Position numbers and translations under genes: made by a program
Notes under the pieces: generated by a model
What the model was told of the DNA's origin: nothing
The model's database searches: none
Seen by the model: only the letters and a program-made list of their open reading frames with translations
Assembly: GCF_001753205.1 (NCBI RefSeq)
Contig: NZ_CP017560.1
Span: 2,728,001 to 2,792,000, forward strand
Direction of reading: 5' to 3'
Origin: Sporosarcina ureilytica
GTDB taxonomy: Bacteria > Bacillota > Bacilli > Bacillales_A > Planococcaceae
DNA: 64,000 nt
Shown: positions 1 through 64,000 of the stretch, piece after piece
How the letters are laid out: each line of letters starts with the position of its first letter
Position numbering within the stretch: the first letter of the stretch is position 1

Positions 1-640
1 CAATTTGCGGAAATACATTAGATTCAAAAATTACTTTTCCATATTCTTGAAGAACATGAATTGTTATATGATTCGGCTTAGCGAATTCGGAAAGAACGCT
101 AAACATATTCATTTTTTGTTTATTGTCCATTTCCTCATCGTCATACTTAACATATAAATAGTATTTAGATTCATATGCATATAACGACGTATGCGCTTTA
201 TAGTCATGCATACGGCTTGCAATACGAATTACATCTTCGAAATCATTGAATACAAACGTATTTTCAAGTCTATCATTTTCTTTGTTTAACCCGCTCTTCA
301 ATATCTCTTCAATATCTTCAAATGTTCCGTCATCTTGTTCTTGGAATAATTGATTCGGATCATCATCGTAAAATGGAGACTCTATCATTTGACCATCGTT
401 TGCTAAAGCACGAGTTACAGTTACTTCTATTCCATCGTTTTTTGCATGAACTTGAATCCAAAGCGGCCCTTCTACTGCAAATTCAGACTGCTCGTTTATT
501 TCATCCATCATATCCCAAAACAGTTCTTCACTTTTCTCGCGATTATTCCAGACTTCTTCACGAGTAAAGCCACGTTCTTCTATGTCGACATATGATAGAA
601 AAAACTTCACTGTATCCTCATTAATACGTTCTATTTCCAT
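1..640 (-). CDS. mecA: Adapter protein MecA (3' end cut by window edge)
   Basis: MecA is the adapter that hands unfolded proteins and the competence regulator ComK to the ClpC-ClpP protease. The reading frame starts MEIERINEDTVKFFLSYVDI and continues with REKSEELFWDMMDE, which matches the N-terminal substrate-binding half of Bacillus MecA nearly residue for residue. The middle is acidic and variable, and the C-terminal ClpC-binding half (FNDFEDVIRIASRM, YYLYVKYDD) follows. About 213 codons are present against about 218 in B. subtilis, so only the last few residues lie outside. The start has a strong GGAGGGAGA ribosome site. Its neighbour spx is the same neighbour as in B. subtilis. Confidence 0.95.
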   Translation of the reverse strand, partial: MEIERINEDTVKFFLSYVDIEERGFTREEVWNNREKSEELFWDMMDEINEQSEFAVEGPLWIQVHAKNDGIEVTVTRALANDGQMIESPFYDDDPNQLFQEQDDGTFEDIEEILKSGLNKENDRLENTFVFNDFEDVIRIASRMHDYKAHTSLYAYESKYYLYVKYDDEEMDNKQKMNMFSVLSEFAKPNHITIHVLQEYGKVIFESNVFPQI

Positions 641-829
641 TCTAATCTCTCCCTCCCTATGTTTAGGATTTGTTTCGGTTCCTGTTATATATGAATGTCG
701 TAAACCTACAATGCCTTATTATTACTATATGACCGTTCCTCAAGTTTTGTAAGGCTTTCTATACAGATTCATGTTTTAAATAGTTTACGCTATTGTAGAT
801 AACATTTATCAGTAAAGCAAGGGAAAGAG

Positions 830-880
830 AAAAGCCGATAGGAATTTGGCATTTTACAATGTCCCCCTATCAGCTTTTAA
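830..880 (-). terminator. Rho-independent terminator after spx
   Basis: Inverted repeat AAAGCCGATAGG / CCTATCAGCTTT around a loop of about 25 nt. It lies just downstream of the spx stop and is followed on the minus strand by a short T-rich stretch. Confidence 0.55.
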
Positions 881-891
881 ATTTCATATCA

Positions 892-1290
892 TTAATTAAC
901 CATACGTCGTGCTTCCAGTAACTGGTAAGCCCTTACTTTTCGTGGGAGGAACCGTCGGATTTCATCTTCATTATATCCTACTTGAAGTCTCTTTTCATCA
1001 AGAATGATTGGTCTTCTTAAGAGTCCCGGATGTTCCTGAATTAACTCATAAAGACGTTGAAGCGGTAAACTTTCAACATCTACGTTTAGTTTTTGGTAAA
1101 TCTTTGAACGAGTAGAGATAATTTCATCTGTCCCATCCTCAGTCATTCGTAGAATTTCTTTTATTTCATCGATGTTCAAAGGTTCGGAGAAAATATTTCG
1201 CTCTGTATACGGAATATCATGTTCCTCCAGCCATGCTTTTGCTTTTCTGCATGACGTACAGCTCGGTGATGTAAATAATGTTACCATCAT
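892..1290 (-). CDS. spx: Transcriptional regulator Spx
   Basis: Spx is an ArsC-family protein that binds the RNA polymerase alpha C-terminal domain and redirects transcription under disulfide stress. The CXXC redox switch is visible as CTSC near residues 10-13. [16 protein letters not shown] and [20 protein letters not shown] are the typical family blocks, and the length (131-132 aa) equals B. subtilis Spx. The protein begins MMVTLF; both ATGs are usable, and the first is nearer the GGAAG ribosome site. It sits next to mecA as in B. subtilis. Spx levels are normally set by ClpXP, which cannot be judged from this sequence. Confidence 0.97.
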
Positions 1291-1775
1291 ACACTGACAC
1301 TTCCTTTCAAATCGTTTTGCGAATTTTTATGTTCAAATTAGAATAATTGTAAATTAAAACTTCCTATTACTAGTATACACAATTTTACCAACGATTAAAA
1401 CAGTTTTTTTGAATAACTTTAAAAATAATAGCATATCGACACATTTTCGCAATATAGTCGATTTCCTATCACTTTTTCAATCAATTCTTTCTTCTTTAAC
1501 TGTTATACCCGTTCACATCAAAAATAAACATCAGTTTATTCGTTTTCTCATATTCTCATTTAGTCTCATTATATTGAAAACCAATCTTCTCACTAATAGA
1601 ACGTTTCAAAAATAAAAAAGTTCCAAATTTAAAGCCGATACCGCCGAATAATTGTGACAAATACTAGGCAAATCATTAAGGTGACAAACTGTGCTTCATA
1701 GTCGACCGCCTTACTGGAGATATCACCATAAAATATAGCCCCCCACTTCAGTATCAATCAGTGAGAGACTACAGT
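1291..1775. other. Intergenic region without recognised gene
   Basis: AT-rich spacer between the starts/ends of spx and the glycoside-hydrolase-like gene. It must carry the spx promoter. A 68-codon plus-strand frame exists here but has no ribosome site and a low-complexity composition, so it is not called as a gene. Confidence 0.5.
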
Positions 1776-2981
1776 TTACGGTTTATAATTAACGCCTGGT
1801 GAATACGTATTCCCTGCATTCCAAAGAAGATACTCGTCAATCCCATTATCTTGAAGCGCTTTAATTTGTGCTTCCACTTCAGCTTTGCCATATTTCAAGT
1901 AATTTCCCGAACCGAGCCAAGAAGCAGTAAAGTCTTGCAACCAAGGACGTGAGACTGGTTGATTTTCTAGCTTTCCTAATACTTCATTTTCAACTTTTGC
2001 GTATTCAGCTACTAATTTATACGGCTCCAAATCAGGTTTTGCGATTCCAAAATAGGAAGTCCAATGACTTGGATAAATCATCGAAGAGATGACATCCACG
2101 TTTTCCGATATTTTCGAGAAGTTTTGCCCAATTCCTGGCGCTTCAGTCAACGTCGCCGCGTAACCAAAAATATCCACTGATACTTCCACCCCGTAAGGCT
2201 TTAGCTGTTCACGTGCATAAGCTACAAAATCTGTTACAGCCTCAACACGTCTCTGGACAGGATCAAGTTCAGATTCTGCATAACCTCCGTAAGAATATTC
2301 TAATGACTCAAAGCGCTTTTCGAAACCTTCCGGGAATCGAACATAGTCAAACTGAATTTCTTGGAAGCCCATTTTTGCCGCCTCAATTGCAATTTCAACA
2401 TTATGATCCCATACCTCTTTCATAAACGGATTAACAAACGCTTCCTGACGTCCATTTTTCCAAACAGTTTCCCCTTCTGTAAATGAAAGGTCTGGCCGCT
2501 TTTCTGCTAGCACTGTATCTTTAAAGACGACGATACGACCAATTGGATAAATCTTCTTTTCTTCTAGCTCTTCCAATAAAACACGTGGATTATTAATATA
2601 AGGTTGGCCTATATCCATAGCGGCTAAGGAAGAATCTTCCTTAGGAATATACGTTAAATTTCCAAAATCATCTTTAATATCAATCACCATTGCATTTAAA
2701 TCCGTTGAATCAATTAAATCAACAAGCTTTTGAAAACGTGCCCCCCCTGCTGAATGACCCGTTACGTAAATGCCACGAACTGCATCAGGATACTCAAACG
2801 TGAGACCCGAGTCATAGCGGAATAAAGTTGATGATGTGATCATTCGTTTATCAATTTCTTCAAAGCCGTATGTACGTGCTGTAAAATCTGCCATTTTTTG
2901 ATTTTTCTCGGCATATCCTATAGTAGGAATTGCGATTATACATGCAAATAGTAGTAGGGCTAACCAACTTATTCTCTTCAT
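1776..2981 (-). CDS. Secreted putative glycoside hydrolase (DUF4015 / PF13200 type)
   Basis: A 401-residue exported protein of the DUF4015 putative glycoside hydrolase family, which is related to TIM-barrel hydrolases. Residues 1-24 form a signal peptide ending near the A-x-A-like GYAE. Family blocks include RGIYVTGHSAGG, NAMVIDIKDDFGNLTY, FQEIQFDYVRFPEG, VSVDIFGYAA, ISSMIYPSHW and the C-terminal LLWNAGNTYSPGVNY. Conserved acidic residues in IKDDFG and FDYVRFPEG are candidates for catalysis, but no activity has been deduced. No lipobox or anchor is visible, so it is probably released or wall-associated. It is monocistronic. The substrate is unknown; peptidoglycan or an exopolysaccharide is plausible. 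Confidence 0.8.
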   Translation of the reverse strand: MKRISWLALLLFACIIAIPTIGYAEKNQKMADFTARTYGFEEIDKRMITSSTLFRYDSGLTFEYPDAVRGIYVTGHSAGGARFQKLVDLIDSTDLNAMVIDIKDDFGNLTYIPKEDSSLAAMDIGQPYINNPRVLLEELEEKKIYPIGRIVVFKDTVLAEKRPDLSFTEGETVWKNGRQEAFVNPFMKEVWDHNVEIAIEAAKMGFQEIQFDYVRFPEGFEKRFESLEYSYGGYAESELDPVQRRVEAVTDFVAYAREQLKPYGVEVSVDIFGYAATLTEAPGIGQNFSKISENVDVISSMIYPSHWTSYFGIAKPDLEPYKLVAEYAKVENEVLGKLENQPVSRPWLQDFTASWLGSGNYLKYGKAEVEAQIKALQDNGIDEYLLWNAGNTYSPGVNYKP

Positions 2982-3139
2982 TTCGACAACATCCTTCCTA
3001 TTTCACCAGTTTAACAGGGAAGTCATACAAGTTAAAGGGTCTTAATGAACATTCTTTCTTGCATATCCATGAGTTTAGATTTATAATACAGTCAATTCAA
3101 CATAAATGTAGTTTGCTTAATTCATAAAAAATAAAAAGC

Positions 3140-4641
<1,502 letters not shown>

Positions 4642-4698
4642 GTATACCTTCCTTTATCTTTTAGTACACTATATGAAAGGACAACGTAGATTTAGACG

Positions 4699-4739
4699 AA
4701 AAAGGTGAACCACTACAAATTGCAATGGTTCACCTTTTT
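4699..4739. terminator. Terminator-like hairpin, symmetric
   Basis: Stem AAAAAGGTGAACCA / TGGTTCACCTTTTT with a 13-nt loop, flanked by A- and T-runs so that it could stop transcription in either direction. On the minus strand it is placed to end transcripts coming from elsewhere; it lies between the small membrane gene start and the fabF 3' end. Confidence 0.75.
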
Positions 4740-4749
4740 CATGTGACTT

Positions 4750-4851
4750 AGTCAATTTCATAATCCAATCTTTTCGCTGCGTAGTTGAGTTAAACCGTTC
4801 TCAACTATATATTGTATGGCTTAGCGGTTTTAGGTAATTATGAAATTGACT
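4750..4851. repeat. 102-bp segment bounded by 15-bp perfect inverted repeats
   Basis: AGTCAATTTCATAAT at 4750-4764 and its exact reverse complement at 4837-4851 bound a segment that also holds a smaller GTTGAG/CTCAAC hairpin. It lies just past the fabF stop codon. It could be a large terminator hairpin or a tiny mobile-element relic. Confidence 0.5.
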
Positions 4852-4854
4852 CGA

Positions 4855-6093
4855 TTAGATTTTCTTAAAAACTAGTGATGCATTATGACCACCGAAACCT
4901 AGTGAATTGCTCATGGCATATTCAACGTCCATTTCGCGTGCCTCATTAGCTACATAATCAAGATCACAAGCTGGGTCTTGTGTGTTGTAGTTAATTGTCG
5001 GTGGAACAATGCCTTCTTGAAGTGCTTTTACTGTGAAGATTGCTTCAAGTCCACCTGCAGCGCCTAATAAATGTCCAGTCATCGATTTCGTTGAACTTAT
5101 GGCTAAGTTTTTAGCATGATCGCCAAATACCGTTTTTGCCGCCAATGTTTCAAACTCATCATTATATGGTGTGCTTGTTCCGTGTGCGTTAATATACCCT
5201 ACTTTAGTAAGATCCGCACCACTTTGGTCCAGCGCTTGTTGCATCGCTCTCGCAGCGCCTTCACCTTCTGGAGCTGGTGCAGTAATATGATGAGCATCCC
5301 CTGTTGAACCATATCCCACGATTTCCGCGTAAATTTTTGCGCCTCGCTTCACCGCATGATCATATTCTTCAAGAATGAGAATTCCTGCCCCTTCACCAAT
5401 TATGAAGCCATCTCTATCTGCATCGAATGGACGTGATGCCGTAGAAGGATCCGGATTTAATGACAGTGCTTTATTCGCACAAAAACCAGCGACAGCCATT
5501 GTCGTAATCGGTGCTTCAGCGCCGCCTGTTATCATAACATCCGCATCGCCGCGTCGAATCACTTCAAATGCGTCTCCGATAGAATTTGTACCTGATGCAC
5601 AAGCAGTAACGGAACATGAGTTAATGCCTTTCGCACCAAAATGGATCGATACTTGGCCAGAAGCCATATCCGGAATCATCATTGGAACGAAAAACGGGCT
5701 TACTCTGCGATATCCTCTCTTTTGGAACATCTCAAATTGTTGTTCATGTGTTTCCATTCCACCAATTCCAGAACCAATCCAGACACCTGTTCTTAAAGAA
5801 AGTTCTTCATCTAGCTTTTCAAGACCTGCATCTTCCATGGCCATAATCGAAGCAGCAAGCGCATAATGCGTAAAACGGTCCATTTTGCGTGCTTCTTTTC
5901 TTTCAATATATTGTTCAATATCAAAATCTTTTACTTCTGCAGCAACTTTCACTGGAAATTGTTCACTATCGAGTCTTGTTAATAAACCAATCCCAGACTT
6001 TCCGCTAATAACGGATTTCCAAGATTCTTCTGCAGTATTCCCTACTGGTGAAACTGCTCCAACTCCTGTTACAACAACGCGTCGTGCATTCAT
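4855..6093 (-). CDS. fabF: 3-oxoacyl-[acyl-carrier-protein] synthase II
   Basis: FabF elongates acyl-ACP by condensation with malonyl-ACP in type II fatty acid synthesis. The catalytic cysteine is C165 in [10 protein letters not shown], and the two active-site histidines lie in [11 protein letters not shown] and [10 protein letters not shown]. The glycine-rich C-terminal block [17 protein letters not shown] is intact. I place the start at [10 protein letters not shown] (412 aa) because GAAGGGAAG lies about 8 nt upstream; a longer frame begins 11 codons earlier. It follows fabH by 55 bp and should be co-transcribed from the FapR-controlled promoter, as in B. subtilis fabHA-fabF. Confidence 0.97.
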
Positions 6094-6148
6094 GTTTATA
6101 CTTCCCTTCATTAATTTATAGACCATTTATTTAGTATAGTCGATTCGC

Positions 6149-7081
6149 TTACTTTCCCCAACGCATACATACCGCGCCCCAAGTTAAGCCGCCGCCAAAT
6201 CCAACGAAAACTAGGACATCATCGTCTTTTATTTTTCCATCCGCTAAATCATCAACGAGCGATATTGGGATAGATGCCGCTGAAGTATTCCCGTAGTTAT
6301 GAATCGTTTTCGACATTTTTTCTATTGGTAATTCTAATCTCTCACGCGAAGCTTCCATAATTCGAATGTTCGCTTGGTGTGGGATTAAATAATCGACATC
6401 CTCTTTCGTCAATCCCGCTTTTTCAATCACGTTAACGGCTGATTCTCCCATTTGACGAACAGCAAATTTAAATACTTCTCGGCCATTCATGATGAGCTTT
6501 TCATCTTGATATAAATGTTTTCCACCTGAACCATCTGCACCAAGCTCAAATGATAAAATTCCGCGGCCTTCGCTAACTTCTCCTACGACAACGGCGCCTG
6601 CCCCATCACCAAAGAGGACAGCTGTATTTCGATCTTCCCAGTCTGTTATTTTCGATAGTTTTTCGACACCAACGACTAGAATATTTTTATACGTATTCGT
6701 TTCAATAAACTGCTTCGCTGTTACAATTCCGTACATAAATCCAGCACATGCCGCGGAAATATCCATTGCAGCTGCATGTTTTGCGCCAAGTTGTTCTTGT
6801 AACATTGTCGCAACAGATGGAAATGGACGATCTGGTGTAACTGTTGCAACGAGTATTAAATCAATTTCCTCCGCCTGAATACCTGCATCCTCAATCGCTT
6901 TCGCAGCTGCCTGATAGGCCATATGCGAAGTATCTGTATCATCGTCCGCAATATGCCTTTGTTCAATTCCCGTCATCGTACGAATCCATTCATCCGAAGT
7001 ATCCATACGCTTCTCTAAATCTTCATTTGTTAAAATATGTGGCGGCACAAATTTCCCGACGCCTATTAGACCAGCGTTCAT
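6149..7081 (-). CDS. fabH: 3-oxoacyl-[acyl-carrier-protein] synthase III
   Basis: FabH starts fatty acid synthesis by condensing an acyl-CoA primer with malonyl-ACP; Bacilli enzymes prefer branched primers. The Cys-His-Asn triad is visible at C112 ([11 protein letters not shown]), H235 (LIPHQANIR) and N265 ([10 protein letters not shown]). The C-terminal [13 protein letters not shown] is typical. At 310 aa it is full length against 312 in B. subtilis FabHA. A GGAGGAAATTG ribosome site precedes the ATG. It is the first gene of the fabH-fabF operon and has a FapR-type operator about 30 bp upstream. Confidence 0.97.
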
Positions 7082-7110
7082 TCAATTTCCTCCGTTCATT
7101 ATCATCTAAT

Positions 7111-7129
7111 ATTAGTACCTGGTAGTAAT
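7111..7129 (-). promoter_or_regulatory. FapR-type operator upstream of fabH-fabF
   Basis: The sequence ATTAGTACCTGGTAGTAAT is a near-palindrome that fits the FapR box known from Bacillus fatty acid genes. FapR represses lipid synthesis genes until malonyl-CoA releases it. The position just upstream of fabH agrees with the known regulon. Confidence 0.85.
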
Positions 7130-7269
7130 TATAAAAGATTTCTAGCGAATTTACAACAGACCGACACGATTTCGCCAAATAATCGTCTATTTTGTTGGAT
7201 AAAATGTTTCAGAAATGTACATGCTGTGATACAATCGTAAAAGAAATAGTTATGTAGGGGTGAAATCCG

Positions 7270-7452
7270 TTGAGATTCATTATGGCATTCGTGTGGTCAT
7301 TTTTATTGGTCACTTTATTGAATTATGTTGTTGGGGCGATTGCAAACGTTCCATTTGATCTTCAAGCTGGAGTGATGATTTCTCTAGTTATGGCAGTATT
7401 AGTTATTCTATTAGGTGAAGCAATTCCAAATCAGGAAGTATCTGATAACTAA
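7270..7452 (+). CDS. DUF2929 small membrane protein (YjzD-like)
   Basis: A 60-residue protein with two hydrophobic helices (about 2-24 and 31-51) ending in an acidic tail. The opening MRFIMAFVWSFLLVTLLNYVV and the closing LGEAIPNQ match the DUF2929/YjzD family of Bacillales. It starts with TTG behind a GGGGTG ribosome site. Position next to fabH, on the opposite strand, agrees with B. subtilis gene order. The function is unknown. Confidence 0.8.
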   Translation: MRFIMAFVWSFLLVTLLNYVVGAIANVPFDLQAGVMISLVMAVLVILLGEAIPNQEVSDN

Positions 7453-7464
7453 TCTCATGATTTT

Positions 7465-7506
7465 AAGGCTGTTCAAAAGTGAAAACTTTTGAATAGCCTT
7501 TTTTCG
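7465..7506 (+). terminator. Rho-independent terminator after the DUF2929 gene
   Basis: Stem AAGGCTGTTCAAAAGT / ACTTTTGAATAGCCTT-like with a short loop and six Ts, 13 bp after the stop codon. Confidence 0.9.
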
Positions 7507-7573
7507 TTAAACAGAACTTTGGGGATTGATCATAATCAATTTCACAATTAACCTTGCTACAGTAAATTACTAA

Positions 7574-7766
7574 CAATGTTGATTTCCGTTCCAGGCGCAC
7601 GCGTTCCGTGGGGCGGGCGGTGAGCCTCCTCGTCGCTTCGCTCCTGTGGGGTCTCACCTGTCCCGCTAATCCCACAGGAAGAGCCGTCACGAAGAACGGC
7701 TTTTGCGACCAAAAAGCGAAGCGTTTGAGAGCACGCACTCGGCGCCTTCCACTCCAATCAACGAAG
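7574..7766 (+). repeat. Dispersed structured repeat, copy 1 (with 58-bp insertion)
   Basis: Begins CAATGTTGATTTCCGTTCC and ends CCACTCCAATCAACGAAG. Nested inverted repeats (GTTGATT/AATCAAC, GTGGG/CCCAC, GGTGAG/CTCACC) would fold it into one long hairpin. Two other copies lie at 34798-34934 and 49312-49446. Compared with these, copy 1 holds about 58 extra bases at about 7680-7738, including a small GCCGT/ACGGC hairpin. Open frames across it are by-products of its GC-rich composition. Confidence 0.85.
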
Positions 7767-7933
7767 ATACATCTGTACACAAAAATTCAAACATATGTAC
7801 ACACTAACACACGCATTCCGCTTCAAACTCACACTTATGAAATTGACTCAGCAATGAAACTTATTGAAAACCACGAACGTTTGATTATAAAGGATTCCAT
7901 AGTGTAACTGATAAAGAGAGTGGGGCGATTGCT

Positions 7934-8311
7934 GTGAAGAGGTGGCTTGTATGGACTTTATTAATCATAAGCCTAAGCTTAAATATCTACTATTTTGCTA
8001 AAAATTTTTGGGTAGGCTTGTATACGCCTAATGAAGAAGATAAAGTTATTTTAGGTGAAATGGTACAACTCGTCGTAGAAAGCGAAGAATATCAAAAACT
8101 TACTGAGACTGAAAAAGTGTATGCCATTACAACGTTCGTTGACCGCAATAAGGGTGGTAGGTATCCGTTTCATTATGATGTAATCGTCAAAACAGATAAA
8201 GAATCCTACCTCTTTGGCTGTAAGGATGAATCTTGTTCGGAGATGGAAATCGGCGGTTGGATGTATTCTAGATATAGTGAGCATGAACCCGTATTACCGC
8301 TTAAAAAATAG
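7934..8311 (+). CDS. Hypothetical membrane-anchored protein
   Basis: A 125-residue protein with one N-terminal hydrophobic helix (about residues 4-24) that would anchor it in the membrane with the rest outside. The outer part has an acidic helical stretch (EEDKVILGEMVQLVVESEEYQ), a CKDESC cysteine pair near residue 96, and WMYSRYSEHEP near the end. It begins with GTG, behind TGGGGCG. I recognise no family. It follows the structured repeat and ends convergently with clpB at a shared terminator. Confidence 0.65.
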   Translation: MKRWLVWTLLIISLSLNIYYFAKNFWVGLYTPNEEDKVILGEMVQLVVESEEYQKLTETEKVYAITTFVDRNKGGRYPFHYDVIVKTDKESYLFGCKDESCSEMEIGGWMYSRYSEHEPVLPLKK

Positions 8312-8339
8312 CCGGACAAAGGTTGAACTTGTAATGCCC

Positions 8340-8373
8340 AAAAAAAGACTTCTTAAATAGAAGTCTTTTTTCG
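8340..8373. terminator. Bidirectional terminator between convergent genes
   Basis: Stem AAAAAAAGACTTCT / AGAAGTCTTTTTT with a small AT loop. It serves both the hypothetical gene and clpB. Confidence 0.9.
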
Positions 8374-8380
8374 GAATGAC

Positions 8381-10522
8381 TTATTTAGTTTTTCCTATTT
8401 GAAGTTGACCCTCTTTCATAGAAAGCGTAAGTTCATTCCCAGGCCCTACGTCCCCTTTAATGATTTCCTTAGCGACCATGGTTTCCACGTGTCTTTGGAT
8501 AAACCTTTTTAATGGCCGGGCACCAAATTCTGCATCGGTCCCTCGTTCAACAATCCAATTTAGCACGTCTTCTCCGTAAGTAATCGTCACTTCTTGCTCC
8601 GCCAACCGCTCCGCAAGTTCGTTAAGCATTTTATGTGCAATTCGTTTAAATGAATCACCGGTTAATGAATGGAAAATAATAATGTCATCCATTCTATTGA
8701 GTAACTCGGGTTTAAAATGCTTTCTTAATTCAAACATGACAAGGTCTTCAACTGCATGCTCTTCAGTATCCCCTACCCCATCTAATAAATAAGCCGACCC
8801 GATATTGGACGTCATAATAATGACGGTGTTCGTGAAATTAACGAGTCTACCTTGACTATCGGTAATTCGACCATCATCCAAGGCTTGCAAAAGAATATTC
8901 GCGACGTCGGGATGTGCTTTTTCAATTTCATCTAATAACACAACAGCGTATGGATTTCTCCTAACTGCTTCCGTTAACTGGCCGCCTTCCTCATAACCAA
9001 CATATCCTGGAGGTGCACCGACAAGCCTCGATACACTATGTTTCTCCATATATTCGGACATATCAATTCGAATAAAATGATCTTCAGAGTCAAATAAAGT
9101 AGCGGCAAGTGTCTTAGCAAGTTCTGTTTTTCCTACACCCGTTGGCCCTAAAAACAGAAACGAACCAATTGGCTTATTGGGGTCTTGAATCCCGGCACGT
9201 GCACGCCAAACAGCTTCTGTCACGAGCCCTACCGCGTCGTCTTGTCCGATGACTCGTTCTTCTAGCGTTTCTTTCAACCGCAGTAACTTTTCCCTTTCAC
9301 CTTCTACAAGCTTTGTCACAGGGATTCCCGTCCACCTTGCAACAATCGTTGCAATTTCTTCTTCCGTAACTTCTTCGCGTAATAATCGAGATTCTTGCCC
9401 ATCCAATAAAGAGGCTTCCATTTCTTTTAATTGGGCTTCTACTGCAGGAATTTTTCCGTGACGAAGTTCAGCCGCTTTATTTAAATCATAACGATTTTCC
9501 GCATCTTCTAATTCACGACGCAAGCGGTCTAAACGGCTACGCTTTTCTTGTATATCATTCAATGTTTTCTTTTCCGCTTCCCATTGTGCACGCATATCAG
9601 CCGAGGAATCTTTTAATTGCTGTAACTCTTCTCGTAGTGATGATAAACGATTTTGACTAGCCGCATCTTTCTCTTTGGTGAGGGCTTGCTCTTCAATTTC
9701 AAGTTGCATGATTCTTCTAGTTACCGCGTCTAATTCTTGAGGCATCGAGTCAATTTCCGTCCGAATCATCGCACTCGCTTCATCGATTAAATCGATTGCT
9801 TTATCGGGCAAAAATCTTTCCGTTAAATAGCGATTCGATAAAGTGGATGCCGCAACAATGGCACGGTCATGAATCCGTACACCGTGATGCAGCTCGAACA
9901 TTTCCTTTAGCCCCCGTAAAATAGAAACCGTATCTTCAACAGACGGCTCGCGCACCATCACTTGCTGAAAACGGCGTTCAAGCGCTGGGTCTTTTTCAAT
10001 GTACATCCGATACTCATCAAGTGTTGTGGCACCGATACAATAAAGCTCTCCACGTGCCAACATCGGTTTTAGCATATTGCCTGCATCCATTGCGCCGTCC
10101 AACTTTCCAGCGCCTACAATCGTATGGATTTCATCGATAAACATGATAATTTGCCCTTCGCTATCTTTCACTTGTTTCAAAACAGCTTTCAATCTTTCTT
10201 CAAACTCTCCCCGATACTTGGCACCCGCGATTAGCGCACTCATATCCAGTTCGAATATCTCTTTCCCTTTTAATCCTTCAGGTACGTCCCCTTTAACAAT
10301 TCTTTGAGCCAATCCTTCTACAATGGCCGTCTTTCCGACACCTGGTTCGCCTATAAGTACTGGATTATTTTTCGTTTTTCTCGATAAAATCCGAATCGCA
10401 TTGCGAATTTCTTCATCTCGTCCGATAACGGGATCTAGTTTTCCATTTTTAACGTCTTCAACAAGATTACGTCCGTATTGTTCTAGCGGAGTCCGCTCCT
10501 CTTGTTCCCCTTGCATCCTCAT
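8381..10522 (-). CDS. clpB: Chaperone ClpB lacking the N-terminal Clp repeat domain
   Basis: ClpB is a Hsp100 disaggregase that works with DnaK to rescue aggregated proteins. Two AAA+ modules are present: Walker A GEPGVGKT at residues 59-66 and GPTGVGKT in the second module, with Walker B FIDEIHT and [11 protein letters not shown]. Between them lies a coiled-coil middle domain (about residues 260-370) that marks ClpB, not ClpC. At 713 aa it is about 145 residues shorter than usual; the missing part is exactly the N-terminal domain. The start is secure: AAAGGATGA lies just upstream and a CtsR-type site follows within 40 bp, leaving no space for the domain. No ClpP-binding loop was sought. Confidence 0.92.
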
Positions 10523-10545
10523 TTATCTCATCCTTTCTATTACCC

Positions 10546-10562
10546 TTTGACCTTTATTGACT
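10546..10562 (-). promoter_or_regulatory. CtsR-type heat-shock operator upstream of clpB
   Basis: On the minus strand the site reads AGTCAATAAAGGTCAAA, matching the CtsR heptad pair RGTCAAA-N3-RGTCAAA at 13 of 14 positions. A TATAAT with a plausible TTTACC lies about 10-35 bp upstream. CtsR represses clp genes at normal temperature in Bacilli. Confidence 0.85.
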
Positions 10563-10679
10563 AATTAAATTATAATTTGAAACAGACCTTTTGGTAAAGA
10601 AAATTGCATTTATAGCCTATTTTTCATTATCCCACTTTCTCAAGTAGCTTAAACTTACATAGCTCGTATGATTGATAGT

Positions 10680-10841
10680 GAATTCGGGTAGGCGCGGAGT
10701 TCACTAGTCCACGAGAGGAATTCAGCAGGTCAAGTGGGCAATTCGATTGGCCGGGAGCGGAGTTCGCGATGGACTGCGGAATTCAACAAGTGAGGGGCAG
10801 AATTCGTAAGGCTTAGCAAGGGGTTCAATATAACGGGCGCA
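10680..10841 (+). repeat. Degenerate tandem array, 8 units at 21-nt spacing
   Basis: GAATTC, GAGTTC, CAATTC or GGGTTC cores begin at 10680, 10697, 10718, 10739, 10760, 10779, 10800 and 10821, giving spacings of 17, 21, 21, 21, 19, 21 and 21. Between the cores the sequence is G-rich and poorly conserved. It lies in the 408-bp gap between clpB and the yitW-like gene, with no convincing gene. Confidence 0.75.
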
Positions 10842-10899
10842 TAGTTTATTAGATTAGGAAATAAGCTAACCGCCCTATCACATTTTCATGAATAAACGT

Positions 10900-10936
10900 A
10901 AAAAAACTGTACAACTTAGAAAAAATTGTACAGTTT
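10900..10936 (-). terminator. Rho-independent terminator after the yitV-yitW pair
   Basis: Stem AAACTGTACAA / TTGTACAGTTT with A-run on the plus-strand left side, which becomes the T-run on the minus strand, 35 bp past the yitW-like stop. Confidence 0.88.
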
Positions 10937-10970
10937 CTCATCTGTTAACTACATAACAGCAATATATTAT

Positions 10971-11279
10971 TTATCTAACGCCTAACGCCATTTTTGCATA
11001 GCGTGACATTTTATCTTTAGACCATGGAGGATTCCAGACGATATTCACTTCTACGTCTTTTACTTCTGGAAGCTCCATAAGTTCTTGTTTAATATTTGAT
11101 ACAATTTGCGGCCCCATCGGACATCCCATTGATGTAAGTGTCATCGTTACGATTGCCTTACCTTCATCGTCTAATTCTACATCATAAATAAGTCCAAGGT
11201 TTACAATATCTATACCAAGTTCCGGGTCAATTACGTTTTCGATTGCACCCATCATACTATCTTTCATCTCTTGACTCAT
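10971..11279 (-). CDS. Iron-sulfur cluster assembly factor of the DUF59/MIP18 family (YitW-like)
   Basis: A DUF59/MIP18 protein, a family tied to maturation of iron-sulfur proteins (SufT, PaaD and MIP18 relatives). The family blocks VIDPELGIDIVNLGLIYDV, TLTSMGCPMGP with its single conserved cysteine, and VWNPPWSKDKMS are all present. About 102 aa, as in B. subtilis YitW. I chose the start MSQEMKDSM because AAAGGAAG lies 6-7 nt upstream; an in-frame ATG six codons earlier at 11297 with a GGAGA site is possible. It lies directly downstream of the YitV-like hydrolase, as in B. subtilis. Confidence 0.9.
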   Translation of the reverse strand: MSQEMKDSMMGAIENVIDPELGIDIVNLGLIYDVELDDEGKAIVTMTLTSMGCPMGPQIVSNIKQELMELPEVKDVEVNIVWNPPWSKDKMSRYAKMALGVR

Positions 11280-11329
11280 GCTCATCTTCCTTTCCATTCT
11301 AGACTTATCTCCATCATATCAATCTTTCC

Positions 11330-12100
11330 TTATTCATTCAAATGACATGCAAGCCAACTGACAGCATCTAACATGCCTGGTCGTGTTACGGCATGCGCTG
11401 CGCTTTTATCGGTAATAAAAACAAAATCATCTGGTTTATCTGCATACATTTCTTTTACTTCTTCATAAAATTTAAAGGTCGGTCCATAAGGGACAACTTG
11501 GTCATTTTTACCGTGCCAAAAATAAACTGGTCTTCCCTTTAAGGCGGAAGGATGTTTTGTAATATCAAATAGAGAGATATGTTCTAACAATTGCTTTTTC
11601 TCTTCTATTGTTATTGGTAACGTAAATCCTTTTTGTTCAAATTCACGAATTTGCGCTTTGGCTAAATCTACAAAACCAGGCGCCCCCATCATAATGATAG
11701 ATGCATCTATCCAGTCGTAAATTTTAAGTGAACCGAGCGTAGAAATACCTCCCATGGAAGTCCCGCCTACCCCTATTTTTTCGGAGTCGGAAAGGCCACG
11801 TTCCTTTATTTCATTGTATAAAATATTTAGTTCTTCAATATTTGTCATAACGATTTCCCAAAAACGCAAAGCAAGTTCTGCTTCGTCAAGGTTTTCAGAA
11901 CGAACGCCGTGTAAATGAGCATCAGGGAGCAGCACACGAATCCCTTTTTTCGCAAGATTATAAGCATAATGTAAGTTATGCTCTTTTGCACTCGTAAATC
12001 CATGTAAAAAAATAGCAACTGGCACATTTTCATTTTCAAATTCACTATCGACAATATGTAAAAGTGGGATGTTGCGCCACATTTCTTCTTTAATAATCAT
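11330..12100 (-). CDS. Alpha/beta-hydrolase, YitV-like esterase
   Basis: Serine hydrolase with an alpha/beta fold, cytoplasmic. The oxyanion region HGFTS lies near residue 34, the nucleophile elbow GTSMGG near residue 115, an acid in YFWHGKNDQVVP near residue 197 and a histidine in DKSAAHAVTRPG near residue 238. Length 256 aa equals B. subtilis YitV (255). Substrate unknown. It is followed 33 bp later by the YitW-like gene, probably in one transcript, and is divergent from the HAD phosphatase upstream. Confidence 0.88.
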   Translation of the reverse strand: MIIKEEMWRNIPLLHIVDSEFENENVPVAIFLHGFTSAKEHNLHYAYNLAKKGIRVLLPDAHLHGVRSENLDEAELALRFWEIVMTNIEELNILYNEIKERGLSDSEKIGVGGTSMGGISTLGSLKIYDWIDASIIMMGAPGFVDLAKAQIREFEQKGFTLPITIEEKKQLLEHISLFDITKHPSALKGRPVYFWHGKNDQVVPYGPTFKFYEEVKEMYADKPDDFVFITDKSAAHAVTRPGMLDAVSWLACHLNE

Positions 12101-12232
12101 GCATTCACAACCTTTTTCTTTTCCTGTTAGCTTAACAAAGTTTTTCTAAAAAAACAAAACATGCTTTTAATGTTTTCAATTTTTGACTTGGCTATTGATT
12201 TAACTGTAAACTACGTAAAAGGGGGAATTTGA

Positions 12233-13045
12233 TTGAAACCACATTTAATCGTTCTCGACTTAGACGGAACGTTACTAACAGATGATAAAGTGATTACAGA
12301 AAAAACAGTACAATCGATACAAAAAGCAAAACAACTTGGGCACCACGTCATGTTCGCTACTGGAAGACCTTATCGTGCAACGGAGTATTATTATCATCAA
12401 CTAGGGTTAAATACCCCAGTCGTTAATTTTAACGGAGCCTTTGTGCATCACCCACTTGATACCTCTTGGAAAACGATTCATGAAACGCTCTCTCTATCCG
12501 TTGTGAAGGAAGTAATGGAAGCGATGCAACAATTTCCTTGGCAAAATATTATCGCGGAAGTTAAAGACGATGTTTATGTACATCATCATGACGAAAAAGT
12601 ATTAGATAATTTTAAAATGGGGCAACCGAATGTGACGACTGGTGACATTCAACGATATTTAAAAGATGACCCTACATCCATACTGATTCAAGCTGATGAA
12701 TCAGATATCAAAACGATTCAATCACATTTAAGCCAAGTACATGCTGAAGTCGTTGGTCACCGTTTTTGGAATTCACCTTGGGGCCATGTCGTTGAAGTGT
12801 TTCGCAGCGGACTCAGTAAAGCGGCTGGCCTAGCACACGTCTCCAAATGGATGGATATTCCAAAAGAACGTATCATTGCTTTTGGCGATGAAAACAATGA
12901 CCTTGAAATGATAGACTATGTCGGTCATGGTGTCGCAATGGCAAATGGCATTGATGAACTGAAGTCAATCGCAGACGAAGTGACGACGGCCACAAATAAT
13001 GAAGACGGGATTGCCGAAGTCTTGAACAATCGGTTAAAATTATAG
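12233..13045 (+). CDS. Cof-type HAD phosphatase (YitU-like)
   Basis: Haloacid dehalogenase superfamily hydrolase with a Cof-type C2 cap, acting on small phosphorylated metabolites or cofactors such as flavin nucleotides. Motif I is LDLDGTLL (residues 8-15), motif II ATGRP around residue 43, the lysine is in SGLSKAAGL around residue 190, and motif IV is FGDENNDLEMI near the end, followed by GVAMANG. It starts with TTG behind AAAGGGGGAA. B. subtilis has yitU next to yitV in the same relation. Confidence 0.93.
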   Translation: MKPHLIVLDLDGTLLTDDKVITEKTVQSIQKAKQLGHHVMFATGRPYRATEYYYHQLGLNTPVVNFNGAFVHHPLDTSWKTIHETLSLSVVKEVMEAMQQFPWQNIIAEVKDDVYVHHHDEKVLDNFKMGQPNVTTGDIQRYLKDDPTSILIQADESDIKTIQSHLSQVHAEVVGHRFWNSPWGHVVEVFRSGLSKAAGLAHVSKWMDIPKERIIAFGDENNDLEMIDYVGHGVAMANGIDELKSIADEVTTATNNEDGIAEVLNNRLKL

Positions 13046-13222
13046 TAAGATTTATGATCTTATCATAATGAATTTCATAATGATTGTTAGGCGGAAGAAG
13101 CGATTTTAGTGAGAACAAAAATAATCATTTAATACTTTAGATATGCTGAATCCACCCAATAATCAAGTCATCATTATTTCGAATTTTACATGATTAGAAC
13201 ATCTACCTTAGGGGGTAATACT

Positions 13223-14074
13223 ATGAGAATATTTGCAGACAGTGCATCTGATTTACCTAAATCATTTTTTGATGAGGAACAAGTAGATTTAATATCACTG
13301 CACGTTATCATTGATGAAGATGAATATAAAGACATCACCGAAATTAATTCAAAAGAAGTTTATGATGCAATACGCGACGGAAAACAACCTAGCACATCAC
13401 AAGCGTCACCTGATTTTTTTATGGAAGAATGGACGAACTTGGCCAAATCTGGTGAAGAAGGAATTTATATCGCTTTCTCATCTGAATTATCGGGAACCCA
13501 TAATACGGCCGTCATGATTCGTGACCAGGTGAAAGAAGAATATCCCGAATTAAATTTAATTATCATCGATTCGAAATGCGCCTCTCTAGGCTATGGGCTC
13601 CTCGTAAAAGAAGCAGCCCGATTACGTAAAGAAGGCGATGATTTATTAACAATTGAACAAAAAATTCGTTTGATGGCCCAACATATGGAACACCTTTTCA
13701 CCGTTGAAGATTTAGATTATATGGCAAAAGGCGGTCGCGTATCAAAGGCGAGCGCATTTATCGGTGGACTGTTAAATATTAAACCACTTTTACACGTAGA
13801 GGACGGTAAGCTTGTGCCCATCGAAAAACACCGTGGTCGAAAGAAAGTCGTGCGAAGAATGTTAGATTTGATGGAAGAGCGCGGCGATCGTTTATCAGAA
13901 CAACATATCGGCATTAACCATGCAGATGATGAAGCCATTGCATTGGAGTTAAAATCAGCGATTGAAGAACGATTTAATCCAAAAAGCATTGACGTTCAAA
14001 TGATAGGTTCAGTAATCGGTGCGCATGTTGGTCCAGGAACGTTTTCTGTTTATTTCCTTAACAAACTTCCATAA
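13223..14074 (+). CDS. DegV family fatty-acid-binding protein (YitS-like)
   Basis: DegV/FakB family protein that binds a fatty acid and presents it to a fatty acid kinase (FakA). The signature opening FADSASDLPKSF, the TSQASP lipid-contact loop near residue 60, LSGTHNTA, and DDLxYMxKGGRVSKASAF in the middle are all visible. I start at MRIFADSASD (283 aa, as YitS), preceded by TAGGGGG; a longer frame begins 11 codons earlier. The next gene follows 15 bp later. Confidence 0.93.
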   Translation: MRIFADSASDLPKSFFDEEQVDLISLHVIIDEDEYKDITEINSKEVYDAIRDGKQPSTSQASPDFFMEEWTNLAKSGEEGIYIAFSSELSGTHNTAVMIRDQVKEEYPELNLIIIDSKCASLGYGLLVKEAARLRKEGDDLLTIEQKIRLMAQHMEHLFTVEDLDYMAKGGRVSKASAFIGGLLNIKPLLHVEDGKLVPIEKHRGRKKVVRRMLDLMEERGDRLSEQHIGINHADDEAIALELKSAIEERFNPKSIDVQMIGSVIGAHVGPGTFSVYFLNKLP

Positions 14075-14092
14075 GCAAAAAGGCGGGATATG

Positions 14093-15424
14093 ATGAAAAT
14101 CGTTGTTGTTGGTGCAATTGCCGGAGGATCTACTGTTGCCGCTCAAATTAGAAGAACTTTGCCAGATGCCTCCATTACCCTAATCGGTTCTGACTCAAAG
14201 ATTGGGTATGGATCTTGTGGGATGCCTTTTGTCATTGGTGGGCTTATCGAGGACAAAGAGAAAATCGGAGGACCCAATCCTGAACGATTTAGCGAAACCC
14301 GGAACATTCGTACATTGGTCAAACACCAAGTCACTTCGATAAATCGCAAGGCTAAGACTGTTGAGGTCCGTAATTTAGAAACAGATGAAACGTTTCAAGC
14401 GTCTTACGACAAACTTATTTTATCCACAGGTTGTCGTTCTCGCGTTCCTTCATTAAAAAGGTTAGATGATTTACCATTTTTCACACTGAAAAGCTATGCG
14501 GATATGGAAGAAATCGTTCGTTATCTCGATACTGAAAAACCGCAATCTTGTGCCGTAGTGGGCGGCGGTTTCATCGGTATCGAACTTGTTGAAAACTTTA
14601 TTCACCGCGGCATTCAAACTGTGCTCATTTTACGTGGCAATCGTGTCATGAGTTCAATGGATAAAGAAATTACGGACGTTCTATATGATGAAATGAAAGC
14701 AAATGGTGTAGATTTTTATTTTAATGATGAAATTGAACGGATTGAAGGCAATCGACTCATGATGAAAAACGGCGTCGCCATCAACACCGACTTCCTCGTT
14801 GCGAGTATTGGCGTCATTCCTAATACATCACTGGCTATTGAGGCTGGACTTACGATTGGTGTAACGGATGGCGTTGTTGTGAATGAATACATGCAAACAG
14901 ATGACCCAGCTATTTATGCCATTGGGGATATTGCTGAATGGCAAGACTGGGTAACCGGGAAACCAAAACGAGTTCAACTTGCATGGCACGCACATAGACA
15001 AGCATTTATTGTTTCAAGTCATCTAGCAGGTCGTCCTGTGAAAGTGAATCCTTTTTTGGGCACTACGATTACGAAACTTTTCTCTTTGACGGCCGGGATG
15101 ATTGGTCTCTCAGAACAAAATCTTCGTGTGGAAGGATTCGATTTTGACACGGTTACACATGAAGGGCGAACGAATGCAGGTTATTATCCAGACCACGGCA
15201 CAATCTTAATACGGGTTCATTTTGACCGGAAATCAAGACAAATCCTGGGCGCTCAAGCAGTGGGCACAAAAGGGGTAGACAAACGGTTGGATATTCTCGT
15301 AACCGCCATGATGGGCAATATGACTGTGGACGACTTAGCCGCACTCGAATTAAGCTATTCCCCGCCCTATTCATCGCCGAAAGACCCAATTAATATGGTT
15401 GGGTATAAAGCGAAACTTAAATAA
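14093..15424 (+). CDS. CoA-disulfide reductase-like flavoprotein
   Basis: FAD- and NAD(P)H-dependent oxidoreductase of the single-cysteine disulfide reductase group. The N-terminal FAD motif is VVVGAIAGGSTVA, the redox cysteine is C42 in GYGSCGMPFVIGG, the second dinucleotide motif is VVGGGFIGIEL near residue 158, and the FAD ribityl block is AIGDIAEW near residue 280. A C-terminal dimerisation domain follows (HEGRTNAGYYPDHG onwards). The active-site context fits CoA-disulfide reductase; NADH oxidase or persulfide reductase activity cannot be excluded. Two ATGs occur in tandem; the second has better spacing to AGGCGGGAT. Likely co-transcribed with the DegV gene. Confidence 0.88.
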   Translation: MKIVVVGAIAGGSTVAAQIRRTLPDASITLIGSDSKIGYGSCGMPFVIGGLIEDKEKIGGPNPERFSETRNIRTLVKHQVTSINRKAKTVEVRNLETDETFQASYDKLILSTGCRSRVPSLKRLDDLPFFTLKSYADMEEIVRYLDTEKPQSCAVVGGGFIGIELVENFIHRGIQTVLILRGNRVMSSMDKEITDVLYDEMKANGVDFYFNDEIERIEGNRLMMKNGVAINTDFLVASIGVIPNTSLAIEAGLTIGVTDGVVVNEYMQTDDPAIYAIGDIAEWQDWVTGKPKRVQLAWHAHRQAFIVSSHLAGRPVKVNPFLGTTITKLFSLTAGMIGLSEQNLRVEGFDFDTVTHEGRTNAGYYPDHGTILIRVHFDRKSRQILGAQAVGTKGVDKRLDILVTAMMGNMTVDDLAALELSYSPPYSSPKDPINMVGYKAKLK

Positions 15425-15444
15425 ATAAAAACTTTTCCCCATAC

Positions 15445-15492
15445 AAAAAATCCCTTTCCATCCGCTCAATCGGACTGGAAAGGGATTTTTTA
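15445..15492. terminator. Bidirectional terminator between convergent operons
   Basis: Stem AAAATCCCTTTCC / GGAAAGGGATTTT with inner TCCG/CGGA, flanked by A- and T-runs. It ends both the oxidoreductase gene and the oligopeptide transporter operon. Confidence 0.93.
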
Positions 15493-16530
15493 TTATACTT
15501 GCACAGGTTTAATCGAAAAGTCTCTTGCTTTTAATTCGCCTGCTTCAATTTCTTCTACAAAGTGACAAGCCGCTTGATGCGTTGTCTCCATTGACTCGTG
15601 CGTCTGTAATACTGGTTCAATTTCTTTACACTTATCTTGAGCAAATGGACAACGCGTATGGAAACGGCATCCCGTCGGTGGATCGATAGGTGACGGTACA
15701 TCTCCTTTTAGCGGAATATGTTTCTTTTCATACGTTGGATCTGGCACCGGGATAGCCGACAGCAACGCTTTCGTATAAGGATGTTTAGGACTATCAAAAA
15801 TTTCGTTTCGCTCACCGATTTCAACGATTTTACCTAAATACATAACGATTACGCGATCTGAAATATGACGAACGACTCCCAAATCATGAGAAATAAATAA
15901 ATAAGTTAATTTAAATTCCTCTTGCAATTCTTCCAATAAGTTTAAGACTTGCGCCTGAATGGAAACATCCAGTGCTGAAACCGCTTCGTCACAAATAATC
16001 AGTTTTGGATCGACCGCAAGCGCCCTTGCAATTCCGATTCTTTGACGTTGTCCCCCTGAGAATTCATGTGGATAACGATCAGCTTGCTGTTCATTCAATC
16101 CAACGATTCTCAGTAACTCTAACACACGTTCTCTTCTCTTATTTGCTGGCACTGAATTTTGAATGGTCATCGCTTCTGTTAGAATACCAGAAACCGTTTG
16201 TCTCGGGTTAATGGACGCGTACGGATCTTGGAATATAATTTGTAAATCTTTTCTTTTCTTTCTCATTTGCCTATTAGTCAATGCTGTAATATCAACACCA
16301 TCAAACTGAACTGTTCCTTCAGTTGGATCTTCTAATCGCAAAATCGCACGACCCGTCGTCGATTTCCCACAACCGGATTCTCCAACGATACTTACCGTTT
16401 CACCTTCATATACTTCAAATGTAATCCCATCAACGGCTTTTACATGGTTGACAGTTCTTCCCAACATACCGCCTTTAATGGGAAAATGTTGTTTTAGCCC
16501 CTCAACTTTGAGCAACTCTTTTTTTGCCAT
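15493..16530 (-). CDS. Oligopeptide ABC transporter ATPase, OppF/AppF/DppF type
   Basis: Cytoplasmic ATPase of a peptide importer. Walker A GESGCGKST lies near residue 50, the signature FSGGQRQRIGIARAL near residue 160, Walker B LIICDEAVSALD just after, and the H-loop FISHDLGVV. The C-terminal oligopeptide-type extension carries the cysteines of GCRFHTRCPFAQDKC, a feature of OppD/OppF-type ATPases that can bind an iron-sulfur cluster. Starts inside the end of the preceding ATPase (29-nt overlap) with its own GGAGG. Last gene of a permease-permease-ATPase-ATPase operon. Confidence 0.95.
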   Translation of the reverse strand: MAKKELLKVEGLKQHFPIKGGMLGRTVNHVKAVDGITFEVYEGETVSIVGESGCGKSTTGRAILRLEDPTEGTVQFDGVDITALTNRQMRKKRKDLQIIFQDPYASINPRQTVSGILTEAMTIQNSVPANKRRERVLELLRIVGLNEQQADRYPHEFSGGQRQRIGIARALAVDPKLIICDEAVSALDVSIQAQVLNLLEELQEEFKLTYLFISHDLGVVRHISDRVIVMYLGKIVEIGERNEIFDSPKHPYTKALLSAIPVPDPTYEKKHIPLKGDVPSPIDPPTGCRFHTRCPFAQDKCKEIEPVLQTHESMETTHQAACHFVEEIEAGELKARDFSIKPVQV

Positions 16531-17527
16531 AAACGTTTACCTCCGCTTCTCCGTCCCATTCATCTGTATATAACCAGCAACGAACGTCATTGCCATGCTC
16601 GTCTCCTACTAACTCAGGTAATTTCTCCCTGCATAAGTCTGTTGCAGCTGGACATCTCGGAGCAAATCTGCACCCTTTGGGCATATCGCGCGGACTTGGA
16701 ACGTTTCCGCGAATCGGTTCTAATTTTTGTTGCTCTAAATCATGTCTCGGCAATGAATTTAACAGACCAATTGTATAAGGATGCTGCGGATTAGCAAATA
16801 ATGTATGTACATCTGAGTATTCAACAACTTGCCCCGCATACATGACCGCTACAAAATCGCATGTTTCAGCAACAACTCCAAGGTCGTGTGTAATAAAGAT
16901 TACTGACATCCCTAAACGATGCTGTAATTCTTTTATCAAATCGAGTATTTGTGCCTGAATTGTTACATCGAGCGCAGTTGTCGGCTCATCCGCAATTAAC
17001 ATTTCAGGATCACATGCTAATGCCATCGCAATCATAACACGTTGACGCATTCCGCCCGAAAGTTCATACGGATAGTTTTTCACTCGGGCTTCCGGAGAAG
17101 GAATTCCTACAAGTTTTAATAAATCAACAGAGCGGTCCATTGCTTGTTTTTTAGATAACTTTTGGTGTTTTATGAGCGATTCACTAATTTGTTGACCTAC
17201 TGTAAAGACTGGATTTAATGATGTCATTGGTTCTTGAAATATCATTGAAATCGAGTTACCACGAATATTGCGCATTTGTTCACTTGTATAATCTACTAAG
17301 TTCTCACCTTTAAAGAGAATTTCACCATCTTGAATTCTCCCATTAGAGGCAAGTAATTGTAAGATTGAAAGTGCTGTAATACTTTTTCCAGAGCCTGATT
17401 CTCCAACAATCCCTAAAGTCTTTCCTTTTGGCAACGAGAAACTTACGCCATCGACGGCCTTCACTTCGCCCTCGTCTGTTTGGAAAGACGTTCGGAGATT
17501 ATTAACTTTTAATAAATCAGTTTCCAT
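16502..17527 (-). CDS. Oligopeptide ABC transporter ATPase, OppD/AppD/DppD type
   Basis: Second ATPase of the same importer. Walker A GESGSGKSI, signature LSGGMRQRVMIAMAL, Walker B LIADEPTTALD and H-loop FITHDLGVV are present, and the C-terminal oligopeptide-type block GCRFAPRCPAATDLC is intact. Start chosen at METDLLKVNN, behind GAGAGGGAT; a longer frame begins 11 codons earlier. A gap of about 115 bp separates it from the upstream permease gene, but no terminator is evident, so one operon is likely. Confidence 0.94.
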   Translation of the reverse strand: METDLLKVNNLRTSFQTDEGEVKAVDGVSFSLPKGKTLGIVGESGSGKSITALSILQLLASNGRIQDGEILFKGENLVDYTSEQMRNIRGNSISMIFQEPMTSLNPVFTVGQQISESLIKHQKLSKKQAMDRSVDLLKLVGIPSPEARVKNYPYELSGGMRQRVMIAMALACDPEMLIADEPTTALDVTIQAQILDLIKELQHRLGMSVIFITHDLGVVAETCDFVAVMYAGQVVEYSDVHTLFANPQHPYTIGLLNSLPRHDLEQQKLEPIRGNVPSPRDMPKGCRFAPRCPAATDLCREKLPELVGDEHGNDVRCWLYTDEWDGEAEVNVYGKKRVAQS

Positions 17528-17642
17528 TTTACAATCCCTCTCTTCTTGAAAACCTGACACATTTATCGATATGCGATCTAGTTTGTTATTTTATTTATTC
17601 TACTTAATGTTATAAAACAAAGATTATTTAAACGAAAACGAT

Positions 17643-18584
17643 TTAGTTCAAGTCAATTCGCTTATTTAACATACGATAAGATATATCTACAAGCATATTA
17701 ACTAAGACGAATAACAAGGAAATAATTAAAATTGTTCCTTGTACGATTGGGAAATCACGTTCTCTAATTGCGTCAATTGTTAAACGCCCCATTCCATTAA
17801 TCGCAAAGATTGTTTCTGTAATCACTGCTCCACCAAGAAATGCTCCAAATTCAAGTCCGACAACTGTAATTACCGGAATTAATGCATTTTTTAGAGCGTG
17901 GCGGTAAGTTACGATTCTTTCACTTAAACCTTTGGCTCTAGCAGTTCGAATATAGTCTTGTCCAATAACTTCTAACATGGATGCTCTAGTCATTCTAGCA
18001 ATAATGGCAGCACCACTCGTACCTAAACAAATCACAGGTAGTAAGATTTGGCGCCAACTATCTCCCCATCCAGAAGGTCTCATTTTCATGAATTCAGGCA
18101 ACCAATCCGCGCCGATTGCAAACCACTGAATGAGTACAAGTCCTAACCAAAAGTTCGGCATCGAAAGACCGAATAATGCAACAATCATGATTGAGACGTC
18201 TGCCCATGTCGAATGGCGCACCGCCGATATAATCCCGGCAATTAATCCAAGAAATACCGCTAGTATTGTAGCGTATATGGCAAGCTCAGCCGTAACCCAA
18301 AATCGACCTTTAATTTCTTCTAATACAGGTCTTCCACTCCTAATAGAGTTTCCTAAATCTCCCTGGATCGCGCCTGATACATAATTATAATATTGAACTG
18401 GTTTTGGTTCATTTAAGCCTAATTTTTCACGTATATTTTCAACTGTAGTTTCGGATGCACCTTCACCCGCCATAATTTGTGCAGCGTCTCCAGGAATTAA
18501 ATGCATGAGTGAGAATACTAATATTGATACGCCTAATAAAACTGGAATTGTTTGCAAAAGTCTTCTTATGATATATTTACCCAT
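17643..18584 (-). CDS. Peptide ABC transporter permease, DppB/OppB/AppB type
   Basis: Integral membrane subunit with about six helices. The family opening YIIRRLLQTIPVLLGVSILVF, a periplasm-like outer loop (about residues 30-95), and the EAA coupling loop YIRTARAKGLSERIV near residue 205 are visible. Ends with the usual ISYRMLNKRIDLN. It follows the other permease gene by 18 bp. The order C-B-D-F of this operon resembles dipeptide/glutathione-type importers more than the B. subtilis opp order. Substrate unknown. Confidence 0.94.
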   Translation of the reverse strand: MGKYIIRRLLQTIPVLLGVSILVFSLMHLIPGDAAQIMAGEGASETTVENIREKLGLNEPKPVQYYNYVSGAIQGDLGNSIRSGRPVLEEIKGRFWVTAELAIYATILAVFLGLIAGIISAVRHSTWADVSIMIVALFGLSMPNFWLGLVLIQWFAIGADWLPEFMKMRPSGWGDSWRQILLPVICLGTSGAAIIARMTRASMLEVIGQDYIRTARAKGLSERIVTYRHALKNALIPVITVVGLEFGAFLGGAVITETIFAINGMGRLTIDAIRERDFPIVQGTILIISLLFVLVNMLVDISYRMLNKRIDLN

Positions 18585-18602
18585 TCATACTCCCCCTCCT
18601 CA

Positions 18603-19508
18603 TTATTTCTTCATTTTCGGATCTAGTGCATCTCTTAATCCGTCTCCGAAAATGTTAAATGCTAGTACGACAATAACGATCATCATTCCTGGAAATAGAA
18701 TAATATGTGGCGCACTCTTCATATAAGTCCGTCCATCATTTAACATCGCACCCCATTCTGGTTCTGGTGGTTGAGCACCAAGCCCTAAGAATGATAGGCC
18801 ACTCGCAGTAAGGACTGCAGTTGCAATTCGCAATGTAGCCTGAACAATAATCGGCGACATTACGTTTGGTAAGATATGCTTAAAAATAATTCGAAAATCT
18901 GATGCACCAAGTGCTCTCACAGCATCAATATACTCAAGTTTTCTGACAGACAAAGTTGAACCCCTGACGATTCTGGCAAATGCAGGTACTGAGAAAATAC
19001 TGACGGCAATAATTACGTTCGTTAAGCTTCCACCTAATACGCTTACAATTGCAAGTGCAAGTAAGATTCCTGGGAAAGCTAACAATACATCCATCACCCT
19101 CATAATAATCGTATCTACTTTTCCGCCATAGTAACCGGATACAATCCCTAAGACAACACCAACAATTCCACCCATTGCTACAGAAAGAAAACCTACCTTT
19201 AAAGTAAGTGGCATTCCATAGAGAATTCTTGTGAAAATGTCCCTTCCGAAATTATCCGTTCCAAACCAATGCTCCTTGGAAGGTGATTGTAACTTATTTA
19301 ACACATCTACTTTAGTAGGGTCATACGTAATGATAGAAGGACCAAATAACGTAACAATTATCGAAGAGATAACAAATAGTAGAATAAAAAACCCACCTAC
19401 TACTGCTGCTTTATTTTTGAGTAGTCTTTTCCAAAAAGCTCTATATGCCTCTAATCTAGGACTTGTTCTTTTTGATTGCTCTATCATCGTAGCTGTTTTT
19501 CCTGTCAT
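18603..19508 (-). CDS. Peptide ABC transporter permease, DppC/OppC/AppC type
   Basis: Second membrane subunit, with an N-terminal cytoplasmic segment, the OppC-type helix and HWFGTDNFGRDIFTRI, and five further helices. The EAA coupling loop is YIDAVRALGASDFRIIFKH. The C-terminal FNIFGDGLRDALDPKMKK is typical. GGGAGGAAAGGG lies upstream of the ATG. It is the first gene of the transporter operon and faces away from the two binding-protein genes across a 358-bp gap. Confidence 0.94.
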   Translation of the reverse strand: MTGKTATMIEQSKRTSPRLEAYRAFWKRLLKNKAAVVGGFFILLFVISSIIVTLFGPSIITYDPTKVDVLNKLQSPSKEHWFGTDNFGRDIFTRILYGMPLTLKVGFLSVAMGGIVGVVLGIVSGYYGGKVDTIIMRVMDVLLAFPGILLALAIVSVLGGSLTNVIIAVSIFSVPAFARIVRGSTLSVRKLEYIDAVRALGASDFRIIFKHILPNVMSPIIVQATLRIATAVLTASGLSFLGLGAQPPEPEWGAMLNDGRTYMKSAPHIILFPGMMIVIVVLAFNIFGDGLRDALDPKMKK

Positions 19509-19866
19509 AGTTTCTTAACACCCTTTCCTCCCTTAAGCCATAATGACTTAAGACTTAATATATATTTATTCTACGAATAACAAGTATCATAACATGAAAT
19601 TACAATTATCGTAATAGTATTTTAAAAAATTTACTTACTAATTGTGCTTTTTGTTATTTTTCATCTATAAAAATACATATTTTTGTCGTATTAGCGCGAT
19701 TTATAAGAAATATTGTCGGAATACGTCACTGCTGTTTATCATGTGAAAAATGTCAATAATTGAAATATATCCACTAAATTAACTTGCACGAAAATCTGAA
19801 TAATGTTAAACTTCTACCCATGTTGCTTTTTTCGCAACATTAACATTATTAGGGGGAATAGATACA
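19509..19866. promoter_or_regulatory. Divergent promoter region of transporter and binding-protein genes
   Basis: AT-rich 358-bp gap between divergent starts. On the minus strand a TGTTATGAT at about 19586-19594 looks like an extended -10 for the permease operon. No operator could be assigned. The plus-strand binding-protein gene has TTAGGGGGAA as ribosome site. Confidence 0.4.
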
Positions 19867-21477
19867 ATGCTTAGAAAACGCAATTGGAGTTTGTTGCTAA
19901 TTATGACATTAGTCTTATCTATGTTTTTAGCAGCATGTGCAGGTGGAAGTAGTGATTCTGAGGAAGATAAAAACTCAAATGAATCTGATACCACCACAAA
20001 CGAGAATGGATCAGACTTGGTTATCGCAACTCTATCTGATGCAGCTAAACTTGATCCACATCTTACAACCGACGTCCCGTCATATAACGTCCTAATCAAC
20101 ATGTTTGATGGACTCGTCAAGAAAGATAAAGACGACCAAATCGTTGAAAACCTTGCAACTAATTGGGAAATCATTGACGATACAACATGGGTTTTTGAAC
20201 TTCGTGATGACGTAACATTCCATGATGGAGAAGCGTTTAATGCGGAAGTTGTTAAGAAAAACTTTGAACGTATTTTAGATGAAAATATAGCTGCACCACG
20301 TGCATTTATTTTCGAGATGATCACTGATATTGAAGTACTTGATGAATATAAAGTACAAATTACAACAGAGTTTCCATTTGCGCCATTGCTAGCGCACCTA
20401 AGTCACCCAGTTGGTGCAATGGTTAGTCCGAAATCAATTGACGAAGACTATGCTGCAATGGAAGAAGGAAAAGAACCTGGCAGCGTCATTAATGCGCATC
20501 CAATTGGAACTGGTTTCTTCAAATTTGACAAATGGGATCACGGAACAGAAGTTAAACTAGTAAAAAATGATAATTACTGGGGTCAAGAAGTTCAACTTAA
20601 CTCTGTAACGTTTAAAGCGATTCCTGAAGGCGGTACAAGATTAGCAGAACTTGAAACAGGTTATGCGCATTTAATCGAACCAGTCCAGCCGAGCGAAGTT
20701 GTTTTAGTCGAGGACTCCGATAATGCTTTTATCGATGAAAGACTATCTTCTTCACTTGCCTATGTTGGATTTAACCTAGAAAAGGAACCTTTCGACAATA
20801 AATTAGTGCGTCAGGCTGTAACAATGCTGATTAGTCAAAATGATATTATTGAAGGTATTTACGAAGGACATGGTTTAGCAGCAACCGGACCACTAGCACC
20901 TGGTGTGTTCGGACATGCTGAAAATCTTAAACCACTTCCTCACGATCCAGATAAAGCATTAGAGTTACTAAAAGAAGCTGGTTATGAAGATGGATTTAAA
21001 ACAACAATTTGGACGAATGACAATCAACAACGTATGGATATGGCGGTCTTAATCCAAGAAGCATTAAAGCAAGCAAATATTGAGGTTGATATTGAAATCG
21101 TCGAGTGGGGTGCTTATTTAGACAAGACCGCTAACGGTGAGCACGATATGTTTATCCTAGGACTAACAAATCCAGTCGGAGATGCAGACTATTTCCTTTC
21201 ACAATTATTCCACTCGGAAAATAAAGGCGTATCTGGAAACCGTACTTTCTATGAAAATCCGGAAGTAGATAAGTTATTAGTAGAAGCTAGACAAGAAATT
21301 GACGAAAATAAACGTCAAGAACTGTATACGACAATTCAAGAAATTCTAATTGAAGACGCTCCGATGATGTATGTTCATCACCAAGCCTACTTATCAGGTG
21401 TAAGCAATTCAGTTGAAAATTATTGGATTGATCCATCAGGATACTATAAATTACAAGACGTTACTTTTAAAGAATAA
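19867..21477 (+). CDS. Peptide-binding lipoprotein (SBP family 5), paralogue 1
   Basis: Extracytoplasmic solute-binding protein of the OppA/DppA family. It has a signal peptide with lipobox LAAC, the lipid-bearing cysteine being C24, followed by a Ser/Asp/Asn-rich linker. Family blocks include VTFHDGEAFNAEVVKKNFERIL, PIGTGFFKFDKW and the late DAPMMYVHHQAYLSGV. Mature length (about 510 aa) is normal. The permease and ATPase operon is divergent and adjacent, so it probably feeds that importer. It has its own terminator and is closely related to the next gene. Confidence 0.95.
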   Translation: MLRKRNWSLLLIMTLVLSMFLAACAGGSSDSEEDKNSNESDTTTNENGSDLVIATLSDAAKLDPHLTTDVPSYNVLINMFDGLVKKDKDDQIVENLATNWEIIDDTTWVFELRDDVTFHDGEAFNAEVVKKNFERILDENIAAPRAFIFEMITDIEVLDEYKVQITTEFPFAPLLAHLSHPVGAMVSPKSIDEDYAAMEEGKEPGSVINAHPIGTGFFKFDKWDHGTEVKLVKNDNYWGQEVQLNSVTFKAIPEGGTRLAELETGYAHLIEPVQPSEVVLVEDSDNAFIDERLSSSLAYVGFNLEKEPFDNKLVRQAVTMLISQNDIIEGIYEGHGLAATGPLAPGVFGHAENLKPLPHDPDKALELLKEAGYEDGFKTTIWTNDNQQRMDMAVLIQEALKQANIEVDIEIVEWGAYLDKTANGEHDMFILGLTNPVGDADYFLSQLFHSENKGVSGNRTFYENPEVDKLLVEARQEIDENKRQELYTTIQEILIEDAPMMYVHHQAYLSGVSNSVENYWIDPSGYYKLQDVTFKE

Positions 21478-21489
21478 TATTATTTGGTG

Positions 21490-21527
21490 AAAAACTCGTA
21501 ATACGTCAAGTATTACGAGTTTTTTAT
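21490..21527 (+). terminator. Rho-independent terminator after the first binding-protein gene
   Basis: Stem AAACTCGTAATAC / GTATTACGAGTTT with loop GTCAA-like and six Ts, 12 bp past the stop. Confidence 0.93.
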
Positions 21528-21633
21528 TTTTCCAATTGTACAAATCATTTTTTTATGCTATATTTCTTTTAGCTGTTATAAAACTATTTCTATTTTTACA
21601 ACAGTCGATAAAAAGAATGGAGGATTTTACATT

Positions 21634-23256
21634 ATGAAAGAGAAAAGTAGATTAAAATGGCTTTTCGTCATGATTTTAGCGTTGTCTTTCGTCCTTGCAG
21701 CATGTGCTGGCGGATCTGATTCTGGCGACAAAGACAATGACAAAACAGATGGTGACAATGGAGAAGCAACAGAAAGTACTGTTGAGGGCGGCGATTTAGT
21801 CCTTGCGGTTCTATCAGATGCATCCTCATTAGATCCAGCTGGTTCTAACGATGTACCATCATCAGTTGTACAGGCAAATATTTATGAAACACTTGTTAAT
21901 CGTGATGACGAAAATAACATCGTTGAAGGATTAGCGGTTGATTGGGAAACAATCGATGAAACAACATATGAATTCAAACTTCGCGAAGGGGTTACATTCC
22001 ATGATGGAGAGCCTTTCAATGCCGAAGCGGTTAAAGCAAACTTAGATCGTATTCTTGATAAAGAAGTTGCTTCACCACGTTACTTCCTATTTGAAATGAT
22101 TGCTAACGTTGAAGTTGTGGATGAGTATACGGTTCGTATTACGACTGAATATCCGTTCGCACCATTGTACGCACACCTTTCCCATAACGGTGGCGGAATG
22201 GTAAGCCCTAAATCTATTGAAGCAGACTACGCTGCGATGAAAGAAGGACAAGACCCAGGTACTGTTATTTCTGAAAATCCAGTTGGAACTGGTTACTTCA
22301 AATTTGAAAGTTGGAACCCTGGTAATGAAATTAAACTCGTTAAAAACGATGACTATTGGGGCGAGAAAGTCCACATTGATACTGTAACATTTAAAGTTAT
22401 TCCTGAAAGTACAACACGTAATGCTGACCTTGAGCGTGGATTCGTACACGTGACAGATCCAGTTCAACCAATTGAAGTTGAAGAAATTAATGCAGGAGAT
22501 TATGCAAAGGTTTTACAAAAACCATCTTCAAGCTTATCTTACATCGGATTTAATGCTGAAAAAGAACCTTTCAACGATCCGAAAGTACGTCAAGCAATCT
22601 CAATGATGGTAAACAAAGAAGAAATCATTCAAGGTGTTTACGAAGGCATTGGAATTCCGGCTGTCGGACCTTTAGCGCCAAGCGTGTTCGGCTACAACGG
22701 AGATTTAGAACCACTTAATTACAATGTAGAAGAAGCAAAGAAGTTAATGGAAGAAGCAGGCTATGCTGATGGCTTTTCAACAACAATTTGGACGAATGAC
22801 AGCCCACAACGTATTGACATGGCAATCATTCTTCAAAACAGCCTAAAAGAGCTTAATATCGATGCAAAAGTTGAGCAAATGGAATTTGGAACGTACTTAG
22901 ACAAAACTGCTCAAGGTGAACATGATATGTTTGTCCTTGGCTGGTCTAACCCTACAGGAGATGCAGACTACGGAATGTACGCACTGTTCCATTCATCTCA
23001 AAAAGGAAACCCAGGAAACCGTACATTCTACGAAAACCCAGAAGTAGACAAGCTACTTGATGAAGGTCGTCGTGAATCTGACCCTGAAAAACGTATTGAA
23101 ATCTACAACAAGATCCAAGAACACCTAATTGAAGATGCGCCAATGGTTTACATCCATCACCAAGAGTACCTATTAGGAGTTAGCAACAAAATCACAGGCT
23201 TCGAAATCGACGAATCAGGAATCTACCAACTACAAAACGTTAAATTTGTAGAATAA
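21634..23256 (+). CDS. Peptide-binding lipoprotein (SBP family 5), paralogue 2
   Basis: Second OppA/DppA-type lipoprotein, 540 aa. Signal peptide with lipobox LAAC (C24) and an acidic Asp/Asn-rich linker. It matches the previous gene over nearly its full length: shared stretches include GEHDMF, NRTFYENPEVDKLL and TIWTND, and the two obviously arose by duplication. It has its own TGGAGGA ribosome site and terminator, so the two copies can be expressed independently. Probably gives the single importer a second substrate range; this is inference. Confidence 0.95.
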   Translation: MKEKSRLKWLFVMILALSFVLAACAGGSDSGDKDNDKTDGDNGEATESTVEGGDLVLAVLSDASSLDPAGSNDVPSSVVQANIYETLVNRDDENNIVEGLAVDWETIDETTYEFKLREGVTFHDGEPFNAEAVKANLDRILDKEVASPRYFLFEMIANVEVVDEYTVRITTEYPFAPLYAHLSHNGGGMVSPKSIEADYAAMKEGQDPGTVISENPVGTGYFKFESWNPGNEIKLVKNDDYWGEKVHIDTVTFKVIPESTTRNADLERGFVHVTDPVQPIEVEEINAGDYAKVLQKPSSSLSYIGFNAEKEPFNDPKVRQAISMMVNKEEIIQGVYEGIGIPAVGPLAPSVFGYNGDLEPLNYNVEEAKKLMEEAGYADGFSTTIWTNDSPQRIDMAIILQNSLKELNIDAKVEQMEFGTYLDKTAQGEHDMFVLGWSNPTGDADYGMYALFHSSQKGNPGNRTFYENPEVDKLLDEGRRESDPEKRIEIYNKIQEHLIEDAPMVYIHHQEYLLGVSNKITGFEIDESGIYQLQNVKFVE

Positions 23257-23263
23257 TTATAAT

Positions 23264-23308
23264 AAAAAATCACCTAACTGTTTGAGTGACAGTTAGGTGA
23301 TTTTTTAT
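23264..23308. terminator. Bidirectional terminator between binding protein 2 and GH13-like gene
   Basis: Stem AAAAATCACCTAACTGT / ACAGTTAGGTGATTTTT with loop TTGAGTG-like. Serves both convergent genes. Confidence 0.95.
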
Positions 23309-24747
23309 TTTGAAGCTTCTTTATTCTTCTTTCCTCTACGGAAAATCGTAAATAATAAAGCGAAAAACAATGTGTAGACTAGAATTGAAGCGATTAAATA
23401 CGGGGTATTATACCCTTTATCTTCATCAGCAATATAAACTTCTGCTAGTTCTCTCTCTAACACGACTCGATACTTCCCGTCTTTTGACTGTCGGACCGAA
23501 TCAGCCTCCAATAAGCCGCGTAGCCTTTTGTTTTCACCAATTTTCTCCTCATCAATTTCCAAGTTGGCAACTTCTGAAGTATTATTTATGACGATTAGCC
23601 AAGTTTCCTCGTCTGATGTTCGTGTGAAAACCGTAAAACCATTTTCGTTATGTAACATTTCAAATTCGCCATTTCGAAGCGTTTCTGACTGATTGCGTAA
23701 TTTATTTAAATCGGCGATATGATCATATAATTCCGTATCTGTTTTAAAATTAACGATTGGATGCGTTTCAGGGGCTTCTTTTCCAGTGATCGCGATTTCA
23801 CTTTCATAAGGCATCATCGGTACACCTGGTAATGTAAATAAAGCCGTTGCTGCAATCTTCCACCTCGTCGGAGGGAACATTCGCAGCTGCGTCATTTCGT
23901 ATGTAAAACGAGGTCCTGTTAATTCGTCCAGTTGGATTAAATCAGTTGCATTTTCATCTTCAAATAAATTTAAAGGCGCGGAATCTGGATCAACTTGGAC
24001 ATACGCTTGTTTTAAAGCATTCATTTTCTCAATTTGCGGTGCTAAATCAAACTGAGCTGTTGAAGGCTCGTTCGATAATATATAAAGTCCTTGGTTAATT
24101 TCTTTTGCCTCAGTAATGATTTCATTTAAATACGATTCGTCAAAGTTCCCAATATGCGTTAATCGAATTCCCGCAACATCATATTTTTTGGCGAATGAAA
24201 GAATCGCTTCTTTTAACGTTTCTTTCACCTTATCATCTGTTGTGACCCAGCTAGCAGTCCCTTCCCCAGTTGGGATAGATTCGAGGGTGCCGTCTTGTAT
24301 CCAGACATGCGTATCACTTATCCCATTCATAGGAAAATCAATAATTGTCCCTATGTTTTTCTCATGCAAGACTTTAATCATGTCGATAAATTCTTCTTCA
24401 GTTCCAAAATGAGGGTCAAACTCCTCGTAATTCAGCACTTGATTGCCGTCATATGTAGCTGTTTTAAATACTGGTCCGATTGAAGCGAGTGTGAATCCCA
24501 TATTCGCAATATAATCGACCTTTTCACTAATACCTGCGAAGTCTCCCCCGCTAAATGCATACATGTCCTTTACATCTACATCTTCATCATTATGTAAGTT
24601 CCCATCATGAAAACGATCAACGAGCAAATCGTAAATACTTTCATCTTGCAGTGAGCGTTTATTCTCCGCAAAAGCAGATGATGGATGTACGATAGATACC
24701 ACTAATAGAATTGACATCATAATTGTTAGCCATCTAGTTCTTTTCAT
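23305..24747 (-). CDS. Membrane-anchored GH13 alpha-amylase-like protein, catalytic residues apparently lost
   Basis: Signal peptide (residues 1-27), then a GH13-type barrel beginning IYDLLVDRFHDG with the FSGGDFAGISEKVDYIANMGF block, a C-terminal beta region and a final membrane helix (about 446-467) followed by a lysine-rich tail. The four GH13 motifs are recognisable but altered: motif I is DFPMNG (His missing), motif II GIRLTH has Thr197 where the nucleophile Asp belongs, motif III keeps a possible Glu227, and motif IV reads DELTGPRF in place of DNHDxPRF, so its Asp is Thr277. It should be outside the cell, tethered at its C-terminus. Probably a non-catalytic glycan-binding or scaffold protein. 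Confidence 0.82.
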   Translation of the reverse strand: MKRTRWLTIMMSILLVVSIVHPSSAFAENKRSLQDESIYDLLVDRFHDGNLHNDEDVDVKDMYAFSGGDFAGISEKVDYIANMGFTLASIGPVFKTATYDGNQVLNYEEFDPHFGTEEEFIDMIKVLHEKNIGTIIDFPMNGISDTHVWIQDGTLESIPTGEGTASWVTTDDKVKETLKEAILSFAKKYDVAGIRLTHIGNFDESYLNEIITEAKEINQGLYILSNEPSTAQFDLAPQIEKMNALKQAYVQVDPDSAPLNLFEDENATDLIQLDELTGPRFTYEMTQLRMFPPTRWKIAATALFTLPGVPMMPYESEIAITGKEAPETHPIVNFKTDTELYDHIADLNKLRNQSETLRNGEFEMLHNENGFTVFTRTSDEETWLIVINNTSEVANLEIDEEKIGENKRLRGLLEADSVRQSKDGKYRVVLERELAEVYIADEDKGYNTPYLIASILVYTLFFALLFTIFRRGKKNKEASK

Positions 24748-24904
24748 ATAAAAAGCCTCCTTAAAGAGCTATTCTTCAGTCATTTTACCAAATGCGTTAG
24801 AATGCCGCCATGTATTCAGGCATAATAATGGAATACAGTGATGAATTAGGGCGAATATGTGACTAGATTCGTGGGGCACCATTCACCTATACTTTTATTC
24901 TCAC

Positions 24905-24946
24905 AAAAAAACTACCTATGCATGTTTCGCAAATAGGTAGTTTCTT
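24905..24946 (-). terminator. Rho-independent terminator after the yisL-like gene
   Basis: Stem AAACTACCTAT / ATAGGTAGTTT with a 15-nt loop, A-run to the left (T-run on the minus strand), 14 bp past the stop. Confidence 0.9.
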
Positions 24947-24960
24947 ATTTTCATAAATCT

Positions 24961-25344
24961 TTACGCTAAGAAATTCAATCCAACTGGTAATTTAAAACCT
25001 AGGTATAACGTTATAAATAATACGATGGCGAAAATAATCCATAATGTAGATACATTTCTTCCTTTATTCGCACGCACGATGATCATTTCCATCAAAGCAA
25101 TGACAATCAATCCAACTAAAAACTTCACACCGTACAATGCACTGTCTAGACTTGAATATCTCATAAATAATAGGAAACCCGATAGTAAGATAAGTACATA
25201 AAATAAACGAGCAATCATATGTGTGATTTTTCGACCTTTAGACCCTTTTGCCATTGCAGCTGTAATCACAAATAAAACTACGCCAACTATCCATGAAAAT
25301 AAATGCAAATGTGTTGAATCCGATAATACGTCCAAAACTTTCAC
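24961..25344 (-). CDS. DUF1516 membrane protein (YisL-like)
   Basis: A 127-residue protein with four hydrophobic helices. The opening block THLHLFSWIVGVVLF, the central GRKITHMIARLFYVLILLSGF and the closing LGFKLPVGLNFL match the DUF1516/YisL family of Bacilli. Function unknown. It lies next to a YisK-like gene, as in B. subtilis, where yisK, yisL and addAB are near neighbours. Confidence 0.9.
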   Translation of the reverse strand: MKVLDVLSDSTHLHLFSWIVGVVLFVITAAMAKGSKGRKITHMIARLFYVLILLSGFLLFMRYSSLDSALYGVKFLVGLIVIALMEMIIVRANKGRNVSTLWIIFAIVLFITLYLGFKLPVGLNFLA

Positions 25345-25403
25345 CTCATCAAGTATGTATTCCTATATTAGTGTATCATAAATATGGGAATTAACGTAAG
25401 ATT

Positions 25404-26306
25404 TTACACTTTGACAAAGCGGTTAGATAGGGTTCCAATTCCCTCTATCGAAATTTTTACCGTGTCGCCCTCTTTTAAATAGGACGGCGGATTCATCCCT
25501 TTACCGACTCCTGCTGGCGTTCCGGTTAATATGACATCTCCCGGTTCTAATGTGACAAAACGGGAAACTTCCGCAAGAATATCTTCTATTTTATAGATCA
25601 TCTTATCTGTTTGGCTGCTTTGACGCACTTCGTCATTTACCTTTGTCACAATCGCTAAATCATTGGGATTCGGAATTTCATCTTTGGTAACTAGATAAGG
25701 TCCCATCGGACAAGATCCATCTAAACTTTTACCAAGAAAAAATTGACCGTGAGCCGTTTGAATATCACGTGCGGTTACATCATTGGCAATTGTATAGCCA
25801 AAAATGTGGTCATACGCTAATTGAGTTGGAATATTTCTTCCTTCTTTACTAATAACGACAGCCAATTCTCCTTCGTAATCGAGATTATCTGTCACATCGG
25901 CATGGATCGGCAAGTCTTGTTCATCCGCTGCAATCGTCGTTGGTGATTTTGTGAAAATCATTAATTTCTCCGGCGGCGCCTCGTCTCCCATTTCAGTCGC
26001 ATGGTCCAAGTAATTCTTTCCAACACAAAGAATGTTTTTCGGCGTACGCGGAATCGGTGATAGCCATTCAATCTCTGTAAAAGCGTATTTATATTGGATA
26101 TTTTCTTCCTTTTCTGCTCGTTCAACCATTTTACGGATTTTCTCCACAAAATCTAAACCAGAAGCAATACCTTCTATGATTGTTTTCGGAAATTGAGTTT
26201 GCTCATAGTGCTTGGCAAGGGCCAACACATCCCATACCGCTTCTTCTCTTTTCACCTTTGGCCCAAACAACGTTACCCCATTGTATTTGAACGACAATAA
26301 CTTCAT
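25404..26306 (-). CDS. Fumarylacetoacetate hydrolase family protein (YisK-like)
   Basis: FAH-superfamily protein of 300 aa. The C-terminal FAH domain shows metal ligands in DYEGELAVVI and the following acidic residue in ANDVTARD, with KSLDGSCPMGP and ILTGTPAGVGKG as further family blocks. NILCVGKNYLDHATEMG opens the domain. B. subtilis YisK has oxaloacetate decarboxylase activity and associates with the Mbl cell-wall elongation protein; the same role here is inferred from similarity and synteny. It precedes the YisL-like gene by about 60 bp. Confidence 0.9.
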   Translation of the reverse strand: MKLLSFKYNGVTLFGPKVKREEAVWDVLALAKHYEQTQFPKTIIEGIASGLDFVEKIRKMVERAEKEENIQYKYAFTEIEWLSPIPRTPKNILCVGKNYLDHATEMGDEAPPEKLMIFTKSPTTIAADEQDLPIHADVTDNLDYEGELAVVISKEGRNIPTQLAYDHIFGYTIANDVTARDIQTAHGQFFLGKSLDGSCPMGPYLVTKDEIPNPNDLAIVTKVNDEVRQSSQTDKMIYKIEDILAEVSRFVTLEPGDVILTGTPAGVGKGMNPPSYLKEGDTVKISIEGIGTLSNRFVKV

Positions 26307-26377
26307 TTCTGGTCCAGCTCCCTCATCTAGTTTTCTCTCTATTTATTCTAATACGACAAGTCATGACCGAAATCCTT

Positions 26378-27547
26378 TTATTTTGACAAATTCTTTCCGT
26401 ACGTCCCAAAACGCCATAGCGCTTCTATAGGACCCATACGGAATTTTGACAGCCAAAGCTGTGCGAAAATCAGTTGAATGACAAATACACCAATTGCAAT
26501 AAAAGTACCTGTCAATACATCAACTTTTCCGTATAAACCTAGTCCGTAAGAATAAAAAATAACTGTCGCAATCACCGACTGAGAAAGATACGTCGTTAAT
26601 GACATCCTACCTGCTTTTCCGACAGGTCTAGAAATCGTCCGAAATCTAGATGAATTGCATAGTAATAACAATATCGCCATATATCCAGCAGCCAAGATAA
26701 CTCCGCCAAACGTATCTTGTAATTGCACTAAATCATAAGTCGGTTGACCAATATGAGGAAGTGCTTTTATCCAGACGCCAATTGCTGTTGCAAGGACTGC
26801 CACAATCACGAGTCTACCTTTAATTTCATTTGCACGCTCTATGATTTTCCACTTAGACATCGCAGCACCTAACATAATGATGGGCAACACTATAAAGAAT
26901 CCGAGTAAAGTGCTTCCGAGTCCATAAAAAAGCCATTCAATCGCTCGAAAAGAAAAAATTTCTCCGAATGAACCATTTGCAAAAACTTCAATAGACCGTT
27001 CAATTTTCTCTGTATCTGCGAACCCCTCAACAAAAGTATTCGGATTCGTTTTGACAATGAATTTTGTAATGAGATAGAGAACTCCAGCTGGTATCGTATA
27101 GAGTACAATCGCAAAAGGCGTTAACCATTTCGCTGGAATTCGAACGAAAATAATAAGTAAGAATCCCATCGTTGCATAAGAAAATAACACATCGCCTGAC
27201 CAAATGAACAATGCATGGATGAGGCCAAATGCTAATAGTATCGCAAGTCGCTTTGACATCATGCGAGCAAATGATTTATTTCTCGCAACGGCTTTCTCAT
27301 ATTGCATATTTATTCCGTAACCGAAAAGAAAAGCAAATATCGGATAAAAACTTCCTTGCACAAAAATGTCTATCCAGCGAAAAGTTGCGGCATCACTCCC
27401 CGCAGTAAAATAAGTATACGGGTCTAAATAGAAATAAGGCGTGTGAAACAGTAGCATATTCGCGATAAAAATCCCTAATAATGCAAACCCTCTCGTAATA
27501 TCAAGGGCTTCTATCCGGTTATCTGGTGTTATTGGCGTAAGTTTCAC
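26378..27547 (-). CDS. DUF418 polytopic membrane protein
   Basis: A 389-residue membrane protein with about ten helices and the DUF418 signature in its C-terminal part (KAGRMSLTTYLSQSVIATVIFYS, then FAQLWLSKFRMGPIEALWR). The opening RIEALDITRGFALLGIFIANM is the typical YeiB/DUF418 start. GTG start overlapping the addA stop in a GTGA junction, so it is translated in series with addA. Function unknown; related proteins are proposed transporters or acyltransferase-like membrane enzymes. Confidence 0.88.
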   Translation of the reverse strand: MKLTPITPDNRIEALDITRGFALLGIFIANMLLFHTPYFYLDPYTYFTAGSDAATFRWIDIFVQGSFYPIFAFLFGYGINMQYEKAVARNKSFARMMSKRLAILLAFGLIHALFIWSGDVLFSYATMGFLLIIFVRIPAKWLTPFAIVLYTIPAGVLYLITKFIVKTNPNTFVEGFADTEKIERSIEVFANGSFGEIFSFRAIEWLFYGLGSTLLGFFIVLPIIMLGAAMSKWKIIERANEIKGRLVIVAVLATAIGVWIKALPHIGQPTYDLVQLQDTFGGVILAAGYMAILLLLCNSSRFRTISRPVGKAGRMSLTTYLSQSVIATVIFYSYGLGLYGKVDVLTGTFIAIGVFVIQLIFAQLWLSKFRMGPIEALWRFGTYGKNLSK

Positions 27548-30500
27548 AGATTTTTGTCCCCCTGAATTGGTATCGTTTTGCCCCCATCAAACAGATAAAG
27601 CACCATTTCTTTAATCGTTATATTTAAAATCGATTCAATGGCTCGTTTATATAAATTGAGTTGAATCCCATAACGATTATCCATTTCCTGATCAATTGCT
27701 TCTTCGGATTGGAAAAGTCCATGAATACGGTCGGTTTTATAATCGAGCAACACCCATCCGTCTTCTTCTTGGAATAAGCAGTCTGCGATTCCTTGCAAGA
27801 TTTGATAATCTCCGCCGCCATCATACGCATACGTAAACGGCAATTCACGATAAATTTTAGAAGCATTCATAAGTCTTGCGGATATAGCTGTTTCATAAAA
27901 CTGTACAACAGCTTCCCTATCGACTGCCGCCCCTTCTTCATTCGTTAACAATTGCTTATGGACTAACGTTTCGACTAACTGCTCTATCTCTTCAATCGTT
28001 TGCGGTTTATTCAGGTTTACTTGTTGCATCATTGTATGCATCGCTGTCCCAATTTCCGCTGGTGAAAGTGTTCGAGACTGCATAAACGCTGGACGGCTAT
28101 GTAAATAAGCCGTGCTCACTTCATTTGCCGGCGCTAAGATAGCTGTATCATCTTGTTGTTGCGCTAAAATCGCCAATCTTTTAAGTTCACTAACCGTTTG
28201 TTTAGAACGCTTCAATGTAGATGAAAGATATGGATATTCCCATTCAAAACGGTGTTTGACTTCCTTATAATCTTCTTCATCAAAGGTTGGCGGCATCGGC
28301 TTTTCGAGGGACTCATCTACTTCTGCCAAAGCATCTTCTTCGGCTTCGGTCACTTCCAAACCTTGGGATGGCAACATATCAATTTGCCATTTCGATTCAT
28401 CTGTCATAAATCGTCCACCTGGCAATAGATCAAATTTATCAAAAGCCGGATGTCTCGCGATTGCAGGTCCAATCCAATCTAAATAACGATTCGCCCGAGA
28501 ACGTGTATACTCTGGAAGCATCAGCATTGGGTCAGTTAACTGGGCATCTTGCCATTTCCCCATTTCTTTTTCAATATCTTTCACGGAGGCGATTAACGAT
28601 AAATACTCCTTCGCTCTCGTCATCGCAACATATAAAATACGCATTTCTTCCGCACGCATTTCGAGTTCTTTCTTTTCCTTGATTGCCAAAAACGGAAGGG
28701 ATGTATACGTAATTCGATTATCTGGATCCACAGCTTTTACCGCCAACCCAAAATGCTGGTCGAATAAATACGCTTCCCTCAAATCCATTTTATTAAATTG
28801 GCGACCGACACCAGCAATAAAGACATACGGAAACTCTAATCCTTTAGATGAATGAATCGTCATTAACCGTACAACGTCTTCCTGTTCAGTAAGCGCACGC
28901 GCTTCTCCAAAATCATCCCCACGTTTTTTCATTCTGTCGATAAAACGAAGAAAACGAAATAGTCCTCGGAATGATGTTTTCTCATAGTCAATTGCACGGT
29001 CATGCAGTGCTCGAAGATTCGCTTGTCGCTGCCTTCCATTCGGCATTGCCCCGACCATTTCATAATAATACGTATCTGTATACACTTGCCAAATCAGATC
29101 CGATAATGAACCTCTGCGTGCTAAATCACGCCAGTCATTAAATTGTGTGAAAAAGCGTTGCAGCTTTTCTTGTGTTGCCGGTTCAATTCCAGAACCGCCC
29201 GTTGCGACAAATCGTTTTAACGCTTCAAAAAACGGTTCATTCGGTGCCGCTAACCGCACTTTTGCCAGTTCATTTTCCGTCAACCCAATAAATGGTGAAC
29301 GGAGTACAGAGGCTAGCGGGATATCTTGATAGGGATTATCAATGACACGTAATGTATTTAACATAATCATCACTTCAAGTGCATCAAAATAGCCTTTCGA
29401 TAATTCCGCGTAGATTGGGATTCCTGCAAGCTTAAACTCTTCCACGATTTCGCTCGACCACGTCATCGAACGCATTAATATGACTATGTCCCGGTATTCA
29501 AGCGGTCTTCGTTCATTCGAAAATGCATCCGTTACTTCGGCGCCAGATTCCATTAACTTCTTAATTTCTTGAATAATCATCCGGGCTTCTACTTGTGAAC
29601 TTTTCAAACTTTGCCCTGTTAATTCTGCTTCAAATTCACTTTGTTCATCTTCCATTTCTTCGTAAAGCACCTTCAAGTGAACTGGCACTTCTTTTTCTGG
29701 ATACTGGGCGCCATATTTAAGTGCAGCCGCATCATCGTATTCAATTCCTCCGACACGCATCCCCATGACTTGTGAAAATATATAGTTCGTCGCATCGAGC
29801 ACTTCTTTCCGACTTCTAAAGTTTGCATTTAAATCTATTTTAAGGCCCGCATCACTTACTTCATTCGTAAAGCGGCTATATTTCTCCAGAAAGAGATTCG
29901 GTTCTGCTAATCGGAAACCGTAAATGGATTGTTTAACATCCCCAACCATAAATAAGTTTCCATCTGCTTCCCCGCCACTTTTTACAAGGCTAATAATTGT
30001 TTCTTGTAATGTATTCGTATCCTGATATTCATCGACCAATACTTCAGCAAATTTCTGTCGGTACCCCATTGCAATTTCTGATGGCACTAACTGGCCCTCT
30101 TGCTCTTCCGATAAAATGCGTAGCGCATAGTGTTCTAAATCAGAAAAATCGACAATGCCACGTTCTATTTTCAATTGTTCATACCGCTTGCCAAATTCAA
30201 TGACAAGCGCAACTAACTTATGCATAGACGGCGCCATCAATGTAATTTCATCAAGTAATCTTTGCGGTGGACGTAAAAAGTAAGCTTCTCTTACATCCGT
30301 TACGATTTTTTTCACATCGTCTCGAATCGACCTAGCGCGTGTAGCCAACGCTTCATCGCACGTCCCTTTTCGAATCGCACCCGCACGCACCCATTTCAAT
30401 GTACCAAAAAATTCATAGGTTTCTTCCCACGTGCCCGTTCTAGTTCGGCGAATCGCTTCATCGATCCACTGTAAATCAGCTTCCGCAGTTTTAATTAACG

Positions 30501-31260
30501 GCTCCGGACCGTCCGGCATCTCGGCAATGCGCCTCATTTCGCCGATAAGTGCGGCCGCTTCTTCAAGCGAATAACGAATCGTCATTTTCAATGGGTCAAT
30601 AAACGATAAGTCGTCAACAGCTTGAATATCCTCAATTTCATATTGGGCAGGTACACGATACAACCACTCTTCTGGCTGTGGATGGACACGAGAATAGTCA
30701 TATAATCGACTAATTAATGTCTCGATTAATTGATCATCACGATCGGTTGTAAAACTATCTGCCAACCGGTACATCGCTTCCGGTTCTGCCGCGCTGTATG
30801 CTTGTTCCAACACATCACTTAACGCATCGTCACGTAGTAAAGCAGCTTCTGAACTATCTGCCACTCTGAAACCTGGATCGATATCTAATAAATAAGCATA
30901 TTGACGTACAACATTTTGACAAAATGAATGCAGCGTAGAAATTTGCGCTTTATTTAACAAGTTTAACTGTCTTCTTAAATGTACCGCTTCAGGATTTTTG
31001 GCAATCTCTTCCTCTAATGCTTCCCCCATTCGCTGTCTCATCTCCGCAGCTGCCGCATTTGTAAACGTAACGACAAGTAATTGGTCCACGTCAATCGGAT
31101 TTTCTTCATCGATTACTTTCTCAATCATCCGTGTTATGAGTACTTTTGTTTTCCCCGAACCTGCCGCAGCTGAGACGAGAATATCTTGTCCTTTTGCCCA
31201 AATCGCCTTCCATTGATCATCTGTAAACGTAACATTTTCTGGCTTAATCGGTATGTTCAT
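27544..31260 (-). CDS. addA: ATP-dependent helicase/nuclease subunit A
   Basis: AddA is the helicase-nuclease subunit of AddAB, which resects double-strand breaks to a Chi-type site for RecA. UvrD-type helicase motif I is SAAAGSGKT near residue 30, with VVTFTNAAAAEMRQR, LVDEYQDTN, GDVKQSIYGFR, TIHSSKGLEFP and ILYVAMTRAK following. The RecB-type nuclease lies at the C-terminus, with DGWVLLDYKTDRI near residue 1175. Start placed at MNIPIKPENV (1238 aa), 6 codons inside the longest frame, because AGGTGG lies 7 nt before. It overlaps addB by 17 nt, so the two are coupled. Confidence 0.96.
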   Translation of the reverse strand: MNIPIKPENVTFTDDQWKAIWAKGQDILVSAAAGSGKTKVLITRMIEKVIDEENPIDVDQLLVVTFTNAAAAEMRQRMGEALEEEIAKNPEAVHLRRQLNLLNKAQISTLHSFCQNVVRQYAYLLDIDPGFRVADSSEAALLRDDALSDVLEQAYSAAEPEAMYRLADSFTTDRDDQLIETLISRLYDYSRVHPQPEEWLYRVPAQYEIEDIQAVDDLSFIDPLKMTIRYSLEEAAALIGEMRRIAEMPDGPEPLIKTAEADLQWIDEAIRRTRTGTWEETYEFFGTLKWVRAGAIRKGTCDEALATRARSIRDDVKKIVTDVREAYFLRPPQRLLDEITLMAPSMHKLVALVIEFGKRYEQLKIERGIVDFSDLEHYALRILSEEQEGQLVPSEIAMGYRQKFAEVLVDEYQDTNTLQETIISLVKSGGEADGNLFMVGDVKQSIYGFRLAEPNLFLEKYSRFTNEVSDAGLKIDLNANFRSRKEVLDATNYIFSQVMGMRVGGIEYDDAAALKYGAQYPEKEVPVHLKVLYEEMEDEQSEFEAELTGQSLKSSQVEARMIIQEIKKLMESGAEVTDAFSNERRPLEYRDIVILMRSMTWSSEIVEEFKLAGIPIYAELSKGYFDALEVMIMLNTLRVIDNPYQDIPLASVLRSPFIGLTENELAKVRLAAPNEPFFEALKRFVATGGSGIEPATQEKLQRFFTQFNDWRDLARRGSLSDLIWQVYTDTYYYEMVGAMPNGRQRQANLRALHDRAIDYEKTSFRGLFRFLRFIDRMKKRGDDFGEARALTEQEDVVRLMTIHSSKGLEFPYVFIAGVGRQFNKMDLREAYLFDQHFGLAVKAVDPDNRITYTSLPFLAIKEKKELEMRAEEMRILYVAMTRAKEYLSLIASVKDIEKEMGKWQDAQLTDPMLMLPEYTRSRANRYLDWIGPAIARHPAFDKFDLLPGGRFMTDESKWQIDMLPSQGLEVTEAEEDALAEVDESLEKPMPPTFDEEDYKEVKHRFEWEYPYLSSTLKRSKQTVSELKRLAILAQQQDDTAILAPANEVSTAYLHSRPAFMQSRTLSPAEIGTAMHTMMQQVNLNKPQTIEEIEQLVETLVHKQLLTNEEGAAVDREAVVQFYETAISARLMNASKIYRELPFTYAYDGGGDYQILQGIADCLFQEEDGWVLLDYKTDRIHGLFQSEEAIDQEMDNRYGIQLNLYKRAIESILNITIKEMVLYLFDGGKTIPIQGDKNL

Positions 31261-34200
31261 CAGCCGCCACCTCCTCACGCATTTTTTCTAACGACGTTTC
31301 AGCATCGAGTAGCTCATATTGTCGATATGTTTGGTTCGGATCAGTTGGATCGAACTGACAAACCGAACGATACGAACAAAATTGACAAGGCATACGATCT
31401 TTTAATTTATATGGATACACACGTGTATCGCCAAGTAACATTGCATTGCCAGCTTTTTGATGCCTTGACTTCACATACGTGCGCATCATTTGTAAATCTT
31501 CTGGTGCCAAGACTTTCGATCGTTTTGTAAATGAACCATCCTTTCGAAAAGCAGCAGGCACAATTGTAGATGAATTCCCTATATTGATGTCCATCCCTTC
31601 GACAACTTCCGGATGTTCTAATAAATAGCCACGCATTTTATAAGACTTTGCGATTTCCGCTTCTAATCGTTCACGAGATAATTCTTCTCCTGGTCGAATC
31701 ATTGGATTATGGACGTGCATATATAAAATTCCAGCTGGGTCTGCATCGAACCCTAGTAGTTCATCTGCATATTCCAGTGCAACATCTAAATAGGTCAACA
31801 TTTGTAAGGATAATCCATAATATACTTCAGCAAGTTCTAAATCCCTTGCCGATGATTTATAATCAACCACACGTAAATAATTTCTACCTTTTATTTCAGT
31901 CGTATCGATGCGATCAATTCGGCCACGTAACTTCATTGATTGACCGCTTCGAAGAGGGATTTCCAGTGATGGTAATTGTTCACCGGGCCCAAACCCAGCT
32001 TCAATGGCTACCGGTTTAAATACTGTCGATTTTGATTGTGTACTTAATGAATAAATCGTACGTTGAATAATTTGAACGAGCTTCCGCTGAATGTACATAT
32101 ATCGGCTCGTCGACAATAAAATGCGATTGAAGAAATACGGTGTAATTTCCTCAACTGCCTGTCTTGCTATTTGCCAACATTCTTCTTTTGTTAATTCATC
32201 CCATGACTTGCCTAGACGCATCACTTCATCAGAAATCCACTTTAAGGCCGCGTGGAATAAATCGCCAATCGCCGGGGCTTCTAACGTATATTCGGATCGT
32301 TCTTCGAGTTTCAGCCCAAACGAAGCATAATGTTGAAACGGACAACTATAATAAGATTCAATACGAGAAACACTTGTCACAAATGATTCGCCGTATAAAC
32401 CAGCGGTCATTTCTGGTTGCAATCGGTCCGTTTGATTGCCTTTTACCATTGGACGGCTAATACGACCGATGACAGGGTTCCATAACATATCTTTTTTATA
32501 ATAAGCGAGTACTGCTTGCCACTCTTTCGTAATATCAATATGACGCATTGCTTCTTTGAGCTTAATTGCTGCAAAAGGCAATGTTGCACGCGGATGACTA
32601 ATGTATTGGAAATTGTCTCCCTCTGCTGATACGTCAAATGGGTCCAATGTTGCTTGCACAACCGTGCAATCCGTCAATATTTGTTCGATTCTTGCAATAT
32701 ATAACGATGGAATGAGTGCTTTTCCTTCCTCGTCTGCAATCGGATAAGACACGTATAATTTTTCACGTGCTGAAGTAAATGCACGGTAAGCCATATAGGT
32801 TTCATCCATCAATTTCATTTTCGATGTAGGTGCTAACTCGAAACCAATTCCGGCAAACCATTCACGGTCTGCATCTGATAAGATCCCTTCATTATCCACC
32901 CTTTGAGGCAGGACGCCTTCATTCACACCAAGCACAAACACCGCATCTGTATTCATTAAATTAGATAGTTCAATCGTTGAAACGGTTACTTGATCAAGTG
33001 ACGGTGGAATTCGCGTAAATTCTAACGAATCAAATCCTTCATCTAATATCTTTGCGGCTTCTGTGAGGCGCATTTCCTTATCGCCAAACATGAGCACAAA
33101 CTGGTCCAATACTTGAATCCATTCATTCCATGCCTGTTCGTGTTCTGTTGCACCTAAAAGTCGTCCAGCGCGTTCTTCTTCCGCTCGTAAATCGATAATT
33201 TTATCATAGACACGAAGTTCTTCCACTAAAGCAAACAACGCTTCGGCAACTGCTTGACCCTGTTTCGCACGTCGCAGTCGTTTCTCAAACTTTTTGAGTG
33301 GTGTCCGAATGACATCACGAATGAGATGAATTTCTTTTTCTAAAGCTAACTCTTTATCGGTCTGAACGTCCGTGTGTAATTCAAGTCCGCGATATCGTTT
33401 CACACGCCAACGTTTTTCATCAAACCATCTAGACCCCATGATTCCATGCGCCAACACATAGTTTTCAAGTCGATCCGCTCGTTCTCTCCAAAGTTCTACA
33501 TGTTCGCCATGTGGGAAAAATAAATCTGTTTTCACAGCTCGAAAAATCGACTCAAATGACCAACCTGAAGTTATTGCTTCCAATACCGAACGAGAAAATT
33601 CGATTAACGGATGATGCAACATCGGCTTTTTCCTGCTAATAAATACAGGGATGTCATAATGAGGAAAAATCGTTTCTAGTAAAACGTCATATTTTTCCGG
33701 TTCACGATACAAGATGGCAATATCTTTATATCGTTTCCCTTCCATCGTTAGCCGACGGATTGTTCTTGCCACAGAATGGATTTCAGCACGTGGATCTGAT
33801 GCTTCAATAATTGAAACATCCCCCTCTGCTTTCCTTGCAATTGCAGGGTACTGTTCGAATGTTGCTTCTAAATGTTTGAGGTCATCTGTTTTAAATCGCT
33901 TTGCCTCTGTAAAATGAACGATATCCTCTACTTCTACTGATTCTGCCCGGGCTAAGCCTCTAATTTGTTCATACGTTCGAACTGAATTGAAAAACAAATC
34001 ATGATCGGCGTGTCCCGACAAATCTGCTTCCATTGGCAGGACAACCGTAACTCGACCGCTATATTTCATAAGTTCCGTAATGATTTCATATTCACGTGTC
34101 GTGAAATTTTCAAAACCGTCAATATAAATATGCGCCCCTTTAACGATGTCCGCATGTTTAATCTGCGAAGCAAGCAATGCTAAATGGCCTTCACTATCCA

Positions 34201-34735
34201 CATATGATGTGCCTAATTTTTCTTCGATTTTAGTAAGCAATAACGATAAATCATTTGCTTTATCTAGTAATATTTGCGGCGAACCTGCTGATTCTAATTC
34301 ATTGACTAGCTCATTCATCGTCTCAAAATCCAGACAATATCTACTAAACTCTTTCATCAAGTCGCCAATTTGTTCCGTAAAACCTCTTTTACTAGCAGCT
34401 TGCTTAAAAACTTTAAATTCACTTTGATTTTCTTCTAACACACTTCTTACGAGCATCCGATAGCCAAACCCATCGACCTCTTTACGCGTAATGCCCCCGG
34501 TTTCTTGCAAGATGCGCCAAGCAAGTCGTTTAAACGTCACAACTTGTGCACGAATAATGCCATTTAAGCCATAGTTTACGGATAAATTATGTTCCATAGA
34601 AAAAGACATTTGATCGGGTACAATGACGAAAATAGGTGTACCTAAAGGGTCTTGTTTCAACATTTCCGCAATCTCGGACTGAATAAACTGCGTCTTCCCT
34701 GAACCAGACCTACCTGTAATCAAACGCAACGACAT
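31244..34735 (-). CDS. addB: ATP-dependent helicase/deoxyribonuclease subunit B
   Basis: AddB carries the second nuclease and the Chi-recognition site of AddAB. It has a Walker A at the very N-terminus (ITGRSGSGKTQFI) though family members use it weakly for ATP, long helicase-like domains, and a nuclease motif VVDYKSSARD near residue 960. The iron-sulfur cluster cysteines are visible: one in SYYSCPFQHYASFG around residue 800 and three in CQFCSYRSVC near residue 1125. Length 1163 aa is normal. First gene of the addB-addA-DUF418 run. Confidence 0.96.
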   Translation of the reverse strand: MSLRLITGRSGSGKTQFIQSEIAEMLKQDPLGTPIFVIVPDQMSFSMEHNLSVNYGLNGIIRAQVVTFKRLAWRILQETGGITRKEVDGFGYRMLVRSVLEENQSEFKVFKQAASKRGFTEQIGDLMKEFSRYCLDFETMNELVNELESAGSPQILLDKANDLSLLLTKIEEKLGTSYVDSEGHLALLASQIKHADIVKGAHIYIDGFENFTTREYEIITELMKYSGRVTVVLPMEADLSGHADHDLFFNSVRTYEQIRGLARAESVEVEDIVHFTEAKRFKTDDLKHLEATFEQYPAIARKAEGDVSIIEASDPRAEIHSVARTIRRLTMEGKRYKDIAILYREPEKYDVLLETIFPHYDIPVFISRKKPMLHHPLIEFSRSVLEAITSGWSFESIFRAVKTDLFFPHGEHVELWRERADRLENYVLAHGIMGSRWFDEKRWRVKRYRGLELHTDVQTDKELALEKEIHLIRDVIRTPLKKFEKRLRRAKQGQAVAEALFALVEELRVYDKIIDLRAEEERAGRLLGATEHEQAWNEWIQVLDQFVLMFGDKEMRLTEAAKILDEGFDSLEFTRIPPSLDQVTVSTIELSNLMNTDAVFVLGVNEGVLPQRVDNEGILSDADREWFAGIGFELAPTSKMKLMDETYMAYRAFTSAREKLYVSYPIADEEGKALIPSLYIARIEQILTDCTVVQATLDPFDVSAEGDNFQYISHPRATLPFAAIKLKEAMRHIDITKEWQAVLAYYKKDMLWNPVIGRISRPMVKGNQTDRLQPEMTAGLYGESFVTSVSRIESYYSCPFQHYASFGLKLEERSEYTLEAPAIGDLFHAALKWISDEVMRLGKSWDELTKEECWQIARQAVEEITPYFFNRILLSTSRYMYIQRKLVQIIQRTIYSLSTQSKSTVFKPVAIEAGFGPGEQLPSLEIPLRSGQSMKLRGRIDRIDTTEIKGRNYLRVVDYKSSARDLELAEVYYGLSLQMLTYLDVALEYADELLGFDADPAGILYMHVHNPMIRPGEELSRERLEAEIAKSYKMRGYLLEHPEVVEGMDINIGNSSTIVPAAFRKDGSFTKRSKVLAPEDLQMMRTYVKSRHQKAGNAMLLGDTRVYPYKLKDRMPCQFCSYRSVCQFDPTDPNQTYRQYELLDAETSLEKMREEVAADEHTD

Positions 34736-34797
34736 GAGAATACCCCCTTTTTTTGTAAATGTTTTCGAGTTAAGTTCGTAAATAACCCTATCCTCAA

Positions 34798-34934
34798 CAA
34801 TGTTGATTTCCGTTCCGGGCGGACGCTTTCCGTGGGGCGTGCGGTGAGCCTCCTCAGTCGCTTCGCTCCCTGCGGGGTCTCACCTGTCACGCTAATCCCA
34901 CTGGAGTCGCCGCCCTCCACTCCAATCAACAAAG
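34798..34934 (+). repeat. Dispersed structured repeat, copy 2
   Basis: Same element as at 7574-7766 and 49312-49446, without insertion: starts CAATGTTGATTTCCGTTCC, centre GTGAGCCTCCTCAGTCGCTT, end CCACTCCAATCAACAAAG. It differs from the others at scattered sites. It lies 63 bp upstream of addB. Confidence 0.88.
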
Positions 34935-35149
34935 ATTCCTCTACATATAAATGATTAACAGGATATTAAACCTAATGTTCATTTTCTACTATTAAATATG
35001 CAATTATGGAATCGATTCTATATCCCACTTTTTTTTATCCCTCATAACCACTTATATCTAGGCATACATAGTAAATAGAATCCTATACTGTTTACAGCTG
35101 TGAACTCCCTTCAGTATACCAATCTTTCGAACCCAATCACAAACAGAAC
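34935..35149. other. AT-rich spacer, nothing recognised
   Basis: No gene, hairpin or clear promoter seen between repeat copy 2 and the terminator of the TVP38-family gene. Confidence 0.5.
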
Positions 35150-35200
35150 AAAAGGCTGCCATGAAAGTTATTTCATCAACTTTCTATGACAGCCTTTTAT
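35150..35200 (-). terminator. Rho-independent terminator after the TVP38-family gene
   Basis: Stem AAAAGGCTGCCAT-AAAGTT / AACTTTCTATGACAGCCTTTT with a small loop, A-run left and T-run right. On the minus strand it follows the stop by 14 bp. Confidence 0.9.
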
Positions 35201-35213
35201 TTTATCATGTAGT

Positions 35214-35846
35214 TTAATCAGAATGATTTTCCTTTTTTTGTTTCGCAATATCTCTAAATTCAGCTTCTATTTTCTTAGTTAGGCGATGTTCTAAACGCTT
35301 CCCGATAAGCCAAAGTAGAAAGATGATAATGATGACAATTGCTGTTCGAATCGGTTGTGTTAACAATGCTTTTAAATCCGAGCCGATAAAACTAACTGTA
35401 AATATCATCACAAATTTCCCGGCCAATAAAGTTAAAAAGTAATGCTTTTTCTTAATATCTGATAAACCCGCAACTAAATTCACGAGTGCTGAAGGTGTAA
35501 ATGGAAAACAAATAAATAAAAACAAAGGGCCAAACCCATTTCGCTCCACCCATTCAATCAACTTTTGAACGCGCGCTCTTTTCGTTAAAAAACGAAACAC
35601 TCGAGCTTTTCCATATTTCCGAATGAGCAAAAATACGGCATAAGAACCGACTGACGTTCCAACCCACGATAATAGAAATCCATACCATAATCCATACGCA
35701 CTTGCATTTGCGAAGACGAAAACAAACAACGGTAAAAACGGTAGAAATGATTCAATAAATGGAAAGAATAAGCCGATAAATGGACCCAATGCCCGGTAAT
35801 GTCCGGATAGTTCAATTACTTTATCAACATCTAACCATTCATTCAT
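35214..35846 (-). CDS. TVP38/TMEM64 (DedA-like) membrane protein, YhjE-like
   Basis: A SNARE-associated/DedA superfamily membrane protein of about 210 aa with five to six helices. The family blocks FFPFIESFLPFLP, GTSVGSYAVFLLIRKYGK and PFTPSALVNLVAGLSDI are clear. Related DedA/VTT proteins move lipids across membranes; the substrate here is unknown. Start at MNEWLDVDKV, behind AGGAGGG at 6-nt spacing; a longer frame begins 7 codons before. Lies near addAB as yhjE does in B. subtilis. Confidence 0.88.
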   Translation of the reverse strand: MNEWLDVDKVIELSGHYRALGPFIGLFFPFIESFLPFLPLFVFVFANASAYGLWYGFLLSWVGTSVGSYAVFLLIRKYGKARVFRFLTKRARVQKLIEWVERNGFGPLFLFICFPFTPSALVNLVAGLSDIKKKHYFLTLLAGKFVMIFTVSFIGSDLKALLTQPIRTAIVIIIIFLLWLIGKRLEHRLTKKIEAEFRDIAKQKKENHSD

Positions 35847-35980
35847 CACATTCCCTCCTAAAAACATATAGGGTAAGCATACCCAATTTTGTTCTTTTAT
35901 TGCTATTTTAATAATTATTTCACGAAACGTTTAGAAAGTATAGTATAATCAAGTTAATCATATACGAAAGTTGTGAAAAT

Positions 35981-36706
35981 ATGGAGAACAAAGACTTTTA
36001 TGCTGGCTTAAAAGCTGGACTGAGTATCGCAATTGGATATTTCCCTGTTGCACTCACTTTTGGACTGCTCGCAAAAACAGCGGGACTCTCAATTATTGAA
36101 GCGACTGCAATGAGCATGTTTGTATATGCAGGTGCCTCCCAATACATAGCACTTAGCTTAATTGCCGCATCAGTGCATCCTTTATTAATTGTTACGAACA
36201 CATTCATCGTCAATATTCGACATTTTTTAATGACCGCGTCTTTAAGTGAAAAAATGGTCCCCGAAAAACGATGGGTGAAAGCCGTTTATTCTTTTGGCAT
36301 CACAGACGAAACATTTTCAGTCCTTGCGACGAGTAAAAAAGAAAAAATTACGACAGCCTATGCATTCGGTGTGGCACTGATTGCTTACGGCAGTTGGGTG
36401 ATCTTTACCACTGTTGGCCATATCATCGGCGCAAATTTACCACTTTTCTTACAAGCCGCTATGTCCATCGCGCTCTATGCGATGTTTGTAGGACTACTCG
36501 TTCCCTCAATGAAAGGAAATCGAAAAGTTGTTATGCTTGCAGGACTAGCTGCGACGATACAAAGTTTCTTTTATTTCACTGGGTTATTGTCGACTGGATG
36601 GGCAATTCTCGTTTCGACACTAGTTGCGTCAATTGCCATTGAAATGGTCTATGTCAATCACGAGAAAAGAACGAAATCGACATATGTCAGGGAGGAGGGT
36701 GTTTAA
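35981..36706 (+). CDS. azlC: AzlC family branched-chain amino acid exporter subunit
   Basis: AzlC is the large subunit of a two-part exporter for branched-chain amino acids (and, in some bacteria, 4-azaleucine resistance). The AzlC opening FYAGLKAGLSIAIGYFPVALTFGL and MFVYAGASQYIALSLI are present. There are about seven helices in 241 aa. The ribosome site is weak. The stop overlaps the ATG of the next gene in a TAATG junction, so translation is coupled. A plausible TATAAT lies about 35 bp upstream of the ATG. Confidence 0.9.
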   Translation: MENKDFYAGLKAGLSIAIGYFPVALTFGLLAKTAGLSIIEATAMSMFVYAGASQYIALSLIAASVHPLLIVTNTFIVNIRHFLMTASLSEKMVPEKRWVKAVYSFGITDETFSVLATSKKEKITTAYAFGVALIAYGSWVIFTTVGHIIGANLPLFLQAAMSIALYAMFVGLLVPSMKGNRKVVMLAGLAATIQSFFYFTGLLSTGWAILVSTLVASIAIEMVYVNHEKRTKSTYVREEGV

Positions 36707-37014
36707 TGGGTGCAATCTATTGGTGGATGCTTTTAGGCATGGCGCTTGCCACTTATATTCCCCGAATGATCCCTCTCACATTTTTGGAAGGGAAAGAATT
36801 ACCCCCAATTGTTTCTGGCGTACTGCGTAATATTCCTTATGCCGTTTTAGGTGCACTGATTTTTCCAGCAATTTTATTCGTCCAAGAAGGCAATCTCGTG
36901 TTTGGGATCATTGGGATGGTAGTGGCATTTTTAATCGCATTCTTAGGCGGCAGTGTTATGTCCGTCGTCCTCGGTACAATTGGCGTACTTGCGATTTATA
37001 GTTTATTCACATGA
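36706..37014 (+). CDS. azlD: AzlD family branched-chain amino acid exporter subunit
   Basis: Small partner of AzlC, 102 aa with four helices. MLLGMALATYIPRMIPLTF and VLRNIPYAVLGALIFPAI are typical AzlD blocks. It has GGAGGAGGG as ribosome site, inside the end of azlC, and overlaps azlC by one base. It ends at a long imperfect terminator. Confidence 0.9.
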   Translation: MGAIYWWMLLGMALATYIPRMIPLTFLEGKELPPIVSGVLRNIPYAVLGALIFPAILFVQEGNLVFGIIGMVVAFLIAFLGGSVMSVVLGTIGVLAIYSLFT

Positions 37015-37096
37015 AAAGGACCGCTTTCGAAGAACCATGCTTTCAATTGAAGCGCACTCTCCAATTGACTAGCAGTTCCTAAAAGCGGTCTTTTTA
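37014..37096 (+). terminator. Long imperfect terminator after azlCD
   Basis: Outer stem AAAGGACCGCTTTCGAAGAA / TTCCTAAAAGCGGTCTTTTT with a long loop and a smaller TCAATTGA palindrome within. The right side is a T-run. Confidence 0.7.
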
Positions 37097-37123
37097 TTAA
37101 ATTTCACGGTGGAATTATAAGGC

Positions 37124-37390
37124 TTAGTTGACTTGATGTTCTTCTTCCATATTCTCACGCGTTCGCTCAACCATCCGTTTCGCATACCAAAACCCAACCG
37201 TTAACGATAATGCATCGGCCGCGTAAAGTACCCAATTATGCGTATAACCTGCATAAACAGAAGCGGCAACGAGACTTAGCGTTAAAACTAACCCAACGAC
37301 ATGATGAAAAGTCACACGTGTAAAAAAAACGACGAGAAGTGCAGGCGCAAAAATTGCCAATAGTAATTTAGTAATGAATAAATCTATCAA
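37124..37390 (-). CDS. csbA: CsbA family membrane protein (DUF2198)
   Basis: An 88-residue protein with three hydrophobic helices. LVVFFTRVTFHHVVGLVLT matches the B. subtilis CsbA core FTRVTYNHYVAIALT, and the lengths agree. In B. subtilis csbA belongs to the sigma-B general stress regulon; no sigma-B promoter was verified here. It lies just downstream of minJ, as in B. subtilis, though the uvrBA genes that usually flank it are absent from this side. Confidence 0.85.
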   Translation of the reverse strand: MIDLFITKLLLAIFAPALLVVFFTRVTFHHVVGLVLTLSLVAASVYAGYTHNWVLYAADALSLTVGFWYAKRMVERTRENMEEEHQVN

Positions 37391-37420
37391 TTAACCTTAC
37401 CTCTCATTCATCCATTTTAT

Positions 37421-38593
37421 TTACTGAACGACTAAAATTCCGAGTCGATGATGATCATGTCGATAGACGACCTGTTGCATAAGCCTTACTTCTCCATCCT
37501 TATCCACAACTTGTAATCGACAATGCGCGGCATTTACTTGAATCGCATCATAAAGTTCTTTTTCATTATGGACAGGCAGGCCATTTACAGACTGAATACG
37601 TTCCCCTGGCAGTAGTCCCATTTTCTCACCGGGAGAATCGGGAATCACACCAGCAATCACGACGCCTTTAGACTGAGGCGCTAAAACATAACCGCCTCTT
37701 CGCTCCCGAATTGAGGCGACAACAGAAACAATCATTCTTCCCGCGACACCTGCCAACAAGGCAGCCCAACCTAAAACCGGCATCCACATCGCTGCGACTC
37801 CAGCCGCAATTACGACTACACCAATAAAAGCAATCGCTCGTCCAATTTGAGGAAATACATTCTCCGGAAAGCTAGCACGTGCAATTTGAGAAAACCCAAT
37901 AACTAGCGGCACCGGTACAAACGTAAATGCACTTTCTCCAACTGTAAACTGAGGCCAATATGGCAGATAAGTGCCGATCATCTCACCAGGTACAAGAAAT
38001 AAAACAGGAAGCAACCAAAGCCTCTTCGCTTTAAACACGCCAGCCTGAAGCCCTCGTTTCGTCTGAATTAAATGAGATGAATTATCCCGATGTCCATACT
38101 TATAAATAAGCAATCCTTCGGCAACAAGCAACATCCCTGTAATCACAGAAATCGTAATTGTTAACTCTCCAAAGAAATCGATTGCTGCTACTTCCCAACC
38201 GCGGAATCCGAAATCCTTGGCGAAATAGTTTATTGCATATAAACTAAAAAATGCGATTGTAGCAAAATAAACAGGGGAAGTTAATTTATAATTAAAAGTT
38301 AGGAGCGCAAGTATTGACAGTATACAAAAAAGCACTAACCAACCCGCATCCACCACAAGTCCAATTCCTGAAATAAGAATGGAAAGGACAATGGCGTGAA
38401 GCCAAGACTCAGATATAATTCGACGCAATTCAGTTAAACCTGGCAACATACGCACTCTAAAACTACGTCTCTCTCTTTTCACACGAAAGTATCCTAACAA
38501 TACCGCGACAATTAACGCGATAATTAAAAGAGGATTAAGTAAAAAAAGTGAAACGGATAATAACACGTCACTGAATACTTCTTTTCCCATCAT
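37421..38593 (-). CDS. minJ: MinJ, polar topological determinant of division
   Basis: MinJ bridges DivIVA and MinD at cell poles and division sites in Bacilli. The protein has about eight membrane helices in residues 10-300 and a C-terminal PDZ domain (about 305-390) with SKGVVIAGVIPDSPGEKMGL and GERIQSVNGLPVHNEKEL. Total 390 aa, close to B. subtilis MinJ (397). It sits between csbA and ctpB, exactly the B. subtilis order. Proposed by homology and synteny. Confidence 0.92.
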   Translation of the reverse strand: MMGKEVFSDVLLSVSLFLLNPLLIIALIVAVLLGYFRVKRERRSFRVRMLPGLTELRRIISESWLHAIVLSILISGIGLVVDAGWLVLFCILSILALLTFNYKLTSPVYFATIAFFSLYAINYFAKDFGFRGWEVAAIDFFGELTITISVITGMLLVAEGLLIYKYGHRDNSSHLIQTKRGLQAGVFKAKRLWLLPVLFLVPGEMIGTYLPYWPQFTVGESAFTFVPVPLVIGFSQIARASFPENVFPQIGRAIAFIGVVVIAAGVAAMWMPVLGWAALLAGVAGRMIVSVVASIRERRGGYVLAPQSKGVVIAGVIPDSPGEKMGLLPGERIQSVNGLPVHNEKELYDAIQVNAAHCRLQVVDKDGEVRLMQQVVYRHDHHRLGILVVQ

Positions 38594-38791
38594 CCATCAC
38601 CGTCCTATATCTAAAAAACAAGTTGACTCTATTGTATCAAATAATAACGTCACATGACGAGTAGAGAGCTATTTTCTTAATCATATACTTCAAACTTAGT
38701 ATTATCATTAAAAAAAGAAGCCTATTCGATAAGCCAGTTTAATATAACTGGCCTTTACGAAAGACTTCTATCAATATCAAACCATTTTTTA

Positions 38792-40237
38792 TTACTTCCC
38801 TTTTAGTTCATGCATCAAATAGTCAAGGGCCATTTGCAATTGCTGATCGTTTTCCTTATTCGCCCGAAAAGCTTCTACTTCCTCTTTCAATGCCATATAA
38901 AATTCTCGATTCATCTCACCGTTCGCTTCTAACGTCTTGTCTTTCTGAAACGCCATTACGGCTCTTACAGTTTCTTTATCAAAATAGCCATCTGCTTTGT
39001 TAATTTTATACCCTAACCCTGCAAGTAGCCTTTGGGCATATGCAATTTCATCATGATAATCGCCTTCTTTATAATCCACCCCGATTAAACGAATATGCTC
39101 GCTAAATAATCCATCTTGCTTCACTTCCAAATGTGGAGGAATTCCTTTTCCATGGATCCACTTTTCTTTCGGCGTGAGCCATTTGTGTGTAGATAACTTA
39201 ACTTCTCCTCCATTAGACAAGTCAAACGTATCTTGAACGGTTCCTTTGCCAAAACTTTCTGTCCCAATAATGATTGACCGTTTAGAATCTTTTAACGCCC
39301 CACTTAATACTTCACTTGCCGATGCACTGCCTTTATCTTGTAATAAAACAACTGGTATTCTTTTTAACTTCTCACTGTACTGAATTTCCTCTGAGTTCTC
39401 GGCCAACAATGGCGTTAATGCACCTTTTGGATCTTCCATATATGCAAATACTGTATCTACTTCTAATAAACTGCTTACAATTTGTGAAACACTGTGTAAA
39501 TATCCGCCCGGATTGCCACGTACATCAATAATCAGCGCTTCTGCTCTTCCACCTAACACAGCATCTGTCGCTACTTTCCATTCCTGTGCTGTTTCCTCTC
39601 CAAACGTTGTAATCGATATGTAACCGACTTTGCGTTTTTTCTCCTCAAGTACTCCATTGGAAACGGTCGCTACAGGAATCGCATCGCGTACGATGGATAC
39701 TTCTAGGTGTTTGTTCATGTCTGGCCTATAAATTGTCATGTTCAAAGTCGTTCCTTGCTTACCACGGATTTTCTTAACAACTTCTTCTAAAGAACTGCCA
39801 GCTATATTTTCCCCGTCAATCCGAATAATTTCATCATAAGGTTGCAAGCCTGCTTTATCAGCTGGCGATGACTTGATTGGTGCGACGATGAGAAATTTTC
39901 CATTCGACCTTGTAATTTCCGCGCCGATGCCAATTCGCTCACTTGCCAACGATTCACGATGGGCGGCAGCCTCTTCCTCGGTCAAATAGGTACTATAAGG
40001 GTCGTCAATTACATCTGCCATTCCTCGAAGTGCCCCTTCAATTAACGCCCTACCTTCTACTGGATGGATTCCTTCATTTTGAATAATCGTATACGCTTCA
40101 TCAATCACTTCGAAAGTATCTGGCGGCATTACTCCTACATTTTCCTTCTTTCCTTGCGTATTCTTTAATAGAAAAAAGGAACTTCCAGCAAGGACAGCGA
40201 CAAACAACATAATTAACAAAAACCGGCTTTTCCGCAT
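38792..40237 (-). CDS. ctpB: Carboxy-terminal processing protease CtpB (S41)
   Basis: Serine protease with an N-terminal membrane anchor (residues 5-24 of the chosen start), a PDZ domain (about 80-165), and the S41 catalytic core. The nucleophile serine is in GSASASEVLSGAL and the catalytic lysine in ESFGKGTVQDTF. A peptidoglycan-binding-like domain follows (about 385-440: YAQRLLAGLGYKINKADGYF). In B. subtilis CtpB activates the SpoIVFB signalling protease in spores. I start at MRKSRFLLIM behind GGAGGAGGG; a longer frame exists upstream. Next to minJ as in B. subtilis. Confidence 0.95.
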   Translation of the reverse strand: MRKSRFLLIMLFVAVLAGSSFFLLKNTQGKKENVGVMPPDTFEVIDEAYTIIQNEGIHPVEGRALIEGALRGMADVIDDPYSTYLTEEEAAAHRESLASERIGIGAEITRSNGKFLIVAPIKSSPADKAGLQPYDEIIRIDGENIAGSSLEEVVKKIRGKQGTTLNMTIYRPDMNKHLEVSIVRDAIPVATVSNGVLEEKKRKVGYISITTFGEETAQEWKVATDAVLGGRAEALIIDVRGNPGGYLHSVSQIVSSLLEVDTVFAYMEDPKGALTPLLAENSEEIQYSEKLKRIPVVLLQDKGSASASEVLSGALKDSKRSIIIGTESFGKGTVQDTFDLSNGGEVKLSTHKWLTPKEKWIHGKGIPPHLEVKQDGLFSEHIRLIGVDYKEGDYHDEIAYAQRLLAGLGYKINKADGYFDKETVRAVMAFQKDKTLEANGEMNREFYMALKEEVEAFRANKENDQQLQMALDYLMHELKGK

Positions 40238-40303
40238 CTTAACCCTCCTCCGTTCACTATATGAACTGCAAGAAGAGAATACGACACAGTAAGCCGGCAA
40301 CTC

Positions 40304-40912
40304 TTAATCTAAATTTTCAACTAAGCTATGAATCGTCTTTTCATCCATTGGCCCAATAAATCTATGTGCAATCGTTCCATCCGTTCCAATCATATAGGTG
40401 GTCGGAATTGTCATCACACGATAAGCATCAATTACCTCTCCATCCTCATCCAAAGGAATTGGAAATGTAAGTCCATACTCCTCGATAAAATTCTCAATTC
40501 CTTCTACCCCTTTTCTCTCCTGTGTCGTCATATTAACCGCAACAATTTCCACATTCGCTAAATCTTTATAATTCTCATAGTAATTTTGCATATGTGGCAT
40601 TTCCGCTTTACATGGTCCACACCAAGAGGCCCAGAAATTTAGGATGACTTTTTGTCCTTTTAATTCGGATAATGTAACGACTTCTCCCGTTAACGTAGTT
40701 AATTCAAAATCTGGAGGTGTATCGCCTTGTTCCAACCCTTCCGTTATATCTACGGAATTCACTCCTTGCGCCTCTAAACTTTTCCTATACTCTTCTACCT
40801 CTTCAAATGACTCAAGCGGTTTTTTCTCATCTATATTCGACTTAATCATCAGTACAACCATCGTTCCAACTAATAAAATGGCCACAATTAAACCAATACT
40901 ATTTTTCCTCAA
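40304..40912 (-). CDS. Thioredoxin-like membrane-anchored thiol-disulfide protein (ResA/TlpA type)
   Basis: An N-terminal membrane helix (about residues 6-23) followed by a TlpA/ResA-type thioredoxin fold on the outer face. The active site is CGPC at residues 98-101 in FWASWCGPCKAEMP, and the cis-proline is in MTIPTTYMI. ResA-type proteins keep cytochrome c haem-binding cysteines reduced; a cytochrome gene (cccB) lies about 4 kb away in the same strand. TTG start, overlapping the preceding membrane-protein gene by 14 nt. This pair is not at this site in B. subtilis. Confidence 0.87.
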   Translation of the reverse strand: MRKNSIGLIVAILLVGTMVVLMIKSNIDEKKPLESFEEVEEYRKSLEAQGVNSVDITEGLEQGDTPPDFELTTLTGEVVTLSELKGQKVILNFWASWCGPCKAEMPHMQNYYENYKDLANVEIVAVNMTTQERKGVEGIENFIEEYGLTFPIPLDEDGEVIDAYRVMTIPTTYMIGTDGTIAHRFIGPMDEKTIHSLVENLD

Positions 40913-41501
40913 TGATTAACCCCTCACCCTCTTCGTTTTTTAAATAAAATTTCAACAGCACACTCATAAATACCCCGATATATACAGTAGCGATCACAGA
41001 TGTTTGTAATAGCCCCCCTGGTTGAAGGACGCCTACGAATAGATGAACACTAATAAATAGGAGTATGATTTGGTAAGGCAAATCTTTAAACTGCTCAATG
41101 AAAAACGTAATAAACAGTACAAATCCCCCAATGATACTAATTGTCAATATCTGCTTGAATATCGTTCCATCATTTAAGATGGCCATAAAAACCTGATAAC
41201 CTGATTGGATAAGCATACTGCCAATTAACAAGCCCATCAAAGTTTCTCGCATGAATTGTCCTTTTTTCATTTCTACAATTACTGTAATACTCGCCGCAAT
41301 TAATCCAAGATAAACGCCAATTTTCCCGCCGTTAAAATAAAGAATCGATAATGGAAACTGGATGACTGTTTTCCAATCGGTTACAACAACGGACAACTTC
41401 CATACAATGACAAAATAAAAAATCGCGTCTGCCAATAACAAAGTAGGTTGTTTCCCGTATTTTAGTCTAACCGCCCCAGATGCAATAAAAAAGGCCAGCA
41501 C
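40899..41501 (-). CDS. Polytopic membrane protein, unknown family, coupled to thioredoxin-like gene
   Basis: A 200-residue hydrophobic protein with about six helices, and an acidic tail ENEEGEGLIIEEK whose codons run into the next gene. The only usual start is GTG at 41501 with a weak site. The frame is open about 22 codons further upstream (GVSKYYLIGNISVPSTWIAI, a helix start) to a TAA, preceded by AGATAGGAG but without an ATG, GTG or TTG, so the real start may be unusual. It could serve as electron donor to the thioredoxin-like partner, like CcdA, but no CcdA cysteines are seen. Confidence 0.7.
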   Translation of the reverse strand: MLAFFIASGAVRLKYGKQPTLLLADAIFYFVIVWKLSVVVTDWKTVIQFPLSILYFNGGKIGVYLGLIAASITVIVEMKKGQFMRETLMGLLIGSMLIQSGYQVFMAILNDGTIFKQILTISIIGGFVLFITFFIEQFKDLPYQIILLFISVHLFVGVLQPGGLLQTSVIATVYIGVFMSVLLKFYLKNEEGEGLIIEEK

Positions 41502-41708
41502 AATGGCGATCCATGTAGAGGGAACAGATATATTTCCAATAAGATAATACTTTGAAACTCCTATCTTTTAGGCACCTCCAATTTCATGCTCAATATGTAT
41601 TCTAAAGAATTTAATGTATCACATCTAGATTTCTGCCTATTTTGGATGTTTGAGCTATAGATAATAGAATTTGTTGCCTTTCTATTTAATCACAACTGGT
41701 TTAACTAA

Positions 41709-41738
41709 AAAACTCACCCCGAAAGGTGAGCTTTTTTA
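41709..41738 (-). terminator. Rho-independent terminator after the ftsE-ftsX-cwlO-like operon
   Basis: On the minus strand: stem AAAGCTCACC / GGTGAGTTTT with CTTTCG-type loop and a T-run, just past the peptidoglycan hydrolase stop. Confidence 0.92.
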
Positions 41739-41745
41739 TGCATTA

Positions 41746-43086
41746 TTAAAATGGTACGTAACTTCTTGGGTTCACTGCAGAAGGACCATAACCCGTCCAT
41801 CCACCAACGTGAAATTCAAAATGTAAATGTGGACCAGAAGATCTTCCTGTATTCCCCATGCTACCAATGACTTGTCCTTTCGAAACGACTTGTCCAGGAC
41901 TTACATTGATACCAGATAGATGCGCATACAATGTTGTATAAATTTTTCCGTTTACTGAGTGTGTAATCATGATGACATTACCATACGTCCCGATGACGCC
42001 AGTTCTACCAACAACACCATCCCCAGCCGCAACGATTGGTGTACCAATTGAGTTTGCAACATCTATCCCTCTATGATTGCTTGAGGCGAAAGAAATATTT
42101 CTATAGCCGAACTCAGAGCTAATTCTTCCTGCTGCCGGTCTTGTCCAAGTCCCGCTTGAAACGGCGGGTGCGCTTCCTGCTGAGGATTGGGAAGCATTAG
42201 ACGTATTGGCATTGGATGAGCTTCCTTTATTGGCATTTGCTCGTGCTTCAGCTTCGGCTTGCTCTCGTTTTTTGCGTTCAATTTCTGCTTGACGTGCAAG
42301 TTCAGCTAAACGATTTTCTTCAGCTCTAATTTCACGCTCTAAAGCCGCACTTAATTCATGCGCTTCATGTAATTCTGTTTCTAAATTCGCTTTTTCTGAA
42401 TTTAACTTTTCTTGTTCTTTCTTTAGTTCAGCAGCCAATCTATCTTGTTCAGCTTTTTGAGACTGAAGTGAAGCCTTCAATCCTTCTAGCTTACTTTTAT
42501 TAGACTGTAATTCTTCAAGTTTTTGTTCAACAAGCTTTTTCTCTTCTTCCAATTGCTTCTGATCTTCGGCTTGTTCTTTCATAATTGTGCGATCTGCATC
42601 CATTAATGTAGCAACAGTAGAAACACGGTCAATAAAGTCTGTGAAACTATTCGCGCCAAGTAATACGTCTAAATAGTTAACAGAACCGCCGTTCACTTGC
42701 ATCGCACGTACACGTTCGCGCAATACTTCATCACGCTCTTGAATTTTCTTTTCTAAATCCTCGATAGACGCTCTTAATGCTTCAACTTCTTCAGTAGTTT
42801 GCGTAATTTCATTTTCAAGTTTTGTAATTTGTGCATTTGTTTCTTTAACTTCTGCATCTAATTTAGCAATTTGTGCTTGAATTGACTCGATTTTTGATTG
42901 ATTCGTAGTAATTTCATTTTTTTTCGATTGAATATCTTGATTAATCGTATTCTTCTTTAACTCAATTGCATTCTTTTCATCTTTCATATCTTTCAATGAA
43001 GCTGCTAAAACTTGCGGATTTCCTATTCCTGAAGACAGCACAAGAATAGCTATCAGAATAGATAGCATCCATTTTTGCATTCTCAA
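41746..43086 (-). CDS. Peptidoglycan hydrolase/activator, coiled coil plus M23 domain (CwlO/EnvC-like)
   Basis: Signal peptide (about residues 1-30), two long coiled-coil stretches (about 35-110 and 145-260), a Ser/Ala/Asn-rich linker, then an M23 (LytM) domain. The M23 zinc ligands are seen as HRGID and HLHFEFH with GDGVVGRTG between. FtsEX controls such proteins from inside the cell; it follows ftsX directly, so it is the likely FtsEX target here, a role played by CwlO in B. subtilis. TTG start at 43086 has AGGGGAAAG at 6 nt; ATG two codons later is possible. Confidence 0.9.
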   Translation of the reverse strand: MRMQKWMLSILIAILVLSSGIGNPQVLAASLKDMKDEKNAIELKKNTINQDIQSKKNEITTNQSKIESIQAQIAKLDAEVKETNAQITKLENEITQTTEEVEALRASIEDLEKKIQERDEVLRERVRAMQVNGGSVNYLDVLLGANSFTDFIDRVSTVATLMDADRTIMKEQAEDQKQLEEEKKLVEQKLEELQSNKSKLEGLKASLQSQKAEQDRLAAELKKEQEKLNSEKANLETELHEAHELSAALEREIRAEENRLAELARQAEIERKKREQAEAEARANANKGSSSNANTSNASQSSAGSAPAVSSGTWTRPAAGRISSEFGYRNISFASSNHRGIDVANSIGTPIVAAGDGVVGRTGVIGTYGNVIMITHSVNGKIYTTLYAHLSGINVSPGQVVSKGQVIGSMGNTGRSSGPHLHFEFHVGGWTGYGPSAVNPRSYVPF

Positions 43087-43123
43087 TGTAGACTTTCCCC
43101 TCTCAGCTATCACTTTTTTTCTA

Positions 43124-44008
43124 TTAGACTTTCAAAAACTTTCGAACAGACATAAAACTACCCCAAACACCGATAAAAATCCCGGTGAAAAGAAGTAATC
43201 CGTTTAATTGATAAATAAACGGTGTTTTAGAAAGCGGTTGGAATAATTCGCCTTCCAATTTCGGTTGAATATAATCAAAAAGATTAATGTAGGCAACAGT
43301 TAGGAATATCATCGGTAATAATGCACCAAGGATTCCGAGCCATATTCCTTCTAATAAAAATGGAATACGGACAAAATTATTTGTTGCACCTACAAGTTTC
43401 ATAATTTCAATTTCTTTTCTACGTGCTACAATCGTCACGCGAATTGTGTTGGAAATTAAGAACATCGCTGTAAATAGTAAAGCAATTATTAGTACAATAC
43501 CGATATTACGACCTGTATTTAAGATATTAAATAGTTTTTCAACTTTGCCTTCACCGTAAATCACTTCAAACGCGTATTCATATGTACCAATCTCTTTTGC
43601 AACTTTTACAGTTTCCTGTGGGTCTGTCGCTCTAACATAAAAAACATGTCGAAGCGGGTTACTTTGTTTATATAAACCCAGTTCTTCACCGTACCCTTTA
43701 ATCATGATTTCAAGTTCTTCTTCGTTGGAAGAAAATCTGATGTCGGTGAGACGTGGATTTGCTTTCAATTTCTCTTCAAGTCCTGCGATTGCTTCCTCAT
43801 CTGCTGCTAAATCGACAATAATCTTAATTTCGACATCTTCTTCTAAATTTGTGGCAATTTTATTTAAGTTCATCATTAAAACAAGGAATACACCAACAAG
43901 TAATAATGTAACTGTCACTGCACTAATCGATGCAAATGTCATCCATCGATTACGACCAACACTTTTTAAACTTTCTCGTAAATGTCTTTTAAATGTTCTA
44001 CCTTTCAT
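43124..44008 (-). CDS. ftsX: Cell division ABC transporter permease FtsX
   Basis: Membrane partner of FtsE that transmits ATP-driven signals to a peptidoglycan hydrolase. An N-terminal helix (about 25-47), a large outer loop, and three C-terminal helices are visible. NRWMTFASISAVTVTLLLVG, ARRKEIEIMKLVGATN and GVWGSFMSVRKFLKV match B. subtilis FtsX closely. I start at MKGRTFKRHL behind GGAGGTGAT; two earlier in-frame ATGs exist. It overlaps the end of ftsE by 11 nt, so expression is coupled. Confidence 0.96.
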   Translation of the reverse strand: MKGRTFKRHLRESLKSVGRNRWMTFASISAVTVTLLLVGVFLVLMMNLNKIATNLEEDVEIKIIVDLAADEEAIAGLEEKLKANPRLTDIRFSSNEEELEIMIKGYGEELGLYKQSNPLRHVFYVRATDPQETVKVAKEIGTYEYAFEVIYGEGKVEKLFNILNTGRNIGIVLIIALLFTAMFLISNTIRVTIVARRKEIEIMKLVGATNNFVRIPFLLEGIWLGILGALLPMIFLTVAYINLFDYIQPKLEGELFQPLSKTPFIYQLNGLLLFTGIFIGVWGSFMSVRKFLKV

Positions 44009-44684
44009 AGCCGTAATCACCTCCAATTTCATCACGGGTGATTAAACCGCCTTCGATTGCAACAACACGATGTCTAATCGTATTTACAATTTCTTTATTA
44101 TGGGTTGCCATAATAATTGTTGTTCCACGTGCATTGATCTTCTTGAATACGTCCATAATTTCCCAAGACGTCTCTGGATCTAAGTTTCCGGTCGGTTCAT
44201 CCGCAATCACAACTTCTGGATGATTGACAATAGACCTAGCAATGGATACCCGTTGCTGTTCTCCGCCCGATAACTCGTTTGGAAACATTCTAGCTTTTTG
44301 GGTTAGTCCGACAAGGGCTAAAACCTCATTTACTTTTTTTCTAATATTTGTAGGTGATTCCTCAATCACTTCTAGTGCAAACGCAACATTTTCATAGACA
44401 TTCAGCATAGGCAATAGTTTAAAGTCCTGAAAGACAACACCCATACGACGTCTCAATTGCGGAATTTGCTTTTGTTTTAACGTGGTAATGTTTATATCAT
44501 TAAAAAATATTTCGCCGCTCGTTGGCGTTTCTTCTCTGAATATCATCTTAATAAATGTTGATTTTCCAGCTCCACTTGGCCCGACTACGTATACGAATTC
44601 GCCTCGATCAATTTCGATATTGATCCCGTTTGAGGCAACGACACCATTCGCGTATTTCTTATATACATTTTTCATTTTTATCAA
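43998..44684 (-). CDS. ftsE: Cell division ATP-binding protein FtsE
   Basis: ATPase of the FtsEX complex. Walker A GPSGAGKST at about 36-44, signature LSGGEQQRVSIARS, Walker B VVIADEPTGNLDP and H-loop MATHNKEIV are intact. Length 228 aa is the family norm. It opens an operon ftsE-ftsX-hydrolase. Lies beside cccB and prfB as in B. subtilis. Confidence 0.97.
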   Translation of the reverse strand: MIKMKNVYKKYANGVVASNGINIEIDRGEFVYVVGPSGAGKSTFIKMIFREETPTSGEIFFNDINITTLKQKQIPQLRRRMGVVFQDFKLLPMLNVYENVAFALEVIEESPTNIRKKVNEVLALVGLTQKARMFPNELSGGEQQRVSIARSIVNHPEVVIADEPTGNLDPETSWEIMDVFKKINARGTTIIMATHNKEIVNTIRHRVVAIEGGLITRDEIGGDYGYER

Positions 44685-44928
44685 ATTAAAACCACCTGAA
44701 TCATTTTTCGCCTCTATTTTTAAACCATATCGAGTATAACATGTTTTCTTGTCAAAAATTATTACAGTTATATTTCATTTATATCAAACTTAGTTGTAAA
44801 TCTTGGCGAAACTTGTTTAAACCGACTACACTTACAGTATTTAGTTACGACTACATGCATTTAATGTTAATTTATGCAAAAAAATGGTCAACTAAAATTC
44901 TTCACCAACGTCATTTGAAAAAGAACGC

Positions 44929-44973
44929 AAAAAAACCGTTAACAGGTAAAATGTCTGTTAACGGTTTTTTTAA
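44929..44973 (-). terminator. Rho-independent terminator after cccB
   Basis: Stem AAAAAACCGTTAACAG / CTGTTAACGGTTTTTT with a 9-nt loop. Confidence 0.94.
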
Positions 44974-44976
44974 GTA

Positions 44977-45312
44977 TTATTTCTTTTCTGCTAGCCAAGC
45001 TGCTACTGCGTCAGCTTCTGCTTCTGCCATTTTAATGGCTGGCATTCCGCCTTTACCATTCTGGATGATATCACGAATTTCATCTTCGCTATAATTAGCT
45101 CCAGCTGTACTAATTGCTGGGGCGCTAGCGCCTTCTAGATTGCCACCATGACATGCGATACATTTTTGTTGCACGACCGCTTCTGCATCAACTTCTGCAG
45201 TATCGCCACCTGACGTTCCTGTATCTGTCTCGTTGCTCGTGTCATTTCCTCCGCCACACGCCCCGAGAACAAGTGTCGCTCCGAAAATAGCTGCTAATAA
45301 CTTTTTCTTCAC
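44977..45312 (-). CDS. cccB: Cytochrome c-551 lipoprotein
   Basis: Small electron carrier attached to the outer membrane face by a lipid. Lipobox LGAC with C19, then an acidic Gly/Thr/Asp linker, and the haem motif CIACH at C51-C54-H55. The distal methionine is in GGMPAIKM. Length 111 aa matches B. subtilis CccB. It lies between ftsE and prfB as in B. subtilis. Confidence 0.95.
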
Positions 45313-45566
45313 ACTGTTCCCTCCTTCAATTAAATGTTTTCAGGAAAACATTGTTCCTTATAGATTAGTATACCAATAATGAGTTCAATTGAACCTTTCT
45401 ATGCATCGTTCAACTTTACATAAAACACCGAAAATACGATACCTGTAGCTTTTACAGTAATTGTTAAATCTTTTTGAACGTTTTTTATTAACTGTATTCT
45501 GTCGGACGATAGAAAGTCTGATTGTCATAATTGATATATACACCTTCTAATCCATTTCAAAACATA

Positions 45567-46671
45567 TTAATTGATTTGCGAACGTAAATAGGCATTGATG
45601 AACATATCTAATTCGCCATCCATCACAGCACCAACATTCCCTGTTTCCGCGTCCGTTCTATGGTCTTTAACCATTGAATACGGGTGGAATACGTAGGAAC
45701 GAATTTGACTTCCCCAGCCAATTTCTTTTTGTTCACCACGAATTTCTCTTAAACGTGCCTCTTCTTCTTCAACTTTCAACTGATATAACTTCGATTTCAA
45801 TAGATTCATGGCTCGCTCACGGTTTTTAATCTGAGAACGCTCAGTTTGACACGTTACAACCGTTCCTGTCGGCTCATGAGTAATTCGAACAGCTGAATCT
45901 GTTACGTTAACGTGCTGACCACCTGCACCACTTGAACGATATGTGTCAATTTTTAAATCTTCTGTACGGATTTCAATATCAATATCTCCATCAAATTCAG
46001 GCATTACTTCACACGATACGAAAGATGTGTGGCGACGGCCTGAAGAATCAAACGGTGAAATACGGACAAGACGATGGACACCTTTTTCAGCCTTCAAATA
46101 ACCGAATGCATTATGTCCTTTAATCGATAATGTGACTGATTTTATGCCAGCCTCATCGCCTGCTTGATAATCGATTGTTTCAACTGAAAACTTATGTTGT
46201 TCCGCCCAACGTGTGTACATACGAAGTAGCATAGAAGCCCAGTCTTGCGATTCTGTACCACCTGCTCCGGAATGTAGTTCGAGTACTGCATTATGTTTGT
46301 CGAACTCCCCACTAAGTAATAAATGAAGCTCGAAATCTTCTAGTTTTTGCATAAACGTTTTAAGTTCTGCAATAAGCTCTTCCTGCAATTCATCATCAGA
46401 TTCTTCACGTAATAACTCGAGTGTCATTTCTAGGTTTTCTTGCGTCTCATTTAATTCCGTAAAATCTCCAACAACATCTTTTAAAGCATTAGACTCATTA
46501 ATCACTTTTTGAGCGGCTTCTTGATCATCCCAAAACCCGGGTTCAGTCATAACCTCATCTAACTCTTGGATGCGTGCCTCTTTGTTTTCTAAGTCAAAGA
46601 GACCCCCTAAAGTCCACTAATTTCTTAGCTGTAGTGTCAAGCTCGTTCCGTACATCTGATAATACCATCAT
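45567..46671 (-). CDS. prfB: Peptide chain release factor 2, with programmed +1 frameshift
   Basis: RF2 ends translation at UGA and UAA. The gene is in two frames: codons 1-25 (46671-46597, [18 protein letters not shown]...) run into TGA at 46594-46596, after CTT and behind an SD-like AGGGGG at 46603-46608. A +1 shift skips the T and continues as DLENKEAR... to 45567. The product is about 367 aa, against 366 in B. subtilis. The GGQ motif (GAGGQHVN) and the anticodon-like SPF (RISPFDSS) are intact. The shift autoregulates RF2 level because low RF2 makes the ribosome pause at TGA. Confidence 0.96.
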
Positions 46672-46703
46672 AAAAATTCCTCCCAAAATCGATTGCCTTC
46701 TAA

Positions 46704-49211
46704 TTAGTTTCTGCCATGGCAATGTTTAAACTTCTTACCGCTGCCGCAAGGACATGGATCGTTTCGTCCAACGTTCACTGAGCGACGAACCGGCTGTCTC
46801 TTCTTTTGTTCGTTGCCTTCTTCAGGATTCACTGCCTGACCTTTGGCAACTTCTTCACGTTCAAGATTATCGCGGATTTCTGCTTTCATTGCAAAACGGG
46901 CCGCATCATTTTCAATGGCCAACACCATATCTTCAAACATTGTAAATCCTTCGCTCTGATACTCACGAAGTGGATCTGTTTGACCATAAGCACGTAAATG
47001 AATACCGTGACGCAACTGGTCCATCGCATCGATATGGTCTGTCCATTTCATATCAATCGCACGAAGTAAGATGACCTTTTCGAATTCGCGCATGCGTTCT
47101 TCTGTCATTTCTTCTTCTTTTTCATGATAACGTGCTGTCACGTTCTCTTGAATGATTTCTTTGATTTCTTCAGGGGATTTCCCTTCAAAATCTGCTGCCG
47201 TTACTCGACCTTCAGGAAGAAGATTTGCTGCGATAAAATCTTCAAGCCCTTTTAAGTTCCATTCAGAACGACTTTCACTTGCTGTATGGGCAGATACCGT
47301 TCGGTCAATGACCCCCGAAATCATATTTTCAACAATTTCACTTATATTTTCAGATTCAAGTACTTCATTTCGTTCTTCATAAATGATTTCACGTTGCTGA
47401 CGTAACACATCATCATATTGTAGAAGACGTTTACGTGCATCAAAGTTATTCCCCTCAACACGGCGCTGTGCAGATTCAACTGAACGAGAGACCATTTTTG
47501 ACTGAATTGGCGTAGAATCATCCATCCCAAGTCTTGTCATCATAGATTTCATTTGGTCCGAACCAAATCGGCGCATTAAATCATCTTCTAAAGATAAATA
47601 AAACTGTGTAACGCCTGGGTCTCCTTGACGTCCCGAACGTCCACGTAACTGGTTATCGATACGGCGAGATTCATGTCTTTCTGTACCGATGACCGCTAAG
47701 CCACCAGCTTCAATGACACCTTCGCCAAGTTTAATATCTGTACCACGGCCCGCCATGTTTGTCGCGATTGTTACCGCGCCTTGTTGACCGGCATTTAAAA
47801 TAATTTCGGCTTCGCGTTCATGTTGCTTAGCGTTCAAAACTTCGTGCTTAACGCCAAATTTTTTCAAGTAATCCGAAATAATTTCAGACGTTTCAATTGC
47901 TACAGTACCTACAAGAACAGGCTGACCTTTTTCATGTCGTTCTTTAATGTCCTCAGCAACTGCCTTAAACTTCCCATCCATCGTCGAATAAATAAGATCC
48001 GCACGGTCATCACGGATGATTGGACGATTTGTAGGGATTTCGATAACTTGCATATTGTAAATATTACGGAATTCTTCTTCCTCTGTTTTCGCTGTACCTG
48101 TCATCCCTGATAACTTTTCATACATACGGAAATAGTTCTGGAAAGTAATCGTTGCAAGTGTCATGGATTCATTCTGGACTTCTAGACCTTCCTTCGCCTC
48201 AATCGCCTGGTGCAATCCGTCACTATAACGACGGCCTTTCATGAGACGGCCTGTGAAGGAGTCAACAATTACCACATCGCCATCCTCAACAACATAGTCA
48301 ATGTCGATATGCATACTGACATGCGCTTTCAAAGCTTGGTTAATGCCGTGTAAAAGCACCACATGGTCTAGGTCGAATAAATTATCGATTTTAAATGCTT
48401 TCTCAGCTTTTTCAACGCCTTTTTCCGTTAACACAACACCTTTTGTTGATTCGTCATACGAGTAATCCTCTTCAACCTTTAATGTCGTGACAAAAGTATT
48501 GGCCAATCGATACAGATTTGCCGCTTTAGCCGCTTGACCAGAAATAATAAGCGGTGTTCTTGCCTCGTCAATTAAAATGGAGTCAACTTCATCAATGACC
48601 GCGAAATACAGAGGACGTTGAACTTTTTCATGGCTATAGAGGACCATATTATCTCTTAAATAGTCAAAACCAAGTTCATTATTTGTACTATATGTGATGT
48701 CCGCTTCATATGCTTCACGTTTTTCTTCTTTCGTCATACTATTTAAGTTCAAACCAACCGTCAGTCCTAGGAATTCATAAAGAACCCCCATTTCCTCGGC
48801 ATCACGACTTGCTAAGTATTCGTTTACTGTAATAACGTGCACACCTTTACCAGCTAACGCATTTAAATAAACGGCAAGAGTAGAAGTTAGCGTTTTTCCT
48901 TCACCGGTCTTCATCTCTGCAATATTTCCTTCATGTAATGCCGCCGCACCGATAAGTTGCACTCGGAAAGGATACATATCTAATGCACGTCTGGAGGCTT
49001 CACGAACGACCGCAAACGCTTCTACTTGAAGATCATCTAAAGTTTCACCATTTTGCAAACGCTCTTTAAACTCTTCTGTTTTACTGGAGAGCGCTTCATC
49101 TGAAAGTTGCTGCATTTCTTCAGCAAGGGCTTCTACCTTATCTGCCACTCGTTCTAATCGTTTTAAATCTCTTTTATTTGAATCGAATATTCTACTTAAT
49201 ACATTCAGCAT
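46704..49211 (-). CDS. secA: Protein translocase ATPase SecA
   Basis: Motor that drives pre-proteins through SecYEG. Walker A MKTGEGKT at about 100-107, DEAD-like DEVDSILID near 205, helicase motif [10 protein letters not shown] near 495, and the C-terminal zinc-binding [12 protein letters not shown]. Length 835 aa (B. subtilis 841). AGGATGTGA precedes the ATG. Located beside prfB and hpf as in B. subtilis. Confidence 0.98.
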
Positions 49212-49311
49212 TTAAGTCACATCCTCATTTAATTCACCCTTTATTTTAACACTGCAAAATGCGAGGTGCAAATGTCACAACTGTGTAGTTTTGTGTAAAT
49301 GAAAATCCGAG

Positions 49312-49446
49312 CAATGTTGATTTCCGTTCCAGGCGCACGCTTTCCGTGGGGCGGGCGGTGAGCCTCCTCGTCGCTTCACTCCTGTGGGGTCTCACCTGTC
49401 CCGCTAATCCCACAGGAGTCGGCGCCTTCCACTACAATCAACGAAA
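49312..49446 (+). repeat. Dispersed structured repeat, copy 3
   Basis: Same hairpin-forming element as at 7574-7766 and 34798-34934, without insertion and 135 bp long. It lies about 100 bp upstream of secA in the 407-bp secA-hpf gap. The outer arm has CTACAATCAAC in place of CTCCAATCAAC. Confidence 0.9.
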
Positions 49447-49573
49447 TCCACACATATAAACAAACTAGATAAAAGTGCAGTATAGCACCTTTTTTTCTTT
49501 TATAGCTATTTGTAAAATATTAAATTGTACAATCGAAAAACAATCTCTTTAGTAATCATCTTTAAACGAAAAA

Positions 49574-49611
49574 AAGATTCTCCGTGTAGTCTCACACACG
49601 GAGAATCCCTT
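49574..49611 (-). terminator. Rho-independent terminator after hpf
   Basis: Stem AGATTCTCCGTGT / ACACGGAGAATC with a small loop, flanked by A-run on the left (T-run on the minus strand). Confidence 0.93.
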
Positions 49612-49618
49612 TATACAA

Positions 49619-50179
49619 TCAATTCGTTTCAATTAAACCGTACTTACCGTCTCTTCGTTTATAAACAATGTTTGTATCTTCTGAATCAGCGTCTGTATAA
49701 ACGAAGAAGTTATGACCTAGCATATTCATTTGAAGAATTGCTTCTTCTTCGTCCATTGGTTTTAAATCAAAGCGCTTTGTTCGAACGACTGAAAATTCTT
49801 CTTCGTTTTCTTGCTCTTGCGGTGATTCTGCATTTTTACTGACAGATGCAAAAAATGCTGCAACGCCTTCACGTTCACGGAATTTACGATTCACTCTCGT
49901 TTTGTATTTACGGATTTGACGTTCTAATTTATCTACAATTAAATCAACTGCCGCATACATATCGTCATGACGTTCTTCCGCTCGAAGCGTTAAGTTCTTC
50001 ATAGGAATTGTTATTTCAACTTTCGTCTGTTTATCATTATATACTTTTAAATTGACATTAGCTGTTGCATTCGAACCATCTGTAAAGTATCTCTCAAGTT
50101 TACTTACTTTGCTCTCCACATGGTCACGAATTGCTGGAGTCACCTCTATGTTCTCGCCACGGATGTTAAAGTCTAGCAT
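49619..50179 (-). CDS. hpf: Ribosome hibernation promoting factor, long form
   Basis: Long HPF dimerises 70S ribosomes into inactive 100S particles in stationary phase. The N-terminal domain (about 1-100) begins MLDFNIRGENIEVTPAIRDH and includes the KVYNDKQTKVEITIP strand; the C-terminal dimerisation domain (about 130-186) includes RFDLKPMDEEEAILQMNMLGHNF-type text and YKRRDGKYGLIE. 186 aa is usual for Bacilli. A 200-nt leader follows a possible extended -10. Located between secA and the flagellar operon as in B. subtilis. Confidence 0.96.
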   Translation of the reverse strand: MLDFNIRGENIEVTPAIRDHVESKVSKLERYFTDGSNATANVNLKVYNDKQTKVEITIPMKNLTLRAEERHDDMYAAVDLIVDKLERQIRKYKTRVNRKFREREGVAAFFASVSKNAESPQEQENEEEFSVVRTKRFDLKPMDEEEAILQMNMLGHNFFVYTDADSEDTNIVYKRRDGKYGLIETN

Positions 50180-50375
50180 AAAAACTCCTCCTTTAAAATA
50201 ACTCTCAATAGTATACTTCTATGTGTTCCCCAAAAAGTCCTTCTAAAACCTTTAAAAAACTTTTACCATTTTGTCGAAATTAAAAGAAGTATTCTTGACA
50301 GTCTTTCTAAAATGAATAGGATTCTTCTTAATCAAGACGTCTGATGAAAGTGAAGGACATCCTTTCATTACCTGT

Positions 50376-50384
50376 ATTATACCA
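50376..50384 (-). promoter_or_regulatory. Possible extended -10 promoter of hpf
   Basis: On the minus strand TATAAT occurs with a preceding TATGG (TGn extension), about 200 nt upstream of the hpf start. No clear -35. The 403-bp gap between hpf and the next gene holds no gene. B. subtilis hpf has sigma-B and sigma-H promoters, which I could not confirm. Confidence 0.4.
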
Positions 50385-50582
50385 TAGTTCCCAATCATTT
50401 AGTGCGAAGTTTCGACAAATTTCGTGTTTTGAAATTTATCCTTGTTAAAGTTGTCACAACTTTTCTATTGTATTCAGCGGTTGAATAAATCATGTTCGTT
50501 TAGTATGCAAAAACTCACTATAATTATGAATTCCAGCATTTTCATTTTACATTTCGGGTGTTGGGAATTTAATTACTTTTAT

Positions 50583-52052
50583 TCACTCATTCCGAAGCTG
50601 AACTGCTTCCTCATAAGTTTCGTGAATATAATGCGCAATTTGTTCTTGTTCTTTAGTTAATTCTGTTAGTGTTGCATTCAATTCTTCAATTGTCGCAGTA
50701 CTTTGTTGGATAATTGAAGCGAACTCTGATGTCCGATTTTGAATATCACGACTGTTTTCATTCGCACCTTCGAATTTAGTCACAAAATCAGATAACTCAA
50801 TTGTTAATCCGGACATCATTGTAAACAATTGTGTAAACGAATTCGTCGATTGACTTACAATTTCAGATTGACTCGCCACTCGCTTTCCACCGTCGTTTAG
50901 TTGGCGCACCATAAAAGCATTGGATTCATTTACTTCTGATAGGTTCCCTTCAATCTTTGATAAAGTTTCTGCAGTAAGACTCGAAAGTTTCCTAATTTCA
51001 TCTGCCACAATTGCAAAACCTCTGCCGTGTTCTCCTGCCCGTGCCGCTTCAATCGAAGCATTTAGAGATAGTAAATTTGTTTGTTCAGTTATCTCTTTTA
51101 TCGCAGTCGTAAAACTATTCGTTTCATCAATCTTCTGGGTAAGATGGTTAAACGTTGCAATTAATTCCTTAAAGAAAACGGTAAACGCTGTAAAGCTTTC
51201 TTCTAATTGTGTTACCTTTGTCGTTCCTTCATTGGCCATTTCTCCAGCTTGATTGGCTTGCTGAATCACTCGTTCTATCCCAGCAGCGACTTCATCCATA
51301 ATCAAATCGGTATCCTCAATGTTTTCCGCAATCCCACTAATATAATCTGCCTGTTGTTGACTACCGGCACTTACTTCATCAATCGCTCCGAGCATCTCCA
51401 ACTGTGATTGATGAGCAGTATTTGTGTTGGTGCGAATTCGCTCTAAATTTGAAGTGATCGTAACGACTGCGCTGTCCAATTTTATGGCAAGTGCTTCCTC
51501 TTCCATTGCTTTCCTGGAAGTCTCTTCAACGAGTTCTTCTATATGTTCAAACATTTGTCCATTTTGACGAACAAGAAGTAATAGAACGATTCCACCCAGT
51601 ACATGCAAAATGAGCAAATTTCTACCACTAGCTATAACAAGTTCAGGATCAACAAACATTGAATTGTTTATATATAATGCAATAAAACTTAAAATAAAAC
51701 CAAAAGCCATTATTTTCATTTGACCGTGGATAGCACCTAGAACTAGTAAAAGGATAATAATTCCTATCGTTCCGAGGTTTGCTTCGGATAGGAAAATGAC
51801 ACTTAATGCAATCACAAAATTCAAAGTCAGTAATAGGTAAGGAAGAATGCGAGCAACAACAATCATCTTGGTGCTTATAGAATAGGCAATAAGTGCGAGC
51901 GCGAATGGAATGGCAACAGATAAAATAATAATTATTGAAGAGCGTTGAATAAGCTGTGCAAGTAATCCTAACCCCGCGGCAAGTGCAAACCCAGACATGA
52001 AAATTCTGTTTTTCCGTATCCAATCATCCCATTTTAATTGTTCAATATTCAT
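50583..52052 (-). CDS. Methyl-accepting chemotaxis protein with multi-pass membrane N-terminus
   Basis: A 489-aa chemoreceptor-like protein. Residues about 18-155 form some five to six hydrophobic helices with no large outer sensor and no HAMP domain; a cytoplasmic signalling domain follows (about 200-489), with the MCP tip motif [24 protein letters not shown] and the nearby [12 protein letters not shown]. Start [10 protein letters not shown] behind GGGAGGT; a longer frame exists. The sensor may work within the membrane, for example on hydrophobic ligands or energy state; inferred only from the topology. Sits between hpf and fliT, unlike B. subtilis. Confidence 0.88.
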
Positions 52053-52220
52053 TACAAATACCTCCCTGTCAATCAATTCCAATACAAGTAGCCGCTATCT
52101 ATAACGTATCATTAATGAACGGTCATTCATATGGACCTAAACACCTATACGTTTCATTCTTAGAGTACGTTGGAAAATAGACTTGTTAAAAACGATTGGT
52201 AGTTCATGGTAGTTTTCAAC

Positions 52221-52254
52221 AAAAAAACCCAAAGAGTCTCATTCTCTTTGGGTA
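52221..52254 (-). terminator. Rho-independent terminator of the flagellar cap operon
   Basis: Stem ACCCAAAGAG / CTCTTTGGGT with loop TCTCATT-like and A-run on the left (T-run on minus strand), just past the fliT-like stop. Confidence 0.93.
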
Positions 52255-52259
52255 AGTAG

Positions 52260-52613
52260 TTATTGCTTTGTATCATAATAGGCGCCGTCTTGGGCCATAT
52301 TTCCATAGGGATTCACGTAATTTTTCATATTCGTCTTCTTCGATTGGGCGACAGAAATATCTTTGCGAATTCCTTTTGTAAAGATAGCTAACTGCGTTTG
52401 TAACTTAGCTTCTAACTTAGTAAGCTCTTTACCTAAAACTTCTTCCTCTTTTGTAAAAGGCGCCTTTATTTCAGGTTGAAGCTGGTCGCGAACGTCTAAA
52501 AGTTTCTCGATTCTTTCAATTGCTTCATCACGCTTCTCGTCACCGACATTTTCTGAAACGCTTAAAAGACTATCTGTTGCTCTCTGCCAATCAATGAGCG
52601 CTTTTCTAATCAT
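52260..52613 (-). CDS. fliT: FliT-like flagellar protein
   Basis: A 117-residue helical, charged protein that closes the flaG-fliD-fliS run, where FliT (FliD export chaperone and regulator) stands in Bacilli. The first 90 residues form long helices (LIDWQRATDSLLSVSENV, IERIEKLLDVRDQLQPEI), and the tail NYVNPYGNMAQDGAYYD resembles other FliT-like tails in Bacilli. Sequence identity with B. subtilis is low, so the name rests mainly on position. It overlaps fliS by 4 nt. Confidence 0.75.
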   Translation of the reverse strand: MIRKALIDWQRATDSLLSVSENVGDEKRDEAIERIEKLLDVRDQLQPEIKAPFTKEEEVLGKELTKLEAKLQTQLAIFTKGIRKDISVAQSKKTNMKNYVNPYGNMAQDGAYYDTKQ

Positions 52614-53011
52614 ATTTCGTCCACATTGGCATACTGTTTTTGGCGGTTAATTTGGATGACTTCTTTCCATGTATCACGGAATTCTTTAATAATTCCCGCC
52701 GCTTCTTCTAATAAAGCAGCGTCATTTGCAATATTTCCGTCAATCAATCTACTATTTGCAAATTCATAAAGAATCATCATATTTTCAGCGACTGGCACGG
52801 ATGTATCTAACGTCACCATCAATTCTGAAATAATGGCTTGTGCCTTTTGAATAGCCGTATTCTTCTCTTCAATATTTCCGTTTTCTAGCGCTCGTTTTGC
52901 TTGTTCAATAAATTTCAAACAGCCATTGTAAAGCATTAACGTTAATTCTCCTGGCGTTGAAGTGTTCACCGAGTTATTCCGATATGCTGCATATGGGTTG
53001 TGAATAGCCAT
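52610..53011 (-). CDS. fliS: Flagellar export chaperone FliS
   Basis: Binds unassembled flagellin in the cytoplasm and delivers it for export. Opening block NPYAAYRNNSVNTSTPGELT and the following LMLYNGCLKFIEQAKRALE are family marks. At 133 aa it has usual length. It has GGAGAAATGT upstream and sits between fliD and fliT. Confidence 0.95.
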   Translation of the reverse strand: MAIHNPYAAYRNNSVNTSTPGELTLMLYNGCLKFIEQAKRALENGNIEEKNTAIQKAQAIISELMVTLDTSVPVAENMMILYEFANSRLIDGNIANDAALLEEAAGIIKEFRDTWKEVIQINRQKQYANVDEI

Positions 53012-53058
53012 TACATTTCTCCTTTTTTCTTTATCGTATAATTCCTTGTCTGCCTTAA

Positions 53059-54540
53059 TTACATCATCAGACCGCCAAGAGCATTCATTAACTGTTCTGC
53101 TTGCGAATTGGCGCGTTGCATAGCTTGTTCCATAGCTGTAAACTGCTTATAATAACGCTCTTCCATTTTTTTTAGACGATTTTCGAAACGTTCAATTTGC
53201 TCATCCATCTGTTTAATATTACGACCTATAGGAAAGCTTTCATTAGCTGCACCAGAACTTCCCGCTCGATTTGAAATTGCATCATTCCCTTTTTTCAACG
53301 CTGTACGAACACTATGAATAAGTCCTGGATCATTCGTATCTGACCCGGACCTACCTAATAATTCATAAACTTTATTGGGATCTGTTGAAATAACCTCACG
53401 AAGTTTCTTTTCATCTATTTCAAGCATTCCATTTGCTAAATGGTCGTTAGACGTCGTAATTCCGATGTCAGCCAATATGATTCCACTTTTGCTATCTTTG
53501 GGTTCCTTGACGCTACTACTTAACGCTAGCCGCATATTTTGCAGCATACTTTGAATAATTGAGTCATTTCGAAGGGTACCACTCTTCGCTTTTTCTTCCC
53601 ATAACTCAATTTCTTTTTCTTTCATGTCTGCTTTTTCTTCCGTAGAAAGAGGATGATAGTCACGATACCTCGTTTCTCTCACTTTTGAGTTTAAATTTTT
53701 AATTAAGTCGTTATAATCATCGACAAACTTTTTCACGGTATCGAATACCTTATCAACATCTGCTGCTGAGTTAAATGTTACGGGGGAATTCGTTACTTCT
53801 TTTAACGTAATTTCAAAGCCGTTAATCTCGAATGTGTTGGAAGAACGTTCCATGTTATCCATTCCATTTAACGTAAACTTTGCATCTTGACCTGGTTGAC
53901 CTCCCGATTTTTCGACCCATGTGTTATCCGGATCACCAGGTTCTCCTGGCTTCTCTGGGTCTGCGGGAATAAAAACTTCAATTTCCCCTGCACCTGTGTT
54001 TTTAGCAGTCATCCCAAGTCTTCCGCTACGTTCATCAAAAAAAACGTTCACATTTGAGTCTTTATTAAGTCTATCAACGACTGATTTAATTGATTCTTGC
54101 TCACCAATTTCAAACACTTTCGTTTCACCGTCTGGCGTTTTGATGGCTATTGTATCGCTTTCAATTAGTTCTCGAAAATTTGACTTTTCTTTTAAGTCCT
54201 TATTTGCAGCTTCCGTTTGCCAAGTAGCCGCTTTAGCAAGCCGTTCGACTTCAATCGTTCCTGAAAACTCCGATGAAGCACTTAAGGCACGTATCCCCAC
54301 CGCATTTTCATTCGAAACATTTACCGTTTTCGCCATATAGGTACTTGATTGCGTCATTTTAAACAGATTGTCCCACATAGAGCGAACGTCTTTATTTACA
54401 CTTCTATAATCATCTACTTGCCATTCTACAAATTGTTTTTTCTGTGTAATTTTATTGAGGGGAAAACGATGCGCCCTCATCATATCGTTAATAATCGATT
54501 CTGTATCAATTCCTGATGCTAATCCGCTTATTCGCATCAT
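53059..54540 (-). CDS. fliD: Flagellar hook-associated protein 2 (filament cap)
   Basis: FliD forms the cap that adds flagellin to the filament tip. MMRISGLASGIDTESIIND opens the N-terminal domain, and the C-terminal coiled coil (about 440-490) ends MERANSQAEQLMNALGGLMM-like, which fits the terminal D0 helices. 493 aa. Follows flaG by 15 bp and precedes fliS by 48 bp, so it belongs to the sigma-D-driven operon. Confidence 0.95.
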   Translation of the reverse strand: MMRISGLASGIDTESIINDMMRAHRFPLNKITQKKQFVEWQVDDYRSVNKDVRSMWDNLFKMTQSSTYMAKTVNVSNENAVGIRALSASSEFSGTIEVERLAKAATWQTEAANKDLKEKSNFRELIESDTIAIKTPDGETKVFEIGEQESIKSVVDRLNKDSNVNVFFDERSGRLGMTAKNTGAGEIEVFIPADPEKPGEPGDPDNTWVEKSGGQPGQDAKFTLNGMDNMERSSNTFEINGFEITLKEVTNSPVTFNSAADVDKVFDTVKKFVDDYNDLIKNLNSKVRETRYRDYHPLSTEEKADMKEKEIELWEEKAKSGTLRNDSIIQSMLQNMRLALSSSVKEPKDSKSGIILADIGITTSNDHLANGMLEIDEKKLREVISTDPNKVYELLGRSGSDTNDPGLIHSVRTALKKGNDAISNRAGSSGAANESFPIGRNIKQMDEQIERFENRLKKMEERYYKQFTAMEQAMQRANSQAEQLMNALGGLMM

Positions 54541-54554
54541 TTTTCACGCCTTTC

Positions 54555-54893
54555 TTAAATCTTTCTGTCTATGAACACACTGAGAAATTCTTTCATTGCC
54601 GCATGAATATCCATTAATTTCTTAGCTGGAATTTCTTTTATAACTTCATCGGTTTCTGTATTCACAATCGTCACATAGTACTCATTCAATTCCTCATGAA
54701 GTTCAAACTTTAAATGAGAATCTGTACTCGTTAAAAACTTATTGATACTTTCGGTCATTGTTTTTGCATTTGGTATAGATAACTCTAAATCATTCGTTTT
54801 ATTTTCATCTACATCTATTTTTTCGGATTGAACCTTCACTAGATTCTCAATTTGTATTGCAGTCTGAGTACCTTCCATTCGATTCACCAACAT
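54555..54893 (-). CDS. flaG: FlaG family protein
   Basis: Small flagellar protein (112 aa from the chosen start) that affects filament length in other bacteria; corresponds to YvyC of B. subtilis. The C-terminal half LKFELHEELNEYYVTIVNTE, EVIKEIPAKKLMDIHAAMKE is the FlaG signature. Start MLVNRMEGTQ behind GGGGAGGTT; a longer frame begins six codons earlier. First gene of flaG-fliD-fliS-fliT, with a sigma-D promoter 41 bp upstream. Confidence 0.92.
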   Translation of the reverse strand: MLVNRMEGTQTAIQIENLVKVQSEKIDVDENKTNDLELSIPNAKTMTESINKFLTSTDSHLKFELHEELNEYYVTIVNTETDEVIKEIPAKKLMDIHAAMKEFLSVFIDRKI

Positions 54894-54933
54894 ACCCAAC
54901 CTCCCCAACATTCGGTACGCATTATTATTCTTT

Positions 54934-54960
54934 ATATCGGCAAACCCACCTAAATGTTTA
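54934..54960 (-). promoter_or_regulatory. Sigma-D promoter of the flaG-fliD-fliS-fliT operon
   Basis: On the minus strand: TAAA, 15 bp, GCCGATAT. This is an exact fit to the SigD consensus used for late flagellar and chemotaxis genes in Bacilli. It stands just upstream of flaG. Confidence 0.93.
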
Positions 54961-54993
54961 ATGTAATTATAAATGAAATCTTTGTGAACTTTA

Positions 54994-55020
54994 TAAACAT
55001 TTGATTAAATAGGCCGAAGT
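54994..55020 (+). promoter_or_regulatory. Sigma-D promoter of the Cache-domain chemoreceptor gene
   Basis: On the plus strand: TAAA, 15 bp, GCCGAAGT, which matches the SigD consensus (GCCGATAT) at 6 of 8 -10 positions with correct spacing. It lies 44 bp upstream of the receptor start. Confidence 0.82.
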
Positions 55021-55063
55021 ACTACATAGTAGTTATTTTATAGGAAGATAGGTGGGGCAAGAA

Positions 55064-57067
55064 ATGTTTAAATCAATTAAAACGAAAATTATCTTTACGG
55101 TAATTACACTATTCCTGTTAGGCGTAGGGGTTATGACTTTCATGAGTGGATTACAGGTAAAAACCAAAACAGAGGATAGTGTCATAGCACAAAGTTCTGT
55201 TCTTATAGAAGAAATGAGTCATTCAACTTCAAACTTTCTTGAGCAATTTAATAAAGGAATTTATCAACTGTCAACGACATCGATTGTGCGTGATTTTCAA
55301 GAAGAAGGCGGGGATGTTGACAATAAGGAAGCCGCAAGACTACTTGTTACATTAGAAAATGAATTTACTGCATTTATCGATTTATTTAAGGATGCATCAT
55401 CTGTGTATCACTCACAGATGGACGGAAAAGTAATTATTAGACCTTACGTTGACCTAGGAGATTTCGATGCTCGTGACCGCGATTGGTTTATTAAAGCTGA
55501 AAACTCTCCCGACACTGTTCAATGGTCCGCTCCATATGTTGATGCTGCGACCGGTGAAATGGTTGTAACTGCCTCAAAAGCAGTACGTGAAAGCAGTCAA
55601 ACGAACGGGATTATTGGGCTGGACATTCAACTATCTGCGTTAACCGGTGAATTTGAAAAAAGGCAGATTGGCTATGATGGACATGCGATCATGTTAGACC
55701 AAGACGGAGTTGCAATTGTACACCCGGAAATGCGCGGCGAATCATTAATCAATAGACCTTATATTGAAGAAATGTATAATTCAACTGAAGATAATGGCGT
55801 GATTTATTTCAATGAAGATCAAGTCGAACGTGTTCTTGTTTATACAACAATCCCGAACTACAATTGGAAAGTTGCTACAGTTTATGATATTAAAAACATA
55901 AATCAAGTAGCGACTGAAACACAAATCATGATGACAATTATAGCTATCATCACATTAGTTCTATTTTGTATTGCTTTATATTTCTTAATTAGTCGTTCCA
56001 TTCGTCCGCTTGCACAGCTAAATACTTTAATGGACGATGTTTCAAACGGTGATTTAACTGTCAGGTCAAATATTCTGGCAAATGATGAATTCGGACAATT
56101 ATCCACGAATTTTAATATAATGATTGAAAATATGAATGATATTATTCGCGTTGTGAATGATTCAGCACTTAACGTTCGGGCTAGTTCTGAAAGTTTAAGC
56201 GCAGTTTCTGAGGAAACTAGTGCTTCCAGTCAAGAAGTAGCTTATGCTGTGAATGAAATTGCTTACGGGGCGTCAAGATCAGCTGAAGATGCTGAAACTG
56301 CATCTGATTATTCCAATTCCCTGAGTACACAAATTAACGATATTACTGGTAAAGCAGCAGCGATGACTGAAATTGCCATTAAGGCTGATACAATGAACGT
56401 GAATGGACAGGCACAAATGAACGAACTGAATTCGTCATTTTCCGAATTTGAAACGACTCTTCAGGCAATGGCAGAAGTGATTGGCGCATTGGAAGAAAAA
56501 GTGGGTGCTATCGGGAATGTTATGAACACGATTACCCAGATTTCATCTCAGACCAATCTACTTGCACTCAACGCGAGTATTGAAGCCGCCCGTGCCGGCG
56601 AACATGGAAAAGGTTTCGCAGTCGTTGCAGAAGAAGTACGAAAGCTTGCTGAACAATCCGCAAGAGCAACCGACGAAGTACAAGTAACAGTGCGTGAACT
56701 TCAAGAAGAATCTCAACTTGTCTCAGCACAACTTGAAAACACACGTGAAAATTTCCAAAGCCAAGGAGCTGTCGTCAATGAAACAGAAATGACTTTCAGC
56801 GAAATTTCGGGATTAATGTCCGATATGCAAAGTGCGATTGATTCAGTTGCGAATGAAATCACACGCGTCGATGCTTTAAAAGACGATGTAGCGGAAACAA
56901 TTCAAACAATGGCGGCAACATCCCAGGAAACAGCCGCGGCTTGTGAAGAAGTAAGTGCTTCAACTGACGAGCAATTGCGTGCGATTCAATCGGTAACAGA
57001 TGCTGCTGAACAGCTTACTGAATTAAGTGAAGAACTGACGAATGCCGTGAATCGATTTACAGTTTAA
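55064..57067 (+). CDS. Methyl-accepting chemotaxis protein, Cache sensor
   Basis: Transmembrane chemoreceptor of 667 aa. Helix 1 is about residues 10-30, then an outer double-Cache-like sensor (about 40-275, with [11 protein letters not shown] and [18 protein letters not shown]), helix 2 (about 280-303), a HAMP domain (about 304-356), and the signalling domain with [23 protein letters not shown] and [15 protein letters not shown]. Start [10 protein letters not shown] behind GGTGGGG; a GTG start four codons earlier is possible. SigD promoter upstream. The ligand is unknown; amino acids are common for such sensors. Confidence 0.94.
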
Positions 57068-57078
57068 TAATATTTTTA

Positions 57079-57110
57079 ATCCCGCCTAAAAATTGTAGGC
57101 GGGATTTTTC
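57079..57110 (+). terminator. Rho-independent terminator after the Cache-domain receptor gene
   Basis: Stem AATCCCGCCTA / TAGGCGGGATT with AAAATTG loop and five Ts, 12 bp past the stop. Confidence 0.95.
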
Positions 57111-57180
57111 ACGTGTAGTCACCGTTTTAAATGTCGTTAAATAAGGAATACTGTCAATACAATATAAGGAGTTGGTTGGC

Positions 57181-57396
57181 ATGAAAGAATTTAAAGTGAC
57201 TTACTTTTTCGATGAAGAACATTATATTCGACGGTTTATTCACATAGAGTCTCAAGAGAAAGCAGAGGTACTAATACAAAGTGAACGTGACCGATATATT
57301 TCGTTTACTGATAGTCGTGGCATTTATCATGAGTTGAATACGCGAAATGTGAGGGTTGTACAGATTTCGGAGTATTTTAGAGAGCCTAGGCAATGA
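57181..57396 (+). CDS. Small hypothetical protein
   Basis: A 71-residue soluble charged protein (FFDEEHYIRRFIHIESQEKA, ELNTRNVRVVQISEYF). Start MKEFKVTYFF chosen because AAGGAG lies 9 nt upstream. The alternation of short strand-like segments suggests a small mixed alpha/beta fold. No family recognised. Lies 113 bp after the receptor gene, on the same strand, with no visible terminator of its own. Confidence 0.65.
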   Translation: MKEFKVTYFFDEEHYIRRFIHIESQEKAEVLIQSERDRYISFTDSRGIYHELNTRNVRVVQISEYFREPRQ

Positions 57397-57606
57397 AGTC
57401 TATTCACATTCCGAGTAGATTAACTGCTTTGGCTCTTTCATCTATAACCATAATAGTTTCCCTGAAAATAAATAGCAGATGCCCATCTCTGTGTGTTATA
57501 AGGAACAAGGGTTGAATTGACAATTCCATAAATAGGAAGATATGATAAGGATGCATACTAATGACTATGGTTAAAATTGTTTAGGTTGATAGCTAGGAGG
57601 ATTTAT

Positions 57607-58560
57607 ATGAATTATGGTTTTGACCAAAATGGAAAGCCAACGATGGTATATGGTGTCGGTGAAATAGAGACTGCTAGCAGAGGGCTTGTTTATGTCATTT
57701 TGGTTTTATTGGGCATTGGAATTGTTTCCTTTGTGCTTACCTTATTTTTTGCCCTTTGGGTTGCTGTAGATCTTTTTGTATACTTCTTTTTAGAAGGTCT
57801 GCTACCATTAAAATTTTGGTTTTATTTTGCGGAATTAGATCATTGGATTGGCGTATGGGATAAATCACCCCAAAAATCTGTATTCTTTATAGCTGGTCTA
57901 GCTATCTTGTTCTTCATATTTTACAGAGTTTGGAAAAAACGTATCCAACCCGGCGTTGTTAAAACAATCGGAAAGATATGGATTGGCTCCAATTTAGCTA
58001 TTCTAGCTTTTCGACTTCCCCTGTACATTGGATTATCAATCTATATTGCACTTGTGGGGATTGACGACTTTCACTTGTTCAAATCAGAAAAGGTTGAATA
58101 TGTAAAACGTGAAAGCGGTTTTTACGCGAATCATTCAGATGCAACGATTGATACTAACCATAGTAAGATTTTCAATAAAAAAATAAAAGAAGATATCAAT
58201 GGTACAGAATACGATGATTATATGATAGTTACATCTGGAACAAAACCTAACTCAGAAGAACCTGGTTATTGGACTTTGGTTAGTTTGAATTTACATAAGA
58301 AAGTGGATGAAATATTGTTTATTGGGGCTTTTGTGGAGTCTATGCAGGTGGATAAAAACAACCCACTAAGCGTTCAAATTAAAACCGGTCGGGAAATGGA
58401 ACAAGAAAAAATAATCTTTGAAAAAACATTCACAGATATCCATCAAGTAGAGGAGTTTAAGGTTAACGTCAAAAACTCAGAGTTAGTAGACATAATTATT
58501 TCAAGTGACCATGAGTTCAACTTTGGTATTTTTGAATTGAAGAAATACATGTCTAAATAA
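57607..58560 (+). CDS. Hypothetical membrane protein
   Basis: A 317-residue protein with four predicted hydrophobic helices in residues 25-155 (GLVYVILVLLGIGIVSFVLT, FIAGLAILFFIFYRVW, IGSNLAILAFRLPLYIGLSI) and a soluble C-terminal part of about 150 residues, which would lie outside if an even number of helices is crossed. Start MNYGFDQNGK behind TAGGAGG at 7-nt spacing. No family recognised. AT-rich and unlike its neighbours in content, next to the IS21 element, so it may be a strain-specific gene. Confidence 0.7.
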   Translation: MNYGFDQNGKPTMVYGVGEIETASRGLVYVILVLLGIGIVSFVLTLFFALWVAVDLFVYFFLEGLLPLKFWFYFAELDHWIGVWDKSPQKSVFFIAGLAILFFIFYRVWKKRIQPGVVKTIGKIWIGSNLAILAFRLPLYIGLSIYIALVGIDDFHLFKSEKVEYVKRESGFYANHSDATIDTNHSKIFNKKIKEDINGTEYDDYMIVTSGTKPNSEEPGYWTLVSLNLHKKVDEILFIGAFVESMQVDKNNPLSVQIKTGREMEQEKIIFEKTFTDIHQVEEFKVNVKNSELVDIIISSDHEFNFGIFELKKYMSK

Positions 58561-58632
58561 ATAGAAACAAAGCCTTTGGTTATTGCGTTTTTTTATGAAT
58601 GATACTAATACAATAGTTGACGAATTTCTCTA

Positions 58633-58669
58633 AAATCCCACCCATACCTAATTAAAGGAGGGTGGGATT
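58633..58669 (-). terminator. Possible terminator hairpin
   Basis: Stem AATCCCACCC / GGGTGGGATT with a 16-nt loop. On the minus strand it is followed by TTTT, so it could end the disrupted minus-strand gene. No T-run on the plus strand. Confidence 0.5.
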
Positions 58670-58870
58670 GGATGCTATACTTATTTCAAATAAACTATTC
58701 ATTACTGCAAACATTTTCTTCAAGCAAAATATACATCCTTCATAATTCAACTGCTTCATATTTCAGCAATCGGCATTCCAACATTACGTGCAATAATTCT
58801 AGCATCTTTATCATTTGATAAAAAAAGCAACCGGTTGTGTCGTAAAAGGTCTTCTGTCTGTTTTTGATAA

Positions 58871-58875
58871 GCTTT
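58871..58875 (+). repeat. Target-site duplication, left copy (GCTTT)
   Basis: GCTTT immediately before the element's TGTAA end; the same five bases follow its right end at 61353-61357. Five bp lies in the range reported for IS21 elements. Confidence 0.85.
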
Positions 58876-58987
58876 TGTAAACGCTAAACTAGAATAGACA
58901 GTTATCGCCAAACAAGATTGGACACTTTTCGATACAAAATAACCCTAGTAATCTATAATTTTTAGTATGGATGAGGGGGATCGAAAG

Positions 58988-60552
58988 GTGAAAAAATTAA
59001 TGTTATATGTTGAAATTCAACAAATGGCTGCACAAAAGTTTTCAATACTAGAGATTTCCAGGCAATTAAAAATCTCTCGAACAACTGTATATAAATATTT
59101 AGATATGTCCTTTGAAGAGGCAACTGAATGGGCTAATTCATTGAGTACAAGGAAGAAAAAACTTGATCCATATAAAGAATGGATTATAGCATGGTTGCGA
59201 GAATACCCACATTTGAGCGCTGCTCAAATCAAAGATTGGTTATTAGAGAGGTTTCCTGATCTTGAAGTCGCTGATAGTACGACGAGGCTTTATGTTAACG
59301 AAGTTCGTGAAGAATACCAAATAGCCAAGACGAAAAAAGTGCGACAATACGAGGCCGTTGAAGAACAACCAATGGGTAAGCAAATGCAAGTGGATTGGGG
59401 AGAAACAAAACAAAAAACTGAAGATAAAAAAGAGAAAAAGCTTCATTTTATTTCCTTTGTTTTATCACACTCCCGCTACAAATATATCGAATGGCAAGAC
59501 CGCCCTTTTACAACGAGGGATACAATTCGATGTCATGAAAATGCTTTTCAATATTATGGTGGAATGCCAGAGGAAATCGTTTATGACCAGGATCACTTAA
59601 TAACTGTAAGTGAGAATGCAGGGGATATTATTTTAACTGGAGAATTCCAGGCTTATAAAGAGCAACGTGGCTTTCGTATGTATCTTTGTAGAAAGTCTGA
59701 TCCCGAGTCAAAAGGAAAAATAGAAAACGTCGTTAAATATGTAAAGTACAATTTCGCGGATAGTCGTATATTCACAAATATTGATAATTGGAATGAGCGT
59801 TGCCTGGCTTGGTTGAAAAGAACTGGAAATCACAATGTCCATCAGACAATTAAAAAAAGACCGGAAGAAGTGTTTCTCCTAGAAAAGCAACACTTACAAC
59901 CAGTCTCTTACCTACTCTCGAAAGAGAGTATCCATAAACCTAGTATAACAAGAGTTGTAAATAAGGACAATACAATCACTTATAAGTCAAATCGTTATTC
60001 TGTCCCAATCGGCACCTACAGACCTAAAGGTGTCTGAATACCGTTGTAATTGATATTCAAGAAGAAAAAGATGATAAAAACACTCTGGTAATTAGGACAG
60101 ATAACGCTAGTGAAGTCCTAGCCAGACACGAATTATCTATCGGTAAAGGCCAATTAATCAAAAATAGAAATCACCAAAGAGACCGTTCTAAAGGAATCGA
60201 AGCATTTAAAGAAACTGTTGTCCGACAGTTTCAAGACACAGAACTTGCATCAGTTTACATAGGACAACTCCTAAATCTTTATCCAAGGTATCGCAGGGAT
60301 CAACTAACTACCCTGCAAAAAGCAACTATAGATTACTCTACTGTAATTGATGAAGCGCTTCTGAAATGTGTTAGGGAGAAGCTGATAAGTGCAAATGATT
60401 TTAGAGATGTGTCTAAGTTTTTGAGTTTAAATCTACAGCATTCTAGTGAAGGTCCTATTAAAAAGTACAAGCGTAAAAATCATGTGAATATTGAAGTGGA
60501 GACGCGACCAATCAGTACCTATACCGCTATATTAGGAGGTGTTTCTTTATGA
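58988..60552 (+). pseudogene. istA: IS21 transposase IstA, frameshifted
   Basis: IstA cuts and joins DNA. N-terminal HTH (SILEISRQLKISRTTVYKYL), then an RNase H-like core with acidic residues in QVDWGETKQ, VYDQDHL and the late Glu in DPESKGKIENVV. The first frame stops at 60035-60037 after YRPKGV; the reading continues in the -1 frame (NTVVIDIQEEKDD ... TYTAILGGVSL) to 60552. No usual slippery heptamer is seen, so a one-base mutation is likelier than programmed shifting. Start at GTG 58988 behind GAGGGGG. The C-terminal part still ends with an ATGA overlap onto istB. Confidence 0.88.
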
Positions 60553-61316
60553 GTGAGACGATAAGAACACTCCAAGATCAGTTTAAGCAACTTCGTCTAT
60601 CCGAAACAGCAACTGAGCTTCCGACAATTCTCAGGCAGGCCGAACAGGCCTCCTGGACATATCGGGAATTCATTCAAGAAATTGTAAGTTATGAGTTAAA
60701 GAAACGTGAAGAAAAGAGTATTGAGAGGCGAATGAACTGGGCGAAATTCCCCTATATTAAAACGTTGAAGGAATTTGATTTGACTGAACAAGAATCGCTT
60801 AGTAGTCGCCAATTGACGCAGCTAGAAGAGTTGCATTGGCTAGAGGAACAATACAATATCATTCTATTAGGCCCACCTGGGGTGGGAAAAACACATATCT
60901 CAATTGGCATTGGGATAGAAGCAATCCAAAAAGGTTTTCAAGTTATGTTCGTTACGATGGGTGAACTTGTTAACCTACTCAAAACAGAAGAGTATATTCG
61001 AAAATCCCAAGTACAATTAAATCGAATCAGGAAGTCAGATTTAGTTATTATTGATGATTTAATGTACATGGCAATGGATCAGCGAGAAGCAAATTTGTTT
61101 TTTCATTTAATTAATCATCTTTATGAACGTAGTTCAATTATTTTAACTTCGAATAAAAGTCCAGACCAATGGACTGAATTAATGGGAGATGAAGGTATCA
61201 CAACTGCAATATTAGATCGTCTACTGCATCGCGTTGAGGTCATTAATTTATATAACGATAGTTATCGCATGAAACATCGAGTAAGTTTGTTTGAAAGCGA
61301 AAGTGTTCAAAGTTAA
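60549..61316 (+). CDS. istB: IS21 helper ATPase IstB
   Basis: AAA+ ATPase of DnaC/IstB type that assists IstA in target choice and strand transfer. Walker A GPPGVGKTH at 108-116, Walker B LVIIDDLMYM near 176, and sensor TSNKSPDQW are intact. 255 aa is normal. AGGAGG precedes the ATG, which overlaps istA's final stop. It appears intact although istA is not. Confidence 0.94.
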   Translation: MSETIRTLQDQFKQLRLSETATELPTILRQAEQASWTYREFIQEIVSYELKKREEKSIERRMNWAKFPYIKTLKEFDLTEQESLSSRQLTQLEELHWLEEQYNIILLGPPGVGKTHISIGIGIEAIQKGFQVMFVTMGELVNLLKTEEYIRKSQVQLNRIRKSDLVIIDDLMYMAMDQREANLFFHLINHLYERSSIILTSNKSPDQWTELMGDEGITTAILDRLLHRVEVINLYNDSYRMKHRVSLFESESVQS

Positions 61317-61352
61317 TTAGCATAATGTGTCCAATTCTACTTGACGGTTACA

Positions 61353-61357
61353 GCTTT
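61353..61357 (+). repeat. Target-site duplication, right copy (GCTTT)
   Basis: GCTTT directly after the right end of the IS21-family element, equal to the left copy at 58871-58875. Confidence 0.85.
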
Positions 61358-61759
61358 CCCGATTTGATCTTGAAGTCAATCAACTTCATGCTCTGCATCT
61401 GATATTTTTGAAAGAAGTTCTTTACAATCTACCAAATACTCGCCTAACTGACGCTTCTTTTCATGTAAAAAAAGCGATACTTTACTAATCGTGTGATTGG
61501 CAGTATTTCAAAATTGTGAAATACATATCGCACCTTTTTTGTTAACCTTCCTAAAAATACAGAAACATCTTCCTTAAAATCATTCATAGACACACACTCT
61601 TTCTATCTTCATCTGTTATCTAAATAATGTATTAGAGAATTAACACACGCTTTTATAAGACTATTGTACCGTAATCAACATCAATCAATGATATAAATCA
61701 CCTAGTTTATATAATGTAGTAAACTGAATGACCCCTATCCTTTTACTATTTCTCCAAAG

Positions 61760-61813
61760 AAAAAACACCCCAAAAGTTCGTTTCTCAACGTTAACTTTTT
61801 AAGGTGTTTTTCG
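61760..61813. terminator. Bidirectional terminator-like hairpin
   Basis: Stem AAAACACC-CAAAAGTT / AACTTTTTAAGGTGTTTT with a loop of about 14 nt, flanked by A- and T-runs. It could end minus-strand transcription from the phosphonate-type genes. Confidence 0.8.
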
Positions 61814-61901
61814 AAATATGAAGGCGGTCTACCTTCTCTAATACATTTTCCATATGTAATTAACGACTACCAAATTTCTCAATCAATAAGAAAACAGCGA
61901 C

Positions 61902-62006
61902 CTATAGATAAGTTTTTTCTAAAATATCCCGAACAAAACCATCCAACATTGCATTAAACGCTTCAAAGTTATCATCATTTGCATTATGAGATGCATGGGG
62001 AATTAC
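61902..62006 (-). pseudogene. C-terminal remnant of an alpha/beta hydrolase-like gene
   Basis: A 34-codon minus-strand stretch (VIPHASHNANDDNFEAFNAM then DGFVRDILEKTYL) ending in TAG. It resembles the region after the catalytic histidine in alpha/beta hydrolases (GHNANED-like). Upstream the frame is closed at once by a stop, so only the tail remains. Confidence 0.4.
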
Positions 62007-62070
62007 TTAGAGTTAAAAACACGTTTTGTTCGCTCAGTCACGACAATACTTTTGGACATAATCTGTTTTG

Positions 62071-63186
62071 TCATATGCTCTTAATCTTGCCCGTAACAAT
62101 TTCAAACAACTTATCACTATCTATCAAACTATTACCTGCACGACTCGTTTGAGATAACGAATTCTCTATTAAACTAAAATCATTTTTTGAAAGATTATAT
62201 TCGTTATAATCCGTGCTAACATATAATTTTCCGAATAATTCTTCTAGACTCCCTACTGGGTTTTGCCCTAGACTATTTTGTAAATATAGTCTTAATTCAT
62301 CGTTTGATAAAGCGACTTTTACTATATCTGGAAGTGTTATACTTGCTGCAATGCCATGCGGAATGTCTTTATGTAACGTCATATAATAAGACATAGCATG
62401 GGCAATTGCCGTTTGCGTATTTGAAAATGCTAGACCTGCTTGCAAAGTGGCTAACATCATTTCTGCCCGCAGACTTACATCATCTAAATTGTTCACTAGC
62501 TTTGGTAAGATATCTATTATTTTAGGTATTGCACTAGTTGCATAACTTAACGATAAGGGACTAGAATTCACATTCCATATGGACTCAAGACTATGCGACA
62601 ATGCATCTAAACCCGTTTGTATTGTTAAATCCATCGGTAATGTCAATGTCAAGTTTGGATCACATAGAGCAACTTCACACCATAGTTGATCCGTATGAAT
62701 AGAATATTTCTTCTTGTTGACATCATCCCAAATTGTTCCCCATGGCGTTACCTCACTACCTGTCCCAGCTGTTGTGGGGATTGCAATAATCGGTTTATAT
62801 AGAATATCATTAGACTGATGACCATTCGTTAACATTTCTCGAATTAATTTAAACGGCTCTACATATGAACTTTCTTTATAAATCGAAAGAGCCTTAGCAA
62901 TATCGATTACACTTCCGCCTCCTAACGCAACAATTACATCAAACGAATCAAAATTAAGTTCTTTATATAAAACTTCCAATTGTTTAAGTGTTGGATTTGG
63001 CTGTATATCGTTAATGATTTGGGTAATCAATGGATTCTTCTCTACTATTAAATTAACGAAACCACGTGTTTGAAATCCTTTAGAAGTAATTAAAAGCGCT
63101 TTCCGATCACCAATCCATAAAGGTAACCTTTCTAATGAACCAATACCAAAGTCAATTTTAACGGGATTATAATATTTGAAATTCAA
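62071..63186 (-). CDS. Iron-containing alcohol dehydrogenase, probable phosphonoacetaldehyde reductase
   Basis: Type III (Fe-ADH) dehydrogenase of 371 aa. NAD-binding GGGSVIDIAKA near residue 91, TTAGTGSEVT near 138, metal ligands in GLDALSHSLES (Asp, His), and AIAHAMSYYMTLHKDIPHG (His, His). Such enzymes reduce phosphonoacetaldehyde to 2-hydroxyethylphosphonate in phosphonate pathways (PhpC). The neighbours are a nucleotidyltransferase and the tail of phosphonopyruvate decarboxylase, so this role is likely but inferred. ATGA overlap with the nucleotidyltransferase stop. Confidence 0.85.
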   Translation of the reverse strand: MNFKYYNPVKIDFGIGSLERLPLWIGDRKALLITSKGFQTRGFVNLIVEKNPLITQIINDIQPNPTLKQLEVLYKELNFDSFDVIVALGGGSVIDIAKALSIYKESSYVEPFKLIREMLTNGHQSNDILYKPIIAIPTTAGTGSEVTPWGTIWDDVNKKKYSIHTDQLWCEVALCDPNLTLTLPMDLTIQTGLDALSHSLESIWNVNSSPLSLSYATSAIPKIIDILPKLVNNLDDVSLRAEMMLATLQAGLAFSNTQTAIAHAMSYYMTLHKDIPHGIAASITLPDIVKVALSNDELRLYLQNSLGQNPVGSLEELFGKLYVSTDYNEYNLSKNDFSLIENSLSQTSRAGNSLIDSDKLFEIVTGKIKSI

Positions 63187-63896
63187 CGAAACATCTCCTT
63201 CGCCCTCTCATAATCTTCAAGAAAATCAACTTCTATCCATGGTTCTTGACTTGTAGGATAGCAAAGTATCTTTAATCCATCTTGTGCCATATTTGTAAAA
63301 GCAAATGTATCATAATCATTATAATGCTCTCCGGTTAAAGCATTTTCAATATAAGTAAATACAGCTTCCGGATTATGAATTGCTGCAAGGCCAATCCATT
63401 CTCCATCACTTTTATTCGGTGTAATTTCCTTATTAGATTCAATTAAATAATGTTGATCTGTTACAGATACTTTCATCGCTTCTTCATTCGTCTCTTTAAA
63501 ATCAACGGATAAATCCATTGCAGTTGAAGCATCTTTTGTACTCTCGATGAAGTTCGACAATAATGTTTCCGAAAAAATCACATCGCCATGTAAATAATAA
63601 AATGGTTCTTGACCAACAGCGGTTTTAGCAAACCATAATGACCCCATATTATTGCAATATTTATAAAACGGATTGAAAATAAATTCTGCTTGACCTTTTG
63701 CTTTACTCATAATATTTTCTTTACGATACCCTACAACTATAAAAACTTCTTCTACGCCATGTGCTTTTAATAAAGATATATTTCTTAACAAGATTTCTTC
63801 ATTATTTACTTTCAACAAAGTTTTAGGCGTGTCTAAAGTCAATGGGTATAATCTACTTGATAGACCTGCTGCAACAATCACTGCTTTTTTTATCAA
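63183..63896 (-). CDS. Nucleotidyltransferase, probable phosphonate cytidylyltransferase (LicC/PntC-like)
   Basis: A 237-aa GT-A-fold nucleotidyltransferase. N-terminal signature AVIVAAGLSSRLYPLT, then TPKTLLKVN, and the metal-binding Asp in YLHGDVIFS near residue 105; FAFTNMAQDGLKI and EPWIEVDFLEDYERA end it as in choline-phosphate cytidylyltransferases. PntC-like enzymes activate aminoethyl- or hydroxyethylphosphonate with CTP for attachment to glycans or lipids. TTG start overlapping the stop of the upstream gene, ATGA link to the downstream gene. Nucleotide specificity cannot be read directly. Confidence 0.85.
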   Translation of the reverse strand: MIKKAVIVAAGLSSRLYPLTLDTPKTLLKVNNEEILLRNISLLKAHGVEEVFIVVGYRKENIMSKAKGQAEFIFNPFYKYCNNMGSLWFAKTAVGQEPFYYLHGDVIFSETLLSNFIESTKDASTAMDLSVDFKETNEEAMKVSVTDQHYLIESNKEITPNKSDGEWIGLAAIHNPEAVFTYIENALTGEHYNDYDTFAFTNMAQDGLKILCYPTSQEPWIEVDFLEDYERAKEMFR

Positions 63897-64000
63897 TTTT
63901 TATCACCGCTTATATATTTAATAAGTCTATTCTTCACTTCAAATGGCTTCACTTTTGGGCGTGCTAAATCTTCTTTTACACCTGGACTTGTTTTAAGATA
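63893..64000 (-). CDS. Phosphonopyruvate decarboxylase, C-terminal end only
   Basis: The last 35 codons (LKTSPGVKEDLARPKVKPFE, then VKNRLIKYISGDKN) of a gene starting beyond the window. The block G-x-x-x-DLxRPxxxPxExK is the usual C-terminal end of Ppd/AepY, a TPP enzyme that turns phosphonopyruvate into phosphonoacetaldehyde. Overlap with the next gene's start shows one operon. The call rests on a short stretch plus the pathway context. Confidence 0.65.
   Translation of the reverse strand, partial: YLKTSPGVKEDLARPKVKPFEVKNRLIKYISGDKN

Follow-up and report, generated by a model that had tools for sequence, protein, structure and literature searches.

What does a set of genes for a phosphonate, a rare carbon-phosphorus compound, do beside the flagellar genes of Sporosarcina ureilytica, and to what would its product be attached? 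The question arises at the right end of the window, by which we mean the whole 64,000-nucleotide stretch of DNA analysed here (bases 2728001-2792000 of the single-contig 3.44 Mb genome), where the ORF listing places, on the minus strand, genes for an Fe-containing alcohol dehydrogenase (Fe-ADH), a LicC-like nucleotidyltransferase (NTase) and the tail of a decarboxylase. The initial annotation assigned these genes to a phosphonate biosynthesis operon in which CTP probably activates the product, which is the right reading: a pepM gene lies upstream, and the partial gene encodes phosphonopyruvate decarboxylase (Ppd). It left the destination open, between a surface polymer and a secreted phosphonate; the recurrence of the surrounding island across genomes points to the flagellin glycan as the likely acceptor.

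The phosphonate operon and its enzymes

The sequence past window position 64000 is covered by two further stretches, L002 and L003. In the order of transcription, the operon encodes a protein with a sulfatase fold and TPR-like helices (TPR-sulfatase; L002:8665-10704, beyond the window); PepM fused to an NTase domain (L002:7035-8630, likewise beyond the window); Ppd, whose 3' end lies at 63893..64000 on the minus strand with the frame open to the window end, the whole gene (L002:5894-7045, 383 aa) extending past it; a LicC/PntC-like CTP nucleotidyltransferase (63183..63896, minus strand; L002:5184-5897; 237 aa; PF00483/PF12804), predicted to make CMP-2-hydroxyethylphosphonate; and the Fe-ADH (62071..63186, minus strand; L002:4072-5187; 371 aa; PF00465/PF25137), a predicted phosphonoacetaldehyde reductase that would yield 2-hydroxyethylphosphonate (HEP). 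The intergenic gaps along the operon are 34, -11, -4 and -4 bases, a spacing by which all five genes appear operon-like; the overlaps of 4, 4 and 11 bases bear out the earlier assignment of the Fe-ADH, the NTase and the Ppd tail to one operon at this place.

As the initial annotation had proposed to check, a PEP mutase is encoded beyond position 64000: PepM scores 394.6 bits against the curated cut-off of 319.55 for TIGR02320, its EDKxxxxxNS motif reads EDKLFPKTNS, and it matches the solved PEP mutase 1m1b at 468.8 bits. The 383-aa protein is over the curated cut-off for Ppd (TIGR03297, 388.9 versus 312.5 bits), so that the partial gene does not code for a different TPP enzyme such as acetolactate synthase, and the identity of both enzymes is thus established at the level of sequence. 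For the Fe-ADH, the best NCBIfam model is the phosphonate-associated TIGR03405, with 364.3 bits, under the cut-off of 423.7; the same model is best for the Fe-ADHs of four relatives, which also fall below the cut-off (328.1, 331.2, 350.2 and 238.4 bits; 5/5 in all). With TIGR03405 as the best model for all five, the enzyme, although not filed as a member, may work like one. The segments DALSH, IAHAMS and IPHG hold the Asp and three His residues of the metal site. No AEP transaminase over cut-off was found in the genome. A role of the phosphonate as a phosphorus store was rejected on a search for phosphonatase, of which none is over cut-off.

The operon encodes two NTase domains. The stand-alone enzyme has LicC (1jyk, 6.6e-16) as its best PDB match and matches PntC-AEPT as well (6pd1, 1.7e-9). 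Under the criterion taken from PMC6697681, both catalytic residues, Arg15 and Lys25, are present, and they are kept in 5/5 rows; in T. denticola PntC, alanine at Arg15, Lys25 or Lys153 is reported to leave less than 10% of the activity (PMC6697681). Because its loop, GLSSR, departs from the exact GxG(T/S)RX4-8PK consensus, with Ser replacing the second Gly, we call this enzyme LicC/PntC-like only. In the PF12804-type domain fused to PepM, the signature Arg is absent at the aligned position in 10/10 rows (L002:7035-8630 and nine relatives) and the Lys is kept. Given that the Arg is retained in the stand-alone enzyme and absent from the fused domain, we infer that the stand-alone NTase would make the CMP ester, the fused domain being altered or inactive in that reaction. 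PepM-NTase fusions are described as common among PepMs and have been read as a sign of activation (PMC6697681); the present comparison suggests that activation may not be the work of this common fused domain.

The operon lies within a flagellin-glycosylation island

The initial annotation was correct in placing flagellar genes near the operon, but the relationship goes beyond mere adjacency: the operon sits within a flagellar island, because flagellin, Maf and legionaminate genes are found on one side of it and the flaG-fliD-fliS genes on the other. Upstream, in the same direction, are genes for WbuX, an SDR, a CMP-nonulosonate-synthetase-like protein (PseF, 131.9 bits, under its cut-off of 205.7), Gfo/Idh, a CBS-NTase, NeuD, NeuB, NeuC, LegC, LegB and Maf; further upstream follow a second Maf gene on the opposite strand, flagellin (hag, L003:7199-8047), FliW, FlgL and FlgK. 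Downstream, an IS21 element separates the phosphonate operon from the flaG-fliD-fliS end. It consists of istA, an IS21-type transposase gene recognised by its integrase core (PF00665) and its place before istB (58967..60037, plus strand), and istB, which encodes the IS21-type ATPase (60549..61316, plus strand; PF01695 IstB_IS21, 248.7 bits). Beyond a chemoreceptor-like ORF come flaG, the downstream border of the island (54555..54911, minus strand; PF03646 FlaG), fliD, for the flagellar cap (53059..54540, minus strand; PF07195 and PF02465), and fliS, for the flagellin chaperone (52610..53011, minus strand; PF02561). With two Maf genes, LegB, LegC, NeuC, NeuB and NeuD, and both flagellin and FliD, the region has the make-up of a Maf-type flagellin glycosylation island. 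Among the listed ORFs from hag to fliS, no flippase, polymerase, lipid-carrier transferase or exporter was noticed. A 327-aa probable membrane protein with no Pfam match is encoded at window positions 57577-58560, on the stretch from the chemoreceptor-like ORF to the IS21 element, and a T-box leader (RF00230, 115.4 bits) lies elsewhere in the window, at 3132-3361.

A perfect match to TAAA-N15-GCCGATAT, which we take to be the sigma-D-type consensus, was located by motif scan upstream of flaG (54934..54960, minus strand) and is the sole perfect one on both strands of 55.9 kb. The minus strand of this region has 11 matches with at most two mismatches, compared to 7.2 expected per strand (10 simulations), and one with two mismatches precedes hag. 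A sigma-D promoter for the pepM operon was rejected, no sigma-D-like match being present ahead of it in the 55.9 kb scan. Since, moreover, a gap of 452 bases separates the operon from the legionaminate genes, and promoter-like matches around it are fewer than expected by chance (33 versus 43.8), co-regulation with flagellin is unsupported.

Recurrence of pepM in flagellar islands

PEP mutase over cut-off is encoded in 7/68 genomes of the genus, 18/261 of the family, 30/368 of the class sample and 16/398 of the phylum sample, with the genome analysed here (G000) counted in each tally. The gene contexts come from tblastn with the proteins of this genome and, for some loci, from ORF listings. Family loci were each checked over ~20-30 kb, less at contig ends. 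Within the family, pepM lies within a flagellar island in 6 of the 18 genomes (G000, G051, G097, G136, G218 and G260; G195, at a contig end, is tallied as non-flagellar), and the same holds for 3/29 others in the class sample (G687, G790 and G927). Flagellar genes stand on both sides of pepM in six of these nine islands (G000, G136, G218, G260, G687 and G051); for G097 and G790 they were observed on the hag side only, and those of G927 are all on a single side. G094 was left out of the PepM counts: its match (L049) is partial, below the cut-off and interrupted by one TAA stop, and is probably a decayed copy.

The split between flagellar and non-flagellar pepM loci is explained by the architecture of the protein. 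PepM with a C-terminal NTase domain is found in flagellar islands in 8/9 class genomes, the exception being G235, and stand-alone PepM in 0/37 (Fisher p 3.4e-8, an indicative value given the relatedness of the genomes and the ~10 kb range over which the class loci were viewed). The class loci with stand-alone PepM (28 loci in 26 genomes) were covered within ~10 kb, less at contig ends, a range that could miss flagellar genes because the pepM studied here itself lies ~11 kb away from flaG and ~17 kb away from hag; these loci were also inspected for Maf, Leg and Neu markers, and none was found except for a weak LegB match in G819. When all C-terminally fused PepMs are counted, including those without flagellar genes seen (G235, the MAG locus L065, and G303, G571 and G634 of the phylum sample, with short or limited stretches of flank), the proportion is 8/13. 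Within the genus, the C-terminally fused form occurs in 1/68 genomes. In G620, which belongs to another family of the phylum sample, a pepM cluster that includes a class V aminotransferase gene has two flagellin-like genes at a distance of ~13 kb.

In the PepM tree (63 rows; G395 not recovered, G094 omitted, G927 included as a piece in L160), a supported clade (96/98) unites six fused PepMs of flagellar islands, drawn from two families; 25/60 inner branches of this tree are open, and it carries a long-branch warning. The PepM of G051 has an N-terminal PF01467 domain and belongs to a distant group of 12 rows. Its island, in the same genus as the window, has in order hag, a GT2 gene with TPR, a PF04464 CDP-glycerol-type transferase, Ppd, NTase, PepM and Fe-ADH. 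This arrangement, with its distant PepM, suggests independent assembly, although one PepM may have replaced another.

Clusters of other kinds were also encountered. In G015, of the same genus, a stand-alone PepM-Ppd-aminotransferase cluster (L034:6291-11769) adjoins YheC/D ATP-grasp and LysM-GH18 genes, neighbours that hint at a phosphonate associated with the spore; G235 likewise has YheC/D and Mur-ligase-like genes nearby. At L065:12728-15268, in a MAG, the same PepM-Ppd-LicC-FeADH block as in the window genome has a CDP-alcohol phosphatidyltransferase gene after it, with no flagellar genes seen.

The TPR-sulfatase and other candidate transferases

A TPR-sulfatase homologue is present in five of the nine pepM islands (G000, G136, G218, G260 and G927), LicD (PF04991), of a known phosphocholine-transferase family, in three (G097, G687 and G790), and a PF04464 protein in one (G051). 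In the nine islands, LicD and a TPR-sulfatase homologue were not found together (tblastn, E 1e-5), and by the same search the fetched G000 stretches contain no match to the G051 PF04464 protein; a weak PF04464-like hit (22% over half) occurs in G097 as well. Nevertheless, LicD and the sulfatase-fold proteins are not clean substitutes, because in G687 and G790 a divergent PF00884 protein (44.0 and 51.7 bits), missed by the TPR-sulfatase profile, stands beside LicD. Visual inspection places a Thr of this protein at the same distance ahead of the next T-G or T-N, and a sulfatase-fold protein is near pepM in 7/9 islands. The LicD neighbourhood of G687 (L161:13995-18847), with its PF00884 protein, a methyltransferase, a HAD hydrolase and another NTase, is possibly a second phospho cassette, similar to type A of C. 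difficile, adjoining the pepM one. Fe-ADH is found in seven of the nine islands and an NTase-aminotransferase fusion of the PntC-AEPT kind, together with a methyltransferase, in two, with no overlap.

The TPR-sulfatase is encoded in 15/261 family genomes and three more in the class, in flagellar islands in 18/18 cases (the island of G247 is cut by a contig end), with changing neighbours. In three islands, it adjoins an NTase/EamA/NTase-choline-kinase operon (G111, by Pfam; G116 and G219, by tblastn). The NTase, EamA transporter and choline-kinase genes beside it (L130:116-3353 in G111, where the kinase is NTase-fused; L133 in G116; L131 in G219) suggest phosphocholine on flagellin in these organisms. 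In nine other flagellar islands, without pepM, lic, LicD or PF04464 matches, it adjoins a SAM methyltransferase gene with no recognised donor-making genes (L116:17865-18527 and eight relatives). Outside the class, the pepM of G458 (L105; G458:C1:1451972-1466313) is surrounded by four TPR-sulfatase homologues (175-250 bits), with no flagellar genes seen within 10-20 kb, which shows that the apparent link between TPR-sulfatase and phosphonate can go without the flagellar link.

At the likely position of the sulfatase nucleophile, the TPR-sulfatase has a Thr that is invariant in 64/64 sequences; the alignment pairs it with X81, the modified residue of 9bes, although the stretch concerned scores -0.1 bits. 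Compared to S1 sulfatases, where a Cys or Ser is converted to formylglycine, and to phosphonate monoester hydrolases (7ptj, 4uph), it has this Thr at the likely formylglycine position, N-terminal TPR-like helices, and neighbours that would supply phospho or phosphono donors. Because these partners switch between the supply of CMP-phosphonate and that of CDP-choline, the TPR-sulfatase is plausibly an enzyme that uses such donors, a reading that leaves the nine methyltransferase-only islands unexplained. A broader proposal, at odds only a little short of even, is that TPR-sulfatases are a new class of phosphonyl or phosphocholine transferases acting on flagellin glycans, around which Bacilli would swap cassettes in the flagellar island, for HEP, for aminoethylphosphonate with a methyltransferase, for phosphocholine or for a methylated group.

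Discussion

The best explanation of these observations, to which we assign a probability of about 0.68, is that the phosphonate operon is a decoration cassette of the flagellin-glycosylation island, supplying CMP-HEP for attachment to the glycan of flagellin, with the TPR-sulfatase as a possible transferase. Under this model, PepM would convert PEP to phosphonopyruvate, Ppd would decarboxylate the latter to phosphonoacetaldehyde, the Fe-ADH would turn this into HEP, and the stand-alone LicC-like NTase would form CMP-HEP. The most likely candidate for the transferase is the TPR-sulfatase with its invariant Thr as the nucleophile; the transferase would then move the phosphonyl group from CMP-HEP to the legionaminic-acid-type glycan that Maf would put on flagellin, either before or after attachment of the glycan to the protein.

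The phosphonate could instead be destined for another surface polymer, such as a wall polymer or capsule, with the operon residing in the island as glycan genes gather there. PepM clusters are reported to be commonly tied to surface tailoring (PMC6697681), and related clusters without flagellar genes seen do occur (L065, G235 and G458), that of L065 beside NeuA/B/C matches. Nevertheless, given that flagellar genes so often flank pepM on both sides, that the TPR-sulfatase was found in flagellar islands in all 18 class genomes and that polymer export genes were not noticed in the ORF listing of the island itself, we consider this destination unlikely. Decidedly unlikely, too, is 2-aminoethylphosphonate (AEP) as the product in place of HEP, even though the NTase-aminotransferase fusions belong to sister islands (G260 and G927) and the phosphonate on C. 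difficile flagellin is 2-AEP (PMC8861647), because in the operon studied here the Fe-ADH takes the place of the aminotransferase, the two never co-occurring among the nine islands, and an AEP transaminase over cut-off is lacking in the genome. PepM, Ppd and Fe-ADH also open antibiotic pathways; however, further tailoring, peptide-ligase and efflux genes were not noticed in the operon, and its placement in a flagellar island recurs, so that a small secreted, antibiotic-like phosphonate is very improbable.

A more serious alternative, compatible with the pathway part of the preferred reading, keeps the acceptor and changes the enzyme: the TPR-sulfatase would be a hydrolase or act on a different group, and the phosphonate, or a sugar already bearing it, would be attached by Maf or by an enzyme not recognised here. 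The sulfatase fold family consists mostly of hydrolases, the nine methyltransferase-only islands have no matches to CTP-activation or kinase genes, and LicD is available in three pepM islands, in two of them along with a sulfatase-fold protein. Against these observations stand the Thr at the likely nucleophile position, the switching of partners between pepM and lic-type operons, and the four copies of the TPR-sulfatase beside pepM in G458, and we accordingly hold a different transferase to be a considerable possibility, somewhat short of even.

Flagellin decorated with a cassette of this kind would have a precedent in C. difficile, where 2-AEP was found by mass spectrometry on the flagellin glycan of a species reported to be pepM-negative, the source of AEP being unknown there (PMC8861647). 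Models of the type A and b-type glycans exist (PMC4441256, PMC11833859), and a CTP-activated donor has been proposed (PMC11833859). The likeness to type A of strain 630 (CD0240-CD0244; PMC8861647, PMC4441256) consists in a flagellin glycan with a phospho substituent, including a phosphonate variant (2-AEP). The hag, GT2/TPR and PF04464 genes beside pepM in G051 resemble the type A arrangement, to which a phosphonate module would have been added; the island of the window, in contrast, combines a complete pepM operon with Maf and legionaminate genes, lacks a PF04464 match and thus falls outside type A, and its predicted product is HEP rather than AEP. The Pnt tailoring system with PntC (PMC6697681) shares the PepM-PF12804 fusion, a second LicC-like NTase near pepM and CTP activation, whereas in the operon described here the signature Arg is missing from the fused domain (0/10 rows have it) and present in the stand-alone enzyme. 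The marine phosphonoglycoprotein hypothesis (PMC8931226) proposes, in part on the basis of neighbouring genes, that O-glycosylated proteins carry phosphonate, with PglL-type oligosaccharyltransferases and capsule genes in place of the Maf and flagellin found here.

The main text of PMC6697681 has no occurrence of 'flagell', and those of four flagellin-island papers (PMC13317340, PMC5109656, PMC4875605, PMC2674064) have none of 'phosphon'. Among the matches listed from the open-licence literature, no paper describes pepM in a flagellar locus, and the C. difficile study is the one report found of phosphonate on a bacterial flagellin. Phosphonate tailoring via CTP activation is thus already known as a kind (PMC6697681); what appears to be new is a dedicated, recurrent flagellar version, with HEP as the predicted product and a candidate new transferase.

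The location of the pathway genes within a flagellum glycosylation cluster suggests a phosphonate-decorated flagellum for Sporosarcina ureilytica. The TPR-sulfatase is a concrete candidate for the open step of such tailoring, the transfer from CMP-phosphonate to glycan, and the occurrence of a whole phosphonate pathway within a flagellin-glycosylation island, in two PepM lineages, makes flagellin phosphonylation directly testable.
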